DNA of 64,000 nucleotides from Dulcicalothrix desertica PCC 7102 (lineage in GTDB: Bacteria; Cyanobacteriota; Cyanobacteriia; Cyanobacteriales; Nostocaceae): positions 64,001-128,000 of the forward strand of contig NZ_RSCL01000015.1 in NCBI RefSeq assembly GCF_003991905.1, read 5' to 3'. A program made the translations under genes and the position numbers. The notes below the pieces were generated by a model. That model was not told where the DNA came from, made no database searches, and saw nothing but the letters and a program-made list of their open reading frames with translations. Shown here piece by piece: positions 1 to 64,000 of this stretch (position 1 is the first letter of the stretch; every line of letters starts with the position of its first letter).

Positions 1-531
1 TAAGATGCCAAACCCCTGTTTCAACCTCTAAACAAAGCCTAAAAACAGCTAACACTGTACTTAGACCAGAGATAGATACCAAAAACATAAATACTAATCA
101 TCTGGTCAAGGGTAGCGCAGTGTGGGCATCCGCAAAAATATCCTTTTAGCCATCCCGCAGGATTAGCCCTGAGACAGCCCCAACGCCCCGTAGGTCGCGA
201 ACTTCGCTTGCATAGCCAGCAACCGCTCATCAATGCCACGGTAGAGCGGTTAACCTGCGGAGATGTCTAAAGCTATTATCTGTGGGTAAAGTCTCTGGAA
301 GGCACTAAAACCCGCGCTTTTGGCAGAAGCGTTAGAGATATTACTGTATGGCAATCAAGCATTGATTCATATCTCTGATTAATAATCTTTAAAATTCACC
401 GCATAAAAATATTGCACTGAGCAATAAATATGTTAAAATAGTGTTATGAATAGCCCAGAAAATATGGCACAAAAAAATATATTGTGGCTGTTCCGCAGAA
501 ATAATTTACGAGAAAAATAAGGAATAAAGTC
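1..531. other. Non-coding stretch at window start
   Basis: No convincing gene. The only ORF of any length (39-239, minus) has no family resemblance and biased low-complexity composition. A candidate promoter, TTGCAC at 412-417 and TAAAAT at 434-439 with 16-bp spacing, precedes the 532 gene. A 24-codon ORF at 446-520 ends just before it, but it has no visible ribosome binding site. Confidence 0.4.
412..439 (+). promoter_or_regulatory. Candidate sigma-70-type promoter for the 532 gene
   Basis: TTGCAC and TAAAAT hexamers are separated by 16 bp about 90 bp upstream of the start at 532. Judged by eye only; the region is AT-rich, so a chance match is quite possible. Confidence 0.3.
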
Positions 532-1203
532 ATGGGAGAAGCGCGAAGAAGAAAAGGTTTTGACCCGAACTATGGGAATAAAACGACAGAGCAACAAGCA
601 TTAGAGATTTGGGAGAAAATACAAAAAAATAAACCTGAAACTTATTCAATAGATTTAGGTTTATCAGTAGCAGCAGAGTTTGGGACGAAGAGATTTAATT
701 TAAGATTTGGCACAGGTGAATACCAATGGTGTGTTTTTCCTTATAAAAAGTTCACAGGGATAACAGTAGTGCTTCCAGGGTTTATTATAGATACAACATT
801 GTATACAGAACAAAGAATAATAACATTGGAATATCCCTTGAAGCACAACAAAGAAACTCTTGATATAATTTCAGAGTTGTTAATGAATGAAGGCTTAGAA
901 GTATTTGCGGATTGGGGTAATAGATACGCAACAAAGGGAATTAATTCTGATTTGGCATCACTGAAAAAACACAGGGATTTTAAAGAGTTGGTAGTTCCGA
1001 TTAAGTTCACTGAAAAGAGCTTAGAAAAGATACGAACAGCAATAGCGGAAATGAACCAAGGCAAGCAAGTTAATCAGACAACAAAGGATTTGGTTTCGAG
1101 TACTGTAGTAGAAGTACCAACAGAGAATGTGTTTTATTTTACAGATGGCACCAATAAAACTCCACAGCAGCTTATTAGAGAACTAGAAGATAGAACAGCG
1201 TAA
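532..1203 (+). CDS. Hypothetical protein (MGEARRRK N-terminus)
   Basis: A 223-residue soluble protein of unknown function. It opens with MGEARRRKGFDPNYG, a basic N-terminus I associate with various uncharacterised cyanobacterial proteins, often on accessory DNA. No membrane segment, signal peptide or recognisable catalytic motif is visible. The start ATG follows AAGGAATAAAGTC, which gives a weak ribosome binding site. The next gene starts 8 bp downstream on the same strand, so the two are probably co-transcribed. It belongs to the integrated element. A real gene is likely from its length, codon use and absence of a better reading frame; the opposite-strand ORF inside it is a shadow. Confidence 0.65.
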   Translation: MGEARRRKGFDPNYGNKTTEQQALEIWEKIQKNKPETYSIDLGLSVAAEFGTKRFNLRFGTGEYQWCVFPYKKFTGITVVLPGFIIDTTLYTEQRIITLEYPLKHNKETLDIISELLMNEGLEVFADWGNRYATKGINSDLASLKKHRDFKELVVPIKFTEKSLEKIRTAIAEMNQGKQVNQTTKDLVSSTVVEVPTENVFYFTDGTNKTPQQLIRELEDRTA

Positions 1204-1211
1204 TAAAAACA

Positions 1212-1517
1212 ATGATTAACTTAGAATTAATTGGCACTGATTTAGGATTATTAATAAATGTGTTGGATGTTGACCTGCAATATCACCTATTGGAAGTAGA
1301 AACATCGGCAGGGAAATATTGCATAAGTCCGTTAGCAGCCTGTAGTGATTACGATAAAAATGAACTTGATGAATATGATAGACATTTCTCGAAAGCAGTA
1401 ACAGCGTTTGAATCAGTGGAACATTTTAAGGACAACCCTGATACAAATATTTTGATTAGCGTAGATATATTTGGTGCTGGTTATTTGAATTGTCAAGATT
1501 ATTCACTATTAGGTTAA
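1212..1517 (+). CDS. Hypothetical protein, 101 residues
   Basis: Small acidic soluble protein that starts 8 bp after the previous stop and probably shares its transcript. No motif was recognised. The spacing suggests the pair act together, but nothing in the sequence says how. It sits at the left of the integrated element among other small unknown genes, a layout typical of plasmid accessory regions. Confidence 0.55.
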   Translation: MINLELIGTDLGLLINVLDVDLQYHLLEVETSAGKYCISPLAACSDYDKNELDEYDRHFSKAVTAFESVEHFKDNPDTNILISVDIFGAGYLNCQDYSLLG

Positions 1518-1564
1518 TCTAGCGTCTGAAACAGCGTTTACAGTCTTCGACCGAAAGCTTCGCA

Positions 1565-1801
1565 TTACATACAATCAATAAGTTGATATAGCATTTGTTC
1601 ATCGGAAGAATCAAGGTCATCTACATTAAAAGTTACATTGGTTCCATCATTGAAATAAAGCGTAAACTCTTCGCTGTTTAAATAATCTTCGCCATCAAAA
1701 TCCCAGTCGTTTACTTCGCGGATATCATAATCTTTTCCATCGATAGTTATCAAGAAAAATCTTTCTTGAGCTTCCTTGAGTTCTTTCGCAAAATCGTTCA
1801 T
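1565..1801 (-). CDS. Small acidic hypothetical protein
   Basis: A 78-residue, strongly acidic protein (many D and E, as in the stretch DWDFDGEDYLNSEEF). An AAGGA ribosome binding site sits about 8 bp before the ATG at 1801, which supports the start. It converges on the 532-1517 pair. Strong acidity and small size are seen in anti-restriction or antitoxin-like DNA mimics, but that is only a compositional resemblance; no family was recognised. Confidence 0.5.
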   Translation of the reverse strand: MNDFAKELKEAQERFFLITIDGKDYDIREVNDWDFDGEDYLNSEEFTLYFNDGTNVTFNVDDLDSSDEQMLYQLIDCM

Positions 1802-2101
1802 TGCTTTAATTCCTTGATATATCTTCTAAATAGATTATAGCATTTCATCATGTAATTTCACAGACTTTACACATCAAATGTGTGCCTTGAAAACCTTTCG
1901 CAGCAATGCTTACCAAGATTACTTACACCTCAGATGGATGTCTTGGAATAATCTTTGAAAAGCATTGCAAAATTCCCCAAGGATAATGTACAATAGAAAT
2001 ATCAAAGCACTTACACCTCAAAAACAAAACCTCAAAGTGTTTCACAGAAAGAATTTAAGGTAAGCACTGACATATCAGCAGGGAAACCTCAAAAGGTATT
2101 T

Positions 2102-3652
2102 ATGGAAAATATTTTAGCAGAAAGAATAACAGTAGAGTACGGTGGTCAAAGCATCAGTGGGATAGCGCTGAAAAAGAACTCAAGAAATTCCTTCGGGAAC
2201 CCCAATGCGTTTGTATCAAAGAAAGATTTAATGATAGCGTTCCCTGGATTAACAGAGGTAAGGTTACAGAAAGCGCTACAACGGGGTAAATTTATAGCCA
2301 AAACTATTGATACGACCATTGATTGTTATCGTGTGCAAGCGGTGAACATTAACAATGAGATTTTCTATAAATTTAGTTTGCTAAAAAATATCCTTGATAA
2401 ATTAGCTTTAAAAAGACCTTATATCGATAGTTTGCGTAAAGCTTACTTTAGTGGTGAACCAGGGAAGAAGCGTAATAGGACACCAGGAACAATATCAAAG
2501 TCTCAGCCCAAGAGCCAAGCTTTAAGGCAGCTTCCCGCGAGTTTAATCGGTGAATGGCTCAAAGCTTGCCAACCGTTAGAAGATAATGAATATGGGGCAA
2601 CGAACAAATGCAATATAGATAAGCAGTATTGGGACGAAGATTATTTTGTAAAGTTCGAGGAACAACCGCTGCGAACATTCTTGGAATTAAGTGATGAAAT
2701 TAACTCTGTTATCTGGCAATGTGATAACACAATATATTGCGATGATATATATATATCGCATGATTATAATAATAGTCCGCACTGTATCTTGCAAAAACTT
2801 TTTGAATATAACCTTGTATTTATTGACAAACCAGTAGCCAAAGCTGCCACAGCGAAAGAAATCTTTGATTTAGGTGTAAGTAAGTTTAGTGATGATGGTT
2901 CAGTGGGTGGTGTCGAAGATTTTCAAAGAGTTTTATTAGAGTACGCATTGTTAAACCACCGCTGGGACATCTTAGCGGCGTTCGAGGTAGGTAACAGAAA
3001 ACCTATCGATAGAAAAGCTTATTGGACTAAGGTCTACAGCGAGCAACTAGGGAAAGAAAGCGTTAATTATTGGCAATGGCTACCCAACAAAGAATGTCTA
3101 GAGATTTGCGAGGAATTAACTTGGTTACTTTCGTTAGATAAACCCAGTAACGATACCTTGATTGTTTTAAATGTCTTACCCAAAGGTCAAAATCCGTTCG
3201 GTGAAGCCAAGGATTATAATTCTAAAGATTTTGGTTCATGGGCGACTAGACCCGCGTTTATAGACTGGAATAGCACCCGCCGAACAGAAACAAGAAGCGC
3301 TTTCAGAGAATGGCATGAGACAACCTTGAAGTTGATTGGCAAGGATAAACTCGAAGCTATCTACAAAACCTGTTACAGGATAACCTGGGATATCATCGAG
3401 GAAATTATTGACCAATTCTCTGGACACTGGTGGGAAGTTTTAGGGGTATCATCCACGGCTAGTCCAGAGCTTATCAAAGCTGCTTATAAAAATCTTGCCA
3501 AGAGATATCACCCTGATGTTAACCCTAATGGGCAGGCAAAGATGGTTATCATCAATGCTGCTTTTGAAGAATTCGAGAAAACAATCAAAAAAAACAAAGA
3601 CATGTCTTTAGATGAAATGATTGAATATGTCCGCAAACAGACAGCTAGATAA
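2102..3652 (+). CDS. J-domain protein with unknown N-terminal region
   Basis: 516 residues. The last 75 hold a typical J domain (about residues 443-492) with helix II basic residues and the HPD tripeptide at about 470-472 in RYHPDVNP, the contact that stimulates Hsp70 (DnaK) ATPase. The J domain is C-terminal, not N-terminal as in DnaJ, and no G/F region, zinc fingers or CTD follow. The first 440 residues match nothing I recognise; an early basic stretch KKRNRTPGTISKSQPKSQ (about 121-140) could be a flexible linker. An AAGG sequence lies just before the ATG. J-domain proteins on plasmids often recruit DnaK to remodel replication or transfer complexes; that role is inferred here from its place on the same element as Rep. 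Confidence 0.75.
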   Translation: MENILAERITVEYGGQSISGIALKKNSRNSFGNPNAFVSKKDLMIAFPGLTEVRLQKALQRGKFIAKTIDTTIDCYRVQAVNINNEIFYKFSLLKNILDKLALKRPYIDSLRKAYFSGEPGKKRNRTPGTISKSQPKSQALRQLPASLIGEWLKACQPLEDNEYGATNKCNIDKQYWDEDYFVKFEEQPLRTFLELSDEINSVIWQCDNTIYCDDIYISHDYNNSPHCILQKLFEYNLVFIDKPVAKAATAKEIFDLGVSKFSDDGSVGGVEDFQRVLLEYALLNHRWDILAAFEVGNRKPIDRKAYWTKVYSEQLGKESVNYWQWLPNKECLEICEELTWLLSLDKPSNDTLIVLNVLPKGQNPFGEAKDYNSKDFGSWATRPAFIDWNSTRRTETRSAFREWHETTLKLIGKDKLEAIYKTCYRITWDIIEEIIDQFSGHWWEVLGVSSTASPELIKAAYKNLAKRYHPDVNPNGQAKMVIINAAFEEFEKTIKKNKDMSLDEMIEYVRKQTAR

Positions 3653-3775
3653 TTCTGTTAATTTCTCAAAGCTATAGCCAGAGCATTTTCTAGCGTTCGC
3701 ACATCGAAAATTTCAATGTACTTTACAGAAAATATCACTAATGTACTAGCTTTGTTAGATTGACCAATGGTAATA

Positions 3776-3967
3776 CTAGCGCTGCATTTTTGCCAATATC
3801 TCTGGTGAAATCTGATGTACTATCCGCGAAGTTTCTAGCGGCAACCAATCAGGATTATTTTGCTGGTGTTCAATAAAACGTTCTTCGCTCCAGATTACTA
3901 ACGGACTATCGATAGTTTCAATGAAGCCAACAAAGACAAGTTCGGTAATATTCTTTGAGATATCCAT
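3776..3967 (-). CDS. Small hypothetical protein
   Basis: The reading frame can start with TTG at 3979 or ATG at 3967; I prefer the ATG, giving 63 residues beginning MDISKNITELVF. The sequence reads as a compact folded protein (SPLVIWSEERFIEHQQ) but matches no family I know. No strong ribosome binding site is visible. It lies alone between the J-domain gene and a 1.5-kb stretch without genes. Confidence 0.4.
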   Translation of the reverse strand: MDISKNITELVFVGFIETIDSPLVIWSEERFIEHQQNNPDWLPLETSRIVHQISPEILAKMQR

Positions 3968-3979
3968 AACATTAATCAA

Positions 3980-5524
3980 GGAAAATATCAGTATACAATC
4001 TAAAGTTACCTTTTTAGATTAATGTTACGCTGAATCGCTAAAACAACCATATATAAGCTTTACGGATTAACTTTTTGATATTTTACTGGACAATCATAGA
4101 ATATCAGTAGCAAAATCCTTGAAAGTACTGCTGGACGGTCTTAAGGGACTATTTAGTGCTTCACCCGTGGATTAATTGCAAAATGATTTACGCAAATCGC
4201 TCCTAAAAGACCGTACAGCAATATTTTCAGGCTGTGCATAACAAGTTAAGTTATAGAAATAAACACTAGTCATGCACACTAAAAAAGCCTACTAATCATT
4301 TAATCTTTAAAAAGCTTCTTTGTACAAATTGGAAATAGGTCACGTAATCATATTTACTGTTAGCTAGTGGACAGTCGCAAGACGCTCGCACACTATCTTA
4401 AAGTTGGCTCGCAGCTAGAATCCTTACTATCCAAGGCATTTCTCTAGAAATCGATTTTAAGGGCAATACAGAGGACATTCAGCAAAGGTATAATCCCACG
4501 GCTAGCATCTTTAAGGTGGCTTGCTGGACGTGCTACCGATGGCAATCTGTGTATCTGACAGCGTGCAGCTAATGGTGCCACCAGGGGACAGCTACCTACA
4601 GCTAAAAATCCTTGAAACAATTGCTGTGGTTAAATCAGTGGCAACAGCTAAGGAGCCAAGTTCGCCGCTCCAGCCCACCAGTTCCCCTCTGGAGCCGAAC
4701 AGTGCTAAAAATCCTTGAAAGTATTGCTAGTGCTGGATTCTTTGGTGGAGCCATGAAGCTTAAACCATGATTTTCCGAACAGTAAACCACCACCCATAAT
4801 AGAAGTCGGCTAAAAACATTGCTTGAGGCTTTATTGGTCAATTCCGTGGATATTTCCGTAAATCTGTCCAATATTGCCAGTCGCCTATAATTCTTGCTGG
4901 TGCCTGCGGTTAGCTGTTGGAAGACCATCAGAGATATAGCTTAATGGGCATCTAGTAATGGTAGGACGAAGTACTTGCGAAGCTAAATGGCTTTTGGGAC
5001 TTGCCACAGATGACCCACAAAAAGTCTATTGGATTATCCAAGAAAAAGCTCCGTAAAGTGCTGTGGCTGGTCTTTTGGGACTGGTGAATAAGACCCACAA
5101 TAGTAATAAAAAAACCTTGGTGGTAGCACCGCTACTTCGTGCGAAGCATGTCATGCACACTAAACGATTAGATGGTCATCTAAATAAGATTCACTAGTAA
5201 CCGCTGATGGTGAACATTGATACTAGCTGTGATGGTGCCTGCGGGTGCCTATCAGAGATATAACGATATATCGGTATCGATGAGTCTGTGATGGACAAAC
5301 TGTCTTTGACAATCATCAGTGAACGACCGTTCGGTCATTCTTTAAAGTTTGTTTCGTGGGTGGGGGTTCTGCGGTATTCCCATCGATAAACCGTAGATTT
5401 AATGCGTAAATAAATCTTTGGTAGTTATCGATACTGCCAACCAGTGAATTACTACTGAGGAAGCTATCAAAATTAAACCACCCCAGAATCTAATCTAAGG
5501 TGGTTCAATGTTGTTATCAAGGAA
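3980..5524. other. 1.5-kb gene-poor stretch with degenerate repeats
   Basis: No convincing gene in either strand; the ORFs present (for example 4521-4718 plus and 4635-4928 minus) look random and lack ribosome binding sites. A roughly 22-bp unit with core AAAATCCTTGAAA occurs at about 4111, 4601 and 4704. The 15-mer GTCATGCACACTAAA occurs at 4269-4283 and 5150-5164. Phrases such as CTGTGGCTGGTCTTTTGGGA and GACCCACAA also recur in altered form. It could be a decayed gene region or a repeat-bearing control region. Confidence 0.4.
4111..4729 (+). repeat. Dispersed degenerate ~22-bp repeats (AAAATCCTTGAAA core)
   Basis: Three same-strand copies lie at about 4111-4133, 4601-4626 and 4704-4729. 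Copies two and three share GCTAAAAATCCTTGAAA exactly, then diverge at CAATTGCTG versus GTATTGCTA. Copy one has GCAAAATCCTTGAAAGTACTGCT. Spacing is irregular (about 490 and 103 bp), which argues against classical iterons. Confidence 0.5.
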
Positions 5525-5734
5525 TTAATCCTTGGGACTATCTTCGCTGTCTTCTTGGGCAATATTCCGCTGGTACATCTCAATATATAAAGCCTTAAGC
5601 GCTTTCATTGGTTTGCTACGGGATATCGCTGAATTTAGCCACGGTTTTGTCTGTTGTATAGCTCGTTGCTTCGGTGTCAGTGGGAACTCTATCGGTTTTA
5701 ACACTGCATCATCTTCGGGTAAATCTGTAAACAT
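5525..5734 (-). CDS. Small hypothetical protein (TPKQRAIxQTKPWLNS motif)
   Basis: 69 residues. The segment LTPKQRAIQQTKPWLNS resembles a short motif found at the N-terminus of many small phage- or element-borne cyanobacterial proteins of unknown role. Its start lies 2 bp after the stop of the HNH-AP2 gene upstream, so the two should be translated from one message. The charged C-terminus (EDSEDSPKD) looks disordered. Confidence 0.5.
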   Translation of the reverse strand: MFTDLPEDDAVLKPIEFPLTPKQRAIQQTKPWLNSAISRSKPMKALKALYIEMYQRNIAQEDSEDSPKD

Positions 5735-5736
5735 AT

Positions 5737-6213
5737 TTATTCTCTATCAAAGTTTAAAACAGCGAACTCACCATGATAAAGTTTTGCGACATTATCATAT
5801 GCAATTGCAGCAGCGATTTTATCTGTGAATGTTCCTAGATGTTTAATTTTGCCGTTTACCTTGATACGCGCTATCCATTTATTGCTGGAATGCCTGTGAA
5901 CTCCCTTAAATCCTGATTTATTGTTTTTTCGTTTGGTGCGGTTCCAAGAATTTTGACTAGCGGTAGCTTCCCTTAGATTAATTCTGCGGTTGTCTAATGG
6001 ATTTCGATTAATATGGTCTACCACTAAAGTTTTATCGAAGCCCATCCTTTTTGTAACTAACTTGTGAAATTTAATAAGTTTACCTTCGACCCACCCTTGA
6101 AGATAACCCCTGCCGTCAACATACCACGAATCAACACCATTAAATGTTAAACCAAGTAGGTCAGTGTCTTGATTATCGATAAGAACTTCGCGTACTTTTA
6201 TTGAAAATATCAT
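5737..6213 (-). CDS. HNH-AP2 homing endonuclease-like protein
   Basis: 158 residues with two recognisable parts. The HNH nuclease core lies at about residues 45-92: a histidine in KFHKLV, then VVDHINRNPLDNRRINLR carrying the DH and asparagines of the beta-beta-alpha metal fold. An AP2 DNA-binding domain follows at about 100-156 (SGFKGVHRHSSNKWIARI ... HLGTFTDKIAAAIAYD). This HNH-AP2 pairing is known from free-standing homing endonucleases of phages and plasmids, which cut at specific sites and spread by repair. The length fits a complete member. It leads a two-gene unit with the 69-residue gene 2 bp downstream. Confidence 0.85.
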   Translation of the reverse strand: MIFSIKVREVLIDNQDTDLLGLTFNGVDSWYVDGRGYLQGWVEGKLIKFHKLVTKRMGFDKTLVVDHINRNPLDNRRINLREATASQNSWNRTKRKNNKSGFKGVHRHSSNKWIARIKVNGKIKHLGTFTDKIAAAIAYDNVAKLYHGEFAVLNFDRE

Positions 6214-6534
6214 AAAAGTTTCTCCGGTAAATATAAGGGTGTTCGTTAATAGTTTAGTCTAATGGTAAATTTGATGATTTGAATCGCTGGAATACCTAAT
6301 CCCAGGTCATCGCCCCAGTTTTAAGCTACTATTTGATTATTTTTGTACGAACCACTGGCGAACCGTGTGCGGAACCTTGTGCGGAACCTTGTGCGGAACC
6401 TTGTACGGCGTACAAGGTTGATTGTACCGTAAAACCCTCTCTGTTTTTTCAAAGTTCGCCCAAGGTCAAAATCAGTGAACATCAGCGGTCAATCTTTGAT
6501 GCTCAAATCAGCGCATCACTCACTGGTGATTCTA
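6214..6534. other. Non-coding spacer with short tandem repeats and hairpin
   Basis: No gene seen. The stretch holds a 12-bp tandem repeat and a perfect hairpin (listed separately). The ORF reading rightwards from 6333 is the translation of the repeat (repeated CAEP) running antisense to the 6535 gene and is not a believable protein. Confidence 0.4.
6357..6419. repeat. 12-bp tandem repeat ending in a perfect hairpin
   Basis: The unit GTGCGGAACCTT is repeated about three times with a leading variant copy, and the array runs into the inverted repeat AACCTTGTAC / GTACAAGGTT (6397-6419, 3-nt loop). The last repeat unit forms the left arm of the hairpin. A run of T follows about 25 bp later, so a terminator role on the plus strand is weak. 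Confidence 0.7.
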
Positions 6535-6798
6535 TTAATAAAGCTTCGCTAGCTCATCCAGGTGACGTTTCCAAGCTGGGCTATTGGTCTGCTTTGCAGC
6601 GTATAACTCTTGGGTTGTCGGTGGCACGTACTCTAAATCATTCACTGGTGCTTCTGCTGATGCTTCTGCTGATGGTTTACTGCGCCACTTCTCCGCTATT
6701 TCCTGTGATTGTTTTAGATACTCCGCTGCCTGCTCTTTTGCTAGTTTCGTTGCTCTGTCCATCTGCTGTAATAGCGATTCTGTCTCTGTTGTTTTCAT
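6535..6798 (-). CDS. Small coiled-coil-like hypothetical protein
   Basis: 87 residues, with an N-terminal half rich in E, K, Q and A (LLQQMDRATKLAKEQAAEYL) likely to form a long helix or coiled coil. AAGGA lies 6 bp before the ATG at 6798, a good ribosome binding site. A second minus-strand frame at 6677-6874 begins MKGNWATKEQQAALKAHNER and runs into this start. It may be a short upstream gene whose tail overlaps, or the true N-terminus of this gene separated by a frameshift near 6798. No family recognised. Confidence 0.5.
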   Translation of the reverse strand: MKTTETESLLQQMDRATKLAKEQAAEYLKQSQEIAEKWRSKPSAEASAEAPVNDLEYVPPTTQELYAAKQTNSPAWKRHLDELAKLY

Positions 6799-6874
6799 AT
6801 GATTCCTTTAATATACGTTCATTATGAGCCTTTAACGCTGCTTGTTGTTCTTTAGTTGCCCAGTTTCCTTTCAT
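6677..6874 (-). CDS. Possible short upstream ORF overlapping the 6535 gene
   Basis: 65 residues starting at 6874. The first 28 residues (MKGNWATKEQQAALKAHNER...) look protein-like, with a charged helix, while the remainder overlaps the next gene in another frame and looks arbitrary. Only the first part is credible. It could be translationally coupled to the 6798 start. Confidence 0.25.
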   Translation of the reverse strand: MKGNWATKEQQAALKAHNERILKESYENNRDRIAITADGQSNETSKRAGSGVSKTITGNSGEVAQ

Positions 6875-7101
6875 TAAATTATCCCTGATAGTTCCGCAAA
6901 TGGTTTCTATGACTGACTCACAGATTTATTTCCTGATACTATCATAGCATATTTTTTGGTGAGTATGCAGATTTGCATAGTAATATATTTTGCAGATTCA
7001 AATCCAAAGATAGCGACTGCTGGCATGATGCATCGGAGTCATATCAAGGGTTTGACCGTGGTAAAATGTTAAGAGAAAACTTTAATTAATATGTCACGAC
7101 A

Positions 7102-7146
7102 TTTTGTCGGAACTTCACTGAGTATCATTTAGTGAATCCGACAAAA
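7102..7146. terminator. Long inverted repeat, possible bidirectional terminator
   Basis: The left arm TTTTGTCGGAACTTCACT pairs with the right arm AGTGAATCCGACAAAA, with a 2-nt bulge and an 11-nt loop. Outer T and A runs on both sides suit a terminator working in either direction, although no long gene ends close by. It could instead be a small transposon end or a protein-binding palindrome. Confidence 0.45.
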
Positions 7147-7289
7147 AGTCCATTAGAGCCATCTCTAAATCAATCAAAGTCATTATCAGTAGTGCTTTCA
7201 GGAATCCGAAACTTTGGAGCTTATACGTAGATGCATTTCTCTGGATTTCTCGCGCAGCAGCATTAATGATATTCCCTAGGTTAGCCCCG

Positions 7290-7382
7290 CTAGAATGACC
7301 AGCAAGCTTCCTCTAGGATACTAGCCGTGGGATTATTCATTATTCATTCGTCCTCTGATTTGGGTCTAGAATGACCAGCAAG
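7290..7382 (+). repeat. 17-bp direct repeat pair
   Basis: CTAGAATGACCAGCAAG is present identically at 7290-7306 and 7366-7382, 76 bp apart, within a non-coding area of the integrated element. Confidence 0.6.
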
Positions 7383-7758
7383 GTCAATCTCTGATAGGGA
7401 CTGAGGTCTGAGCGCTGGAAACTTTGCGCGGGATAATTCATGAGTTATAAAACTCGAAATCTTCCCTGAACCCGTCCAACACAAGCCAGCAGTAAGTAGC
7501 ATCGTGTTTCTGTTCGTCGGTAAGAACATTGCTGAAAGCATCTTGGACAAATATAATGTGTAACCAATAATCGTAGGGCATTGGGAATTACCAGTAAAAT
7601 TTCAATGTTTTGTCTCAAGACGCTTGTTTGCTGGTTTGGTTCGCTGACTTTTTGCGCGCGGGATTTTAACCTATTCTTAACCCTTGGATTCATCTGCGAT
7701 TGGCTCACCCTTATCCGTTCTAATAGCCTATATCCCAATCCTGACTATTAAGTTAATA

Positions 7759-7923
7759 ATGGCTGCACCCACAATAGACTACCGCGAACTACGTATAGAG
7801 CCGATGTTTTTGAACAGTCTACAAAGGCTGAAACAGCGGTTTTGTCATCTGAAAAGCTTGCAAACGTTGCAAGGGGCTAAATCGCTGAAAGCCTTATACA
7901 GTAAACAAAAACCGCGTCCATAG
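7759..7923 (+). CDS. Possible small basic protein
   Basis: Reading from the ATG at 7759 gives 54 residues (MAAPTIDYRELRIEPMFLNS...), rich in K, R, L and Q. An upstream extension to 7684 has a hydrophobic run without a start signal. The stop falls inside the left arm of the inverted repeat at 7915-7963. It converges on the Rep gene. No family recognised; the gene is doubtful. Confidence 0.3.
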   Translation: MAAPTIDYRELRIEPMFLNSLQRLKQRFCHLKSLQTLQGAKSLKALYSKQKPRP

Positions 7924-7963
7924 CACCTATATTAGTCTTAAAGTAGTAGGTGGGCTATGGACG
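7915..7963. terminator. Inverted repeat between the small ORF and rep
   Basis: CGTCCATAGC-ACCTA on the left pairs with TAGGTGGGCTATGGACG on the right with a 2-nt bulge. It lies 28 bp past the end of rep (minus strand), so it is well placed to terminate the rep message; a short T run (GATTTTGG) follows on the plus side. Confidence 0.5.
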
Positions 7964-7990
7964 GATTTTGGAACCCCCCGTATCGAAACA

Positions 7991-10900
7991 TTAAGCAGCT
8001 ACAAGGTCAACTGAGAACATGTCTAAAAAGATACTTAATTGAGTACCAGTAGACACCTTAGCAGGTTCATCGCTGGATGATTCACCGAATGGTATCTCGG
8101 TATCGCTCTCTGGAATACTAATGAACTGCTCCGGTGCGTATTTAGCAGCGATACATTCTTGGATAGCCATGATGTCCGTTTTTTGGTAAATTTTGCTGTC
8201 ATATGCGTAGGAATGAACACGTTGACCATCAATGGTTGGTCGTCCAAGATATTTAGTTTTGATACCTAACCATTCAAGCATTTCAGAGATTAAAATCATT
8301 GCTTGTTTGTCATTAAACTTCTTGGCAACTAAACTGCGGTCTTTGTTTTTTTTAAGTTCAACGCCCCAACGTTTTTGGAACTCAAGACCATTGATTTTAT
8401 CGATAACATTGCGAACTTCGGGTGTTTTAACGTTCCAGCTATCGAGGTTGATAATATCAAGAAGACCAATGTTAATTACTGCTTGAAGTTTAGGGTATTC
8501 ATCGCTGATAGCAGTGGGTAAACATTGACCTGTTTTGATGAAACCTTTAAGGATGTTCAAAGTTTGTTTAGTGAAGAAATCCTTGGTTATATCCAAGTTT
8601 TCGACAAAGAATTTTCTCTGAAGTTGTCTAATTAATTCAGGTTCATCGAAAACAACCTTGCGGATAAATTCACTGGAAATATCTTTGTTAAATATTCCGG
8701 GTAGTTTGTCGTTGATTTTGTATTTAGTGATTGCCGATTGTTCTGATGGTGTTCTGTGTTGTTTAGTGCGGAGTTCAGTGTATTCAGATTCGCGCAACAG
8801 GTCAGCGTCGAAAATGTCCTCTGATTTTTCATCCTTGATACAATCTTTGATTTTTTTTAGTTCATTCTTGGTTGAGGTATCGCTAGGTAATGCAATGTAA
8901 TCGATATTGTGTCCAGCTTCTTGGAGGAGAACATTAAGGCATTCGCGGATATTTCTACGTTCGTATTCGTATTGAACAGAGGTTTCAATCGCGGCTCTAC
9001 CGTTGGTTGTTTCAGATTGTTCAATAACCTTAGCTATGAGTGTTTTAAAATCATAGTCAGTGCCTAATTCCTCGAATACTTTGTCATCGATTAAATCACA
9101 AACAGCATTAAAATTATTTTTTAGTGTCTCTCGTGTAGCTTCAACATCATAATTATCATCGCGTCGTCCAGCGATAGAATTAGCGACACAAGAAACGTAG
9201 GTTTCAATCGCTGGGTCACGTGGTCTGAATATACCTTGTGTTCCCGAAGATGCATCAATAACCCCGTTTAGCATTATATATTCGTGGTTGAAATACCCGC
9301 GAAGTGAGATATCAAGACCGCTATCTCCGGTAGGTGACACTAAAACACCATCGTATTGGTTTTTTAGTAGTTCATCATTAGGATTTTCAATGAAAGCAAC
9401 AACGTCAGGTTCACTGGAAGTATCAGCGCAAACTAGCAGATATTTTTTCAGAGGATTAGCGGCAGTAAGTGTTTTATGGATAGAAACAAGAGAATCTTTG
9501 CTATCGCTAAAGCTGTAGAATTTTTCAGTGCTATTAACAAGTAAAGATTCAACCGCAGAATGGTCATTGTTATTGATTCCTTCGATATCGATAACATCAG
9601 TATCAAACTTAGTTTGACCTTCGTAACCATCTTTGTAAGTACCAACAATAAATTTTATTGTGCGTTGTTCAGCGTTTTTTTCGTTGTAGTACTTCCGTAA
9701 AGGTCTATCAGTGCCAGCTAATTCATGAATCCACTGAACAGCAGCAGTATTTAAATGTCCATCGAGTAAAATAATGTTGCCACAAATCTTTAATACAGTG
9801 CCTAGAATTTTGAGACATTGGTTGCGTACAGAAGGGGCAATATGTTTTGAAATCAGCAGGTGTTTTCTAAAAGACATCAACTCATCAAAAGCAACAGGAC
9901 GGTTTTTAAATACTTGCTCATTGCCTTTAAATCTAAGTAGTGAGTCAACGCAAAAACTCAGAACAGCATTAGGGTTATTCATATTAGCGATAAATTCATC
10001 GGCGTTCCGGTGAATATGATAACCACCAAGTAATTTCGCTGTTTGAATCCCTAATAAATTTCTGTAGCCAAGTATTAATGCACCAGCTTTTAAGTTTTCG
10101 ACTAATAGACGCATCCAAAAGCTTTTACCAGTGCCTAACCCAGATTTGATTGCGATAATTTCTCTTGGGTCAAAACCAGTGGTAGGTACGCCGTCGCTAA
10201 CATGGGCAACGTTTATTGATATTGCACCAGTAAACTTTCTCGAATCAGTCCAACGAGCTAAACCAGTGGCTCTTTTTTTCTGAATCCAACTCTGTTTTTC
10301 TTCCTCGGTAAACTCTTTGTTGGTAGCTTCACCGCTTGTATTGTTGTCTGATTCGCGAGTATCAACGTTATAGGTTGTAGCATCCCAAAGTGTATCACCA
10401 GCGTCTTTGGCTTTTTGACGGAATGCTGTCATGACTTCAGCACTGGTACAATCGCTTTGACATTTCACTGCACCACTCACAGCATGAATATGTAGATTAT
10501 CCATGTTGCCACTGCTGGAGCCATGCGCGGGACACTGACAGGTATGCCATTGATTCCTACCTCTAGCATCAAATCCTAAGCCGTAGTTCCGTGCAAAGTA
10601 TCCAGAAAGAGTTTCCTCGGAACCTAACCCAGCTTCTCTTAAGGTTGAATCGCTGACTTTGTTTAGTGGAAACTCATATTCTTTTTTGTATGCTTGGTGA
10701 ACTTTTTTTAGCGATTCTGTCCAAGCTGTTTCTGGGTCATCACAAGCAATACCTTCGTGTTTTTGTTTGCAGAGTCTAGCGAAGAGTTTAGCCCGTGTAT
10801 GTAGTTCACTGACTTCTGAATCAGCGCAAGTTCTAAAGATATTAGGGTTAAAATTCTCATGGGAATAATTAACACCTTTTTTCTTTTGGTTTAGCTTGCT

Positions 10901-11803
10901 GTTGATATATTGATATCCCTTGAAACGTTCTTCGGAATAATCTTTAATACCTAACTTGGCTCGTACTTCTGCGAAATATTTAAGAATATCTTCGGGTGAG
11001 TGTTGTGGGTCAGGTTCGCAGGTTATTAATTTGCAGGGTGTGGTATCGTAATCAATTTCTCCGGGCAATTGGAACGAGGATAGTTTAATGTGGTCAAAAC
11101 TTGCGAGACGCATTAGCCGTGGTAAATCTTTAACCGCTGGGTCAGAACCAAAAGTGTAAGCTGCGATTTGCTGTAAGTGTTTCCAAAGTTCTAAATCATG
11201 ACAATATTCTTCGCTAACTCGCAAGTAACTGTGTGTTGAACGTCTAGTGGTAATTGCAACAGTTAAATCTACAGGTAACAAGGAATTTACAAGAGCTTGT
11301 TCTTCGTGAGTTCCTTTGTCCGATTCCCAGAAAACAGCATGGAATTTGTTTACTGATGCATTATCGCGACCACCATTAACGTTATAATAAATTCCTTTAT
11401 CGCAATTTTCTTCGGCTAACCAGGAAAGACCATCTTCGTGATAATCTCCGGTGTATCTCTTGGTGCTGTAACTATATTCTGTTATCTGTAAATTGTCTTT
11501 AGTCAACACTCCATGCCAATCTGTACGAGTTCCGTCTATTGGTGGGATGTTGCGTCCTGTTACAGTATCGCCTTCTTCATAACCCAGTGCATAAAGCTGT
11601 TGAATCGCTGGATGTATCTCTGGTGTACACACACCAGCAAGTGTGCTGATGGACGCTACGCTAACATTGTCCACGTTTTGCGGTAAACTAGATATAGCAC
11701 TAACTAATAGTGCTGGGGTATTCTCCTTTGAGATAACCTCTGAACTTATATTTGAAGAACTATTTACCTTTGAACTATCATCTTGTACAATATTAGTAAG
11801 CAT
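7991..11803 (-). CDS. Plasmid replication protein, primase-helicase (CyRepA1-like)
   Basis: 1270 residues. The N-terminal third has marks of an archaeo-eukaryotic primase/PrimPol fold: FHAVFWESDKG (about 154-164), a TTRRSTHSYLRV histidine motif (185-196) and DLPRLMRLASFDH (226-238). A zinc-binding cluster follows (C422, C424, H427, C448, C452). Then comes a helicase/ATPase core with Walker A GLGTGKS at 555-561 and Walker B-like VAFDE at 637-641. This layout fits the large Rep proteins of cyanobacterial plasmids described as the CyRepA1 family, which would unwind and prime the plasmid origin. The assignment rests on motifs and memory, not a search. It is the largest gene of the element and reads through with no frameshift, so it may still be functional. 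An ATG start at 11803 is used; the Ser-rich first 60 residues look disordered. Confidence 0.75.
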   Translation of the reverse strand: MLTNIVQDDSSKVNSSSNISSEVISKENTPALLVSAISSLPQNVDNVSVASISTLAGVCTPEIHPAIQQLYALGYEEGDTVTGRNIPPIDGTRTDWHGVLTKDNLQITEYSYSTKRYTGDYHEDGLSWLAEENCDKGIYYNVNGGRDNASVNKFHAVFWESDKGTHEEQALVNSLLPVDLTVAITTRRSTHSYLRVSEEYCHDLELWKHLQQIAAYTFGSDPAVKDLPRLMRLASFDHIKLSSFQLPGEIDYDTTPCKLITCEPDPQHSPEDILKYFAEVRAKLGIKDYSEERFKGYQYINSKLNQKKKGVNYSHENFNPNIFRTCADSEVSELHTRAKLFARLCKQKHEGIACDDPETAWTESLKKVHQAYKKEYEFPLNKVSDSTLREAGLGSEETLSGYFARNYGLGFDARGRNQWHTCQCPAHGSSSGNMDNLHIHAVSGAVKCQSDCTSAEVMTAFRQKAKDAGDTLWDATTYNVDTRESDNNTSGEATNKEFTEEEKQSWIQKKRATGLARWTDSRKFTGAISINVAHVSDGVPTTGFDPREIIAIKSGLGTGKSFWMRLLVENLKAGALILGYRNLLGIQTAKLLGGYHIHRNADEFIANMNNPNAVLSFCVDSLLRFKGNEQVFKNRPVAFDELMSFRKHLLISKHIAPSVRNQCLKILGTVLKICGNIILLDGHLNTAAVQWIHELAGTDRPLRKYYNEKNAEQRTIKFIVGTYKDGYEGQTKFDTDVIDIEGINNNDHSAVESLLVNSTEKFYSFSDSKDSLVSIHKTLTAANPLKKYLLVCADTSSEPDVVAFIENPNDELLKNQYDGVLVSPTGDSGLDISLRGYFNHEYIMLNGVIDASSGTQGIFRPRDPAIETYVSCVANSIAGRRDDNYDVEATRETLKNNFNAVCDLIDDKVFEELGTDYDFKTLIAKVIEQSETTNGRAAIETSVQYEYERRNIRECLNVLLQEAGHNIDYIALPSDTSTKNELKKIKDCIKDEKSEDIFDADLLRESEYTELRTKQHRTPSEQSAITKYKINDKLPGIFNKDISSEFIRKVVFDEPELIRQLQRKFFVENLDITKDFFTKQTLNILKGFIKTGQCLPTAISDEYPKLQAVINIGLLDIINLDSWNVKTPEVRNVIDKINGLEFQKRWGVELKKNKDRSLVAKKFNDKQAMILISEMLEWLGIKTKYLGRPTIDGQRVHSYAYDSKIYQKTDIMAIQECIAAKYAPEQFISIPESDTEIPFGESSSDEPAKVSTGTQLSIFLDMFSVDLVAA

Positions 11804-12323
11804 TTTTCATCGGTTCCTATTTTTTAAGTTTTGAGTAGGATTCCCGACTGGTTCACTAAAAAAGCTTTGAGTTTAACTTTTGGCATTAAGCCGTAAAGTT
11901 CAGCGTTAAAATTTCAGTGTTAAGAAAAACTCGGTGGAAGCTTTCTAGGACGGCGAATCCTAGGTTAGTTAGCCGGGATTTTTTTTGGGAACTTTTGTCT
12001 GCGACAATATATATCGTTCCCTATTGATTATTTTCCTTAGTACGTGCCCGTAATAGTTTCAATACCCCAAGCAGGGGACGGAAACACAAGTTTTAATCAT
12101 GTTAAAATCAATGATGATTCACAGATGGTTCATGATTGCTAGCCATATATCCAGCCTAGAAAAAGTTTAACGGTCGGTCTGGAGGTTCGTTATAAAGGGC
12201 TATCGTAAATCTGTATCCCTCGGTTATAAGCTTTGACTATCCACTTACGACCTACTCTTTTCGATTATTTTTGTTGCCCGTTTTCAAGGTACTGGTTCGC
12301 GGGTAAATGCCAAGGGGCATTAA
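11804..12323. other. Intergenic region upstream of rep, candidate origin/control region
   Basis: 520 bp without a gene. It contains CTAGGA(7 nt)TCCTAG at about 11948-11966, a 30-bp CRISPR-repeat-like unit at 12056-12085 and AT-rich blocks. Lying between rep and the RHH gene, both read leftwards, it is the best place for rep control and possibly the replication origin. No regular iterons were recognised. Confidence 0.4.
12056..12085. repeat. Solitary CRISPR-repeat-like unit
   Basis: A single 30-bp unit begins GTTTC and ends GAAAC, with an internal palindrome CCCC-AAGCA-GGGG. Cyanobacterial CRISPR repeats often share these ends and an internal hairpin. There is no second copy or spacer next to it and no cas gene in the window, so it is not an array. 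Confidence 0.35.
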
Positions 12324-12494
12324 TTATTGATAGTTATCTGCATCAATTCCACGTTTTTCTAGGAACTCATGCAGTGCTGATAATAATAAATCTTTCATGC
12401 TCATTCCGTGGCATACTGCTATTTTCTTGATGTTTAGATTCTGTGGTTCAACAAAGCAGATTCTTTTCTCGGTCTTATTGGTTATAGTGTTCAT
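12324..12494 (-). CDS. Ribbon-helix-helix (CopG/Arc-type) DNA-binding protein
   Basis: A 56-residue protein, too short for most ORF cut-offs, read from the ATG at 12494 to the TAA at 12324. After a short tail comes a strand (KRICFVEPQ, residues 10-18), helix 1 (LNIKKIAVCHG, 20-30) and helix 2 starting SMKDLLLSALHEFLEKRG (32-49). This is the pattern of ribbon-helix-helix dimers such as CopG, ParG and Arc, where the strand enters the DNA groove and the G-x-S turn caps helix 2. It lies upstream of rep in the same direction with about 520 bp between, the usual position of a copy-number or partition regulator. A repressor of rep or a partition accessory protein is inferred; no ParA was seen in the window. 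Confidence 0.65.
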   Translation of the reverse strand: MNTITNKTEKRICFVEPQNLNIKKIAVCHGMSMKDLLLSALHEFLEKRGIDADNYQ

Positions 12495-12789
12495 TGTTTT
12501 TGCTTTTTTGTGCCTATTTATATTTTAATAATAGCGCAGATAAAATATTAATACAAGCATCAAAAAGGTATACCCAGCAGTTCTTTCAGGATATCTTCAT
12601 TAGAGATATAGTACACAAAGTAATATTTTCTGTAAGTGATATCGAAAATTTCAAAGTGACATCGCTGAAAAATAGACACAGAGCTGCTTTCAGCGCAACC
12701 ATAAAAAACAGTGAATATTACAGAGAAATAAACGTTGGTTAATCGATAACTTTTAGTGATTGATTAATGGATTAACTAAGGATATTGTG

Positions 12790-13047
12790 ATGGATAAACC
12801 AAAAAAAAGTTTACCAATGAACAGAAAGCAAGGTTTACTGCTCTTAAGAAAACTGGCATTAGAATATTATGAAAAGAATTGTACTGATTCTCCCCAAGGA
12901 TTAGCGTTAGCGTCCACGGCGTTCCGCCAGTCCTTCGTCCCAGACATACTCCCTGCGGTCGAACCAACTTCGTTGCTACTTGGCTGTAGTAGTTATATTA
13001 TTATTACGAGCCATGATATTAAAAATCAGGGATTAGAACTTTGGTAA
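12790..13047 (+). CDS. Small hypothetical protein with repeat-derived tail
   Basis: The ATG at 12790 is preceded by AAGGA at a good distance, giving 85 residues. The first 32 (MDKPKKSLPMNRKQGLLLLR...) look like a genuine basic helical protein. From about codon 37 the DNA becomes GC-richer (GCGTCCACGGCGTTCCGCC), the texture of a dispersed cyanobacterial repeat, so the C-terminal half is probably not original. The stop overlaps the end of the convergent integrase gene by 29 bp. Function unknown. Confidence 0.4.
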   Translation: MDKPKKSLPMNRKQGLLLLRKLALEYYEKNCTDSPQGLALASTAFRQSFVPDILPAVEPTSLLLGCSSYIIITSHDIKNQGLELW

Positions 13048-14140
13048 TATTCCCTGCATAATGTTTGTACAAAACCTCGATAGAATGCCCGGTTATTTCA
13101 GCGATAGCTGCTGGTGACATTCCTTGAGCTAAACAGTGGCTAATAAAGGTGTGCCGCAGATGATAAAAACTTCGGTATTTAACACCAGCAGTTTTAAGGC
13201 AAGTTCGCCAAGCACGTTTACAAAACTCAACGTCGCGTATCGCTAAACCTTCTGGTGATGGAAACACTAAATCGTTCTCGTTGGTCAACGACGGTTTCAC
13301 TGATTTAAGCAATGCTTGTATCCTGGGATTACACGGAATTGTTCGGGGTTTATTATTTTTGGATGCTTTGCGCTGACCGCGAGACAGCGATGAACCTATC
13401 CAAACCTCGCAACAATCCTCAGAGACATCACCCCAACGTAGACCAATGGCTTCGCTTATCCTGGCACCTGTCCATGCACGAAACTGAACAAAAGGCAAGT
13501 AATATTTGTAGTAACGATTTTCCTCAAAAGCTTTAAAGATTAGCGCTAGTTCATCCGTGGTAAACGGCTGAGGTTTGCGTTTTGGTGGTACTTTGATGCG
13601 TCCAGGTAGTTCTTCCCACGGGTTTACTTTGACTAATCCTTGTTTGATTCCCCATGTCCAACTAGCACGGATAATTGTCAAGCGTTCTTTCAAAGAAAAT
13701 TCTGCGAGTTTTTTCTTTTGATGTTCCGCAAATAATTCCGCGTCTTTTTCACTGACCGAAGTTGCTGGATTATTTTCTTTGAAAAAATCTTTTAGTTGCT
13801 TTGCGGTGGTATGGTATTTTTCGATGCTGCGACGGTAAAGACTTTTTGATTTGTAAGCTATAAACAGGTCAAATAATTCTGTGACGCTTCCCCGTGGGTC
13901 TTTCTCGTTGATACCTGGTTGATATTTCTTTAAGGAAGTATCGAAATTATCCGTAAGCATATCCAGTTCAATCTTCGCGGCTAATTGCTTCGCGGCTTTA
14001 ATATTGACTGTTGTGTTGGGAAAACCTAGCGAGAGACAATAGCGTTTGTTTGCGAAAGTCCAACGAAGCCGGAGTCGTTGTTTAACTTCCTCGATGGCTA
14101 CAACGCCCTTTCTACTGCCGTTTAAGTCCTGCGATGCCAT
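13019..14140 (-). CDS. Tyrosine recombinase / site-specific integrase
   Basis: 373 residues. The N-terminus (about 20-67) resembles the Arm DNA-binding domain (DUF3596 type) of lambda-like integrases: LRLRWTFANKRYCLSLGF. A SAM-like core-binding domain follows at about 85-180, and the catalytic domain at about 190-370. Visible catalytic elements are R227 in TGARISEA, the YHLRHTF block at 326-332 (second arginine R329; the usual first histidine is a tyrosine, as in several relatives), GH at 351-352 and nucleophile Y361, nine residues after H352 as expected. The gene is complete. It sits 113 bp from the 3' end of tRNA-Pro, pointing to integration into that tRNA, and it marks the right end of the element. 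Confidence 0.9.
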   Translation of the reverse strand: MASQDLNGSRKGVVAIEEVKQRLRLRWTFANKRYCLSLGFPNTTVNIKAAKQLAAKIELDMLTDNFDTSLKKYQPGINEKDPRGSVTELFDLFIAYKSKSLYRRSIEKYHTTAKQLKDFFKENNPATSVSEKDAELFAEHQKKKLAEFSLKERLTIIRASWTWGIKQGLVKVNPWEELPGRIKVPPKRKPQPFTTDELALIFKAFEENRYYKYYLPFVQFRAWTGARISEAIGLRWGDVSEDCCEVWIGSSLSRGQRKASKNNKPRTIPCNPRIQALLKSVKPSLTNENDLVFPSPEGLAIRDVEFCKRAWRTCLKTAGVKYRSFYHLRHTFISHCLAQGMSPAAIAEITGHSIEVLYKHYAGNITKVLIPDF

Positions 14141-14253
14141 ACCAAAGCTGTACCTGTGAGGTTATTTTTTGGTATTTTTATTGATGGTTTGCAGGAAGAT
14201 TTTAGAAACCTGACCAAGGGCTAGAACCTAGATATAGACTGGATATAAAAATA

Positions 14254-14327
14254 TCGGAACGTTGGGATTTGAACCCAAGACCTCCACTACCCCAAAGTGG
14301 CGCGCTACCAAGCTGCGCTACGCCCCG
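14254..14327 (-). tRNA. tRNA-Pro (anticodon GGG)
   Basis: Read on the minus strand, the 74-nt sequence folds as a cloverleaf. The acceptor stem is CGGGGCG / CGTTCCG (with G-T pairs) and the discriminator base is A. The anticodon arm is CCACT-TTGGGGT-AGTGG, placing GGG in the anticodon, and the T arm is GGGTTCAAATCCC. CCA is not encoded. The integrase gene lies just beyond its 3' end, so this is the likely attachment site, with the tRNA kept intact by the element's copy of the 3' end. Confidence 0.93.
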
Positions 14328-14402
14328 AAGAATACAAATTTAACTTTGTAATCTTTAACTTAGCTATAATAACACAAGTCTGAAGAAAAATAGCATCTTT
14401 AA

Positions 14403-14768
14403 TTAAAAAACCTTGAGTGTACTTGCTGCTTGGAGTAAACCTGGTACGGCATCGGCCTCCCATTTTCCTTCGCAAGCGCGTTTATTATTAATGATGAAGC
14501 GTAAGGTGTAGGAGTGATGGTAGCCTTCTGCTTCCATCCAAATTAAATCGCTTTCGGCTTCTATGGCTATTTTTTCAGAGTCCATTAACTCAGGCGCCAG
14601 TTGTTTCATTGTGTCAGCAAGCTGTGCTGATAAACGACAAAAATCATCTAATTCAGCTTGCGTTAACTCAACAGACCAATCCGAGGTACCTACTAATCCT
14701 TTAAATTTTGGCACCGAAGGGTTCCAACCAATACGCCAACCAACACCACTTTTAATGACACGTTCCAT
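14403..14768 (-). CDS. DUF1818 family protein
   Basis: 121 residues, matching from memory the cyanobacteria-specific DUF1818 family: start MERVIKSGVGWRIGWNP, then FKGLVGTSDWSVELTQAELDDFC and the block AIEAESDLIWMEAEGY. No biochemical role is established. The family is soluble and single-domain, and this copy is full length. Its ATG lies 1 bp after the stop of the upstream gene (14770), so translation is probably coupled to that gene. It lies on the rpoZ side of the tRNA, in host rather than element DNA. Confidence 0.85.
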   Translation of the reverse strand: MERVIKSGVGWRIGWNPSVPKFKGLVGTSDWSVELTQAELDDFCRLSAQLADTMKQLAPELMDSEKIAIEAESDLIWMEAEGYHHSYTLRFIINNKRACEGKWEADAVPGLLQAASTLKVF

Positions 14769-14769
14769 T

Positions 14770-15306
14770 TTAGCTTTTGCCTGTGAAGGCGTTTGTTAAA
14801 GCTTGTACTAAAGCAGCACGCTGACTACGGGTGAGTTTTTTTACGGCAGCCCTATCACCGTCAAATGGGTTTGTTGTTAAATTATCTTTTCCTGGATAGC
14901 TGTAATCGTACATGATTTCGTTGGCATCCAGATAATCTGCCAAAGTTAACTTCCAATCTAAACGAAAGTTAGGCGCCCGTCCCTTTGTGTAGATGTGGTA
15001 GCGAATTATGCGACCGACTAAAGTATTATCAGTGGCAACCTTACCACCCTCTTTAGCTTTGTAAGTATTTTCTTTGGGTAAATCTGGTAATTGTTGGTAA
15101 ATTTTTTGCCAAACATCACCGATAACAACACGCTGCTGTGCAACTGCTGGCTGGGCGCCAAATAAGCTTATATTAGACAAAATTGGTGGGTTAACTTCGG
15201 CACTGCAAAGCACGGCAACCAAAACTGTTACAAATAAAGCGAAATATATAATTCGGCGCGCTGGATATAAAAAATAAATAATTGGCAGAATAGGATTTTT
15301 TTCCAT
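14770..15306 (-). CDS. Membrane-anchored or secreted protein of unknown function
   Basis: 178 residues. One hydrophobic segment at about 19-36 (IIYFALFVTVLVAVLCSA) is followed by a second, alanine-rich stretch ending AVAQQ near residue 56, so the protein is either N-terminally anchored or cleaved there. The rest is soluble with conserved-looking WQKIYQQLPDLPKENTY and IRYHIYTKGRAPNFRLDWKLTLADYL. It is probably exported to the periplasm or thylakoid lumen. It is the first gene of a unit with DUF1818. No family with known function recognised. Confidence 0.7.
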   Translation of the reverse strand: MEKNPILPIIYFLYPARRIIYFALFVTVLVAVLCSAEVNPPILSNISLFGAQPAVAQQRVVIGDVWQKIYQQLPDLPKENTYKAKEGGKVATDNTLVGRIIRYHIYTKGRAPNFRLDWKLTLADYLDANEIMYDYSYPGKDNLTTNPFDGDRAAVKKLTRSQRAALVQALTNAFTGKS

Positions 15307-15351
15307 TGTTGGAATTTAGTTGTTTAGTACATAGTATTTGATCCCCCCTAA

Positions 15352-15370
15352 CCCCCCTTAATAAGGGGGG
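15352..15370. terminator. GC-rich hairpin downstream of rpoZ
   Basis: CCCCCCTT and AAGGGGGG are arranged as an inverted repeat with a 3-nt loop, 27 bp past the rpoZ stop on the minus strand. It belongs to a C/G-run repeat common in cyanobacterial spacers and could act as a terminator, although no strong T run follows. Confidence 0.45.
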
Positions 15371-15396
15371 GAAAAGAGGGAGATTAGAATTAACTT

Positions 15397-15633
15397 CTAC
15401 ACTTCGCCAATGATTTCCGGTTGAGTTAGCTCATCTGACATTTCGATAATTGCGCGCAGTACAGGTTTCATGAGCGTATCATCGGCATTGTCAAAATCTT
15501 CATAACGGCGCCGTTTTGCGCGGTTAGCGACTTGAACTGTTATGCGATAACGATTTGAGGCTGCATGTATCAAATCCTCAGCACGGTGCATAATCTGAGA
15601 CTGAGTTGTCTCGAACTTTGAACGCTTGAGCAT
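15397..15633 (-). CDS. rpoZ: DNA-directed RNA polymerase omega subunit
   Basis: 78 residues from the ATG at 15633 ([20 protein letters not shown]). The frame extends upstream to 15681, but the cyanobacterial family starts at MLKRSKF, so I use the shorter form. The sequence contains the characteristic [21 protein letters not shown] and ends [14 protein letters not shown]. Omega helps fold and assemble the beta' subunit and, in cyanobacteria, supports sigma-factor recruitment. The gene stands upstream of the two-gene DUF1818 unit on the same strand with a hairpin between. Confidence 0.95.
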
Positions 15634-15756
15634 AATCACTGGTTCAGTAGAACAACTTTTAGTGTAGCACTCGTGATTCATTACTCCAGGTAGAGGATAT
15701 ACATACAGTTGGGAATTTATAAGTTACTTGTAATATCACCGAAAAAGAAGCAACTT

Positions 15757-16176
15757 ATGGCAAACCTTTTAGAAACAGCAAAGAATGCAGGTAATTTTAA
15801 GACTTTAATCAAAGTAGCTGAAGCTGCTGGGTTACTAGATACTATTGAACACGCAGATTCTTTAACTGTATTTGCACCTACTGACGATGCGTTTAATAAG
15901 TTGCCACAATCAACTTTAGATGAACTTCTTCAAGATATTCCTAAATTAAAGAGAATTGTCGCCTATCATGCTGTGTTTGGAGATGTACGCTCTGATGATT
16001 TAGCTCAAATTGATGAGGCGCCGACTGTAGAAGGTTCTATATTAGCAATTGAATCTTCTGACGGTAAGGTCAAAGTTAATGATGCTAATGTACTACAGAC
16101 TGATATTCTTGCTGATAATGGCGTAATTCACGTTATTGATGAAGTATTAGTTCCCACGATGGTTACAGTGGAATAA
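15757..16176 (+). CDS. Fasciclin (FAS1) domain protein
   Basis: 139 residues forming one FAS1 domain. The H1 motif DSLTVFAPTDDAFNKLP (about 39-55), the central YHAVFGDV and the C-terminal H2-like DILADNGVIHVIDEVLVP are clear. FAS1 domains mediate adhesion between cells or proteins. This one has no signal peptide or anchor, like many small cytosolic-looking cyanobacterial copies. The ATG at 15757 is chosen over a TTG at 15709 because the family begins MANLLETA. Its last 30 bp overlap the end of the convergent flavoprotein gene. Confidence 0.9.
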   Translation: MANLLETAKNAGNFKTLIKVAEAAGLLDTIEHADSLTVFAPTDDAFNKLPQSTLDELLQDIPKLKRIVAYHAVFGDVRSDDLAQIDEAPTVEGSILAIESSDGKVKVNDANVLQTDILADNGVIHVIDEVLVPTMVTVE

Positions 16177-17187
16177 CCATGCAGGAGGATTGGGTAACAT
16201 TTTATAAAGTTTACTTAATTCCTCTACATCACTGTCAAACCAATTGTTAACCCACTTGTTGTAGTGTTGAATAGCTTGTTGCTCGGTTATTTTACCTGCG
16301 GCTTCTGATGTAATTAAATGCCCTGCCATCATTCCCGACATGATAGCTTTTAGTACTCCGTGTGATGATGCAGGGTCGAGAACCATTGCTGCATCTCCGA
16401 CTGTGAAATATCCTTTTCCTGCGGGTTGAGAAACAATACGCCAAGTTACATCGCTGGCACGTGTTTTTTGGTAAACTTGTAATTGCTCAAATTCTTTAGG
16501 AAACCAGTCTTTGTCAAGTTTTTCATCATTTAATGTTAGACGTGACCACTGGTAAAGTTGAGGTTTGACTTTTGCCGTCCATGTCCAACCGCTTGAGTCT
16601 GCTACTATTGCAGGCGCCTCATCACGCACCGGACATTCGCCTTGCACATAACCGTAATATGCTATTAAACGAGGTGAACGATAATTTATTTGTATATTTA
16701 ATTGTTTAGCTAACCAATGGTTACTACCAGATGCGTCAATTACTTTTGATGCTTCTAGAAAACCTTGAGATGTTTCTAAACCAATAATTTTGCCTCTTTG
16801 GGTAACTATACGCTTTGCATGGCAAGGTTGTAAAACTTTTACACCCAAAGATTGCGCGCGTTTTAGTAAAATATTATCAAAGTCGGCACGTACTGCTTGA
16901 AATCCCTGCCATATTTCTTTATGGTCACTTCCAAAAGGGATAAATTTATTTTCGCCTTCCCATTTTACCCAGTTACCTTGGTGCCGTATAAAATTAGCTT
17001 TCAACAATTCTTCTTGAACTCCTAGTTGCTGTAAAAGCGGTTCTGTACCAGGATGAAGCGTTTCTCCAGGGTGAACACGTGGAAACGGTTTTGCCTCTAT
17101 TAATATAACCTTCAAATTTTGTAAAGCACAGGTAATAGCCGTTGCGGCGCCTGCGGGGCCACTGCCAATAATTATTATATTATCCAT
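16147..17187 (-). CDS. FAD-dependent oxidoreductase (LodB/halogenase-like)
   Basis: 346 residues. The FAD-binding Rossmann motif GSGPAGAATA lies at residues 8-17, and a second FAD contact, GDAAMVLDPASSHGVLKA, is near 266-283. The overall form matches the tryptophan-halogenase/geranylgeranyl-reductase-like flavoproteins, including LodB, which helps build the cysteine tryptophylquinone (CTQ) cofactor of LodA-type oxidases. The halogenase GWxWxIP motif is not obvious. It lies 56 bp downstream of the 744-residue gene on the same strand, the order found in lodAB pairs, which is the main reason to suspect a maturation role. Its 3' end overlaps the fasciclin gene by 30 bp. Confidence 0.75.
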   Translation of the reverse strand: MDNIIIIGSGPAGAATAITCALQNLKVILIEAKPFPRVHPGETLHPGTEPLLQQLGVQEELLKANFIRHQGNWVKWEGENKFIPFGSDHKEIWQGFQAVRADFDNILLKRAQSLGVKVLQPCHAKRIVTQRGKIIGLETSQGFLEASKVIDASGSNHWLAKQLNIQINYRSPRLIAYYGYVQGECPVRDEAPAIVADSSGWTWTAKVKPQLYQWSRLTLNDEKLDKDWFPKEFEQLQVYQKTRASDVTWRIVSQPAGKGYFTVGDAAMVLDPASSHGVLKAIMSGMMAGHLITSEAAGKITEQQAIQHYNKWVNNWFDSDVEELSKLYKMLPNPPAWLFHCNHRGN

Positions 17188-17243
17188 ATTTATTCTTATA
17201 ATCTTGTGGAGCAGTCTTCTCAGGCTGCCCCATATGCTTGATA

Positions 17244-19478
17244 TTAAACCCGTCTAGAAACCCAGGTGCCATTTCTCTGTTTCACTAACACATTAATAGG
17301 AGAAATGTATAATGTGGTTACTTCATCAACTTCTAAAGTAGATTTACGCGGGTTGCCTGGAAGTAGTTTGGGTTGTTTGCCATTACGCAAGTAAACTTCA
17401 AAGCGGTAAATTTTTCCTTGAAGTGTAGTGCGTGTTTGTGTTTGTGCTTGTTGGAGTTCTGCATCAGCAATTGTTATTGCCCGGAACGATAATACCCCGA
17501 TATTTGCTTTTTGTTGCCTAGTAGTGGCATTGAACATACGATAGACGTTTGCCATTGCTAATACTCTAGCTTGATATTCAGATACATCTACTTTTCCTGT
17601 TAGTGATAGTGAGAATTTATTATTTAATGTATTTTCAACGTAGTCAGTGTGGTCATAATCAGCATATTCAATGACTACTTTTCCGTTATTTGATACAACT
17701 TTTGGACCTTGAATACCATCCCAAGGTAAGTTACCGCTTTGACCGATTTCTTCATCGGTAAGTGGGCTAACTGTTGGCCAATCTAATTTAGGTACATAGG
17801 TACGTGCGGTATCTGGCGCCACTGCAGGCCAAAACGTACTAAGAGCGGCACAAAGTTTTGAGTCTTCTGGAAAAGGACTACCCAAACCATAAGCAGCTAA
17901 ATGTTCTACATTTCCAGACCTATCAATGCTTACATCCCAACCAGGTGCAAAAAATCCTGCGGCACCATCTGGTAAATGTGTGTGACGCATAGTTGGACGA
18001 ACATTGAGAGAAGTTTGGCGTACTTCTGGACGATGAAGCGGTAATGATATTATGGCTGTGACTGTTTTATCTTCGGCACGGAAGTTGGCGCCTTGTATTT
18101 GAATATTTGCTGCAATACGGTCATCAGATAAAGACTCTGGTGGAATACGCCACAAACCTTGACGAATAGCACTGGGTACAGATTGTTGTGTCCAGTCTAA
18201 AAGTTCTCCTTGGTCGCAGTTAGGGAAAAAGTCAGGAGCAGTTACTAGCGAATATGCAGGAATATTGCGAGGAATATCCACAGCTAGTTGAGGACACAAA
18301 GCTTCTACCCAACCATCTCCTGTAAAGTCAATATAGTGTAGAGCATCATAACCGCCTTTTTTTACAGTCTCAACTACATTTGGCAAATCGTTAAGATTTT
18401 GGATTTGACCATTCGCTAACACTCTATGACGTGCATGAACATATTCTGGAGCGCTTCGATATTGACCTCCTTCACCCATAGCAGGAATCATTATACTCGA
18501 AGAAAGCACATCATCTGTTGGCTGAACTTTATATGTTAGTGGTTTACCTTTGTATGTTGCCGCTTCAACTAAATTTGGATGAACAACAGGTAACAATAAT
18601 CCGGCGCCGAAATTAAGATTTGTTGCTAACTCAGCTATACCTTCGGTAAAAATAAATGGTGGATTGTTAATATCCGGTTGACCCCATCCAGCATTTTTAA
18701 GAACCAAGTGAATACGTCGCAGCTTTTCATTTACATGGTGAGTATCAAAATTTACTTGTAAATCAAGACCGCGAATACATTCATCACCAGCAAAAAGCTT
18801 GTGTAAAGGTACCCAGAAATTTAAACCGCTATCACCCTGTTGAGACCGCATTGGACCAAATGCATCTTGGTTTCCTCTGCTTTGCACTGCCACATAAGCT
18901 GAATAACGCGCGGGTAAAACACGGAAAGAATTTGGTTCTCCTTCCACAAACGGTATAAAACCACGTTTTGAAGCATCATATTTTGGTTGAGCAGTACCAA
19001 CTCGTGCTACACCAGTTCGAGAAAAACACATATCCGCGTGCTTACGGTGAACAGTTTCAGGCGCCGGACGATACTCGTTAGCAAAAACAACAATAGCTAA
19101 AGGTTGTCTACCAGCACGCGCACGTAACTCTCGAACCGAAGGAGCTTGAACACCATATATATAGTTCTCAACAACATCAATTTCTGCTAATGTTGGAAAA
19201 CCCTGTAAAAGTCTACCCGCAACAGTAGTAACATTACAACAAGCCAAAGCATGAAACAACAAACTACGAGCAGGGTTTCCCGCTTGAATACCGCGCCTTC
19301 CCTCAATAGCAAAATCTTCAAACCCAGGAACTCGACGATTAATACTAGGTAATTCTTTAATTAACTCTCGCTCTAAATCAGTAGCTGTAATATCTAAACC
19401 ATGCTGCATCAGTAAATCACGCCATCCTAAAGGCGCCAGACGGTTGCATATAACTCTGACTTGTTCTATTAATCGCAT
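17244..19478 (-). CDS. Large protein, possibly a divergent LodA-like (CTQ oxidase) family member
   Basis: 744 residues, no signal peptide. The segment 507-555 (AGFFAPGWDVS, then LCAALSTFWPAVAPD) resembles, from memory, the C-terminal block of LodA/GoxA oxidases, where a Cys and a Trp are cross-linked into CTQ and a WWPAQRPD-like string follows. W514, C543 and W550 are the visible candidates. The first 500 residues do not match LodA in any way I can show. An adjacent LodB-like flavoprotein on the same strand supports the idea. If right, the product would be an amino-acid or amine oxidase producing peroxide; if wrong, it is an unknown conserved protein. No frameshift seen. Confidence 0.5.
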   Translation of the reverse strand: MRLIEQVRVICNRLAPLGWRDLLMQHGLDITATDLERELIKELPSINRRVPGFEDFAIEGRRGIQAGNPARSLLFHALACCNVTTVAGRLLQGFPTLAEIDVVENYIYGVQAPSVRELRARAGRQPLAIVVFANEYRPAPETVHRKHADMCFSRTGVARVGTAQPKYDASKRGFIPFVEGEPNSFRVLPARYSAYVAVQSRGNQDAFGPMRSQQGDSGLNFWVPLHKLFAGDECIRGLDLQVNFDTHHVNEKLRRIHLVLKNAGWGQPDINNPPFIFTEGIAELATNLNFGAGLLLPVVHPNLVEAATYKGKPLTYKVQPTDDVLSSSIMIPAMGEGGQYRSAPEYVHARHRVLANGQIQNLNDLPNVVETVKKGGYDALHYIDFTGDGWVEALCPQLAVDIPRNIPAYSLVTAPDFFPNCDQGELLDWTQQSVPSAIRQGLWRIPPESLSDDRIAANIQIQGANFRAEDKTVTAIISLPLHRPEVRQTSLNVRPTMRHTHLPDGAAGFFAPGWDVSIDRSGNVEHLAAYGLGSPFPEDSKLCAALSTFWPAVAPDTARTYVPKLDWPTVSPLTDEEIGQSGNLPWDGIQGPKVVSNNGKVVIEYADYDHTDYVENTLNNKFSLSLTGKVDVSEYQARVLAMANVYRMFNATTRQQKANIGVLSFRAITIADAELQQAQTQTRTTLQGKIYRFEVYLRNGKQPKLLPGNPRKSTLEVDEVTTLYISPINVLVKQRNGTWVSRRV

Positions 19479-19741
19479 ATTTATTATTTAATCGATTGTG
19501 CTTTTAGTTACCACAACACCAAAATTATCGATTCAGGAAAATTAGGCACTGTAATTTGTAATAAATGGCATAAAAACAAACTTATACACCCAATTTTGTG
19601 GAACAGACATCCCTGCCTGTGGATTCATGTCTTCATTTTTACCATCGAGACACAGAGAGAGCTATATTAATATTTGTTAAGCACAAATAATACAAGTATA
19701 CAGGCGCCAAAGTATCACCAAATACCCTATTCCAATACACG

Positions 19742-19769
19742 GTAGAGACCGTATTAATACGGTCTCTAC
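19742..19769. repeat. 28-bp perfect palindrome (GTAGAGAC family)
   Basis: GTAGAGACCGTATT is followed immediately by its exact reverse complement. It lies 2 bp past the stop of the truncated TIR gene. The same-length family member at 20490-20517 shares the GTAGAGAC/GTCTCTAC ends. Confidence 0.9.
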
Positions 19770-19771
19770 AT

Positions 19772-20365
19772 TTACGTATTTGTATAACAACTGGGAAACT
19801 TTTCGGTTATACCTACTAAGCTACCCAGTTGAGTTTGATTTTCGCAATTACTGCTACCCACAAACACCGCAGCAGATTTACTAGTTTTTATTTGTGTCTC
19901 TAGTTCTGGTTGCCAAGGAAAACCAGGACGAAGTTGCCATACATCCAGCCACGGTCTAATTTCTAACTCAATTAATTGATTTGCTATTTTCTGTACCTCT
20001 GGCTTGTCCTGACTATTATGGCAAAGGAAAACATCAAACTGAGATGAGGCTACTTTGCCGTCTATCTGGTTTTGCGGTGAAGTCGGGGGTTTACTATTTT
20101 GTCTATTTTGTACGAACGCTTTCAATTTTGCATTGCCAGGGTTTTCTTCATAAGCGGCGCCTATAAGTATGTCTAATTTACCATTTGCCTCTGCCCAGTT
20201 AATTATTCCAAAAACGATATCATTCAAGTTTTCGCCAATTACTATCTCTTCAACATTTATATTTAAATCGGATTCTCTTAGAAGCATATTTAATTTTGCT
20301 TTACTACGAAAAGCATTTGTCAGGGCATTTCGTAATTCTTTTATTTCAGAACCCGATAGTGTCAT
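19772..20365 (-). CDS. EAD1-TIR protein, truncated
   Basis: 197 residues from the ATG at 20365 (MTLSGSEIKELRNALTNAF); the frame extends to 20413, but EAD1 proteins start here. Effector-associated domain 1 occupies about the first 85 residues (INWAEANGKLDILIGAAYEENPGNAKL), and a TIR domain starts at FDVFLCHNSQDK with PWLDVWQLRPGFPWQPELE carrying the candidate catalytic glutamate. TIR domains of this type act as NAD-cleaving effectors in bacterial conflict systems, and EAD1 recruits them to partner proteins. After AAVFVGSSN the expected TIR C-terminal half is missing: about 22 unrelated residues follow, then the stop and a palindromic repeat. The gene is therefore likely inactive or regulatory only. 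No partner EAD1 protein is in the window. Confidence 0.75.
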   Translation of the reverse strand: MTLSGSEIKELRNALTNAFRSKAKLNMLLRESDLNINVEEIVIGENLNDIVFGIINWAEANGKLDILIGAAYEENPGNAKLKAFVQNRQNSKPPTSPQNQIDGKVASSQFDVFLCHNSQDKPEVQKIANQLIELEIRPWLDVWQLRPGFPWQPELETQIKTSKSAAVFVGSSNCENQTQLGSLVGITEKFPSCYTNT

Positions 20366-20489
20366 AATTGCTAAAATATTTCTGCTTATTCTTGTTTTGC
20401 TCCCATTATACACTAATGTATAAAAAGCTTTATTTATGAAACAGGCGGCACTGTAGCAATCCCATATGAGTTGTGAAAAATGTATCCAC

Positions 20490-20517
20490 GTAGAGACGCG
20501 ATTAATCGCGTCTCTAC
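20490..20517. repeat. 28-bp perfect palindrome (GTAGAGAC family)
   Basis: GTAGAGACGCGATT and its exact reverse complement. It has the same length and outer eight bases as the copy at 19742-19769, with a different centre. Confidence 0.9.
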
Positions 20518-20777
20518 AGCGTGCGGATTTTACAAATGATTTAGGACTGCTATATCAACAAATTGCATTGAAACTTATACTTAGTCGTCTTGAGACGACT
20601 TAAGGTATTAGCATTAAATTTGAATCCATACAGGTTAAAAACGAAGCAAATTAGCGATAAAATCGCGTGATTGAGCATTAAAAAAGTCGAGATATATTAC
20701 ACCCGACTTTTCTATACTTTAACTTAATATACTACAAACGGGTTAGAACTTTACTTTTAAACAAAGTTAAAATCTTA

Positions 20778-20994
20778 AAGATGCTACCCTACCCTTCGGG
20801 AAAACTGCGTTAACGTTCCTCGGCATGACATTTTTAAGATGCTACCCTGCGGGAAAACTTCGTTAACGTTCCTCAGCATGACATTTTTAAGATGCTACCC
20901 TGCGGGAAAACTTCGTTAACGTTCCTCGGCATGACATTTTTAAGATGCTACCCTGCGGGAAAACTTCGTTAACGTTCCTCGGCATGACATTAGT
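20778..20994 (+). repeat. Four tandem copies of a 53-bp repeat
   Basis: Units starting AAGATGCTACCCT begin at 20778, 20836, 20889 and 20942. The first unit is 58 bp (extra CTACC-type bases) and the next two are 53 bp. Each unit ends GGCATGACATTTTT or close to it. The core resembles the dispersed sequence GTCATGCTGAGGAACGAAGC also present, reversed, at about 27118-27141. Confidence 0.9.
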
Positions 20995-21030
20995 CCATAT
21001 TTTACCCGTTTGCAGTATGAATAAGTTATG

Positions 21031-21969
21031 TTATTGAAGCTCTTGATTTAACCAAGCTTCCAAGTCAGTTAAGGCTGAAAAATCTAGTAATGCTTCTGCC
21101 AATGCTTCTAATTGTTCTGTGGACAGTAAACGAACTCTTTCAACTACAGATGCATCAAGTTCACCAAAACGTCGCGAAAGTAGACGCAGAACTAAACGTT
21201 GTTCTCCTTCGGCTCTTCCTTCGGCTCTTCCTTCTTGCTTTGCTAACTCACGGTCTTGTTGATAAAGTGGCGCCAGTCTCATAATTAACTCCGTTTCTGC
21301 GTCTTCTGTTTTATTTAATTCTAGATTTTGCTTGAAGTTGTATAAACATTCTAGCGTGGCTTGCTTGAAAGGGTTGTCATCCGGTAGTGCGATAAATTCA
21401 TCGATGGCATTTGCTTGCACTGTGTCTCGACCCAACATTCTTAACCACAGTGTATCAGGTGTTTCAAGCAATTGGTGGATGACAACTATTCCTGTTCTTA
21501 AAGCTTCGGGTGGAAAATATATCCCTGGCGCCCAGCTTGTGTCTGGGTCTGCCTTAAACATAGATAATATATCATCAGATGCGGTTGGTGTCAGAACCCA
21601 TAGTTTTGGTATCGCAGTTTCTTTAAGTACTGTTTTTTTAGATTTGGCTTTTGTTTTGCGTGTTGTTTTCTTTGGCTTTGCTTTTCTTTTGAGTGCGTTT
21701 TTGACTTCCAGTACCTTGATTATACAATCACAAATGTCGTCTTCTGGCGCCGGATTGCGAAACGGCTCAAATATTGCTGGAAACTCTGCAAACTTACCAA
21801 GTAAACCTAGCGCTTTCAGCTTAGGGTTTTGTAAGACTTTGGGAGTAAATAAAATATCTATTTGCTTTACTTCTGTGGCAACGCGCTTTGGTGCTTTGAC
21901 TGCACCATAAGGTTCTAGTAATGCTTCAATGAAGTCTTTACTAAATTCATCGTGTATAAATCTAGTCAT
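21031..21969 (-). CDS. PD-(D/E)XK/Rpn-like protein with DUF4351
   Basis: 312 residues. The N-terminal part (MTRFIHDEFSKDFIEALLEPYG, then KQIDILFTPK and IIKVLEVKNALKR) has the layout of the Rpn/transposase-like PD-(D/E)XK group common in cyanobacteria, with D and ExK candidates. A lysine/arginine-rich insert (KRKAKPKKTTRKTKAKSKK, about 93-112) follows. EGRAEGRAEGEQRL is a charged repeat, and the C-terminus (LVLRLLSRRFGEL ... LLDFSALTDLEAWL) is the DUF4351 domain. Such proteins are numerous in filamentous cyanobacteria and promote recombination or DNA cleavage in the few studied relatives. The basic insert could bind DNA. The gene is complete. Confidence 0.75.
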   Translation of the reverse strand: MTRFIHDEFSKDFIEALLEPYGAVKAPKRVATEVKQIDILFTPKVLQNPKLKALGLLGKFAEFPAIFEPFRNPAPEDDICDCIIKVLEVKNALKRKAKPKKTTRKTKAKSKKTVLKETAIPKLWVLTPTASDDILSMFKADPDTSWAPGIYFPPEALRTGIVVIHQLLETPDTLWLRMLGRDTVQANAIDEFIALPDDNPFKQATLECLYNFKQNLELNKTEDAETELIMRLAPLYQQDRELAKQEGRAEGRAEGEQRLVLRLLSRRFGELDASVVERVRLLSTEQLEALAEALLDFSALTDLEAWLNQELQ

Positions 21970-22154
21970 TGATTTTTGCTGCTTATTAGACTGTTTTAAT
22001 TGGATAAATACTAAAGTATCATCCTGCTCAGTATTTTTGTATTAAATAATGTAATTTTTTTTATGTATATAAAATAACTGTTATTCTCATTCTAGAAAAC
22101 GCTGTGTTTTCTAAAAGGCAATCATTTTAAGAGTTGGATATAATGTATATTTAT

Positions 22155-22173
22155 GATAATGATTATTATGATG
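22155..22173. promoter_or_regulatory. Fur-box-like sequence
   Basis: GATAATGATTATTATGATG matches the 19-bp Fur consensus (GATAATGATAATCATTATC) at 15 of 19 positions by hand count. It is about 230 bp before the 22403 start and 186 bp before the divergent 21969 start. The region is AT-rich, which raises the chance of a random match. Confidence 0.3.
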
Positions 22174-22255
22174 TTCAAATTGAATTTAAAATTGTTGTAT
22201 TAATTAATATAACATTGGGTTAATTGTTAGGTGTTTGAGGCTTTTCGTTTTGGTT

Positions 22256-22323
22256 GAGAAACCCGGTTTCTTTTCGTTTACCATCATAATTGTTGTGCTT
22301 AGTGTAGAAGAAACCGGGTTTCT
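22256..22323. repeat. Inverted repeat with AGAAACCCGGTTTCT-type arms
   Basis: The left arm GAGAAACCCGGTTTCTT and the right arm GAAGAAACCGGGTTTCT are separated by about 35 bp. This is a dispersed cyanobacterial palindrome; a related pair flanks 47552-47620. Confidence 0.75.
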
Positions 22324-22402
22324 GGCGAATTTTCTGGAATTGGTATGGTTGGGGTTGTAGCATGTATGTGGCAAAATCTATGTTTGTTACTTAGAGTGGC
22401 TT

Positions 22403-23623
22403 GTGAATTTAGAAGAAATAGACCAATTACTGGCTGATTGGAAGTTGAAGCTTGACGTTGTGGGTCAAAATTTAATTGATTTACACGGAATTTCTGCTTA
22501 TCAGCGTCTTTGTGGGGTTTCGGGTTTTTGCAAGGTGGAGTTGACGGGGGTGACGTTTGCGCGCGTTAATCCTGTGCTACATGTAATGAATGAGTTATTC
22601 CAGAATTTTGATTTGCTGGTACAAACTATTGATAAAGCGGTGCAGTTGCGCTGTTTGATACCAAGGTTTTTGGCGCCACCACAAAAAATTCAGGAAGTTG
22701 AAGATTTGTTAACAAAACCTTCGATTCATTTGTCGATTGAGACAATACCTTTGGCACAGCGAGGATTACTTTCTGCTGCCCAAACTATAAATGCGATAAC
22801 TCCGCAAGAGTTGTTAAAGTTGATGACGAGCGCGTTTCAAGCAGCAAAAGATGTGGTTTTAGCTGTTGATGAGGTGTGGTCACGTTTAGAACCAAGTTTA
22901 ATTGATATAGATGTAGAGACTCGCCAGTTGCAACATTTGGCTGAGTCTTTAAATATTGATTGTACTGAAGAAATTGCTGGTTTCACTCATAAACTCAAAC
23001 TACAAAGGGCAAAAATTGAATCTGACCCGTTAGGGGTAAATGAAGAGTTTCTAAAATCAATTCAACCACAGATAATGAAGCTGAAGTTAATGCTGGATGT
23101 GGCAAGACAGCAGCAGGAGTCTGTACGGTTCGGTTTTATAACAGCGCGCGAGTATTTATCGAAGTTACACGAAATTCATCACCAAGCTGAAGTTGCTTAT
23201 GATGAAAGCAAAATCAAGGTAGCTGACCACTCCAAATTACATAAACCGCTTGCTTTTGAGGAGATACAAGCTTTAGAGGTGTGGTTAGATAGACTCGAAA
23301 TAAAATTTAATGAAGGTTTGTTTAATCCTGTGCGTGTTGGTTTGGAAAATTGGACTGCCAAGGTGAAGGAATATATAGCTAAAGAAAAAAATGTTTATGC
23401 TGCTAATAAGGCGCCAATCGAATTACGCGCGGAGTTACGAGGTAGACTTGACGCATTAGTAGCCAAAGCACTTGCGCGTGGTTTTGTCGAGGATGTTGTG
23501 TTACAAGAACTCGCACAACAAGCTAAACAAATATTATTTACTCGTCCGACTCCTCTCGACCAAGCAGTGGAGTTAGTAACCAAATATGAAAAAAGATTGA
23601 GCAATTATCCGAATTCGCGATAA
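22403..23623 (+). CDS. Coiled-coil protein at head of the PknG operon
   Basis: 406 residues from a GTG start. Almost entirely helical, rich in L, E, K and Q, with repeated heptad-like runs (for example EEIQALEVWLDRLEIKFNEG and LELVTKYEKRL-type C-terminus); no membrane segment. No known family recognised. It is followed, 207 bp on, by pknG on the same strand, with an inverted repeat between. A scaffold or regulatory partner of the kinase is possible, judged only from position and structure. Confidence 0.65.
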   Translation: MNLEEIDQLLADWKLKLDVVGQNLIDLHGISAYQRLCGVSGFCKVELTGVTFARVNPVLHVMNELFQNFDLLVQTIDKAVQLRCLIPRFLAPPQKIQEVEDLLTKPSIHLSIETIPLAQRGLLSAAQTINAITPQELLKLMTSAFQAAKDVVLAVDEVWSRLEPSLIDIDVETRQLQHLAESLNIDCTEEIAGFTHKLKLQRAKIESDPLGVNEEFLKSIQPQIMKLKLMLDVARQQQESVRFGFITAREYLSKLHEIHHQAEVAYDESKIKVADHSKLHKPLAFEEIQALEVWLDRLEIKFNEGLFNPVRVGLENWTAKVKEYIAKEKNVYAANKAPIELRAELRGRLDALVAKALARGFVEDVVLQELAQQAKQILFTRPTPLDQAVELVTKYEKRLSNYPNSR

Positions 23624-23650
23624 GTCGTGCTGTAGTAGAAACAAACTCTC

Positions 23651-23775
23651 TTATCTTTGCGCTCTTTGCGCCTTTGCGGTTCGTTATTCTTACTTTGCAT
23701 AATCTCTAGATTGTTATAAAGAAACAATATATATATAGTTAAACCGCAAAGGACGCAAAGACGCAAAGGTTAAGA
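23651..23775. repeat. Inverted repeat of GCAAAGG/CCTTTGC type
   Basis: The left arm contains GCGCTCTTTGCGCCTTTGCG and the right arm AAACCGCAAAGGACGCAAAG, about 55 bp apart. A widespread cyanobacterial intergenic repeat; here it lies between the coiled-coil gene and pknG and could attenuate transcription. Confidence 0.75.
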
Positions 23776-23830
23776 AAGTTGTTACACAAATGTTATTTTA
23801 AATTACCTACAAAAGCAAAGGAGAGTCCGA

Positions 23831-26014
23831 ATGGATGGTGAAAGCTGCAAGCGCAATGGATGTAGTGGTACCATTGATGACGGCTATTGCAATATATGCG
23901 GACACGCTGCGATTAAAAGCGTAGGGACATCTAACATACAGTCTTCGTTATATAACCAGCCAACCAGAGTTAGTGGCAACATTACTACTGGTACAGGTTC
24001 CTCACCTCTTAATAGTCGCTCCCACGGTTCAAGGCGTACTGGGGGAACAAGGGGAAGTAGTCGAAAACAATTAGGCGCCGGGTTAATATCTATACCCGAA
24101 CTACCTTCGACTGACCCTGAAAAGCTGATTATGGCTGAAGCGAAGGTGCCTGAAAACAAGCGCTTTTGCTCTAATTGTAATAATCCTTTAAAAAGGGAAA
24201 AAGGCTTTTGTCCTCAGTGCGGTCATAAGTATTCGTTTATTCCTTCCTTAACCCGTGGTGATGTTGTTTCGGGACAATATGAAGTTAAAGGCGCCATTGC
24301 ATATGGTGGTTTAGGATGGATTTATCTTGGTTTTGATATAACTCTTTCGCGTTATGTAGTTTTAAAAGGATTACTAAATACAGAAGATGCTTCGAGTGCT
24401 GCGGTTGCTGTAGCTGAGAGGCAATTTTTAGCTTCTGTAAAACATGGTAATATCGTCGGAATTTATAACTTTGTCAATCACGGCGCCGAAGGCTTCATTA
24501 TTATGGAGTATGTCGGTGGTAAAACGCTTAAGGATATTCGCAAAGAACGGGGACCTCTACCAGTTGCCGAAGCTATTGCTTATATTCATAGAATATTAAG
24601 TGCTTTTGCTTATTTACATTCACTGGGTTTAGTTTATTGTGACTTTAAACCTGATAATGTCATGCTTGAAGGCAGTGATGTTAAATTGATTGATATGGGT
24701 GGGGTACGACGCATTGATGACCCCAATGGCGATATTTACGGTACAGTTGGTTACAGCGCACCCGAAGCAGGTGAAGGACCCACGGTAGTATCAGATTTAT
24801 ATACTATTGGTAGAACACTTGCTGTTTTACTCACTAACATTCGCTCTTTTAGTAAAGAACATTTATATAAATTACCAACTCCACAAGAAGAACCTTTATT
24901 TGCCGAACAAGAATCTTTGTACAGATTTTTACTCAAATCTACTGTGGAAAACCCTGATGAAAGATTTCAATCTGCTGATGAAATGGCAGAGCAGCTTTTA
25001 GGAGTTCTTAGGGAAATAGTAGCAAAACAAACTGGTACACCACGTCCAAGTACTAGCACGATGTTTGGTGGTGATATGCTGGCTTTAATGGATGGTAATA
25101 GTTTCGGCGCCATTAAACCAAATCATCATCAATTACCAATGCCATTACTCGATACTACAGACCCAAGCTGTAATGGGATATTAGCAGCAGGCGCCGTAAG
25201 TGTAATCAACTTGCAAATTAGTAACTTAAGACAAGTTGTTCAACAGTATCCTAACTCCCGCGAAGCATTATTAAGACTGGCTAATAGTTTAATTGAAGCT
25301 AGTAACTATGAAGAAGCCGAACAATACTTAAAACAAGTTGAAGAAAAAGACGCTTGGGACTGGCGAGTACTATGGTACCGAGGACGCAGTTTGATGGCAC
25401 AAGGTAAATATCAAGAAGCACAAAAGATATTTGACCAAGTTTATTTTGATTTACCAGGAGAACTACCACCTAAGTTAGCACTAGGTTTAGCAGCAGAAGC
25501 AGCAGGAAATTTCAAGTTAGCAATGCAAATGTATGACTTAGTATCACTTCAAGACCCTAGTTATACAGCAGCAGCATTTGGTTTATCACGGTGTTTACGT
25601 GTACTAGGAAAACGTAGCGAGGCAGTAGCAGCATTAGAACGTATACCCCACACCTCGAATTTACATACACGCTCGCGCGTTGAAATTGCCAATACATTAA
25701 TAGATAACTCAAATGGGGCGCCAGTAGCCAAAGAACTCCAAGAAGCTGCAAAAGTAGTTGAGACACTAACTCTAGACGGTATTGAACGTTATCGGTTAGC
25801 CAAACAAGTCTTGGAAACAGCTTTAAACTTAGTCACTTCTAAACAACTTCCTCCCACAGATAACATTTCTATTTTGGGAGAACCATTAAAAGAACTGTAC
25901 CTACGAAAAGGTTTGGAAAAAGCACTTCGTAATATGGCACATCTTTCTACAGGAGATGAAAAAATCCAGCTAGTTGACGAAGCAAACCGTGTCCGTCCAA
26001 AAACTTGGATTTAA
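23831..26014 (+). CDS. pknG: PknG-type serine/threonine protein kinase
   Basis: 727 residues with the full architecture of mycobacterial PknG. There is a first zinc ribbon (C6, C11, C20, C23), a Ser/Thr/Gly-rich disordered stretch (30-85), then the rubredoxin-like pair CSNC/CPQCGHKYSF (C113, C116, C127, C130). The kinase domain follows at about 146-395, and a TPR-like helical C-terminus at about 455-720. The sequence DVVSGQYEVKGAIAYGGLGW is nearly that of PknG. Catalytic features are K179 (VVLKGL), D271 in YCDFKPDN, and DMG in place of DFG at 288-290. PknG senses amino-acid/nitrogen state and phosphorylates an FHA protein (GarA/OdhI) that controls 2-oxoglutarate metabolism. The extra N-terminal zinc ribbon is additional to the mycobacterial form. 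It is cytosolic and followed by PP2C after 41 bp. Confidence 0.93.
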   Translation: MDGESCKRNGCSGTIDDGYCNICGHAAIKSVGTSNIQSSLYNQPTRVSGNITTGTGSSPLNSRSHGSRRTGGTRGSSRKQLGAGLISIPELPSTDPEKLIMAEAKVPENKRFCSNCNNPLKREKGFCPQCGHKYSFIPSLTRGDVVSGQYEVKGAIAYGGLGWIYLGFDITLSRYVVLKGLLNTEDASSAAVAVAERQFLASVKHGNIVGIYNFVNHGAEGFIIMEYVGGKTLKDIRKERGPLPVAEAIAYIHRILSAFAYLHSLGLVYCDFKPDNVMLEGSDVKLIDMGGVRRIDDPNGDIYGTVGYSAPEAGEGPTVVSDLYTIGRTLAVLLTNIRSFSKEHLYKLPTPQEEPLFAEQESLYRFLLKSTVENPDERFQSADEMAEQLLGVLREIVAKQTGTPRPSTSTMFGGDMLALMDGNSFGAIKPNHHQLPMPLLDTTDPSCNGILAAGAVSVINLQISNLRQVVQQYPNSREALLRLANSLIEASNYEEAEQYLKQVEEKDAWDWRVLWYRGRSLMAQGKYQEAQKIFDQVYFDLPGELPPKLALGLAAEAAGNFKLAMQMYDLVSLQDPSYTAAAFGLSRCLRVLGKRSEAVAALERIPHTSNLHTRSRVEIANTLIDNSNGAPVAKELQEAAKVVETLTLDGIERYRLAKQVLETALNLVTSKQLPPTDNISILGEPLKELYLRKGLEKALRNMAHLSTGDEKIQLVDEANRVRPKTWI

Positions 26015-26017
26015 ATT

Positions 26018-26050
26018 AGTTAGGAGTTAGGAGTTAGGAGTTAGGAGTTA
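26018..26050 (+). repeat. Heptamer tandem repeat (GTTAGGA)
   Basis: The heptamer is repeated between four and five times and fills almost all of the 41-bp gap between pknG and the PP2C gene. Each unit holds TAGGAG, and the last lies about 9 bp before the ATG, so it serves as the ribosome binding site. Short tandem heptamers are a known feature of heterocystous cyanobacteria. Confidence 0.85.
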
Positions 26051-26055
26051 CCAAC

Positions 26056-27078
26056 ATGAATTTACAATGTTCTCAATGTGGGGCAACCCTACAAATCGAT
26101 GATAACTTTTGTGAGGAATGCGGCGCCTCTGTGGCAGTTCCAACATTCTCTCCACAAATGCATAAATCTATGAATGTAGATAGGAATATATATAGTAAAG
26201 ACCAATGTGAAAAATGTGGCGCCTCTTCAACTCTAATTGATGAAGAAGGGTTTTGTTTACAGTGTGGGTTTCGACGGGTACCTCACGAACTCGACCATTT
26301 TGAGGTGATAATTTCACCAAAACTAGCTGCTTGCTGCGACCGAGGACTAAGACATCATCATAATCAAGATTTTGTCGCATGTGCCGAAGTTAATAACGGC
26401 AAAGCTTATGTAATGGTTGTTTGTGACGGTGTTTCTAGCGCACAACTTGCAGAGTTAGCATCTAAAGCTGTAGCAGAGACAACTTGCCACGCATTAGTTG
26501 AAAGGGTCAACGAAGAACTAAAACTTGGGGAAGTACAACATGAAAGAGACATAATACGTGAATCTATCGAAATTGCCAAACAAGCAGTATGTGACATTCC
26601 TTATAGCAAAACTACAAAAGAGAATGACCCTCCATCAACAACAATTGTCGCAGCAGTTGTAATGAACGGTGTCGCTAAAATTGTATCAATGGGTGACAGT
26701 CGCGCTTACTGGATATCTCCTAGTGGTTCACAGTTACTAACAGAAGATGACTCGTGGTTTAATGAAGTTGTCAAGTTAGGAAAAATGACTGAAGCAGAAG
26801 CACGTAAATCACCACATGCTCACGCTATCACAAGCTGGATAGGCGCCGATGCTGAAAACAACCATCCATCACCTTTCGAGTTTAATATTCCTGGTACTGG
26901 ATATCTATTATTATGCAGCGATGGATTATGGAACTACGCACCCGAACCATCACAAATGGAAATACTCGTCAAGCAATATTTACATTTGGATACTGGAGCG
27001 ATGGCACGTAATTTAGTTGAATATGCACGCGCGTGTGGTGGTCATGACAATATTACTGTAGCTGTACTCTCTTTATAA
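26056..27078 (+). CDS. Zinc-ribbon PP2C-type protein phosphatase
   Basis: 340 residues. Two zinc ribbons come first (CSQCGATLQIDDNFCEECGA at 4-23, and CEKCGASS ... CLQCG at about 52-74). A PP2C domain follows: CDRGLRHHHNQDF, the metal-binding VVCDGVSSA, SMGDSRAYW, LLCSDGLWNY and the final GHDNITVAVLSL. All the aspartates needed for the two-metal site are present. It would remove the phosphates added by PknG, and the shared zinc-ribbon style suggests the proteins of this operon meet at a common partner. Translation is probably driven by the heptamer-repeat ribosome binding site. Confidence 0.92.
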   Translation: MNLQCSQCGATLQIDDNFCEECGASVAVPTFSPQMHKSMNVDRNIYSKDQCEKCGASSTLIDEEGFCLQCGFRRVPHELDHFEVIISPKLAACCDRGLRHHHNQDFVACAEVNNGKAYVMVVCDGVSSAQLAELASKAVAETTCHALVERVNEELKLGEVQHERDIIRESIEIAKQAVCDIPYSKTTKENDPPSTTIVAAVVMNGVAKIVSMGDSRAYWISPSGSQLLTEDDSWFNEVVKLGKMTEAEARKSPHAHAITSWIGADAENNHPSPFEFNIPGTGYLLLCSDGLWNYAPEPSQMEILVKQYLHLDTGAMARNLVEYARACGGHDNITVAVLSL

Positions 27079-27143
27079 GCGAACAATTGTCATGCCAAAC
27101 ACAACAAGCGAACAATTGTCATGCTGAGGAACGAAGCATCTAA
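27077..27143 (+). repeat. 19-bp direct repeat plus dispersed repeat
   Basis: AAGCGAACAATTGTCATGC occurs at 27077-27095, overlapping the PP2C stop, and at 27106-27124. The second copy continues into TGAGGAACGAAGCATCT, the reverse of the core of the 20778-20994 tandem repeat. Confidence 0.8.
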
Positions 27144-27173
27144 TAAATTATCAAAACCCTTAAAAAACAGCTT

Positions 27174-27587
27174 ATGTCTAAACCAATATTAGATACTTCA
27201 AGTCAAGTAGATGAAAAATACATTGATAGAGTTATAGATTCAGCTATCCAACAAGCTAATGATACTGATGAACCCGAACAAGTTTCTATCAATATGACCG
27301 AATCTCAAGAAAAAATGGCACGAGAAATTCGTATTGCTCTAGGATTAGCTTTTGGTGTAACAATAAATTCTGCTATTAAATACGCTCTTTATTATACCAA
27401 AAATCAACAAGTAGACCTGGAACAACTGCCTGAATACCTTAGTTGTATAAGCTCTTATTCAGTTAAAATTAAAGTAACACCTGAAACGTGGTCTAAGTTA
27501 AGAGAATTAAACAAAGAAAATCGAATTTCGGAATGCGCTGCTGTTGGAATTGAATTATTGTATAAAAAATTAATAAATTTTGTTTAG
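27174..27587 (+). CDS. Small protein with two RHH-like segments
   Basis: 137 residues. Two successive strand-helix-helix stretches can be drawn: QVSINMTESQEKMAREIRIA...TINSAIKYALYYT (about 41-80) and YSVKIKVTPETWSKLRELNK...SECAAVGIELLYKKL (about 95-133). Each has the β-strand then paired helices of ribbon-helix-helix regulators. A single chain with both halves could fold as a pseudo-dimer. It interrupts the PknG operon between PP2C and vWA and is preceded by repeats, so it may be a later insertion. No close family was recognised. Confidence 0.55.
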   Translation: MSKPILDTSSQVDEKYIDRVIDSAIQQANDTDEPEQVSINMTESQEKMAREIRIALGLAFGVTINSAIKYALYYTKNQQVDLEQLPEYLSCISSYSVKIKVTPETWSKLRELNKENRISECAAVGIELLYKKLINFV

Positions 27588-27733
27588 TTGAAAAATAATT
27601 GGTAAAAAAATTACCGTATGCACTTGCTTTTGTTAATAGAAGCGTAAAAAAGGAGAAATGTTAATCTTCACTTTACGTTGTCCGGATAAGTTTAATTGTA
27701 AATCGACCTACGTTCACACTAATTATATATATT

Positions 27734-29008
27734 ATGAGTACTCAATTTAAGGCTGAAGTTTTTCAAAATCAGTTCCTCGCGCAAAATGCTAAGGAAGTTC
27801 ACGCCATTATGACTGTTGCTGCTTTTGGTGATGGTGTTTCGAGTAATCAAGGTGTTAGTAAATTATTTGGTGTGATTTGTGATACTTCTGGTTCGATGGG
27901 GGGTGAGAAGATTCGCGCGGCAAAAGCGGCGATGATTAGAATTGTGGAGTTGTTGCCAGAGGATGCTTCGTTTTTTATTGTAACAGGCGCCAGCATTGCT
28001 AGTTTAATTTTCCCAGTTTTTCAAGCCACACCACAAAATAAACAGCGCGCGATAGAAGAAATTAAACAAATAGGCGCCAGTGGTGGTACAGTTATTTCAC
28101 GTTGGTTGGCTGAAGCGCGCAAACAGTTTGATAAAATGCCGAATGGTTTACGTCAAGCGCTTTTACTTACCGATGGTCAAAATGATGACTCGGATGAAAT
28201 TGCATTAGAAAATGTGCTGAGTACTTGCGAAGGAATGTTTCAATGTGACTGTCGAGGTGTTGGTACTGATTGGCGTGTTAAACAGTTACAGCAAATATCA
28301 GGGAAATTACTTGGTACGACAGATATTATCGCAAAGCCAGAAATGATAGAAGCTGATTTTCAAACGATTTTAGCAACAGCTATGAATAAGAATATCAGCG
28401 ATGTGTCACTACGTTTGTGGACACCGAGTGGCGCCCATGTTTTGTATTGTAAGCAAGTTAGTCCTGATATTGTAGATTTAACAACGCGCGCCAAACTTGT
28501 TAAACCACAAGTTAATGATTATCCTACAGGCGCCTGGGGTAAAAGTGAATCGCGCGATTATCACTTTTGTATTCAAGTCAACCCTGGTAATGTTGGTGAT
28601 GAAATGCTTGCTGGTCGAGCTAGTCTTATATATACCGTTGATGGTCTTGAAACCAAAGTTGCCGAAGCACGGATTATTACTGTTTGGACGGATGATGATG
28701 CTAAGTCTACTAAAATTGACCGAACGGTGGCTCACTATACAGGACAAGCTGAACTTGCTGATTCAATTCAACAAGGATTAGAAGCGCGGGATAGAGGAGA
28801 TTACGAAGTTGCTACAGCGAAGTTAGGTAAAGCAGTTAAACTTGCTCACGAGTCAGGAAACGAAGCTACTGCTAAATTACTCAAAAAAGTCGTTGATATT
28901 GAAGATGCAGCAACCGGAACAGTCAAAATTAAGCGTCAAGTTGCCAAAGAAGACAGTATGGCACTTGAAACCCGTTCCACCAAAACAACTCGCATCCCTA
29001 AATCTTAA
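27734..29008 (+). CDS. vWA domain protein with Thr-rich C-terminal tail
   Basis: 424 residues. A von Willebrand A domain with a complete MIDAS motif (DTSGSM at 50-55, then SGGT and LLTDGQND) occupies about 40-215. A β-rich region follows (about 220-330), then a helical TPR-like segment (LADSIQQGLEARDRGDYEVATAKL, 343-385). The tail ends ETRSTKTTRIPKS. vWA proteins with an MIDAS bind partners through a metal-bridged acidic residue. The Thr/Ser-rich basic tail is a plausible kinase target, analogous to the N-terminal ETTS site of GarA that FHA domains read; that is inference. The FHA gene starts 2 bp downstream. Confidence 0.9.
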   Translation: MSTQFKAEVFQNQFLAQNAKEVHAIMTVAAFGDGVSSNQGVSKLFGVICDTSGSMGGEKIRAAKAAMIRIVELLPEDASFFIVTGASIASLIFPVFQATPQNKQRAIEEIKQIGASGGTVISRWLAEARKQFDKMPNGLRQALLLTDGQNDDSDEIALENVLSTCEGMFQCDCRGVGTDWRVKQLQQISGKLLGTTDIIAKPEMIEADFQTILATAMNKNISDVSLRLWTPSGAHVLYCKQVSPDIVDLTTRAKLVKPQVNDYPTGAWGKSESRDYHFCIQVNPGNVGDEMLAGRASLIYTVDGLETKVAEARIITVWTDDDAKSTKIDRTVAHYTGQAELADSIQQGLEARDRGDYEVATAKLGKAVKLAHESGNEATAKLLKKVVDIEDAATGTVKIKRQVAKEDSMALETRSTKTTRIPKS

Positions 29009-29010
29009 TT

Positions 29011-29709
29011 ATGTCTACTTATCAATGTCTCAAGGGTCACTTATCTACAGAGTCTGATTATTGTTCGGAGTGTGGTGCCAAAATTCAGGGTAGTATTGAG
29101 CAGGTAATTACAGTAAATCCACCTGATAATTTACCTAAGCTGGCAAAAAATGCAATAACTTGTCCTGCGTGTACTGCTCCACATGACTCTACTAGCGGTC
29201 ACTTCTGCGAAATTTGCGGGTATAACTTTAACACAGGTGTACATGGAGAAGTTCCATTAATTATTTTAGATTCAGATACTATATCACCGCTTCCTGTGGA
29301 AACCCCACAAAATGTAGAGACGCGACATGTAGCGTCTCTACAGCAAAAACAAATTGAAATTACTATTACTGTTGACCCTGCGTTACGAAATGCTGAAAGT
29401 CCAGAAGCTCCTAATCAGCCACCAATTATTTTACGACTTGATAAGGATAGTAACCTAATTGGGCGCCTAAGCATTGCACGTGGTATTAATCCAGAGATAG
29501 CACTCAATTTTGACAGTGCTGTTTCTCATCGTCATGCGTTAATTAATCGTCAAAGCGATGGAACTTTTACTTTGCGCGATATTGATTCGTCAAATGGAAC
29601 TGTACTTAACACTGTGGAATTAATGCCAATGGTTGATGCTGTTCTTAAAGATGGTGATGAGTTTTCTTTAGGACATTGGACTCGAATCAAAGTTAGATTG
29701 TGTAATTAA
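29011..29709 (+). CDS. Zinc-ribbon FHA domain protein
   Basis: 232 residues. Two zinc ribbons (CLKGHLSTESDYCSECG; CPACTAPHDS ... CEICG) are followed by a linker and a C-terminal FHA domain at about 145-230. The phosphothreonine-binding residues are visible: NLIGR, AVSHRHA and DSSNGT. It starts 2 bp after the vWA stop. By analogy with GarA/OdhI, which bind and inhibit 2-oxoglutarate enzymes under PknG control, it may be the effector of this operon. It lacks the N-terminal ETTS motif of GarA, so its phospho-partner may be another protein such as the vWA tail. Codons about 101-110 are made of a 28-bp dispersed palindrome. Confidence 0.9.
   Translation: MSTYQCLKGHLSTESDYCSECGAKIQGSIEQVITVNPPDNLPKLAKNAITCPACTAPHDSTSGHFCEICGYNFNTGVHGEVPLIILDSDTISPLPVETPQNVETRHVASLQQKQIEITITVDPALRNAESPEAPNQPPIILRLDKDSNLIGRLSIARGINPEIALNFDSAVSHRHALINRQSDGTFTLRDIDSSNGTVLNTVELMPMVDAVLKDGDEFSLGHWTRIKVRLCN
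29314..29341. repeat. 28-bp palindromic repeat inside the FHA coding sequence
   Basis: The arms GTAGAGACGC and GCGTCTCTAC surround 8 bp. It has the same length and ends as the intergenic copies at 19742 and 20490. It is read in frame and adds about nine residues (VETRHVASL) to the linker between zinc ribbon and FHA. Confidence 0.85.
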
Positions 29710-29738
29710 ATTTTTGTAACCTATTACCTACAATAGAT

Positions 29739-31166
29739 ATGAATTACAATACTGCTGTTTTGCGTTCTAAATATATTTCGTTACTGAAGAAAAGGAATTT
29801 TAATACTCCGCAAGTTTTAAAAGCAGCTCTTTATCTGACTTGGGGCGCCAGTTTTCTGCTAGCTTTAACTACTATCTTTGGCGCCCAAACTCAAAGGCAA
29901 GCAATTCAAAGTGTTGGTAAAGATTCAATACCTAGTATTATTACTGCACAACGCATTAAGGATACTTTGGTAGGTATGGATGCTTATGTTGCAAATGAAT
30001 TACTTCTTAAACCTACAGATTATGTTGGGGCGCCTCAAGAATATGAAAAGCTTCGACGTAGTGCTATTGATGGCTATGAAGAACGTCGCAAAGCGTTTTC
30101 AGAACGACTTATTATAGCTGCAAAAAATATTACTTATGGTGAAGCTGAAACCAAACCTATTGAAACTTTGCAGTTAAGTTTGGGTGATTATATTGCGAAA
30201 GTTCAAAGCGCGCGCGATTTTCATCAACGTGGTGATGCAAATGGAGCTTTGTTAGCTTACCGCGAAGCATCACAAATTATAGATAATATATTAATGCCCG
30301 CTGTTGATAAACTCGATAACGTTAATTTCCAGCAATTAGATATAATTTACAGCCAGCAGGGTTTTAAAACAACTGGTTCGCTATTTTTGATTTTAATTTC
30401 AGGTACATTTTTATTAGGAGTTTTAGCTGTTACTCAAGTCTTTTTATACCTAAAAATGCGGCGAATTTTAAATCCCATGTTGCTAGGTGCAACAGCAATT
30501 ACATTAATATTTATTGGATACAGCACGCAGTCTTTAATCTCAGCATCTAACAATTTAAAGGTTGCAAAAGAAGATGCTTTTAATTCGCTTTATGCATTAC
30601 GTCAAGCACGCGCACTTGCTTATGGCGCCAATGCGGATGAAAGTCGTTATTTATTAGATAAAGAGAACGCACTCAAGCACGAACAAGCCTTTTTTGATAA
30701 AGTCAATCAAATTATGAAATTGCCTGTTGGCAAAACTTGGAATGATGTCAAAGCAACATTAATCGCTGGCAAAAAAGTCGAAGGTATAACAGGGTTATTT
30801 GCGATTGGGATTAATAATATTACTTTTCCAGGTGAGCGTGGAGCAGTAATAGGAACAATTTTAACCTTTGGTGACTATTTAGATATTGACAAGCAAATTC
30901 GGCACTTAGAACAAAGTGGAAAACATCTTGAAGCAGTCAAATTAACTGTAGGCAAAGATAAAGGACAATCAAACTTTGCATTTGACGAATTTAAAAAAGC
31001 CCACCTTAAAGCCCAAGAAATTAATAGTAAAGTTCTTGATAAATATATTGACCAAGGTTTTCAAAATATCCAAGGTTTTGAAGCTATTACTGTTATTGCT
31101 ACTTTAAGTATTTCTACTCTAACACTATTTGGATTACGTCTGCGCCTACGTGAGTATCAAATATAA
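29739..31166 (+). CDS. Four-span membrane sensor-like protein (GlnX-like)
   Basis: 475 residues. Four hydrophobic spans: about 31-48 (LTWGASFLLALTTIFGA), 210-237 (SLFLILISGTFLLGVLAVTQ), 243-262 (NPMLLGATAITLIFIGYSTQ) and 449-468 (AITVIATLSISTLTLFGL). Two helical, probably periplasmic, domains lie between spans 1-2 and 3-4, like double four-helix-bundle sensors. This is the layout of mycobacterial GlnX, the membrane partner that passes amino-acid signals from the binding protein GlnH to PknG. Presence in the same operon as pknG makes that match persuasive. No GlnH-like binding protein is in the window, so the signal may be sensed directly or the partner is elsewhere. Confidence 0.75.
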   Translation: MNYNTAVLRSKYISLLKKRNFNTPQVLKAALYLTWGASFLLALTTIFGAQTQRQAIQSVGKDSIPSIITAQRIKDTLVGMDAYVANELLLKPTDYVGAPQEYEKLRRSAIDGYEERRKAFSERLIIAAKNITYGEAETKPIETLQLSLGDYIAKVQSARDFHQRGDANGALLAYREASQIIDNILMPAVDKLDNVNFQQLDIIYSQQGFKTTGSLFLILISGTFLLGVLAVTQVFLYLKMRRILNPMLLGATAITLIFIGYSTQSLISASNNLKVAKEDAFNSLYALRQARALAYGANADESRYLLDKENALKHEQAFFDKVNQIMKLPVGKTWNDVKATLIAGKKVEGITGLFAIGINNITFPGERGAVIGTILTFGDYLDIDKQIRHLEQSGKHLEAVKLTVGKDKGQSNFAFDEFKKAHLKAQEINSKVLDKYIDQGFQNIQGFEAITVIATLSISTLTLFGLRLRLREYQI

Positions 31167-31242
31167 TTATACCATGAGCAAAAATTATGAATTTAAATAA
31201 TATGTTAATATGTCGGGGATATCTAAATATTTACACTGAATA

Positions 31243-31437
31243 TTGGTACTTTTATATACCGATAAAGACGGTTATTTTGTAGCTGAAGTACCAAGTTTGC
31301 CTGGGTGTATAAGTCAAGGTGAAACTCGCGAAGAAGCTCTAGAGAACATTCAAGAAGCTATCAAGCTGCATATTGAAGTTTTACAAGAACGAGGTTTACC
31401 AGTCCCTGTAGATAATATAGAAGTGGTAGCCGTATGA
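31243..31437 (+). CDS. hicB: HicB family antitoxin
   Basis: 64 residues from TTG at 31243. It has the full HicB signature DKDGYFVAEVPSLPGCISQG and the helix TREEALENIQEAIKLHIE. The usual first few residues are missing because an in-frame stop lies just upstream, so the N-terminus is probably slightly shortened. Its stop overlaps the start of hicA (ATGA), the usual coupling. HicB binds HicA and represses the operon. With hicA broken, it may be an orphan antitoxin. Confidence 0.85.
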   Translation: MVLLYTDKDGYFVAEVPSLPGCISQGETREEALENIQEAIKLHIEVLQERGLPVPVDNIEVVAV

Positions 31438-31691
31438 GTAAATTGCCAACGGTTTCGGGTGCAGAATGTGTTAAAGCTTTAGAGAAAATAGGTTTTGCCG
31501 TACAGAGGCAACGTGGTAGTCATATCACAATGGTTATGTCTGGAACGGGCAAGGATGCCCATTCCACAAAGTCTTATACATATTCCACAAAGTCTTATAC
31601 ATATTCCACAAAGTCTTATACATATTCCACAAAGTCTTATACATATTCCACAAAGTTTTATATATATTTAGGTGATTTTACCGTAATCTAG
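31434..31691 (+). pseudogene. hicA: hicA toxin gene disrupted by a minisatellite
   Basis: The first 34 residues (MSKLPTVSGAECVKALEKIG, then FAVQRQRGSHITMVM) are a standard HicA start, including GSH with the catalytic histidine. Instead of the expected C-terminal half the frame runs into GACGGGCAAGGATGCCCATTCC, a dispersed repeat, and then five 21-bp units encoding STKSYTY over and over. The frame ends inside the convergent ABC transporter gene. HicA is an mRNA interferase of about 70-85 residues; without the helix and strand after GSH it should not fold. Confidence 0.8.
31561..31665 (+). repeat. 21-bp minisatellite, five units
   Basis: ATTCCACAAAGTCTTATACAT starts at 31561, 31582, 31603, 31624 and 31645, with the last unit diverged. 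The unit begins with the right end of a dispersed GGGCAAGGATGCCCATTCCAC palindromic repeat, which suggests slippage expansion after that repeat entered hicA. Confidence 0.93.
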
Positions 31692-33281
31692 TTTAATGAT
31701 TCGGTCGGCGCCACCAAAATATCTATCATCGTGGGTAATGGCAATTACTGTTTTACCTTTGTCTCGTAAAGAAGGTAATAACTCTTTATAAAATATATCT
31801 TTAAATGTGGGGTCTTGGTCTGCTGCCCATTCGTCGAATAGATAAATTGGTCGGTCTTCTAAATATGCTGTGAGTAATGCTAGTCGCTTACGTTGTCCTT
31901 GAGATAATGAAGTCGTGGAAAATTTACCGTTTTCTATATTTACTTTGTGGTCGAGTTTTAGTAGTTTTAAATATTCTTGCGCTTGTTTATCTAGTTCGTT
32001 TAAGTTCGTACTTTCTAAACCTAATAGTTCGTCGAATAGGTAAAAGTCTGCAAATACAACTGAAAAGTGCTGACGGTACCATTCACGGTTTTGGTCTGTT
32101 ATTAATTCACCATCTAAACGTATTTCTCCACTTTCGGGAGCATATAACCTGGTAATAATTTTTAATAGTGATGATTTGCCACTTCCGTTTCCACCGACTA
32201 TAAATATTAGTTCCTGGGGGTATAATACCAAGTCTATTGGCCCAAGCACAAAGTTGCTGTCTTCGTTATCTGTATGGTATGTATGAATTACTTGGCTTAG
32301 TTCTAAACGGCGCCATGATGTAATATCAGTAGGAACTATTGCAATTTCAGCACGGTTTGATAATGATAATCCTAAAGATTCGATTTTTTGTAGTGCAATA
32401 TTTGCGCTTACGATTTGAGGCAGCTTACTAACGATATTATCCATCGGTAGCATTAAGTATGTGAAGGTGAGTATATAGCCAGCAAGTGTTTGTGGGTTAA
32501 GGGTGAGAAATTTGGGAAGTGCAAATAATACAAAACCAATCGCGAAGAAAAATATTAGTCTTCCCCAACTATTTGTCATTGCGAATAATGTGAGACCACG
32601 GGTATTATGACGTTTGAATGCATTTGCTGCTGTTTGTAATTGCCTTTCGGTAAAACTTTGGCGCCGTTGATAATGTAGTTTAAGCTCTTTTATTCCATCC
32701 GTAATTGTACGTAAATGCTTAAATAATAGATCTTCGTCTTCACGAGCTAAAGCTAAATATTTTTCACCTTGGTGTATTAGCCACTGACAGCTACCAATCG
32801 CTACTACAGCTAATATAACTACCATCACGATTACAAGCCACGATAACCAAGTAATATATATAAGACAACCTAAAACCATCGCCAAATCGATACATAAAAA
32901 CGGAATTATATAAACTGCCTTTGCGACAGCTTGAATATCTTCGGTAAGAGTCGCTAAGATTCGCGCGTTTCCTAAACGTTCGAGATGGTTTAATTCAGAG
33001 TTGAGAATTTGAGTGCTTAAACGCATTCGGAGTTGGAAGACCGCGTTTTGCGAAAGTCGAATAAGCATTACCTGTGAAATTACACTGGTAATTAGCGAAA
33101 TTATTGCCAAACCAACAAAAACCCAAGCTATCAGGGTAAGTGATGAACTAGGAGTGCGAGTACTTGCGTTGCTAATTAATGCAATAAGACTAGCACTACT
33201 ACCACCGCTAATAAATCCGGTAAATATTGCTATCGCTACCATTCCCCACGCGGAACGCAGTAAAAAGAGAATAAGATTCAT
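31668..33281 (-). CDS. Cyclic-peptide-type ABC exporter (SyrD/PvdE family)
   Basis: 537 residues with permease and ATPase fused. About six membrane spans lie in residues 1-300 and a nucleotide-binding domain after about 330. Walker A is GGNGSGKSS, the signature is LSQGQRKRLAL and Walker B is PIYLFDEWAADQD. The form matches the SyrD/PvdE group that exports cyclic peptides or siderophore precursors. No peptide synthetase is adjacent, so the substrate is unknown. It converges with hicA and is followed at its 5' side by the divergent phosphonate operon. Stands alone. Confidence 0.9.
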   Translation of the reverse strand: MNLILFLLRSAWGMVAIAIFTGFISGGSSASLIALISNASTRTPSSSLTLIAWVFVGLAIISLITSVISQVMLIRLSQNAVFQLRMRLSTQILNSELNHLERLGNARILATLTEDIQAVAKAVYIIPFLCIDLAMVLGCLIYITWLSWLVIVMVVILAVVAIGSCQWLIHQGEKYLALAREDEDLLFKHLRTITDGIKELKLHYQRRQSFTERQLQTAANAFKRHNTRGLTLFAMTNSWGRLIFFFAIGFVLFALPKFLTLNPQTLAGYILTFTYLMLPMDNIVSKLPQIVSANIALQKIESLGLSLSNRAEIAIVPTDITSWRRLELSQVIHTYHTDNEDSNFVLGPIDLVLYPQELIFIVGGNGSGKSSLLKIITRLYAPESGEIRLDGELITDQNREWYRQHFSVVFADFYLFDELLGLESTNLNELDKQAQEYLKLLKLDHKVNIENGKFSTTSLSQGQRKRLALLTAYLEDRPIYLFDEWAADQDPTFKDIFYKELLPSLRDKGKTVIAITHDDRYFGGADRIIKLDYGKIT

Positions 33282-33474
33282 TTCAATTTAAAAAAGAAAG
33301 GGGAAAGGGGAAAGTAAATGCCCAATAAACCCGGTTTTTGTAACTTTTGCTTGCGATTATGTTCGTAGCGAAGAAGTTGCATTCTAAACTGGTACTGTGA
33401 ATTAAGATAGAGCAGCTTTACTATTTTAACGGCTGTGCGGGAATTGATAATAATCTAGTTCAGGTAAGTGGTCT

Positions 33475-35121
33475 ATGACTGTAAATCTAAAATCTCTGGA
33501 GAACCCGATTACAGCAACAACTCAAAATACTTCCACTAAAGAGCGCAAGAGTTATACTCCAACTAACCACCGTCGCATTCTCTGTGTTTTTCCAAAGTAT
33601 AGCCGTTCGTTCGGTACTTTTCATCATGCTTATCCATTGATGGGAAAGGTACGCGCGTTTATGCCTCCACAAGGTATATTAGTTGTCGCTTCATATTTAC
33701 CCAAACAATGGGAAGTTAGGTTTGTTGATGAAAATGTTAAACCTGCAACACGTAAAGATTATAGATGGGCAGACGTTGTAATTGTTAGTGGGATGCATAT
33801 TCAACGCGCGCAAATCAATCAAATCAACGAACTCGCACACCGTGAAGGTAAAATTACTGTTGTTGGTGGCCCATCAGTTTCGGGATGTCCTGAGTATTAT
33901 CCTGATTTTGATATTTTGAGTTTGGGTGAATTGGGTGATGCTACTAACAGGTTAATTGAATATCTTGATAATCATAACAGGCGCCCATCGCAGCAACTAC
34001 GATTTGAAACAAAAGAACGCTTACCTTTAACTGAGTTTCCCACCCCAGCGTATCATTTACTCAACCTCGACCAATATTTTATTGCCAATATTCAGTATTC
34101 TAGTGGTTGCCCCTATCATTGTGAGTTCTGTGATATACCAGAACTATACGGAAATAATCCACGCATGAAAACTCCCGAACAGGTTATAAATGAGCTTGAT
34201 ACCATGCTCAAATATGGCAACATTGGAGCGGTATATTTTGTAGATGATAATTTTGTGGGTAATCGTCGAGCAGCGATGGAATTATTGCCGCATTTAATTG
34301 AGTGGCAAAAACGTAACGGGTATCCTATTCAGTTTGCTTGTGAAGCGACATTGAATTTGGCACAAAGTCCGAAATTACTCGAAATGATGCGCGAAGCATA
34401 TTTCTGTACTATATTTTGTGGGATTGAAACTCCTGAAACTAATGCACTGCAAGCGATTTCCAAAACGCAAAACTTGAGTATACCAATTCTTGAAGGCGTA
34501 AAAATTCTTAATAGTTACGGTATGGAGGTTGTTTCGGGTATTATTATGGGACTCGATACAGATACAGAAGACACATGCGCGCGTATTCTTGAATTTATCG
34601 AGTTGTCTAACATTCCATTATTAACAATAAATTTACTCCATGCTTTACCGCGTACACCATTATGGCGCCGACTCGAACAAGAAGGAAGACTTATATTCGA
34701 CGAAACCCGTGATTCTAACGTTGAGTTTTTGATGCCTTACGAACAAGTTACCAAAATGTGGCGCCAGTGTGTAACAACTGCCTACAAACCAGAATTTCTT
34801 TACCAGCGATTTGCCTACAACATAGAAAATACGTACCCGCATCGTATAAAAGTACCCAACAGCCCCGCACGGGTTTCACGAGCCAACATCATCAAAGGCT
34901 TAACCTATCTAAGTAATATCTTAGTAAAAGTTGGTGTATTTGGGAACTACCGTAAAAGTTTTTGGAAAATAGCAAAAAAAGCCTTCTCCGAAGGTAATAT
35001 AGAAAGTCTAATTCACGTGGGATTAGTAAGTCACCACCTAATCAAATTCGCAGCAGAATGCAGCAAAGGAGAAGAAACAGCCTCATTTTACTCGCAAAAA
35101 ACCCGCCCCACCTCGTCGTAA
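33475..35121 (+). CDS. B12-binding radical SAM protein
   Basis: 548 residues. A cobalamin-binding-like N-terminal domain (about 33-165, FVDENVKPATRKDYRWADVV, VVGGPSV) precedes a radical SAM domain with C212-xxx-C216-xx-C219 (SGCPYHCEFCD), and a C-terminal region like DUF4070. The closest named relatives I recall are in the HpnR/HpnJ group of hopanoid-modifying enzymes and many unassigned cyanobacterial copies. B12 radical SAM enzymes often transfer methyl groups; Fom3 of fosfomycin synthesis methylates a CMP-activated phosphonate. Being 51 bp before the phosphonate genes, this one could modify the phosphonate or the lipid carrying it. Substrate not deducible. Confidence 0.85.
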   Translation: MTVNLKSLENPITATTQNTSTKERKSYTPTNHRRILCVFPKYSRSFGTFHHAYPLMGKVRAFMPPQGILVVASYLPKQWEVRFVDENVKPATRKDYRWADVVIVSGMHIQRAQINQINELAHREGKITVVGGPSVSGCPEYYPDFDILSLGELGDATNRLIEYLDNHNRRPSQQLRFETKERLPLTEFPTPAYHLLNLDQYFIANIQYSSGCPYHCEFCDIPELYGNNPRMKTPEQVINELDTMLKYGNIGAVYFVDDNFVGNRRAAMELLPHLIEWQKRNGYPIQFACEATLNLAQSPKLLEMMREAYFCTIFCGIETPETNALQAISKTQNLSIPILEGVKILNSYGMEVVSGIIMGLDTDTEDTCARILEFIELSNIPLLTINLLHALPRTPLWRRLEQEGRLIFDETRDSNVEFLMPYEQVTKMWRQCVTTAYKPEFLYQRFAYNIENTYPHRIKVPNSPARVSRANIIKGLTYLSNILVKVGVFGNYRKSFWKIAKKAFSEGNIESLIHVGLVSHHLIKFAAECSKGEETASFYSQKTRPTSS

Positions 35122-35172
35122 TAATCGCAAAGACCGCTTCTACCCTACCCTCACAAAACTCATAAAAAACCT

Positions 35173-35766
35173 ATGACCAAAACATGGGATGCCCAACTAG
35201 CAAACTGGCTAGTTCGCCCCCTCATAAACACTTGGATAACACCAAATTACCTCACCACAGTGCGATTAATAACAGGACTTATCGCATCACTAATACTAGC
35301 CATCGACATCAAATTAGCAAATTTAGGCGCCTTCATATTTGCCTTATCTAGCTTTCTAGACCATACAGATGGAGAATTAGCACGTATCAGTGGTAAAACA
35401 AGTAAATGGGGATATAATTATGACTTTGCCAGCGACGCAGTGATTAACGTTTTTGTTTTTGTGGGTATCGGGATCGGGCTGAAAAATAGCCAACTCGGTC
35501 ACTTTTCCATACTGATGGGTTTAATATCAGGAATAGCAATAGCTTGTATTTTCTATTGTATTTTCCATTTACGCAACAAACTGGAACAGCAACCCGATAA
35601 AGACGTGACTCGTCAGCTAAACTTTGCCGGGTTTGATATTGAAGATATTTTGTATTTATTTCCTGTCGTCACACTACTTAACCAATTACATGTACTGTTA
35701 GTAGCAGCAACAATCGGCGCCCCTATTTTTGCTATATGGGTATTGTGGCAGTATCGAAAATTTTAG
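35173..35766 (+). CDS. CDP-alcohol phosphatidyltransferase
   Basis: 197 residues, an integral membrane protein with about five to six spans. The family's catalytic signature is complete: D63-xx-DG(66-67)-xx-AR(70-71), G80-xxx-D84-xxx-D88 (in DHTDGELARIS ... WGYNYDFASD). These enzymes swap CMP from a CDP-alcohol for another hydroxyl compound. In the setting of PEP mutase and two nucleotidyltransferases it probably uses CMP-aminoethylphosphonate as donor and a lipid alcohol as acceptor, making a phosphonolipid, like the eukaryotic ethanolamine phosphotransferase but with a C-P headgroup. That is inference from context. Confidence 0.9.
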   Translation: MTKTWDAQLANWLVRPLINTWITPNYLTTVRLITGLIASLILAIDIKLANLGAFIFALSSFLDHTDGELARISGKTSKWGYNYDFASDAVINVFVFVGIGIGLKNSQLGHFSILMGLISGIAIACIFYCIFHLRNKLEQQPDKDVTRQLNFAGFDIEDILYLFPVVTLLNQLHVLLVAATIGAPIFAIWVLWQYRKF

Positions 35767-35873
35767 TTATTATTGTTTGATTAAATAAAAGTTAAGAAAA
35801 TCTGTAATAGTTCTAAATGGTACATGATTGATTTTAAAATTTTGTCATAGCGTAAAAAAAATACCTGGTCGAG

Positions 35874-36626
35874 ATGAAGTGTATTATTTTAGCTGCTGGT
35901 TTAGGTCGGCGCCTAGGGCAAGACTTACCTAAATGTTTGCTGAAATTCAACGGTAAAACTTTACTTGAAAGACATATTGATAATTTACTTGCTGGGGGAA
36001 TTGATGAAGTTTTGATTGTAGTGGGTTATCAAGCGCAAGCAATCCATGATGAAATTAAAGTGTTAGGCGCCGAAACTCAGGTTAAAACTGTTTATAATCG
36101 TGATTATGAACAAGGTAGTGTTTTAAGCCTTTGGTACGCGCGCGAATATCTTAGTTGTGGTGAAGATATACTTTTGATGGATGCGGATGTAATGTATCAT
36201 CCTCATATTCTTGAACGACTCATCAAAACGGATGTATTTAACTGTTTTCTTTTAGACCGCGATTTTGAAATGGGGGAAGAACCTGTCAAATTATGCGTCC
36301 GTGAGAATGTTTTGGTTGAGTTTCGTAAGCAGCTTGACGCAAATTTGACTTATGATTTTGCGGGTGAATCTGTCGGATTTTTCAAATTTAATGGTGAAGG
36401 GGCACATCATCTCACTCTTAAGATAGAAGAATATGTAAAAACACAAAGACATACTGAACCCTACGAAGAAGCAATTCGAGATTTATTGTTACAGTCTCCC
36501 AAAGATTTTGGATATGAAGACATTACAGGTTTAGCTTGGCTAGAAATTGATTTTCCCCAAGATATTCAGCGGGCACAATTGCAAATACTACCAAAGATAG
36601 GAGAATTGCAAAACAAATTAACGTAA
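35874..36626 (+). CDS. NTP transferase (PntC-like nucleotidyltransferase)
   Basis: 250 residues with the nucleotidyltransferase opening LAAGLGRRLGQDLPKCLLKF (residues 6-25) and the metal-site string LLMDADVMYHP. The length fits a single-domain sugar-phosphate or phosphonate nucleotidyltransferase; the nucleotide-binding motif is intact, unlike the altered one in the domain fused to PEP mutase. The best reading is CTP:aminoethylphosphonate cytidylyltransferase (PntC), supplying CMP-AEP to the CDP-alcohol phosphatidyltransferase just upstream. A CTP:phosphocholine-like role is an alternative. Confidence 0.8.
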   Translation: MKCIILAAGLGRRLGQDLPKCLLKFNGKTLLERHIDNLLAGGIDEVLIVVGYQAQAIHDEIKVLGAETQVKTVYNRDYEQGSVLSLWYAREYLSCGEDILLMDADVMYHPHILERLIKTDVFNCFLLDRDFEMGEEPVKLCVRENVLVEFRKQLDANLTYDFAGESVGFFKFNGEGAHHLTLKIEEYVKTQRHTEPYEEAIRDLLLQSPKDFGYEDITGLAWLEIDFPQDIQRAQLQILPKIGELQNKLT

Positions 36627-36660
36627 AAATTTTTCTTAATTTCTATAAGTAACCTAGATA

Positions 36661-38316
36661 ATGAATCAAATTTCACCAGCAACATATATAACTTCTAGAC
36701 ATAGTAAATGTACTGCTCTGCGTGTGCTACTTGAGTCTTCGCGACTTGAATTCATCATGGAAGCGCATAATGGTATCAGTGCGCGAATTGTTGAAGAAGC
36801 TGGCTTTCAAGGCATTTGGGCATCGGGGTTAGCGGTATCTGCACAATATGGCGTTCGCGATAATAATGAAGCAAGTTGGACTCAAATAGTAGACATGCTT
36901 GAGTTTATGTCTGACGTGACAAAAGTTCCTATTTTGCTGGATGGTGATACGGGGTACGGTAACTTTAATAATATGCGGCGCCTGGTACGTAAACTCGAAC
37001 AGCGAGGTATTGCGGGGGTGTGTATCGAAGATAAATTATTTCCTAAATCAAATAGTTTTATTAATGGAGAACGTCAACCTTTAGCTGATGTTGAAGAGTT
37101 TTCCGGCAAAATCAAAGCTGGTAAAGACAGTCAACTGGATGACAACTTTTGTATTGTCGCGCGTGTTGAAGCATTAATTGCAGGGTGGGATTTGTCGGAA
37201 GCTTTGCGACGTGCAGAAGCTTATCGAATAGCAGGTGCCGATGCGATTCTTATTCACAGTAAATCATCACGTCCTAATGAAATATTAGCTTTTGCTAAAG
37301 AATGGGCTGGTCGCGCTCCTTTGGTTATCGTTCCCACTAAATATTACAGCACCCCCACCGAACTTTTTCGTACTGCAGGAATTAGCTTAATTATCTGGGC
37401 AAACCATATGATTCGCGCTGCTATAGCGAGTATGGAAACAATTGCTCGTGAGGTTCAGGTTAGCGAAACCTTGGTAAATATTGAAGAACGTATTGCCCCT
37501 ATTAAAGAAATATTCCGTCTTCAAGGCGCCGATGAACTTGTGGAAGCAGAAAAACGCTATTTTAATAATGGACAACAACATACTAATGCAATAGTACTAG
37601 CAGCTACGCGCGGTGATGAATTGCACGGTTTAACGCTCGATAGACCAAAAGTGATGGTGCCTATAGCTGGGAAAGCATTACTTAGACATGTCGTTGACAA
37701 ATTTAAAAAATTACAGATAAATGATATTTCGGTTGTTGCAGGTTACAAAGCTGAAACTATTGATGTTCCAGGAATTAATATTATTCAGAACCAAAACTAT
37801 ACAACTACAGGTGAATTAGCTTCTTTGGTAACTGCTCAAGCTAAATTTAGTAATGACATGTTGATAGTATATGGTGACTTGCTGTTTAGAAGTTATATTT
37901 TACGAGATTTACTCGAAAGTGTAGGTGAAATCGTCGCTATTGTAGATTCAACCATGAAAAGCAAATCTACCAGTGGTTCTCCTGACTATGCTTACTGTTC
38001 ACATCCTGATGATTTATCTTTGTTTGGTCAGGATGTCAACTTATTACAGGTAGCTAAAACAAAGCAAATGCAAAGTCAAAAATCGCATGGTCGCTGGATA
38101 GGTATGTTACGTTGTCACGGTCAAGGTCGTCTTTGGGTAGAAGAAGCACTTTTACAACTACAGGGACAACCTGATTTTAACAAAATGGGTTTAGCTGACT
38201 TGTGTAATTACCTAATTACAAAAGGTAAACCAATTAAGGTAATTTACATTCATGGTCACTGGCTTGATATAAACTCATTAGATGACTTAGATTTAGCGTT
38301 TCAGTTACAAGGCTAA
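36661..38316 (+). CDS. pepM: Phosphoenolpyruvate mutase fused to NTP transferase domain
   Basis: 551 residues. The N-terminal part (about 15-300) is PEP mutase, with the metal-binding LLDGDTGYG (D94, D96) and the diagnostic [10 protein letters not shown] at 123-132, which separates true PEP mutases from isocitrate lyase relatives. It converts phosphoenolpyruvate to phosphonopyruvate, forming the C-P bond. Residues about 308-550 form a nucleotidyltransferase domain ([19 protein letters not shown], then VYGDLL). Its glycine loop departs from the classic GxGxR, as in other fused forms I recall. It starts 34 bp after the previous gene and leads into ppd with 10 bp. This is the committing gene of the pathway. 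Confidence 0.96.
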
Positions 38317-38326
38317 AGTAATTTAA

Positions 38327-39478
38327 ATGATTAAAGCATCCGAGTTTGTTGAAGCTGCCCGCAAATTGGGTTTTGAGGGGTACACTGGTGTACCTTGTTC
38401 TTTTCTGACACCTTTTATCAACTATGTTATTAATGACGAAAAGTTAACTTATATTTCTTCAGCGAATGAGGGTGATGCACTTGCTACAGCTGCGGGAATG
38501 GTTATAGGTGGAAAGCGTGCTGTAGTGATGATGCAAAATTCTGGTTTAGGAAATGCCGTTAGTCCTATTACTTCGCTTGCTTATATCTTTAAAATTCCAG
38601 TGTTGATTATTTGCACTTTGCGTGGAGATGCTGAATTTAAAGATGAACCGCAACACGAACTCATGGGACGGATTACTGGTAAGCTTTTGGAGACAATGGA
38701 AGTGCCTTGGGAATTTTTCCCTCATGACGCTGGTGATATTCTACCTGTTTTGGCACATGCGGATAATTACATGCGAACCGAACATCGTCCTTATGCGTTG
38801 GTTATGAGAAAGGGAACAGTGGCGCCAAATGCGTTAAGAAATAAAGTAAATACTACAATAGAATCTGAAAAATTAGTATTTATTAATACAGATATTAAAA
38901 ATAATATTAGTTCTCGTAATCAAGCACTAAAAGCAATTGTCAGATTAACTAACCCTGAAGAGACAGTAATAATTGCTACTACTGGGTATACAGGAAGAGA
39001 ATTGTTTGCTTGTTTTGACCGCGCGAATCATTTTTACATGGTAGGTTCAATGGGGTGTGCGTCATCACTGGGGTTGGGTTTATCGTTAGCGCGTCCAGAT
39101 TTAAAAGTTGTAGTTATTGATGGAGATGGAGCGGCTTTGATGCGGATGGGTAATTTTGCAACAATTGGGGCTTATGGTGGTGCAAATTTTATTCATATTC
39201 TTTTGGATAATGAAGTTCATGACTCGACTGGCGCCCAATCAACTGTATCAGCAGGGGTGTCATTTGCTAAAATTGCTGAAGCATGTGGTTACGGTGCTGT
39301 TTTTGCAGGTAATGACGTTGCGCTGATTGATAAACTATTTGCTACCAGTACTCAAAATAAACCATTATTTGCCCATCTGAAAATTCGTGCTGGTACACTC
39401 GATAACCTACCGCGACCAAATTTAACTGCAACAGATGTTTTGCGGCGCCTGATGAATTATATTAATTCAAGCTTTTAA
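38327..39478 (+). CDS. ppd: Phosphonopyruvate decarboxylase
   Basis: 383 residues, a thiamine-diphosphate enzyme. E48 in SANEGDA is the cofactor-activating glutamate, and the ThDP-magnesium motif GDGAAL lies at 266-271, followed by N276. The start IKASEFVEAARKLGFEGYTG is typical of the family. It turns phosphonopyruvate into phosphonoacetaldehyde, the step that makes the PEP mutase reaction irreversible. It sits 10 bp after pepM and 8 bp before the aminotransferase, so the three are one translation unit. Confidence 0.95.
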   Translation: MIKASEFVEAARKLGFEGYTGVPCSFLTPFINYVINDEKLTYISSANEGDALATAAGMVIGGKRAVVMMQNSGLGNAVSPITSLAYIFKIPVLIICTLRGDAEFKDEPQHELMGRITGKLLETMEVPWEFFPHDAGDILPVLAHADNYMRTEHRPYALVMRKGTVAPNALRNKVNTTIESEKLVFINTDIKNNISSRNQALKAIVRLTNPEETVIIATTGYTGRELFACFDRANHFYMVGSMGCASSLGLGLSLARPDLKVVVIDGDGAALMRMGNFATIGAYGGANFIHILLDNEVHDSTGAQSTVSAGVSFAKIAEACGYGAVFAGNDVALIDKLFATSTQNKPLFAHLKIRAGTLDNLPRPNLTATDVLRRLMNYINSSF

Positions 39479-39486
39479 TTTTCAAT

Positions 39487-40563
39487 ATGATTTTACTCAA
39501 CCCTGGCCCAGTAAATTTAAGCGCGCGAGTTCGTCAAGCACTTCTGCAAAAAGATTTATGCCATCGCGAAATCGAATTTTCTCAGCTTCAAAGCCGTATT
39601 CGTAATCAAATTCTACAAGTCTACAACCTAACGTCAAAATATTGGGCACCAATTTTACTTACTGGTTCGGGAACTGCGGCAGTAGAAGCGATGCTTGCTA
39701 GTTTGGTACCGAGAAATGGTAGGTTATTGATAATTGAAAACGGTGTGTATGGAGAACGTATATCAAAAATAGCGCAAATCCACGGTATAGAGTTTGATAT
39801 TCTTCATCACTCATGGGGAGAACCAATTGACTTTGATTTACTAACAAAATTTCTTGATAGTCATTTTGAAATTACTCATCTTGCTATCGTACATCATGAA
39901 ACTACTACAGGACGTTTAAATAATTTAGAAGAACTAGCTCAAGTTTGCTATGATAGAAATATTAAAATTTTAGTAGATGCTGTTAGTAGCTTTGGTGGCG
40001 AAGAAATAAATTTTCAGGCTTGGGGAATTACAGCTTGTGCGGCAACAGCGAATAAGTGCTTACATGGTGTTCCTGGTACAGCTTTTGTCGTTTGCCAGCG
40101 TGCAGCATTACCAAGTTCTGAAATTATACCACGCACTTTATATTTAGATTTGGGTACATACTGCCGCTATCAAGACGAAGGCGCCACACCTTTTACTCAA
40201 TCACCTCAAATATTTTACGCTTTAACCGAAGCATTACAAGAACTTGAAGACTCTGGTGGTTGGCGCGCTCGTCATGCAAACTACGCTCAACTTGCTGTTC
40301 ATGTGCGTAACGGACTTGTGTCTATGGGTATTTCGCCTTTGCTACCCCAAGAACATTCATCTGTAGTTCTTAATGCATATCATTTACCGAATAACTTTAC
40401 CTACGAAGCATTTCATGACTCATTAAAATCGCAGGGCTACATTATATATGCAGGACAAGGTAATTTTGCCAAGTCTATTTTTCGAGTTTCTACAATGGGA
40501 GCAATTAGTATTACTGATATGGAGCGCTTTCTTGAGGTTGTGAAACAAATGACGAATTCCTAA
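39487..40563 (+). CDS. phnW: 2-aminoethylphosphonate aminotransferase
   Basis: 358 residues, a class V aminotransferase fold. The start ILLNPGPVNLSARVRQALL is typical of PhnW-type enzymes. D164 (LVDAVSSFGG) should contact the PLP ring and K190 (ATANKCLHG) is the Schiff-base lysine. PhnW is reversible; with pepM and ppd upstream it would act towards synthesis, aminating phosphonoacetaldehyde to 2-aminoethylphosphonate. No phosphonate-degrading phnX is next to it, which supports the synthetic direction. Confidence 0.92.
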   Translation: MILLNPGPVNLSARVRQALLQKDLCHREIEFSQLQSRIRNQILQVYNLTSKYWAPILLTGSGTAAVEAMLASLVPRNGRLLIIENGVYGERISKIAQIHGIEFDILHHSWGEPIDFDLLTKFLDSHFEITHLAIVHHETTTGRLNNLEELAQVCYDRNIKILVDAVSSFGGEEINFQAWGITACAATANKCLHGVPGTAFVVCQRAALPSSEIIPRTLYLDLGTYCRYQDEGATPFTQSPQIFYALTEALQELEDSGGWRARHANYAQLAVHVRNGLVSMGISPLLPQEHSSVVLNAYHLPNNFTYEAFHDSLKSQGYIIYAGQGNFAKSIFRVSTMGAISITDMERFLEVVKQMTNS

Positions 40564-40809
40564 ATTTTAGTTAAGTTTTTCATATATATGTTAAAAAAGA
40601 GACAAAATTTTATTAGATAGTTCTTAGTACTTGGTAAAAGCATATAGAGCATAAATTCTAGAAAGCAAAATTAAAAATTAAATATAATAAATTTACTACT
40701 GTTAATCATCTGCTTGGTATCAGTTTGGTTTAATCGCTATGCGATTTATGCATCCTTTTGGTTTTTTCACAATCGGTATCTTAAGCTTTACTTGTAGCGT
40801 ATAAAGAAT

Positions 40810-41958
40810 ATGATTTTCTTCCTAGAAATTTTTTGCTTAATTATTTGTTTCGGCTCAGTTTGTTTTTATTTGGCTGGTGCTATTTATACTCTTCTGTTTT
40901 TCACTAATAAAAATTGCAAGAGCGAAAATAACAGAGAAAATAACATAGAGCCTGTTTCAATCTTAGTTTCAGTGAGGGGTATAGACGAAAAATCCTGGGA
41001 TAATTGGTTTTCTCTTTGCAATCAAAATTACCCAGATTATGAAGTTTTATTTGGAGTAACGGATAAGGATGACCCAGCTATTGTTCTCCTCGAAAAGCTG
41101 GTTGAAATTTTTACCGACCGCGTAAAATACTATTCGGATTTGGTTCCGCTCGGCGTAAATCTTAAAGATAGTAATTTAAGCTATCTCTTAGAAAAATCTC
41201 AGCATGAAATTTTAATTTTTGCTGATGGTGATATAAAGGTTAGCCCAGAGTATATTCGTCTCTTAACTGCTCCACTCAAAAATCACCAAGTAGGTGCTGT
41301 TACTTGTGCTTATATTGTCCGCTCTCCCAATTCCTTAATTGCTGCGCTTGCGTCTTTCGGTCGCTGTTTTGATTTTCTTCCTAGCGTTTTAATTGCTCGC
41401 GCTATTGATTTTGGTTTGCGTTTTGCGATTGGCGTTACTATTGCTACTAGTAAATCTACTTTATTAGAGAGTGGTAGCTTACAAACAAGTAGGATTGGCT
41501 CTGATTACAATCTTGGTAAAAGGATTGCTTTAGCAGGTTATCAAATTTACCTATCTCCCTACGTATTAGATTGGAATCCTGGTAGCGAAGGTATAGGTCA
41601 ACTTTATGCACGGGAGTTACGTTGGGCCAGAACTATTCGTTACAATCGCGGTTCCATATACTACGGCATGATTTTTTGCTATGGTACGGTTTTTTGCCTA
41701 CCGCTATTAATTTTGTCTGGGTTCACTTCGTGGGCAGTCGCAATTTGTTTAACTGTAATATTGGTACGCTACGCTCAGGTACTGGTAAGTATTTTTTGTA
41801 TGAAATCTCCAAAACTCTTACTTTGGCTTTGGGCTTTACCACTGCGAGATTTGCTGAGTTTAGTTATTTGGGTAATAGGTGGTTTTGGAAAGCGCATTTA
41901 CTGGAGTGGAAGATTTCTTTCAGTTGAGGGTGATGGTTTGATTTCCCAGTGGGAATGA
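40810..41958 (+). CDS. Ceramide glucosyltransferase / HpnI-like glycosyltransferase (GT21)
   Basis: 382 residues. An N-terminal membrane span (about 3-31) is followed by a GT-A domain with FADGDI as the DxD-type metal site (about 138-143), RIGSDYNLGKR, and ELRWARTIR carrying the (Q/R)xxRW motif. Two or three spans are near the C-terminus (about 290-355). This is the plan of GT21 ceramide glucosyltransferases and hopanoid HpnI. It is 246 bp after phnW on the same strand and lacks GGCGCC words that dot its neighbours, so it may have a different history. It could glycosylate the same lipid that receives the phosphonate. Confidence 0.8.
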   Translation: MIFFLEIFCLIICFGSVCFYLAGAIYTLLFFTNKNCKSENNRENNIEPVSILVSVRGIDEKSWDNWFSLCNQNYPDYEVLFGVTDKDDPAIVLLEKLVEIFTDRVKYYSDLVPLGVNLKDSNLSYLLEKSQHEILIFADGDIKVSPEYIRLLTAPLKNHQVGAVTCAYIVRSPNSLIAALASFGRCFDFLPSVLIARAIDFGLRFAIGVTIATSKSTLLESGSLQTSRIGSDYNLGKRIALAGYQIYLSPYVLDWNPGSEGIGQLYARELRWARTIRYNRGSIYYGMIFCYGTVFCLPLLILSGFTSWAVAICLTVILVRYAQVLVSIFCMKSPKLLLWLWALPLRDLLSLVIWVIGGFGKRIYWSGRFLSVEGDGLISQWE

Positions 41959-42291
41959 GCGATTTGTGCCAGCACACCATGTTTTAATTGTTTATTTGAG
42001 TCCTTGCAAAACTTCATATTAAAATTTCTCTACATCAATTTTTATTAGTTTTACGGGCGTTGGCGTGAGTTTTCTCAATATATAAATAATATAAAATTAT
42101 AATACCTACGAAATTAGAGTACATTAAAATATTGTTTTACACAAACTTGAGGCGCCGCAGAAAGCTCTGTTTGAAGTTGGATGGAAACATGTAAAATAAT
42201 GGGAACAGTGAATACACAAGCTTTAGGATATTGTTGTCTATTCGTAAATGCAGGCAAAATCAACTTATGCACTTTTTATCCCTATAGTTTT

Positions 42292-42744
42292 ATGAGTGAA
42301 GATTTAACGCAGCGTTGGTTAACCGAAATTCAAGCGCTGAAGCAACAGCTGGCAGATGCAATAACGCGCTGTGATGAAGCGTGGGAAAGTGCTGAGAAAT
42401 GGCGCAAACTCTATAACACCGAAGCTGAACAGCGACGTACTGATGCTCAACTGTTACAGCAAGAAATAGCGTCTTTAAAGGCAGAACTAAAAAAAATGCG
42501 GGGTATTGACGAAACGATACTTCCCGACGCGGATGTAAATACAGCTATTCATGCTGAAATTAGTCAAATTGGGGAAACGAAAGAATTACAAGCCAAACTC
42601 ATTGAAGCGATGAAAGAACGTGCGAGTCTGTTGCTTGCTCTAAAAACCGAGCAGGAAAGTCATGCTCAAACTCGTAATAGTCTTACTACAGCTCTCGGTG
42701 ATGCCATTGATAGCTTGGCGCGAATACGCTCTGAAGCCAAATAG
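42292..42744 (+). CDS. Coiled-coil hypothetical protein
   Basis: 150 residues from the ATG at 42292 (MSEDLTQRWLTEIQALKQQL). The frame reaches back to 42181, but the first 37 residues are cysteine-rich and unlike the rest, so I take the later start. It is nearly all charged helix: KQQLADAITRCDEAWESAEK and QLLQQEIASLKAELKKM, a likely coiled coil in two blocks (5-75 and 95-150). No catalytic motif. Similar proteins occur in other filamentous cyanobacteria as far as I recall, with no assigned role. Confidence 0.7.
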   Translation: MSEDLTQRWLTEIQALKQQLADAITRCDEAWESAEKWRKLYNTEAEQRRTDAQLLQQEIASLKAELKKMRGIDETILPDADVNTAIHAEISQIGETKELQAKLIEAMKERASLLLALKTEQESHAQTRNSLTTALGDAIDSLARIRSEAK

Positions 42745-42892
42745 GGCATCATACCATAGTGATGCCATCGTAAAACCAAATTTATAAAAATTTTATGTTA
42801 GTTTGGCGCCGTTACTGGGAAATATCTAAGTATAAGCACTCCTACTTATTTAAAGAGAGCTATTAGTTTTCCCTGTACGGAGATTATTTTCT

Positions 42893-43288
42893 ATGCCAAC
42901 TAAAAAGAAAATATCTAAAGTCGTTCTTTTTAAAAGAATCCGAGCATTGGCGATTCTGGCTACAGTATCAGTATTTGGATTCAATTCCTGTAATTCTGGG
43001 GTGCCGGAAGCCAAACTGGTGCTACGTAACGACTCAGAAAAAACGATTAATTTTATGAAAATCCAGGTAGCTGGTAAAGATTTCGAGCAGCGAGATATAT
43101 TACCAGGTACAGAAAGAATGTGGCAATTTAAGCCAAATCGTGAAGACTCTTTTTTGGTTAACGGTCGTTTTAGTGCAGATGTTCCAATTCAAACTGCCTC
43201 TGTAGGACGTACAAACAATACAGATACCAGAGAACATCATCTCACTGTTAAAGAAAATGGTCGAGTCTCTTATAGTAGCCCAAAATAA
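42893..43288 (+). CDS. Putative lipoprotein
   Basis: 131 residues. A positively charged start (MPTKKKISKVVLFKRIR) is followed by a hydrophobic run and a lipobox-like SVFGFNSC with the cysteine near residue 33, though the residues before it are not ideal for signal peptidase II. The mature part is β-rich with LVLRNDSEKTINFMKIQVAG. No family recognised. Faces thrC tail-to-tail with an inverted repeat between. Confidence 0.6.
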   Translation: MPTKKKISKVVLFKRIRALAILATVSVFGFNSCNSGVPEAKLVLRNDSEKTINFMKIQVAGKDFEQRDILPGTERMWQFKPNREDSFLVNGRFSADVPIQTASVGRTNNTDTREHHLTVKENGRVSYSSPK

Positions 43289-43301
43289 CTGGCAACTGAT
43301 T

Positions 43302-43366
43302 TAACGGATGTAACGGATGTAACGGATATAACTGTAAATCATCCGTTACATCTGTTGTATCCGTTG
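43302..43366. terminator. Inverted repeat between convergent genes
   Basis: GGATGTAACGGATGTAACGG on the left and ATCCGTTACATCTGTTGTAT on the right form a long imperfect hairpin between the lipoprotein gene and thrC, well placed to end transcription from both sides. The left arm is itself a tandem 9-bp repeat (GTAACGGAT). Confidence 0.6.
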
Positions 43367-43371
43367 CAAGG

Positions 43372-44463
43372 TTACATTCCCATCGCTTCGGCGACTGCTT
43401 TAACTTCGGGAAGGATGCCTTGTTTAAATTGGCTGTTGCTGTGTTTAATTGCGGTGTCGGGGTCTTTTAACCCGTTTCCTGTTAGTACACAAACTACTGT
43501 GGCGCCAGTTGGAATTTGGTCTTTAACTTTTAACATTCCTGCCACTGATGCTGCACTCGCTGGTTCACAGAAAATTCCTTCCTCGGATGCTAATAGTCGG
43601 TAAGCATCGAGAATTTCGGCATCGGTGACTGAATTAAATTCTCCTGTAGAAGCAGATTTTGCTGCTACTGCTTTTTCCCAACTCGCAGGATTACCTATAC
43701 GAATTGCTGTTGCTATTGTTTCTGGATGGGGGAAAGGGTGACCTGTAACTAATGGTGCGGCGCCTGCTGCTTGGAATCCCATCATACGCGGTAGGCGCCC
43801 ACATTTTCCAGCTTGATGATATTCACAAAATCCCATCCAATACGCGGTAATGTTTCCTGCGTTACCTACGGGGATACATAACCAGTCCGGTGCATCTCCT
43901 AAAACATCGACTACTTCAAAGGCGCCTGTCTTTTGTCCTTCTAGACGATAGGGGTTTACCGAATTAACTAATGTTACTGGGTAAGTTTCTGCCATCTCAC
44001 GCACAATTTCTAAGGCACGGTCAAAGTTACCTTTAATAGCTAATACTTCTGCACCATATAATAGTGCTTGCGCTAATTTACCAAGAGCAACATAACCATC
44101 GGGAATCAACACAAAAGGACGCATTCCACCACGTCGCGCGTAAGCTGCTGCTGCGGCTGAAGTGTTGCCTGTACTCGCACAAATCACCGCTTTTGCCCCA
44201 GCTTCTTTGGCTTTGGAAATTGCCATCGTCATTCCTCGGTCTTTAAAACTCCCTGTCGGGTTAAGACCGTCGTATTTTACAAACACACGCACCTGCTTTC
44301 CAATGCGTTGAGCTATCGATGGTACAGGAATTAAAGGTGTGTTCCCCTCGTACAGTGTTACTACTGGAGTTTTTTCACTGACAGGCAAATACTCACGATA
44401 GGTTTCGATAAGTCCTAGCCAGGGTTGGCAATTTGATTTAACAGCAGACAAGCTTAAAGTCAC
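43372..44463 (-). CDS. thrC: Threonine synthase
   Basis: 363 residues from a GTG start at 44463. A PLP enzyme of fold type II, converting O-phosphohomoserine to threonine. [10 protein letters not shown] holds the PLP lysine K74, [10 protein letters not shown] and the C-terminal [11 protein letters not shown] are typical phosphate-binding and family blocks. The length fits the short plant/cyanobacterial-like class without an extra N-terminal domain. The gene stands alone on the minus strand. Confidence 0.95.
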
Positions 44464-44869
44464 GGTATATATGATTCAACAGGAACAAAAATACGTTTAC
44501 CCAACTACTTAATATACAGGTGTTAGCGGCGCCTGAACGCACCATCTCACACTATTTTTCTAAAATCAGCTAAATATTCTACCATTTGGAGGATACCTAG
44601 TTTTAGTTTGTTTGACATACTGAAAAAATTGATTTTGACAAGCAATAATACTTATCTTACGCTGTTATACAGTGATTTTCATCGAAACTTTAAGAAAAGG
44701 TAACACAAATAACCAATTCTTGAGGAACCAGCTGAATACATTTGTAGTCAGATACACTGAATAGAAAATCATTAGAACTATTTATACCAAGTATATAATA
44801 TTTTAATGGTTTTAAATATGACACTATTATAATATCTCTAATGGTGTGAGTTGAGGATTCAATACTCGT
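44464..44869. other. Spacer between thrC and the next gene
   Basis: 406 bp without a gene between divergent genes. One GGCGCC word at 44527; otherwise AT-rich, with TTGACA-like strings (about 44634) but no confidently placed promoter or riboswitch. Confidence 0.5.
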
Positions 44870-45052
44870 ATGTCTATATCAACAGTTTCAGAACGCAGTT
44901 CCGTAAGTCAGTTGGCTTCTAACTTAAACAAAACGTTTTACCAAGTAGACCAACAAGTCAAATTTATGCATTTGCAAGCTGAAGTCGAGTGCTTGCTACA
45001 AGAGTTGCAGAATTTGAACACACAAAGATTAACGGCAATTAAGCCAGAATAA
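44870..45052 (+). CDS. Small conserved-looking cyanobacterial protein
   Basis: 60 residues: MSISTVSERSSVSQLASNLN, then KTFYQVDQQVKFMHLQAEVE and a leucine/glutamine-rich helix. I recall near-identical short proteins in other Nostocales, with no assigned role. Soluble, probably a helical hairpin or coiled coil. No strong ribosome binding site, but the composition is clearly protein-like. Confidence 0.6.
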   Translation: MSISTVSERSSVSQLASNLNKTFYQVDQQVKFMHLQAEVECLLQELQNLNTQRLTAIKPE

Positions 45053-45091
45053 TATCAGGCTTATTCGTTGTAATGACGTAATTTAAGTTGA

Positions 45092-46183
45092 CTACTCGAA
45101 GCGTTGATTTTTTTGTGACCAGCGCTTCAATGTGTAGCCATTAGAGTCACTAATCAGCAAAGAAGGCAAATTAGTTTGACTTAAATTTGCTATGGCTATC
45201 AGTGATTTATGGTAATTTTGACCGAAGTCTGTATAAATTATACTGTTATTGTCCGATAAAATTAACGTCCTGGGGCGAGAATTTAGATTTATTTTATTTT
45301 GTGTCTGCTTGGCAACAGGCGCCAGTGATGTAATTGCCTCATTTGATGCTGTCAGTACAATCTCTGGCTTGCCGTTGCCATTTATATCGATTTCTTGTAT
45401 GGGCCAGTGTCCTAGCTTTTGCTGAATAGTTTGGACATTGGGAAAATTACCTTTGACACTATTTGTAGTTTGTAATGCGCGCCATACTGCTTTCAAAACA
45501 GCATTACCGCGTTGCGAGTCTATACTTTGCAATTGCTCCAAGGTGGTTGGTGATGGTTGTATCCATTCGAGTGCTGATGTTGTTGTTGCTAGTGCTTGGG
45601 GTTGATTCTTTTCGCCAGATGTTGAGATATTCACAGAGTTATTTGGTAGAACTAGTAAACGCAACGTTCCGTTTGTTAACTGAACAGCTTTGACTGTTGC
45701 AGTTGTAGATTGTTGTTCAGAGTTTGTATGCCATACTGCGATTTGCAGTGTTGCGTCGTTGTCTAAGCCTAGAATTGAACGTAGATATTTTTGTTTTTCT
45801 GGCGGCGTTTTGGGTAGGTTTAAGGTAGTGAACGGTGCTTTTAGCCAGTTTTTACCATCATGAAACGTTGACACTTTGACTTGATACCATCTTTGATTAT
45901 TAGATGGGTTATTAGTACTATTGTCACTATTGTCGGTGCCGATTTGTAACCAATCGTTTAAATTGACTTGTTTGCTTTCAATAGTTTGTGCCGAACCAAT
46001 GATTTTGCTAGTGTGTGTCGTTGTTGGCAAAGACTGGGTAGTAACTTCACCTTTGAGATGTTTTAATAAAACTTGAATTTCAGGGAAATTAACTGGTTTA
46101 CCTTTGAATTGTTCCTTTAACCATGAATAAGCGCGTGCGTCTCCATATTGTGATGCCAGAATTAATGCTCCCCAAGCTTGCAC
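45092..46183 (-). CDS. 3' part of a frameshifted gene (unknown, FG-GAP-like repeats possible)
   Basis: The frame opens at a GTG (MQAWGALILASQYGDARAYS) and gives 363 residues. It continues the protein of the upstream frame: the residues VNPNQK followed by EVQAWGALILASQYGD would read smoothly if one G were removed from AAAAAGG near 46196. The C-terminal part, with NGNGKPEIVLTAS and TNLPSLLISDSNGYTLKRWS, resembles FG-GAP/VCBS-type repeat text. It is not an independent gene in my view. Either a real 1-bp insertion or a sequencing error splits it. Confidence 0.65.
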   Translation of the reverse strand: MQAWGALILASQYGDARAYSWLKEQFKGKPVNFPEIQVLLKHLKGEVTTQSLPTTTHTSKIIGSAQTIESKQVNLNDWLQIGTDNSDNSTNNPSNNQRWYQVKVSTFHDGKNWLKAPFTTLNLPKTPPEKQKYLRSILGLDNDATLQIAVWHTNSEQQSTTATVKAVQLTNGTLRLLVLPNNSVNISTSGEKNQPQALATTTSALEWIQPSPTTLEQLQSIDSQRGNAVLKAVWRALQTTNSVKGNFPNVQTIQQKLGHWPIQEIDINGNGKPEIVLTASNEAITSLAPVAKQTQNKINLNSRPRTLILSDNNSIIYTDFGQNYHKSLIAIANLSQTNLPSLLISDSNGYTLKRWSQKNQRFE

Positions 46184-47462
46184 TTCCTTTTTGGTTGGGG
46201 TTAACTTCTAAAGCAGCTTCAACACGACTCCATAACCGTCCACTGTCAGCTTTGAGTGACTGACTAATCTCTAACGAGTTTTGTTTATGTGTAGTTTTGA
46301 ATGCTTCTAACGCTTTACCCCAACGTCCATCGATTAAATTAGCAAGGACTTGTTGACTGGGACTTGCCCAAGTTGTATCTGCCTGAGTTTTACTAATTTG
46401 AGAGTGTAAACGAATAACATCGATTTGAGCTAGTGCGTTGCTTGAAATATTTTTTTTCTGCTTTTTAATCGATTTTAGTGAATTATATGCGGGAGTCCAT
46501 AGACCACTGCGTGCCATTGAAATGGCTTTTTCAAATGATGAATCTTTTAAAGCTGCTGGTTTAAGCGTAATTTCGTTGAGTTCAACAGGGTTGAGAAAAG
46601 TTTTTACAGATTTGACTTGATAGACTTGTAACTGTGGTTCTAAGCCAACAGTTTGATTAATAACTAGTTCTTTATTACTATTACCCGTGACTTGTTGCCA
46701 TTGTGGAAGTGTACCTGTTGGACTTGTCCAAGATATGAGTTGCTGTATATGGTAACGAGCAGGATTGAAATAAAGTATATGACCGTAGTTGATATTGTAA
46801 GTACCTTCGCTGCGCTGTCCAAGTAAATAGTACCAAGTACCAGAATCTTTTGAGGCGCCTTCTAAGCGTTTAATTTCGGTTACAGGTAAAGAAATGCTGC
46901 TTCCTTGATTTTCGTTAGTGGCATTAACAAGTGGTGCAATTACAAACGACTCTTCTGGACCTGCGATAGCAATTTGAGTTGTAAGCAGGTAATGTTTTTC
47001 TGGTTCCCTTTTAAACTCTAAGTCCAATGCTTGTTGATAAACTCGCAGTTCGACAATTTCTTTACAATCAGATTGACAATTTGAACGTTGTTTGTAAATA
47101 GGTAATAAGAATGAGTCTTCATTGAAAATTATTTCACCTTTTTGTAACCCAAGTTTATTTACAGCCGCTTCAATTTGTGCTACTGTTTGCGCTTCACTTT
47201 TGGCAACTTTAATTTGCGCCCACTGTGGTAAAAGTTTATTTATCCAGCCAAGTTGTTGTGGTTGAAAAATAAATAAAAAGCTAATCCACGCAAACCCTAT
47301 AACCAAACTTGTAAGCAAGAGCAAAATTATTAGAGCTAACAATGATGTTAGGCGCCTTGTTTTGTTAGATTTTTGGCTTGTGTTTTTGACGACACGCTTA
47401 ACAAGACGCGCGTTTGAATTTTTGGATAGAGGTTTTTTTATCGGCTTTCGTGGTGTAGCCAT
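46098..47462 (-). CDS. 5' part of the same frameshifted gene (membrane-anchored)
   Basis: From the ATG at 47462 (MATPRKPIKKPLSKNSNARL); a GTG at 47489 is less likely. A very basic tail of about 37 residues precedes one membrane span (LALIILLLLTSLVIGFAWIS, about 41-62), so most of the protein should lie outside the cytoplasm. The body is soluble, with a helical stretch after about residue 300. The last 20 residues (after VNPNQK) are out of frame with the original protein. Joined to the downstream frame the product would be about 790 residues. Function unknown. Confidence 0.7.
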   Translation of the reverse strand: MATPRKPIKKPLSKNSNARLVKRVVKNTSQKSNKTRRLTSLLALIILLLLTSLVIGFAWISFLFIFQPQQLGWINKLLPQWAQIKVAKSEAQTVAQIEAAVNKLGLQKGEIIFNEDSFLLPIYKQRSNCQSDCKEIVELRVYQQALDLEFKREPEKHYLLTTQIAIAGPEESFVIAPLVNATNENQGSSISLPVTEIKRLEGASKDSGTWYYLLGQRSEGTYNINYGHILYFNPARYHIQQLISWTSPTGTLPQWQQVTGNSNKELVINQTVGLEPQLQVYQVKSVKTFLNPVELNEITLKPAALKDSSFEKAISMARSGLWTPAYNSLKSIKKQKKNISSNALAQIDVIRLHSQISKTQADTTWASPSQQVLANLIDGRWGKALEAFKTTHKQNSLEISQSLKADSGRLWSRVEAALEVNPNQKGSASLGSINSGITIWRRTRLFMVKGTIQR

Positions 47463-47551
47463 ATTAACTATCGGTCTTACGTACTGCACTTCTCTTTTAT
47501 ACTCGCTTTAATAAAAAACCGCTAATTACTCTTAAAGCAGTCATTAGTACT

Positions 47552-47620
47552 ATAGAAACCGGGTTTGTACGTAAAATCTTTGTTTTATTACAAAATATCA
47601 ATTCATATTCCCGGTTTCTA
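47552..47620. repeat. Inverted repeat with AGAAACCGGGTTT arms
   Basis: TAGAAACCGGGTTTG on the left and CCCGGTTTCTA on the right, about 45 bp apart; same family as 22256-22323. Confidence 0.7.
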
Positions 47621-47713
47621 ACTTTTAAGCTAATAAATATTATAGTTTCACCAAAAAATATAGGTATTAATAACTATATAATCAATGAAATGCATGTAAT
47701 TAATGGAGGAAAC

Positions 47714-48448
47714 ATGATGAAAACCCCATATAAATACGTACCTTTTATTACTCCTTATTATCGACAAGTCCGTAAAATGTATCGGAATTTTACGTATGCG
47801 GGTAAAGGAGTTTATTGTCCCATTTGCAATAATGATTCTAAGTCGTGGTTGAATCAAGAAGATGCAGGTACATGCCCTTACTGTGAAAGTCAAGCTCGGC
47901 ATCGATTATTGTGGTTATTTATTGAAAAGCACAGTCAAATTTTGACGCAAAAAACTAAATTATTGCACTTCGCACCAGAGGAATGCTTAAAAAACAAATT
48001 TAACAGCTTACCAAATCTTGAATATGTGACCGCAGACCTTTCTGCACCAGGAGTTGAAGTGCATACTGACATAACCAACTTAGTATTCGAGGATAATTCA
48101 TTTGATGCGGTTGCATGTTGTCACGTACTCGAACATATTCCCAACGATAGCTTGGCAATGAGCGAGTTATTGCGGGTTTTGCGTCCCCAAAGTACTGCTT
48201 ACATTCAAGTTCCTTACAACAAAAACAAACCAACCGATGAAGACCCAAGTATAACTGACCCTCTTGAACGGGCAAGACGTTTTGGACAGTTCGACCATGT
48301 TAGAGTGTATGGATTTGATCTTAAGAAGCGTTTAGAAAGCGTGGGGTTTGCTGTTAGTGAAGAGTATTATGCACACGAAATAGATTCTACTCTCTGGAAA
48401 CGTTATGGACTGTGGGATGATGTCATTTTTTGCTGTACTAAAGTTTGA
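47714..48448 (+). CDS. SAM-dependent methyltransferase with N-terminal zinc finger
   Basis: 244 residues from the ATG at 47714, which follows GGAGGAAAC, an unusually good ribosome binding site; the frame goes back to 47690. A zinc-finger-like cluster lies near the start (CPICNND ... CPYC, about 34-57). A class I methyltransferase fold follows: LLHFAPEECLKNKF, then VEVHTDITNLVFEDNSFDAV and CCHVLEHIPND (motif post-I/II). The late part has the DxxRxFGQFDHVRVYG string seen in enzymes acting on sugars or lipids. It is possibly part of the surface-polysaccharide genes to the right. Substrate unknown. Confidence 0.85.
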   Translation: MMKTPYKYVPFITPYYRQVRKMYRNFTYAGKGVYCPICNNDSKSWLNQEDAGTCPYCESQARHRLLWLFIEKHSQILTQKTKLLHFAPEECLKNKFNSLPNLEYVTADLSAPGVEVHTDITNLVFEDNSFDAVACCHVLEHIPNDSLAMSELLRVLRPQSTAYIQVPYNKNKPTDEDPSITDPLERARRFGQFDHVRVYGFDLKKRLESVGFAVSEEYYAHEIDSTLWKRYGLWDDVIFCCTKV

Positions 48449-48556
48449 TTGCCTTTGAAACGTAGGTTAAATTTCCGTAAATCCTCGCATGTCATATTTA
48501 AAACTTATTGAATAAACTCGTCCGTTGAGTGTGAGTGTAAGTGTGAGTAAAAACGG

Positions 48557-50233
48557 ATGCGCTTAAAGGATAAAGTTTGTATCGTTACCGCGATGCTAGT
48601 TGGGGGAGTTATTGGGCTACCTAGCAAAGCATTATCAAGCGAGTTGTCTCGGATAGAAAGTGGTGCTGTTTCTTCCCTTTCTGTCGCATCCGTTCCTTTC
48701 TCAATGAACGGTGATGAAGGTGGAATGTCACAGGTAACATCTGTGTCACAGCTTAAAGATGTACAACCTACTGACTGGGCATTCCAAGCGTTACAATCGT
48801 TGGTTGAACGCTATGGTTGTATCGCAGGGTATCCCGATGGAACCTTCAAAGGAAATCGTGCCCTGACTCGGTATGAGTTTGCTGCTGGGTTGAATGCTTG
48901 TCTAGACCGTGTTAATCAAGTGATTAGTGTTGCGGTTGATGAATCTTTTAAAAAAGAAGATTTAGCGCGTTTAAGTAAATTACAAGAAGAATTTGCTACT
49001 GAATTAGCAACTTTACGCGGTCGAGTTGATAATTTGGAAGCACGTACTGCTGAAATTGAGGCTTCGAGATTTTCGACGACAACAAAATTATCGGGTCTTA
49101 GCGTTATTGGTATTCAAGGTCGTACTCGTAACCGTGGTGACATTGCACCGCGCGATGGCAGACGAGATACACAAGACCAAGGTACAAATACAAATGTAAT
49201 TAATTTCACTCAACTTTATTTAACAACTCAGTTTGACCCCAAAAGCTATTTAGTAACAGGTCTATTAGCTGCTAATGGTGGTACAAGTCCAGCACTGAGT
49301 AACGATGTAATATTAGGCTATGAATTTTCAACAGGCAATAGTTTAGTACTTAGCGACTTGCATTATCACCGACTTTTGAGCGACAACTTCGCCATTATGG
49401 TTGGTACAAGTAACGTTAACATGGCAAGTGCATTTCGCGGACCAAACCGTGCAGAAAGTGGCGCCACTGGCCCGCTTTCGTATTTCGCTCAACGCAACCC
49501 GATATTAAATATGGGATTTGCATATCAGGGTGGAATTGCATTTGACTGGCAATTTGCCAAGCGCGCGAGTTTGCAGGGTATTTATATGAGTGCTGCTCCT
49601 GGAAACCCAACCAAACGTAATGGTTTATTCGATGGAAATACAACAGCAGCAGCGCAGCTATTAGTAACACCAGTCGATAGTTTAGATGTAAGTGTGTATT
49701 ACGCAAATAATTATTCTTCGAGTGGTTGTTTACAAACCTTTGTTGGTGATGATTGTTTAACAGGTGTCAACCCGACTACTCAAAAACGCGAACCTGTTAA
49801 AACAAACGCAGTTGGCGCCACTCTTAACTGGCAATTATCACCTAAATTTACTTTAGGCGCCTGGGGTGGTTATACAAACTCCAACATTCCCGGTCGGTCA
49901 GGAAATGTAGAAACAACCAACTGGATGGTATATATGAACTTTCCCGATTTATTCCGCAAAGGCAACCTTGGGGGAATTTACGTAGGACAACCACCAAAAA
50001 TAACTAATAGTGACTTACCAGTAGGAAATAACGTACCAGATATTATTAACGGTGGTACAGGTCGCTCAGGTGGTCAACCAGGAACAACAACTCAAATAGA
50101 AGCCTTCTATCGCTTCCAAGTTACAGACAACATCAGTATTACACCAGGCATAATTCACATTATTCAACCAGGACATACACCCGATAGTGACTCAGTAACA
50201 ATGGGAGTATTGCGAAGTAGTTTCATGTTCTAA
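48557..50233 (+). CDS. SLH-domain OprB-type porin (iron uptake porin family)
   Basis: 558 residues. A signal peptide (about 1-28, ending SKALS) is followed by an S-layer homology domain at about 65-115 (SQLKDVQPTDWAFQALQSLV, GYPDGTFKGNRALTRYEFA), a short coiled coil (VDNLEARTAEIE) and a carbohydrate-selective OprB-like β-barrel to the C-terminal phenylalanine (SSFMF), the usual outer-membrane insertion signal. These porins are major outer-membrane proteins of cyanobacteria and several take up iron or small solutes. No Fur box was seen in the 108-bp upstream spacer, which instead has a GTGTGAG-type short repeat. A monocistronic message is likely. Confidence 0.93.
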   Translation: MRLKDKVCIVTAMLVGGVIGLPSKALSSELSRIESGAVSSLSVASVPFSMNGDEGGMSQVTSVSQLKDVQPTDWAFQALQSLVERYGCIAGYPDGTFKGNRALTRYEFAAGLNACLDRVNQVISVAVDESFKKEDLARLSKLQEEFATELATLRGRVDNLEARTAEIEASRFSTTTKLSGLSVIGIQGRTRNRGDIAPRDGRRDTQDQGTNTNVINFTQLYLTTQFDPKSYLVTGLLAANGGTSPALSNDVILGYEFSTGNSLVLSDLHYHRLLSDNFAIMVGTSNVNMASAFRGPNRAESGATGPLSYFAQRNPILNMGFAYQGGIAFDWQFAKRASLQGIYMSAAPGNPTKRNGLFDGNTTAAAQLLVTPVDSLDVSVYYANNYSSSGCLQTFVGDDCLTGVNPTTQKREPVKTNAVGATLNWQLSPKFTLGAWGGYTNSNIPGRSGNVETTNWMVYMNFPDLFRKGNLGGIYVGQPPKITNSDLPVGNNVPDIINGGTGRSGGQPGTTTQIEAFYRFQVTDNISITPGIIHIIQPGHTPDSDSVTMGVLRSSFMF

Positions 50234-50408
50234 GCTCTATACTTCATAAATCTTTTATATAAACAGCAATAAATTAGCTAAAAACCTCAATAATTAGCAC
50301 ATCTTTACCTGCAAAAAATAAATAAAAAATTCAGTGGTACTTCGCTTTTAAAATAATCTCAGCAAGATTAAATTCAGATTAGTTAATAATAAACTCTTCT
50401 TAAAATCT

Positions 50409-50696
50409 ATGCATCGACAAACTCGTTACCTACTAGCTTTAGGTATAGCGGCTAGTACCACTATGGCTGTAAACCCCTGTCACGCACAGACAGTTACCGA
50501 TAATGTAGATAATAGCAGCGACAAAGAACTACTGGCGCCACAACCAGCATCAAATCAAAATATAACTAACCCAACCGACAAATCACTTACACCTTCAAAT
50601 GCAGTTAGTCAAACATCCGTCGAGAAAGCTGCTATACCTAACGTAAATCCTCGTATTCCTATATCAAGTAGAATATTTCCTGCAATGCAGCAGTAA
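50409..50696 (+). CDS. Secreted hypothetical protein
   Basis: 95 residues. Signal peptide MHRQTRYLLALGIAASTTMA then AVNPCHAQ, with cleavage likely after CHA. The mature part is short, low-complexity and rich in N, S, P and T, with no folding core visible. It could be a cell-wall or periplasmic linker protein. It follows the porin on the same strand by 175 bp. Confidence 0.55.
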   Translation: MHRQTRYLLALGIAASTTMAVNPCHAQTVTDNVDNSSDKELLAPQPASNQNITNPTDKSLTPSNAVSQTSVEKAAIPNVNPRIPISSRIFPAMQQ

Positions 50697-50778
50697 TAAT
50701 CTAAAATTTGACATTTCCAAACTAAATATATTGCACTTCCCCGTTTTTCCTTTGCATTAAATTTTATATCTTGTGGGA

Positions 50779-50985
50779 TATCTTGTGGGATGGGCATCCT
50801 TGCCCGTCCAAAATACGGGGCGGGTTTAGATATGTTGTTATGATGTATCTAGTTTGTTGTGTAACCCGCCCGTACATTATTTATATCTTGTGGGATGGGC
50901 ATCCTTGCCCGTCCAAATATGGGGCGGGTTTAGATATGTTGTTATGATGTATCTAGTTTGTTGTGTAACCCGCCCCTACGATTTC
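50779..50985 (+). repeat. Tandem duplication of a 105-bp palindrome-bearing repeat
   Basis: Two copies start at 50779 and 50884 and are nearly identical through TAACCCGCCC. Each carries GATGGGCATCCTTGCCCGTC and a longer stem joining GGGGCGGGTT to AACCCGCCCC. The right copy runs into the end of the glycosyltransferase gene, supplying its last codons. The same GGGCAAGGATGCCCA motif is found within hicA. Confidence 0.93.
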
Positions 50986-52176
50986 TTCGTACTGCTTACC
51001 TGCACTTTCCCAGGTAAATTCTTTCTCAACATACTCTCGTGCATTATGCGATAATTCCGCGCGCAATTGCGGTTTATCAAAAATTTGACTAATTGCTTTT
51101 ATATATTCATCTGGTTGATTCGCACGTATTGCTCGCAGTGGTACATTTGGTAAATCACATGCTAACCCTTCTAAACCGCGATTACTACCTACAACTGGTG
51201 TACCAGCTGCCATAGCTTCTAAAGTTTTATTTTTAATTCCAAATCCGGTTCGCATTGTCACTACACAAACAGTAGCTTGATGCAAATACTCTGCCATCGA
51301 AGGAACTCGACCCGTAACATTCACACCTGGTTTATTTTTAAGCTCCATCACTTCCTTAGTCGGACGAGAACCGACAATATCAAAAGTTGTACCTGGATAA
51401 AGTTTTTGAATTTCTGGTAAAACTTCGTTACAAAAAAAGCATACTGCGTCAATATTGGCTAAATTATCCATTGCCCCAACAAATACTATACGGCGCCCAC
51501 CAGGGTCAGAAGTACGATAAGGAAACGACACCAAATCGACGCCATTGGGAATTACAGGAATTTGAGCGTTTGGTTTAAATTTGAGAAGTTGAATTTTATC
51601 TTCTTCGGTTGTCACTACAATATCTGAAAACTTTTTACAGTACTCTTGTTCGTAGCGGCGTAGTAAGGGTAAATTTAATCTATCGCGAAGTTTATTTTCA
51701 GAGATTCCAGTTTCAAGTTGATTCAAACAGCTACCGTACACGGAACTGTGGACATTAACTACAGTTTTGACTTTTTCTTGAAAATGCGGTCTGATATAAA
51801 TCTCATTAACGCTGTGTTCACAAGTAATAACGTCACATTTACCCGCTTCAACAAAATCATCAATCCAGCTTTGCATCTGGGGTGAATATCTATTTAGTAC
51901 ACTAGGTGGAGTTGAGCGCGCGATAAAAGTGCCAAACCTCTTAACTTTTCCAACCGCACCACCACTACCAGTGTGTGGACGGTCAAAAACAACTAAATTA
52001 TCAACATGCTCTCTCAAATTAAAAATATCCATATCACTAACATCAGCTTCGCGTTGCGTCACCATCGTTACGGTATGGCGCCGACTTAGATAATCTAATA
52101 AATTAAAGGTTCGTACCTGCGTGCCCCCACGAGTCGCAGGATAAGGAAAAGTTGAAGATAACATTAGTATGTTCAT
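50953..52176 (-). CDS. Glycosyltransferase family 4
   Basis: 407 residues of a GT-B fold. The N-terminus MNILMLSSTFPYPATRGGTQ is typical, with IPNGVDLVSFPY in the hinge region, FVGAMDNLANIDAV in the donor half and the EX7E-like block GFGIKNKTLEAMAAGTPVV. It transfers a sugar from a nucleotide donor, probably to a cell-surface polysaccharide or lipid-linked precursor. Transcribed away from the three glycosyltransferase genes to the right. The last residues (VGAGYTTN) come from the tandem repeat at 50779-50985, so the ancestral C-terminus has been replaced. Confidence 0.92.
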   Translation of the reverse strand: MNILMLSSTFPYPATRGGTQVRTFNLLDYLSRRHTVTMVTQREADVSDMDIFNLREHVDNLVVFDRPHTGSGGAVGKVKRFGTFIARSTPPSVLNRYSPQMQSWIDDFVEAGKCDVITCEHSVNEIYIRPHFQEKVKTVVNVHSSVYGSCLNQLETGISENKLRDRLNLPLLRRYEQEYCKKFSDIVVTTEEDKIQLLKFKPNAQIPVIPNGVDLVSFPYRTSDPGGRRIVFVGAMDNLANIDAVCFFCNEVLPEIQKLYPGTTFDIVGSRPTKEVMELKNKPGVNVTGRVPSMAEYLHQATVCVVTMRTGFGIKNKTLEAMAAGTPVVGSNRGLEGLACDLPNVPLRAIRANQPDEYIKAISQIFDKPQLRAELSHNAREYVEKEFTWESAGKQYEEIVGAGYTTN

Positions 52177-52419
52177 TTTAAGTAATTATACTGATAATAA
52201 AATGTAAACTATATAAATATAGGATTAACTACGATTAAAGATAACGTCATCGTCAATATCCCTGATATTTAGATATATAAATCAAGTAGCTATTTTAATG
52301 TATAAAAGTTAAATAGCTACCTCACTGATATTAAATATAGCGTTTGAAGAATATAAAGGCGCCGATGTTATGTTAATAAAACTTTAGGGAAGTATATAAA
52401 TATATTCAAATACAGAAAA

Positions 52420-53370
52420 ATGTCTAAAATAACCGTTACAATTCCTACGTACAACCGTGCCAACCTACTACCTTTCGCCATCGAAAGCGTACTTCAACAA
52501 ACCTACCAAAACTTTGAACTAATTATCTGTGACGACGGTTCTAGCGATGACACCCCCAACCTGATGTTACAATACACTGACAACCGCATCAAATACATTC
52601 GCCACCAGCAAAACGTTGGAAAAAGTAATAACATGCGTGCGGGTTTTGAAGCAGCAACCGGGGAATACTTCATAAAATTCGATGATGACGATAGACTCAC
52701 ACCCAAATTTTTAGAACACACAGCCACAATCTTAAACAACTACCCATCAGTAGATTTTGTTGGTACAGACCACTGGATAATAGACATAAACAACCAACGT
52801 GACGAAGTGCAAACCAAATATAACTCTCGCATTTGGGCAAGAGACACCTTACCTGAAGGAATAGTAGAAAACCTGCTTGAAGTCGTATTCGTTCGTCAAA
52901 GCTTTCAAATCGGCGCCACATTATTTAGACGCAAAGTCTTAACAGAAGTTGGTTTCATGCAACCCAACTGGCAGAACTGCGAAGACAACGATTTGTTTGT
53001 AAGGTTAGCATCATCAGCAAAACAAGGGTATTATCTACCAGAGTTACTAATGGAATATCGCTGCCACGCTGAACAGCAAAGTAAAGACCGTGCGATTCGC
53101 TACCTATCAGATAAAATACAGTACTTAGAAAACTATAAATTTGAGTCAGATAAATTAGAAAAAATCCGTCAAGGGCGCCTGACCGAAACACAGTTATTAT
53201 TAGGACTAAGATTAATAGAAAAAGGTGAGACGCAGCAAGGAAGACAATTAGTACTAGCGGGTAAAGCACATTCGCTTTCTAAAGCGTTAACAGGTTTAGG
53301 ATTGTCGCTGCTACCCCTTGGAATTCGTCCAATGGCGTTTGATGCAGTCCGGAAAGTTAACTCACATTGA
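52420..53370 (+). CDS. Glycosyltransferase family 2
   Basis: 316 residues. The GT-A start TVTIPTYNRANLLPFAIESV is textbook, followed by LIICDDGSSDDTPNLM and the metal site KFDDDDRLTP (DDDD near residue 88). Catalytic-base candidates are in CEDNDLFVRLAS. Soluble, single-domain with a short helical C-terminal extension. It is the first of three same-strand genes for sugar-transfer proteins; product is probably an exopolysaccharide or lipid-linked oligosaccharide. Confidence 0.92.
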   Translation: MSKITVTIPTYNRANLLPFAIESVLQQTYQNFELIICDDGSSDDTPNLMLQYTDNRIKYIRHQQNVGKSNNMRAGFEAATGEYFIKFDDDDRLTPKFLEHTATILNNYPSVDFVGTDHWIIDINNQRDEVQTKYNSRIWARDTLPEGIVENLLEVVFVRQSFQIGATLFRRKVLTEVGFMQPNWQNCEDNDLFVRLASSAKQGYYLPELLMEYRCHAEQQSKDRAIRYLSDKIQYLENYKFESDKLEKIRQGRLTETQLLLGLRLIEKGETQQGRQLVLAGKAHSLSKALTGLGLSLLPLGIRPMAFDAVRKVNSH

Positions 53371-53516
53371 CTTAAATACTTTATATTCTACGGTTTATTC
53401 AGTATAATTTCTGATGTGTATAAGTTGCAAAGATGATTAAAAATGATTAAGTAACTAATAACATTTTGTCGATAATAAGTATATTAAATAGCATGATTAT
53501 CAAGAGGTTTTAATAT

Positions 53517-54524
53517 ATGAAAATTGGAATATATACACTAGGAAATGACGCTGTTTACGACCAATTAGTCGCATTATTAAATAGTATAGAAGTTAATATT
53601 GGCGATATTCCTGTTTGTATTATTCCCTACAATGAACAACTAGATTTAGTAAAACAGGAAGTTAATTCTAGAGCTAATGTCACCATTTTTGATAATAGCG
53701 AATCTATTCAACGCTGGGAAAAATTTGCAAATGAGGTATGGGCTGTTCATCCCGGCGCCAAAGCTTCTAAAATATCACTAAATTGGTGGTCTTCTGGTCA
53801 TCTGCAAAGGAAATTGTGTGCTTTTGATGGAGACTTTGATGCATTTGTATTTTGTGATGCCGATAGTTTGGTAATGAAGTCTTTTGATGGTATTTTTGAA
53901 AAATTGAATACATATAGCTTTGTATTCGATGACTGGATACATAGCAAAAACCGTATTAAAGTACCATTGAATGTTCCATTACTTGAGCAAGCTAATTTAT
54001 TTACAGAACAACAGATACGTCCTCGACTTCACTGCTCTGATTTTTTTGGTTCAAAGCGAGGTTTATTTACAGCAGAAGATTTAACAAAATACAAAAAGCT
54101 TTTAATTGAACAGAGAGAAGTTGAGTGGCTAACAGCTTGGTGGGATGACGCTCATTTATTTAATTATTTAACCTTTAAATCAAATTTACCACTTTTTAAC
54201 TATACTCTCAGTGAAAACGCAGAGGATAGAACCGGGAATTGCGCCATTGCAGATTCATTTGTGAACATAAACAATGTGCTTTATAACGAGCAAGGTTTAA
54301 AGCCAATCCACCGACTTCACTATATGAACTACCCAACAATCGATTTTACTCGTTTGTGTTCTGGTGAAAATGTAGATATACGCTACAAAGAAGAGTTTTT
54401 GCATTACCGCTTTTTGAAACAGCCTGAAAGTAGACCGCAAAACTTTTATTCTCCTAGCTTAAGCGAAAAATTTTCTAGATTATATAAAAAAGCCACAAAA
54501 AAAGTCAGAATGCTAGTTTCATAA
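53517..54524 (+). CDS. Npun_R2821/R2823-type glycosyltransferase-like protein
   Basis: 335 residues. MKIGIYTLGNDAVYDQLVAL and VFCDADSLVMKSFDGIF (a DxD site) mark a GT-A nucleotide-diphospho-sugar transferase-like fold, matching the Nostoc Npun_R2821/R2823 group as I recall it. The family has no assigned substrate. HLQRKLCAFDGDFDAFVFCD shows the typical approach to the DxD. It is cytosolic, with a basic C-terminus (KKATKKVRM) that may touch the membrane. Lies between GT2 and GT8 genes. Confidence 0.8.
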   Translation: MKIGIYTLGNDAVYDQLVALLNSIEVNIGDIPVCIIPYNEQLDLVKQEVNSRANVTIFDNSESIQRWEKFANEVWAVHPGAKASKISLNWWSSGHLQRKLCAFDGDFDAFVFCDADSLVMKSFDGIFEKLNTYSFVFDDWIHSKNRIKVPLNVPLLEQANLFTEQQIRPRLHCSDFFGSKRGLFTAEDLTKYKKLLIEQREVEWLTAWWDDAHLFNYLTFKSNLPLFNYTLSENAEDRTGNCAIADSFVNINNVLYNEQGLKPIHRLHYMNYPTIDFTRLCSGENVDIRYKEEFLHYRFLKQPESRPQNFYSPSLSEKFSRLYKKATKKVRMLVS

Positions 54525-54596
54525 CGTTTTTATCTCTACTATTGCAAGACTGTTTTTTCTAGATAAATTACATTTGAGATAGGAGTTAGGTTTATA

Positions 54597-55541
54597 ATGC
54601 TTGTTACAGAAAAAAGTCCAATTGTAATTGTTGGCTGTGCAGACGATAATTATTCAATGCCACTAGCCACAACGATGTCCTCTGTAATTGCTAATGTTAG
54701 TAGTCAACGTCAGGTAGTCATATGTATAATTGCAGATAAAATTACACAAGCAAATAAAAATAAAATTCTTAAATCTTTAAAGAAACCTAACGTTATTATT
54801 GAGTGGCTTATACCAGATTATGCAAAACTCACTAATGCCATAATTTCCAGACATATCACAATTGCTTCATATTATAGAATTTTAATTCCTGAGTTACTAC
54901 CTGAAAAGTACCAAAAAGCAATTTATTTAGATAGTGATGTAATAGTAAAAGCTAATATAGAGAAATTGTGGGATACAGAAATTGCAGATAATTATGTATT
55001 AGCAGTGCGAGATATGGATATAGACGCAACTTATGTGTCTTCGTCCAAGGGTTTACAAAACTATCAGCAACTTGGAATAGCTCCAGATTGTAAATATTTC
55101 AATGGAGGAGTTTTAGTTATTAATGTTGAGAAATGGCGCCGTGATAATCTTTCACAAGAAATAATTAACTATATAAGTAATAATCAACAATATATTCGCT
55201 GGCATGACCAAGATGCGATGAATGCAGTAATTGCAGGAAAATGGAGTGAGCTTGACCCAAGATGGAATAGCCAAGCTGTGATACATAGTTATTCATCATG
55301 GAAAGAAACTTCTTTGACCGAAGAAATGTATAATAACGTAATTAACGATTCTTATATTGTGCATTTTTCATCATCTGCGAAACCTTGGAAACTAGGTTGT
55401 AAACATCCAAACAGAATGTTATTTTTCCAATATATCGATTTAACTGCATGGGCAGGATGGCGAATCACTTTTATTAGAAAACTTTGGCTAAAAGTTAAAG
55501 ATATGATGAAAAAGAAAGGAATATCATTCAGCCAAGCGTAA
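54597..55541 (+). CDS. Glycosyltransferase family 8
   Basis: 314 residues. PIVIVGCADDNYSMPLATTM, then AIYLDSDVIVKANIEKLW with the DSD metal motif, CKYFNGGVLVINVEKWR and WHDQDAMNAV are classic GT8 blocks (as in LPS glucosyl/galactosyltransferases). It retains an α-linked sugar. An AGGAG ribosome site lies 14 bp upstream. The basic tail (RKLWLKVKDMMKKKG) may bind membranes. Last gene of the three-gene group. Confidence 0.92.
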   Translation: MLVTEKSPIVIVGCADDNYSMPLATTMSSVIANVSSQRQVVICIIADKITQANKNKILKSLKKPNVIIEWLIPDYAKLTNAIISRHITIASYYRILIPELLPEKYQKAIYLDSDVIVKANIEKLWDTEIADNYVLAVRDMDIDATYVSSSKGLQNYQQLGIAPDCKYFNGGVLVINVEKWRRDNLSQEIINYISNNQQYIRWHDQDAMNAVIAGKWSELDPRWNSQAVIHSYSSWKETSLTEEMYNNVINDSYIVHFSSSAKPWKLGCKHPNRMLFFQYIDLTAWAGWRITFIRKLWLKVKDMMKKKGISFSQA

Positions 55542-55558
55542 GGTGGGCAATGCCCACC
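55542..55558. terminator. Perfect short hairpin after GT8
   Basis: GGTGGGC-AAT-GCCCACC directly follows the GT8 stop codon, a 7-bp GC-rich stem with 3-nt loop; the following T content is low (CTACTACTAG), so termination strength is uncertain. Confidence 0.55.
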
Positions 55559-55681
55559 CTACTACTAGTTACAAATTACAGTTTCAGGATCGAGATAATT
55601 TTGTTGCGTTAATATTAATAGTTCCTGCGTGACCAGAAGCAAAGACGCCACTTGTAATTAATCCTCCATTTGCTACTTTTA

Positions 55682-55730
55682 GTAGAGACGCGAAATTTAC
55701 CTTCGGTACACTTCGTGAACGCGTCTCTAC
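55682..55730. repeat. GTAGAGACGCG-family inverted repeat with long loop
   Basis: The arms GTAGAGACGCG and CGCGTCTCTAC surround a 27-bp loop that itself holds TACCTTCGGTA. A related, longer form of the 28-bp palindromes elsewhere in the window. Confidence 0.85.
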
Positions 55731-55904
55731 AAGGTTTTGGGTTTGTCGAATTTTCTTAACCGAGCAGATTAAAGACGCATATTTATCAGATTATTGATAA
55801 AAATATATGTTTATTGAACATATAAAAATTAAGTATTAATACGTTGGTGCAAGATGTGAGGTAAGAGGATGCAATTGTTTAACTGTATGATTTTAAATTT
55901 TGTA

Positions 55905-56717
55905 TCACGCTATTTGTTTGGCAAACAAAAACGGTAGAGCAAATAGAAGTGGTGGATTGGTTAGCTGTACTGGATATAACTTTATATTTACGTGGTCGCA
56001 GACCTGACCATTACGCACTAGTACTGGGCCTGCGGAACCACGCAGTGGTGTCTCCTGCAAAAAATAAGTTAATCTCTCTGTAGACCAAGTAAGAGTAGTG
56101 GCAAACACATAGTATTGTCCATCCTTTGGCAGGGAAGCTATGTGATAAGTACCAGGTGCAGTTAAAACTGTGCAACTAAGAGGACGACTCTGGGGAATAG
56201 GTGTTGGGAAAAGTCCTACAAAGATTGGTTTGGTACACTCGTCGATTGTACTGATTTGTCCAGTAAGACCACGACTCGACAACGAGATACAGCAATGTTG
56301 TGTAACGTGTTCGTGTACATATTGCCAACAGGGTAAGGTAATGTACTCAGCCATATATCGCATTTGCCCAGGTGATAACCCTACAAGTTGTTTAAAACGG
56401 GTGACGAAGGTACCCAAGCTGTTGTAACCGACTTCGTAGCAGATGTCGGTGACACTGTTCTGGGTTGTTAGGAGGAGTTGTTTAGCTGCTTTCAAGCGTA
56501 GCGCGTACAGGAACTGCGAGGGTGGAATACCAGTTATTTGGCGAAATATACGGTTGAAATGATACGGACTAAGTGCAGCAATAGCAGCCATGTCTTGTAG
56601 CGAGAGCGTTTCATCCAAGTGTTCGTGCATGGTTACAATGACACGTTTCACAGCCTTATCATGTGATAAAGATGTTTTGTTGCGATGATTGATACCTATT
56701 AACAACTGCTCTTGCAT
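55905..56717 (-). CDS. AraC family transcriptional regulator
   Basis: 270 residues. Two helix-turn-helix motifs of the AraC domain are N-terminal (about 23-122): LSLQDMAAIAALSPYHFNRI and VTDICYEVGYNSLGTFVTRF with the following GLSPGQMRY. The remainder (123-270) is an unassigned β-rich domain that may bind a ligand. It reads in the same direction as the enediyne genes and begins 22 bp after the thioesterase stop, so it is probably in the same operon and a good candidate for the cluster regulator. N-terminal placement of the DNA-binding domain is less common than C-terminal. Confidence 0.88.
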   Translation of the reverse strand: MQEQLLIGINHRNKTSLSHDKAVKRVIVTMHEHLDETLSLQDMAAIAALSPYHFNRIFRQITGIPPSQFLYALRLKAAKQLLLTTQNSVTDICYEVGYNSLGTFVTRFKQLVGLSPGQMRYMAEYITLPCWQYVHEHVTQHCCISLSSRGLTGQISTIDECTKPIFVGLFPTPIPQSRPLSCTVLTAPGTYHIASLPKDGQYYVFATTLTWSTERLTYFLQETPLRGSAGPVLVRNGQVCDHVNIKLYPVQLTNPPLLFALPFLFAKQIA

Positions 56718-56738
56718 TTTTCTTTCTCCTTAATATCT

Positions 56739-57200
56739 TCAATTAGACTTCTGGCTAATTACATGAATGTTAAAATCGGGAGCAACATATGAATATAAGG
56801 CCTCCTGTAATGCTTTTGGTATGGGAGTTGCTACTGTTGCCTTTCCTTGTCGTCGCATACAAGCTACTTGCTGTTCACCACGGGCAACGAGTTCCTGACT
56901 ATCATTGGTAATACGCCAGTACTCGAAGAGCATTGTAATTCGATTTTGCTTTAATTCTTTTAGTTGCATTCGGATTGCAATTTTGTCAAAAGCAAAAAGC
57001 TCAGAAAAATATTCACACGATACTTTCACCGTGGCAAGGGCTAACCCATTGGAAAGTTCTACTAGTACACATGGTGCATGTTCTTGGAGAAACATCTCTC
57101 GACAGCGACCTTGCCAGCGCAGATGGTTTACATAATAGACATTTCCCACAAGATTCGTTTCTTCAAAACTTATTATATGGATGTATTCATAAGTTAGCAT
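56739..57200 (-). CDS. Enediyne-type hotdog thioesterase (E10/TEBC-like)
   Basis: 153 residues with a hotdog fold. SFEETNLVGNVYYVNHLRWQ carries the region corresponding to the catalytic string of 4-HBA-CoA-type and CalE7/DynE7 thioesterases, although the usual aspartate is not present, as in enediyne E10 enzymes. E10 releases the linear polyene from the synthase. Its start overlaps the end of the synthase gene by 14 bp, the strongest sign that the two work together. Complete in length. Confidence 0.9.
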   Translation of the reverse strand: MLTYEYIHIISFEETNLVGNVYYVNHLRWQGRCREMFLQEHAPCVLVELSNGLALATVKVSCEYFSELFAFDKIAIRMQLKELKQNRITMLFEYWRITNDSQELVARGEQQVACMRRQGKATVATPIPKALQEALYSYVAPDFNIHVISQKSN

Positions 57201-60200
57201 GTTGACTCCCAGAAAAACTGTTTTTGACCAGTAATGCTAGTACTAATGGTTTTTCTATTCCCCGTACTGATGTCACCAATGTTGCAATAACCATCTGACC
57301 TGCTGCCAATACAACTCTGCCGTCTTTACTTGAGTCAAGCATCATGAGTGAGATATTTATCATTGCCCCGGCTTTTTTCAAACATTCGCTAGCTGCCCAA
57401 ATACGTGTAGCTGCTATATCTAAATTTTCACCTGCATATGAAGCAACAATTTCTGCTAACTTAAACCGCTCTGTTGTCAGCAGGTCTTGCCATATGTCAA
57501 CTGTTCTGGGTCGCACAACTTCTGCGTCACAACCCACTGTCTCTTGCCCTGCAACAGCTATTGTTAAATCATCTGCATGAGCTACCGAGACAACCTTCTC
57601 GACTAGTACCTCTGGCTTACCATCAGGTCGTCGAAATACTGGCAAATTTACTCCTATTGCTTGCTTAATCGCGCGCTCACTCCGCACATGATGTTCAACA
57701 GTTGGGTCTTTATCTATAACAACCGTTACGTCTGTTGAAGGAACTAATTCTCGTATTTGGCGCTCAATGTATGCTGCTAAGAGCGGTTCCGCCCACAATT
57801 GAGATACTGTTTGTTTAATAACTTTTAACCGCAGACCTTCCCATCGCTCCAGTACACAGCCATTTATGTCTGTAACCTCTAAATCATAAATGAAAGTGTC
57901 ACCTATTTGCGCTTGTTCTTGGGCATATACAAAGTGTTCGTTGGATGTTTGTTTAATTCCAGGGATAAGTCGATCTACTCCTATAGGCAAAATTGTCGCA
58001 TGTGGGATACAAGCCTGTAGTGCATGGATGGCAGCATCTCTGGCGCCTGGGTCTCCTAAGACTAGTGTTTGTGGTAGATAGTGACTAAACCAATTATTTC
58101 CAGTATCTGGCATAATTTCTGCAACACATTTTGTCGCTCTTAAATATTTATAGCCTCGCAGTCGTCGAAATCGTCCACTATGAAAGAGGATGGCGCCATA
58201 AATATCTCGTTCTGGGTTGAGCGCATAGTTTTCATCTAACTTATGATTGGCTGTTGAAAGCAAAGATGTCTTATCTGTCTTATCTACTGAGTTACTAATT
58301 ACACAAATTGCCTGGAAATGTTCCACTTGGAAAGCAGTTTGTGTACTTCTCAAAACTACTTCAATTTGACCAGGCTTCTGTATCAGAGCTGCAATGCGGA
58401 TTGTAACACTTGAGCCATCGGGAACTACTACTGGGCGATTAAACTTGACCGACTCAAAAATTGGCGGTTCAGTAGATTTTGCTAACGCCATAGCCACCTG
58501 TGCCATTGCTTCTAGCCCCATAACTGCTGGAAACAACTGTTCTCCTTGAAACACGTGGTCTTTTAAATATGGGTCTGTGTGGGTCGATAACTCGATGTCA
58601 ACAATTAACTCCAACTCTGGATAGTAAACTTTTTGACTTTCCAAAAAGCGTAAAAATGGAAGTTCTGATTGTTCGATTTTGAGCGTTGGCATTAATCCAA
58701 AACGACCAGTTACTACTACGGATGTCTTTGGTAAAGAGTGAGATATTAAACTACGTAGAACATCTATTCCCCTATCTGGTGAAATCGGTGTAATTCCTTG
58801 TTGTATAAGCGTATCTATACGACCTAACCGCTCACCCATTCCGACACCAGACCAAATAGACCACGCTATATTTAGGCATCGACAACTTGAATGCTGTTCC
58901 TGAAATTTTTCCATTAGAAGAGCTAACCATTCGTTTGCTAACCCATAATGCGCTTCGCCCCGCAACCCAGTATTGGCAATAATAGAACCAAAGGTAATGA
59001 AAAGCCGCAAATGTTTTGGGTTAATTGCAGCGATTAGATTACGCGCTCCTTGTACTTTGGGTGCTAATGTGTTTATAAATGCTTTCTTATCCAACGAACT
59101 TAATAACTGTGGTACGTTTGTGCCGGCACCGTGCAAAATTGCCGTAATTTTACCTAGTTCTGCCTCTAGTTTAGTAACTGCGGTTTGGACTGCTTTGGCA
59201 TCAATGACATCAACTGAGATGTAACGTGCGTGTACACCTGCTGCGGTTATTCTCTCTAAGTTTTTTGAAAGTACGGTGTCAGTTTCTGGCAGAGAACGTC
59301 CTAATAGTGCTAGCCGCACTCCGGTTTCTTGAGCTATAGAAAGCGCGCATTCAGCAGCAATTCCTTTTCCCCCTCCGGTAACTAATAACACATCGTTTGA
59401 GCTTAGAGGTATTTCAGCAGGTTGTACTAACGGTAATAACCGCAGGCAAGGTTCAAACCGCTTTCCAGAAGAATCATAATGTGCCTCAGAATAACCTACT
59501 GTTGCTAAAGCTTCTGCCATTATCCACTTTGCTGCGTCAGGATGAGCGATTGGTACATCAACAATACATATATTGACATCCTGTGCTTCGAGGTAAAGCG
59601 TTCGAGCAAATGAGGCGCCACCTCCTCCATGCTGCACTAACACAAATCGCGTTGCTTTCTCCACCAAAACCTTACGAGCAGACGCAAACAACATGTCTAG
59701 ATGACATTCATCTGGGGTTGGGAGACACACAACAATTCCGCCACCAGGGCAACCTTTAAATGTCTCTTGTAAGGCGCCTAACAAAGGATAATCATTGCCC
59801 GCCATAACTTGCCAAGAGCTTTCTTCTATACTGTTAATATGACGGTGTGGCAATGAACGCTCCACTAATTCAACGGTAAATGACCTTATCCATGCATCTA
59901 CACCTTGTGGAAATTTTAGTTGTGCATCAACTTGCTCAGAAATACCACTATGTGATAGTTCCTCTAATGCTTGAGCAATTTCACTTACGCTAGCATCGGC
60001 ATAATCAGTTGGTGCAATAGGTGGTGGTAACTTAAGACAACGGGCAGCTTCGGCGACTAGCTGACTTACAGTAATCGAATTCAAATGCAAGTCACTTAGC
60101 ATACGGCTAGAATCTTGCACTGAAGAAGGAGGAAGTTCGGCACGTTCAGCCACTAGCTGACGCAAAAGCTCTAAAGCAGATTTTGAATTAGATTTTGAAT

Positions 60201-63051
60201 TAATTGATTGCTTATTATTGTGGTTTAACTTGTTTTTATCATCTGACTCTAATTCAAGATTTAAAGGCGCCAATTTTTTATCAGTGGACAATGGCGCCAG
60301 TTCACATGGATTAGTAAAAAATCGCGGATGCCAATCTAGGTTAAAGGGTCGTGTAAATCGCCCGGCAAACAATGCTTTATGTTTAATTGGCGTACCTAGA
60401 GCGAATGCAGCACCTACTGCTTGCCACAAACCAGAGAGTGAAGAACCACTAGCATCTAGCGCTACAGTTGGCACATTCACAAAGTCTTTAACCAAATTGC
60501 TTAATACTTGCCCAGGACCTACCTCAATTAACAAATCTAGTCCTTCAACTGCTTTGGTTACTGCTTGGATAAATTTTACTGGTGCTGTAACCTGACGAAT
60601 AAGAAGTGAGCGCAGATCTTCATCTTGTGGCAATAGCTCTCCAGTAACTGTAGATACAACAGTACGACGCAACGCTTGAAAATCTAACTCAGCTAGATGT
60701 TTTGCTAGCGGCTGGGCTGCTGCTGCTACCATTGGTGAGTGAAAAGCATGGGACACTGGTAAAATTGTAGCCTTAATACCTTGTGCTTTTGCCCTTTCGA
60801 CAACTTTAGTTACAACCAAAGCATCTCCAGAAATAACCGTTTGACGAGGTGAGTTGAAACCTGCTATTACAACTCCCTGGCTGATATCTAGACTAATATC
60901 TAATTTATCTGACTGAATTTTAAGTAATTCAACCTCCTGTTGTGCAGCTTGGATACTTGCCATTGCTCCAGTAGAACTGCCAAAAGCTGCCATTGCCTTT
61001 CCCCTAACGGTAGCAATTTGCAATAATGTCACTACATCCAAAGCGCCAGCCCAATAAAGAGCAGTAATTTCACCTAAGCTGTGTCCAACAGCAATACTTG
61101 CTGTTATTCCCATTTCCTCTAACGTTTGGAGTGCTGCTGTTGAAGCGGTAACAATAGCGGGTTGGGCAATAATAGTGGATTTACGGTCATTTTCTATAGG
61201 AAAACTAACTTTATTATACAGTTCTCTTACCCACTCAAAACGACTCCATAAACCACCGTCGAGATAGGTAGGAGACGCTTGTCCGGGAAAGAGGAAGCCA
61301 ATACATGGTGTTTTTGTACTATTGCCGAGAAATACTCCTGAGTTATTATCTAGTCGAGTTGTTATATCCTCTGTAAGCCATGACTGAAGTATTTTTAAAC
61401 GACTTGTTAACATCTTGGGGCTATTAGCAATAATTGCCGCCCTCACAGGCATAGTATCACGACCATCCAGGTTTTTTGAATACGAGGCAGCTAAATCAAT
61501 AACTTCAGCCCTGGACAACCTGGGAGCTAGTGTCAACAAATGTTCTATTATCTGCCGTAGATTTTGAATATCTTCGGCGCCTATGAGAATAAGTTCAGTA
61601 TCTTGAGATGAGGTCAGACATGTGTACTCTTGGAGAGTAAGTGTTTGGCGCCGCTCAGTGGTGGGACTTTCTAGAACAATATGAGTATTAATTCCTCCAA
61701 AACCCATAGCACTGACACCAGCACGCAATGGCTGGTCAGATGACCAAAGTTTTCCTTGGCTAAGAACTTGTAGAACAGGCTTTTCTCCAGTTAATTCAGG
61801 GTGAGCAAACTCTGAGCCGGTTGTTGGTGGTAGAATTTGGGTATGCAAAGCCATTGTGGCTTTAATCAACCCAGCAACTCCAGCCGCCGCTTTGGTATGT
61901 CCGATATTAGCTTTAATAGAACCGATAACTGCGGGTGCGACTTGAGATGTTGCTAACCGACGAGCGCGCGATAGTGCTTGTAGTTCCACAGCATCACCAA
62001 CACTTGTGCCTGTGCCATGCCCTTCAAAATAACTAACTGTTTCAATTCCAAAACCTGCTCGATGATATGTGCGTTTTAAAGCTAACATTTGTCCTTCAAC
62101 TTCAGGACGGGTAATGCCACCGCTACCATCCGAAGATACACCCCAACCACGAATAATGGCATAAATTCGATGCGAATGGGCAATCGCATCTTCATACCGC
62201 ATCAAAACTACACAACCGCAACCCTCACCAGGAAAAAAGCCTTCAGACCGGGTATCATAAACGCGCATTTCTGACTCTGCTAAGGCGCCTGCTTTCGCAA
62301 ACCCGACCAATTCAAATGGGTCTATGCTCAAATCTACACCACCAGCAATTGCTACATCTATATCCCCTGCAACCAGGGCACTAGCGGCGTTAGTAACTGC
62401 TAACAGCGAAGAACTACAAGCTCCGTCAATAGTATAGCCGCCACCTTTGAGATTAAAATGATTGCAAATACGTCCAGCAATTGTATTAGATAAGTTACCT
62501 GCTAAAGTTTCTTCACCAATTATTGGAAACGGTGCTTTATATTTTGCTTCTAAATTATTTAGAAATTCCCAACGTTTCTCTGGCAAACAGTTTTGCTCCG
62601 CAAGGGCAGCTTCTACTACTCGGCGCACATAAGGCCAACGCAAGCGCATTGTATTAGCTCTAGAAAATTCCCCTGTTAGCGTGTTGCCTAACAATACAGC
62701 AGTTGTATCTCGTGGTAAACCCTCACCTCCAGAAAATCCAGCATCTGCTAATGCCAATTCAGCGACATCCAACGCTAGCCAATGTGCCAAATCTGCGGCG
62801 CGAAATGTGTTGCCAGCAACCCGAAAAGCTACTCTGTCAAATTCATAACCTTCAATTAAAGCAGCTTCCGTAGTATAAGTACAATCAAGAGCATTACGGT
62901 CAGCAGACATATAATCTGCTAAGTTCAAACGTTCTGGTGGTATTTGCCTGAATGACCGACGCTGGGCGAGTACATTTGACCATAAATCTATCGGTGAGGC
63001 AGCATCTGGATAACGGCAAGCCATGCCAACAATTGCTATTGCAAATGTCAT
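57187..63051 (-). CDS. pksE: Enediyne-type iterative type I polyketide synthase (PksE)
   Basis: 1954 residues, close to known enediyne synthases of about 1900-1950. Domain order is KS (1-460; C212 in DGACSSS, H345 in EGHGTGT, H385 in NIGHTK), AT (about 585-880; S658 in GHSLGE), ACP (about 960-1030; S992 in DLHLNSITVSQ), KR (about 1215-1450; GGGKG, Y1369), DH (about 1490-1745; H1499 in DHVFQGEQLFPAVMGLEAMA) and a C-terminal phosphopantetheinyl transferase (about 1745-1954; D1842 and E1844 in VGCDAE, then WAASECLKKAG). The combined ACP-KR-DH-PPTase order with no enoylreductase is the hallmark of enediyne PKSs, which build a linear polyene that is rearranged to the enediyne core. All active-site residues are present, so it should be functional. 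It starts 3 bp after the membrane-protein gene and overlaps E10. Confidence 0.96.
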   Translation of the reverse strand: MTFAIAIVGMACRYPDAASPIDLWSNVLAQRRSFRQIPPERLNLADYMSADRNALDCTYTTEAALIEGYEFDRVAFRVAGNTFRAADLAHWLALDVAELALADAGFSGGEGLPRDTTAVLLGNTLTGEFSRANTMRLRWPYVRRVVEAALAEQNCLPEKRWEFLNNLEAKYKAPFPIIGEETLAGNLSNTIAGRICNHFNLKGGGYTIDGACSSSLLAVTNAASALVAGDIDVAIAGGVDLSIDPFELVGFAKAGALAESEMRVYDTRSEGFFPGEGCGCVVLMRYEDAIAHSHRIYAIIRGWGVSSDGSGGITRPEVEGQMLALKRTYHRAGFGIETVSYFEGHGTGTSVGDAVELQALSRARRLATSQVAPAVIGSIKANIGHTKAAAGVAGLIKATMALHTQILPPTTGSEFAHPELTGEKPVLQVLSQGKLWSSDQPLRAGVSAMGFGGINTHIVLESPTTERRQTLTLQEYTCLTSSQDTELILIGAEDIQNLRQIIEHLLTLAPRLSRAEVIDLAASYSKNLDGRDTMPVRAAIIANSPKMLTSRLKILQSWLTEDITTRLDNNSGVFLGNSTKTPCIGFLFPGQASPTYLDGGLWSRFEWVRELYNKVSFPIENDRKSTIIAQPAIVTASTAALQTLEEMGITASIAVGHSLGEITALYWAGALDVVTLLQIATVRGKAMAAFGSSTGAMASIQAAQQEVELLKIQSDKLDISLDISQGVVIAGFNSPRQTVISGDALVVTKVVERAKAQGIKATILPVSHAFHSPMVAAAAQPLAKHLAELDFQALRRTVVSTVTGELLPQDEDLRSLLIRQVTAPVKFIQAVTKAVEGLDLLIEVGPGQVLSNLVKDFVNVPTVALDASGSSLSGLWQAVGAAFALGTPIKHKALFAGRFTRPFNLDWHPRFFTNPCELAPLSTDKKLAPLNLELESDDKNKLNHNNKQSINSKSNSKSALELLRQLVAERAELPPSSVQDSSRMLSDLHLNSITVSQLVAEAARCLKLPPPIAPTDYADASVSEIAQALEELSHSGISEQVDAQLKFPQGVDAWIRSFTVELVERSLPHRHINSIEESSWQVMAGNDYPLLGALQETFKGCPGGGIVVCLPTPDECHLDMLFASARKVLVEKATRFVLVQHGGGGASFARTLYLEAQDVNICIVDVPIAHPDAAKWIMAEALATVGYSEAHYDSSGKRFEPCLRLLPLVQPAEIPLSSNDVLLVTGGGKGIAAECALSIAQETGVRLALLGRSLPETDTVLSKNLERITAAGVHARYISVDVIDAKAVQTAVTKLEAELGKITAILHGAGTNVPQLLSSLDKKAFINTLAPKVQGARNLIAAINPKHLRLFITFGSIIANTGLRGEAHYGLANEWLALLMEKFQEQHSSCRCLNIAWSIWSGVGMGERLGRIDTLIQQGITPISPDRGIDVLRSLISHSLPKTSVVVTGRFGLMPTLKIEQSELPFLRFLESQKVYYPELELIVDIELSTHTDPYLKDHVFQGEQLFPAVMGLEAMAQVAMALAKSTEPPIFESVKFNRPVVVPDGSSVTIRIAALIQKPGQIEVVLRSTQTAFQVEHFQAICVISNSVDKTDKTSLLSTANHKLDENYALNPERDIYGAILFHSGRFRRLRGYKYLRATKCVAEIMPDTGNNWFSHYLPQTLVLGDPGARDAAIHALQACIPHATILPIGVDRLIPGIKQTSNEHFVYAQEQAQIGDTFIYDLEVTDINGCVLERWEGLRLKVIKQTVSQLWAEPLLAAYIERQIRELVPSTDVTVVIDKDPTVEHHVRSERAIKQAIGVNLPVFRRPDGKPEVLVEKVVSVAHADDLTIAVAGQETVGCDAEVVRPRTVDIWQDLLTTERFKLAEIVASYAGENLDIAATRIWAASECLKKAGAMINISLMMLDSSKDGRVVLAAGQMVIATLVTSVRGIEKPLVLALLVKNSFSGSQHANL

Positions 63052-63054
63052 TAT

Positions 63055-63981
63055 TTATACCTCTCTAATTGTTTTGGTTGCTGGTACTAAAACCTTTGTA
63101 AATGCCACATAGTCAGCTATTGCTTGGGCGTAAAAGCTCAGTCCTCGAAATATACAGACAATTGTCAGAGCAAAGAAAAACCCAAACACGATGTGATTGA
63201 CCATTAGTAGCCCATACACAATAGCCACTGATAAGCCAAATATCGCTTGATTTAATGGTCTGCTTGGCGTTGTACCTGGGTCTGTCACCATATAAAAGGT
63301 GAACAACACAAACGCTACACCCGTCATCGGTACAAATCCAGCTATCATAGGTGTTCCAAATATCAAACTTCTCAATAATGCTTGTAAGACAAAGCCACCT
63401 AGCCAACCTGCAATTAGGGAAAGTTTTCCAGTGAAGCGAGTATTGAGAAATGTGCCACTAATTACAATTAGCCCCGGTAAAATCCAATCTCCTGCACCGC
63501 TAAGGTTTTCTGTAAATTGGTAAGGAGGAGCAATACCAACCCAAGGAAACATTAACAGTGTGACTGTGATGCCAAAGTTGGAGGGGTTGAGAAAATGCCG
63601 CTGTTCGTTACCCAACGGTGCGCGAAAGATAGCTTTTGAGGCGATAGCGACTGCACTGGCAAAAGCGATAGGTAATAGACGCTCGTTTGCATACAGCAGC
63701 ATAGCAACTGCCAAAGCTGTAATGTGTGCGGATAATAGAAAATTGACAAAACGCCTCAGTCCACCAATGAACACAGGTTGGCGCCCATTAACCCATGCAT
63801 CAATCAGTTCGAGCAGAATTTCCATACTATAGGCAGTCGCTAAGGCAATTAAAGGCTGTGCCCAAGATTGCTCAAAGCCTAAAACCGTATGTCCTAAAAT
63901 ATTCAAAACTGTAATTGCTACAGCAAAACGCTGCAATCCTGCTAAACGATTTGCTTTGTGTATGTTAAAAGTGCTTATCAC
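63055..63981 (-). CDS. UnbU/E5-like membrane protein of the enediyne cassette
   Basis: 308 residues, about eight hydrophobic spans. A relative of the RnfD/NqrB electron-transport membrane subunits by general form; MVTDPGTTPSRPLNQAIFG matches the conserved 'DP.TTP.RP' string of that group. In enediyne clusters a protein of this type (UnbU, also E5) is encoded next to the PKS in the order E3-E4-E5-E-E10; here it is immediately upstream of the PKS with 3 bp between. Its biochemical role is not established. The ATG at 63981 is close to the window edge; E4 (UnbV) and E3 are expected just beyond. Confidence 0.85.
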   Translation of the reverse strand: MISTFNIHKANRLAGLQRFAVAITVLNILGHTVLGFEQSWAQPLIALATAYSMEILLELIDAWVNGRQPVFIGGLRRFVNFLLSAHITALAVAMLLYANERLLPIAFASAVAIASKAIFRAPLGNEQRHFLNPSNFGITVTLLMFPWVGIAPPYQFTENLSGAGDWILPGLIVISGTFLNTRFTGKLSLIAGWLGGFVLQALLRSLIFGTPMIAGFVPMTGVAFVLFTFYMVTDPGTTPSRPLNQAIFGLSVAIVYGLLMVNHIVFGFFFALTIVCIFRGLSFYAQAIADYVAFTKVLVPATKTIREV

Positions 63982-64000
63982 GTCTTCATACCTCTGTGCT

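Follow-up and report, generated by a model that had tools for sequence, protein, structure and literature searches.

An enediyne polyketide synthase cassette in a cyanobacterium

The right-hand end of the window (the whole stretch of 64,000 nucleotides analyzed here) carries what a first-pass annotation of the bare sequence described as an enediyne polyketide cassette, raising the question of whether its host, a large-genome cyanobacterium, encodes an enediyne pathway and, if so, of what kind. Enediynes are natural products that cut DNA and are known chiefly from actinomycetes. Phycobilisome genes confirm that the host is a cyanobacterium; a 16S search of its genome returned no match. Three genes on the minus strand lie where that annotation had placed them, with the junctions that it described: a hot-dog-fold E10 thioesterase (56739..57200), an iterative enediyne polyketide synthase, PksE, of 1,954 amino acids (aa) with the architecture KS-AT-ACP-KR-DH-(PPT) (57187..63051), and an E5/UnbU membrane protein (63055..64000; 63055 to 63981 in the window's open reading frame [ORF]). 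The first two overlap by 14 bases and the latter two are separated by 3 bases. The E5 frame stays open beyond the window end, to about position 64011, with a longer start ATG 11 bases outside (318-aa ORF on the contig), and its product shares 52% identity with its C-1027 counterpart and 49% with that of dynemicin. E10 matched PDB entry 4i4j ("ACP-polyene thioesterase"; 7e-48), CalE7 (6e-44), and DynE7 and probably releases the polyene. We also take as a cluster member an AraC-family regulator gene (55905..56717, minus strand; Pfam HTH_18), a membership that had been overlooked; it is 56 to 59% identical to the AraC genes of four other cyanobacterial enediyne loci and 35 to 36% identical to those of the dynemicin and C-1027 loci, and it probably controls the island described below.

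Pfam recognized the KS, AT, KR, and DH domains of PksE in that order, as had been claimed, and made no call for the ACP or the PPTase; the ACP is assigned, and the PPTase put forward as a candidate, from invariant residues. Across eight aligned PksE proteins, C212, H345, H385, S658, S992, Y1369, H1499, E1889, and K1893 are invariant; these columns, which we take to be catalytic, include the active-site residues of KS, AT, ACP, KR, and DH, as well as conserved residues of the C terminus (E1889 and K1893). The window ends within the cluster. A search to its right, as the first-pass annotation had proposed, recovered E4 (UnbV/FG-GAP) and E3 (DUF1702) directly adjoining in the canonical order on the extended contig, so that the five-gene cassette E3-E4-E5-E-E10, the arrangement given for enediyne PKS cassettes in the cited passages of PMC5181780, is complete. 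All five genes are present and adjacent, and each has a match in the C-1027 locus.

Sequence comparisons and trees placed the synthase with enediyne enzymes. PksE shares 46.3% identity with the Streptomyces globisporus C-1027 synthase across 99% of the PksE length. In a quick tree with long outgroup branches (100 KS pieces, 4 of them dropped as short, including both from the own-genome loci L179 and L181; 59 of 97 rows used), its KS lies together with SgcE inside the PksE clade (SH-aLRT 97) and separate from four other KS. One of these four comes from a PUFA-type synthase that the host genome also encodes and that scores 1,837 bits against NCBIfam PfaA (cutoff, 1,010); this PfaA-type KS is the single reference for PUFA and heterocyst glycolipid synthases, with no named heterocyst glycolipid KS included. 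Clustering with such synthases and an absence of E3 and E4 had been named as what would overturn the enediyne interpretation; the KS came out with PksE and both neighbors are there. PfaA is the second-best NCBIfam model for PksE itself, yet under the cutoff (493 of 1,010 bits), which is what could favor a PUFA or heterocyst glycolipid synthase misread as PksE. Against this stand the position of the KS, apart from the same-genome KS that does pass the cutoff, and the E3, E4, E5, and E10 neighbors, so that this reading has a negligible probability and is already contradicted; KS phylogeny and family scan together rule out a PUFA-type synthase.

In a further quick tree (67 of 91 PksE rows used, the named loci being the best 80 of at least 554 confirmed relatives), 12 cyanobacterial PksE, this one among them, form a clade with full support that is distinct from that of the actinomycetes, which rules out that the PKS was recently acquired from an actinomycete. 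A thirteenth cyanobacterial row, from a Gloeobacterales bin (L120), lies outside both clades. The enediyne cassette is supported and the initial interpretation was largely right, but the phylum already had examples, enediyne-type synthases having been described from cyanobacteria before (PMC4247773, PMC10308959). According to the cited passages of PMC10308959, the cyanobacterial clade has no reported compound, and reports of enediynes themselves have to date been confined to Actinobacteria and extracts of marine ascidians, although the KS domains occur across many phyla.

A dynemicin-type operon beside the cassette

To the right of the window, and hence invisible to the first-pass annotation, lies a divergent operon encoding a HEAT-repeat protein, DynF, and a di-domain START protein. 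In genome G623, used here for the dynemicin cluster of Micromonospora chersina, the same genes occur in the same order at 67, 57, and 45% identity, respectively, with a PksE only 40% identical. Judged by its proteins, we regard G623 as a dynemicin-type genome: its DynF is identical to PDB entry 6ubl over 204 aa, and a 284-aa match of 660 bits links its other START protein to DynU16 (6v04). The identification of the island START protein as DynU16 was ruled out, as 6v04 is another dynemicin paralog (26% identity versus 44 to 45% for the copy beside DynF).

The order HEAT-DynF-START recurs in two further Micromonospora genomes, one of which (G741) has a second START-like piece in between. The island DynF is 56 to 60% identical to the three Micromonospora proteins, one of them identical to 6ubl, and DynF exceeded 240 bits in 3 of 160 Micromonospora genomes, all three with the trio and the cassette (80 kb examined in each). 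By homology, the island DynF is the counterpart of dynemicin orf15; HEAT and START counterparts lie on either side of it, as in dyn, and from the gene order and numbering around orf15 they are probably Dyn14 and Dyn16, respectively. The DynF ortholog Sgd15 is described as essential for sungeidine (PMC8725005), and Dyn14/16 as coupling iodoanthracene and the core (PMC9464397).

DUF6073 is found in 4 of 217 genomes of the host family, each time in a locus with a high-scoring E3, and in 8 of the 48 named PksE genomes (DUF6073 and DUF1702 searches covered 50 loci in these 48 genomes, from the best 80 of at least 554 relatives). The proteins checked in the latter set are about 20 to 31% identical to the island DynF, and one from Saccharothrix gave no tblastn match to it; thus, the domain by itself is not proof. 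As a sole marker it was rejected: in Actinomadura alba and A. litoris, proteins with Pfam model scores of 283 and 271 bits, respectively, are only 20% identical to the island DynF.

The island and its residence in the genus

The cluster belongs to a genomic island of 29,009 bases (positions 119592 to 148600 of the contig; 55592..64000 in the window, continuing rightward) that is absent from the matching site of four congeners (G431, G436, G435, and G432; borders drawn from G431). The left flank is 91.7 to 95.1% identical to that of the congeners, and the right flank is 93.5 to 94.7% identical in three and 76.7 to 78.6% in G432. A comparison of 2.4 kb at the left edge with 2.6 kb at the right recovered no common word of at least 14 bases, direct or inverted. 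DUF1702 has one match in the whole host genome and none in six congeners.

A silent or decaying relic, recently acquired and unexpressed, would agree with the tight empty site in four congeners, the lack of DUF1702 genes in six, and the PksE of a relative (G438), which is split over two separate frames. We nonetheless hold it to be very improbable: every island gene has an open frame in this genome, another genus (G544) retains most of the gene order, and the island carries GGCGCC, the iterated word of the host genus, 32 times against 2.7 expected, which shows a long stay in this genus or in some lineage that shares the word. The first-pass annotation had read the frequency of this word in the PKS, at about the host rate, as a sign of long residence; our counts, 1.24 per kb in the window's cluster part against 1.32 per kb left of it, agree, and the genus-specific word supports the inference, though six congeners lack the DUF1702 gene.

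Ring size and predicted product

The island also encodes an A-MT-PCP-C peptide synthetase, a DyP peroxidase, a DUF362 protein, a 188-aa protein, an ABC1 kinase-like protein, and SnoaL proteins. The synthetase is 71% identical in G544; in both genomes (G000 and G544), HTLICDG takes the place of HHxxxDG in its C domain, a point against the product favored below. Its A-domain code, read by eye off alignments, is VDWVLSLADK (VDWVFSLADK in G544), which may resemble beta-alanine codes; a literature search for four such strings gave no match, so the substrate is a guess. Likewise against that product, beyond two SnoaL genes (33 to 38%), no dynemicin-like tailoring genes of the kind seen in G397 (FAD monooxygenase, methyltransferase, and glyoxalase-like) were found in the island, and for the later core genes DynE13, A1, A2, A4, and A5, the only candidate similarity in the island is of the SnoaL type.

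E3 has one match in the dynemicin region and two in that of C-1027, and we take the second DUF1702 copy of C-1027 to be E2. PksE is nearer SgcE (nine-membered; 46%) than DynE8 (40%), which counts against a ten-membered, anthraquinone-fused product. A nine-membered assignment by PksE similarity alone was not adopted because the second DUF1702 gene, E2 in nine-membered clusters (PMC5181780), is missing here and the HEAT-DynF-START trio is present. A single DUF1702 gene is usual outside actinomycetes too (searches including the 50 loci above), so the single copy is weak evidence on ring size; family R3 is the one named for ten-membered clusters in PMC5181780.

We favor, with a probability of roughly 0.55, a chimeric enediyne island whose product would be related to the anthraquinone-fused ten-membered enediynes but not yet described. 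The operon is more similar to its dynemicin counterpart than PksE is, whereas Microseira has a closer PksE (59%) and a HEAT homolog at only 29%; hence, the cluster is a mosaic in which a cassette of cyanobacterial type is joined to an early operon of dynemicin type and to two genes, for a peptide synthetase and a peroxidase, that have no match in the dynemicin locus. PksE would condense malonyl units to an ACP-bound polyene that E10 would set free; E3, E4, and E5 with DynF, START, and HEAT would convert it into the enediyne core and an iodinated anthracene half, as in dynemicin, and couple the two; the synthetase would attach an amino acid that is N-methylated and perhaps resembles beta-alanine; and iodide or the anthracene may be oxidized by the DyP peroxidase. 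Dynemicin is reported to depend on iodide in the medium (PMC8210685). The narrower proposal of a dynemicin-type, anthraquinone-fused enediyne bearing an N-methyl amino acid, with the trio having been exchanged between Actinomycetota and Cyanobacteria separately from the PKS, is tentative.

Less likely than the favored reading is a new enediyne with no anthraquinone, ten- (or nine-) membered and decorated with an N-methyl amino acid, in which the trio acts on the polyene and core only. In its favor, genes for a P450, an FAD monooxygenase, or a separate methyltransferase went unrecognized in Pfam scans of the 20 island genes; the synthetase is conserved in G544; and PksE lies in a separate cyanobacterial clade. 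However, if HEAT and START are Dyn14 and Dyn16, said to couple anthracene and core (PMC9464397), they would have no such coupling role without an anthracene. A linear polyene or polyyne serving as a pigment, membrane, or signaling compound, with no cyclic enediyne, is improbable: PksE with the thioesterase yields a heptaene in Escherichia coli (PMC8725005), and the flavin reductase, P450, and GMC oxidoreductase of C-1027 have no Pfam counterpart in the island, but the frames of E3, E4, and E5 are intact here, many loci in other phyla also have these genes, and DynF and START counterparts are retained in four genera.

Kept beside a very different PksE, the trio points to proteins of importance in the still unsolved conversion of the polyene into core and anthracene. 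Because this specific operon is common to a partly solved pathway, the island gives an orphan lineage a testable chemical hypothesis. If the product is real, how the cyanobacterium shields its own DNA becomes a question; of the genes that the first-pass annotation expected nearby, the Pfam scans of the 20 called genes recognized no P450, FAD halogenase, or resistance gene, as judged by Pfam domain rather than by sequence comparison with CagA or SgcB.

Comparison with known systems

Among cyanobacteria, the locus of Microseira wollei NIES-4236 shares PksE (59%), ABC1 (76%), DyP (57%), and AraC (56%) with the island but differs in its distant HEAT homolog, with no DynF or START match in 24 kb and no DUF6073 in the genome. 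The enediyne-type KS clade of Calteau 2014 (PMC4247773) and mSystems 2023 (PMC10308959) agrees in KS class and phylum; the cited passages treat KS domains and clusters, without mention of a dynemicin-type operon. The nine-membered C-1027 system shares the five-gene cassette, PksE (46%), E10 (57%), the 188-aa protein (49%), and AraC (36%), but it has a second DUF1702 gene, the three redox genes named above beside its cassette, and no match to HEAT, DynF, or START in its 45.8 kb. The dynemicin cluster differs in its actinomycete host and divergent PksE; several frames that it shares with other Micromonospora are unmatched in the island, and the peptide synthetase, DyP peroxidase, and DUF362 protein of the island have none in the dynemicin region. 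It nevertheless shares the order E3-E4-E5-PksE-E10, the 188-aa protein (49%), AraC (35%), and, in common with the island but not with C-1027, HEAT, DynF, and START in the same order and, more weakly, ABC1 (37%) and SnoaL (33 to 38%).

A complete enediyne cassette in a cyanobacterial genome

The first-pass annotation had proposed an enediyne cassette on the basis of an E5-like gene, a polyketide synthase (PksE), and an E10-type thioesterase, and all three are found where it placed them in the window (bases 64001 to 128000 of a 290,899-base contig in an 11.4-Mb genome with phycobilisome genes; the host is therefore a cyanobacterium). The PksE contains KS, AT, KR, and DH domains (Pfam); across 99% of its length it shares 46.3% identity with the C-1027 plasmid synthase of Streptomyces globisporus. 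Nine of its residues, which we take to be active-site residues, are unchanged across eight aligned PksE proteins. In a PDB comparison, the E10 thioesterase matched the ACP-polyene thioesterase 4i4j, CalE7, and DynE7. The annotation had also suggested a search for E4 and E3 beyond the window, and both are present to its right on the cassette strand: E4 (651 aa; FG-GAP repeats and UnbV_ASPIC) followed by E3 (365 aa; DUF1702, 385 bits), in canonical order with E5-PksE-E10. The five-gene cassette, as defined in PMC5181780, is therefore complete and in order.

Borders and residence of the island

Nucleotide alignment delimits the additional DNA as C15:119592-148600 (29,009 bases; C15 is the host contig). 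The genes on either flank, for a GT8 protein (left) and a 660-aa protein (right), are separated by 30 kb in the host and by 1.4 to 1.8 kb in the congeners G431, G436, G432, and G435, the right gene being only a remnant in G435. The left flanks are 91.7 to 95.1% identical to those of these four genomes, and the right flanks are 93.5 to 94.7% identical in three congeners and 76.7 to 78.6% identical in G432. In the remaining congeners the flanks are 7 kb apart (G433) or on different contigs (G434), so that only four island-free sites are clear. None of the six congeners has a DUF1702 gene.

GGCGCC occurs 32 times in the island, where 100 first-order Markov copies give a mean of 2.7, and GCGATCGC is absent; the congener sites have 1.25 to 1.44 GGCGCC per kb and zero GCGATCGC, and the related cluster of G544, a genome of another genus, has 16 GCGATCGC and zero GGCGCC. 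Thus, the island bears the iterated word of its own genus. Either it has stayed long in the genus and been lost from the other congeners, or its source was an unsampled lineage that uses this word too. More generally, GGCGCC is a highly iterated word of the host genus (about 1.3 per kb in the window and the congener loci L201 to L204, with no GCGATCGC in the stretches counted), and GCGATCGC is used by seven other cyanobacteria with PksE loci.

The divergent operon

To the right of the cassette, a divergent plus-strand operon begins with a trio of genes encoding a HEAT-repeat protein (442 aa), a DynF-like DUF6073 protein (223 aa), and a di-domain START protein (332 aa; Pfam AHSA1). These are followed on the same strand by genes for two SnoaL proteins, a DyP-type peroxidase (516 aa), a DUF362 protein, a 337-aa protein, an A-MT-PCP-C peptide synthetase (1,481 aa), an acetyltransferase, and a 168-aa protein, and then on the minus strand by genes for a 137-aa protein, an ABC1 kinase-like protein, and a 188-aa protein. 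A Pfam scan gave zero family matches for the 337-, 168-, 137-, and 188-aa proteins.

Related loci and mosaic ancestry

In a 67-row tree (SH-aLRT only), the window's PksE belongs to a fully supported clade of 12 cyanobacterial rows, with one more cyanobacterial row, from a Gloeobacterales bin, outside it; in a KS-only tree the cyanobacterial clade has a support of 87. PksE as such has a wide distribution: hosts among the best 80 named matches include Cyanobacteria, Chloroflexota, Planctomycetota, and others. Earlier reports describe a cyanobacterial enediyne KS clade (Calteau 2014, PMC4247773), an enediyne-type PKS in cyanobacterial sponge symbionts (PMC6520454), and enediyne KS domains of Cyanobacteria for which no compound is reported (PMC10308959); searches of the open-licence literature turned up no description of a cyanobacterial operon of the dynemicin type.

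Microseira wollei falls in the cyanobacterial clade with a PksE 59% identical to the window's, but its HEAT protein is only 29% identical to the island's, as against 67% for that of dynemicin. These sequences therefore suggest separate histories for the trio and the synthase; two old HEAT paralogues with subsequent losses offer a possible alternative. In a 386-genome sample of the phylum, no other genome matched the island kind of HEAT protein above 28 bits. Four of 217 host-family genomes carry the DUF6073 family. All four are among the eight with a DUF1702 gene of at least 384 bits, and the two genes share their loci. Another 18 of the 217 have only a lower-scoring DUF1702 (≤289 bits), which in two of three loci examined (L088 in G528 and L091 in G554, not G382) lies near a different PksE-like synthase, whose KS is 50 to 53% identical to the window's and branches outside the PksE clade; this second class possibly serves another polyene or enediyne-like pathway.

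Most of the island is conserved with its gene order in G544, including the peptide synthetase and peroxidase, but the genes for the 188-aa protein and ABC1 lie on the opposite side of the cassette there; the G544 ABC1 protein is 38% identical to the island's, against 76% in Microseira. In G397 (L086/L087), the cassette stands between HEAT and DynF-START, and extra genes resemble dynemicin frames (FAD monooxygenase, 43%; SnoaL, 42%; methyltransferase, 39%; glyoxalase-like, 41%), with P450 genes nearby; an anthraquinone-fused product may be likelier from this locus than from the island. G415 encodes DynF and two START proteins; the 40 kb retrieved from it gave no HEAT match.

In the relative G438, PksE (L083, 3403-10061) is divided between two open frames (413 and 1,555 aa) and is therefore interrupted or degenerate. 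The Microseira E4 (L098, 3395-5232) is split by a frameshift or sequencing error into two overlapping frames of 163 and 453 aa. A stretch of 34 residues (G235:C71:13576-13677; L073) shares 76% identity with E5 and is likely a remnant, the first 20 kb of its contig containing no further strong match to the cassette. In four enediyne-type loci of Ktedonobacteria (L106, L109, L115, and L099), PksE, E3, and E10 are adjacent, but E4 and E5 are diverged (~30%) and follow E10; three of these loci have a DynF-like protein (29 to 31%) nearby.

Proposed pathway and comparison with dynemicin

The island's DUF6073 protein matches dynemicin DynF (PDB code 6ubl; 3.7e-72). Among 160 Micromonospora genomes, a search with this protein recovered three strong matches (245 to 254 bits) and a single weak match (44 bits). 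All three strongly matching genomes share the HEAT-DynF-START order of the island (G741 has an extra START-like piece between the last two genes) and have the full cassette within the 80 kb fetched. In one, G623, DynF equals 6ubl at all 204 aligned residues and another START protein aligns with DynU16 (6v04) over 284 residues (660 bits); we take this genome to be that of the dynemicin producer. Published work describes DynF, formerly orf15, as having a barrel that binds palmitate, and the orthologue Sgd15 as essential to sungeidine formation, with no intermediates observed (PMC8725005); Dyn14/16 are reported to couple iodoanthracene to the enediyne core (PMC9464397). From the numbering around orf15, we infer that the island's HEAT and START proteins would be Dyn14 and Dyn16.

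According to published work, PksE together with a thioesterase releases a linear polyene, a single synthase is used for the anthracene half of dynemicin as well as for its core, and iodide matters (PMC8725005, PMC9464397, PMC8210685). In the island, the sequence shows which genes are present, how they are ordered, which residues are conserved, and what they resemble. In the proposed mechanism, the cassette and trio would carry out early dynemicin-like steps, and the A-MT-PCP-C protein would activate and N-methylate an amino acid. This is perhaps beta-alanine, from pocket residues compared by eye with the code for that substrate. The terminal condensation-like domain, in which HTLICDG replaces HHxxxDG in both the host and G544, may transfer the N-methyl amino acid or be inactive, and oxidised iodide may come from the DyP peroxidase.

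Several observations speak against an anthraquinone product: the PksE is closer to SgcE (C-1027) than to DynE8 (dynemicin), several dynemicin frames common to other Micromonospora have no match in the island, and the G397-type tailoring genes (FAD monooxygenase, methyltransferase, and glyoxalase-like) were not found in it. The absence of a second DUF1702 is of little help on ring size, since a single such gene is usual in other phyla too. As to the putative dynemicin-like early steps, the C-1027 locus (45.8 kb) differs in having no HEAT, DynF, or START match to the island proteins, whereas the dynemicin locus of G623 resembles the island in HEAT (67% identity), DynF (57%), START (45%), the 188-aa protein (49%), ABC1 (37%), AraC (35%), and SnoaL (33 to 38%), with a PksE identity of 40%.
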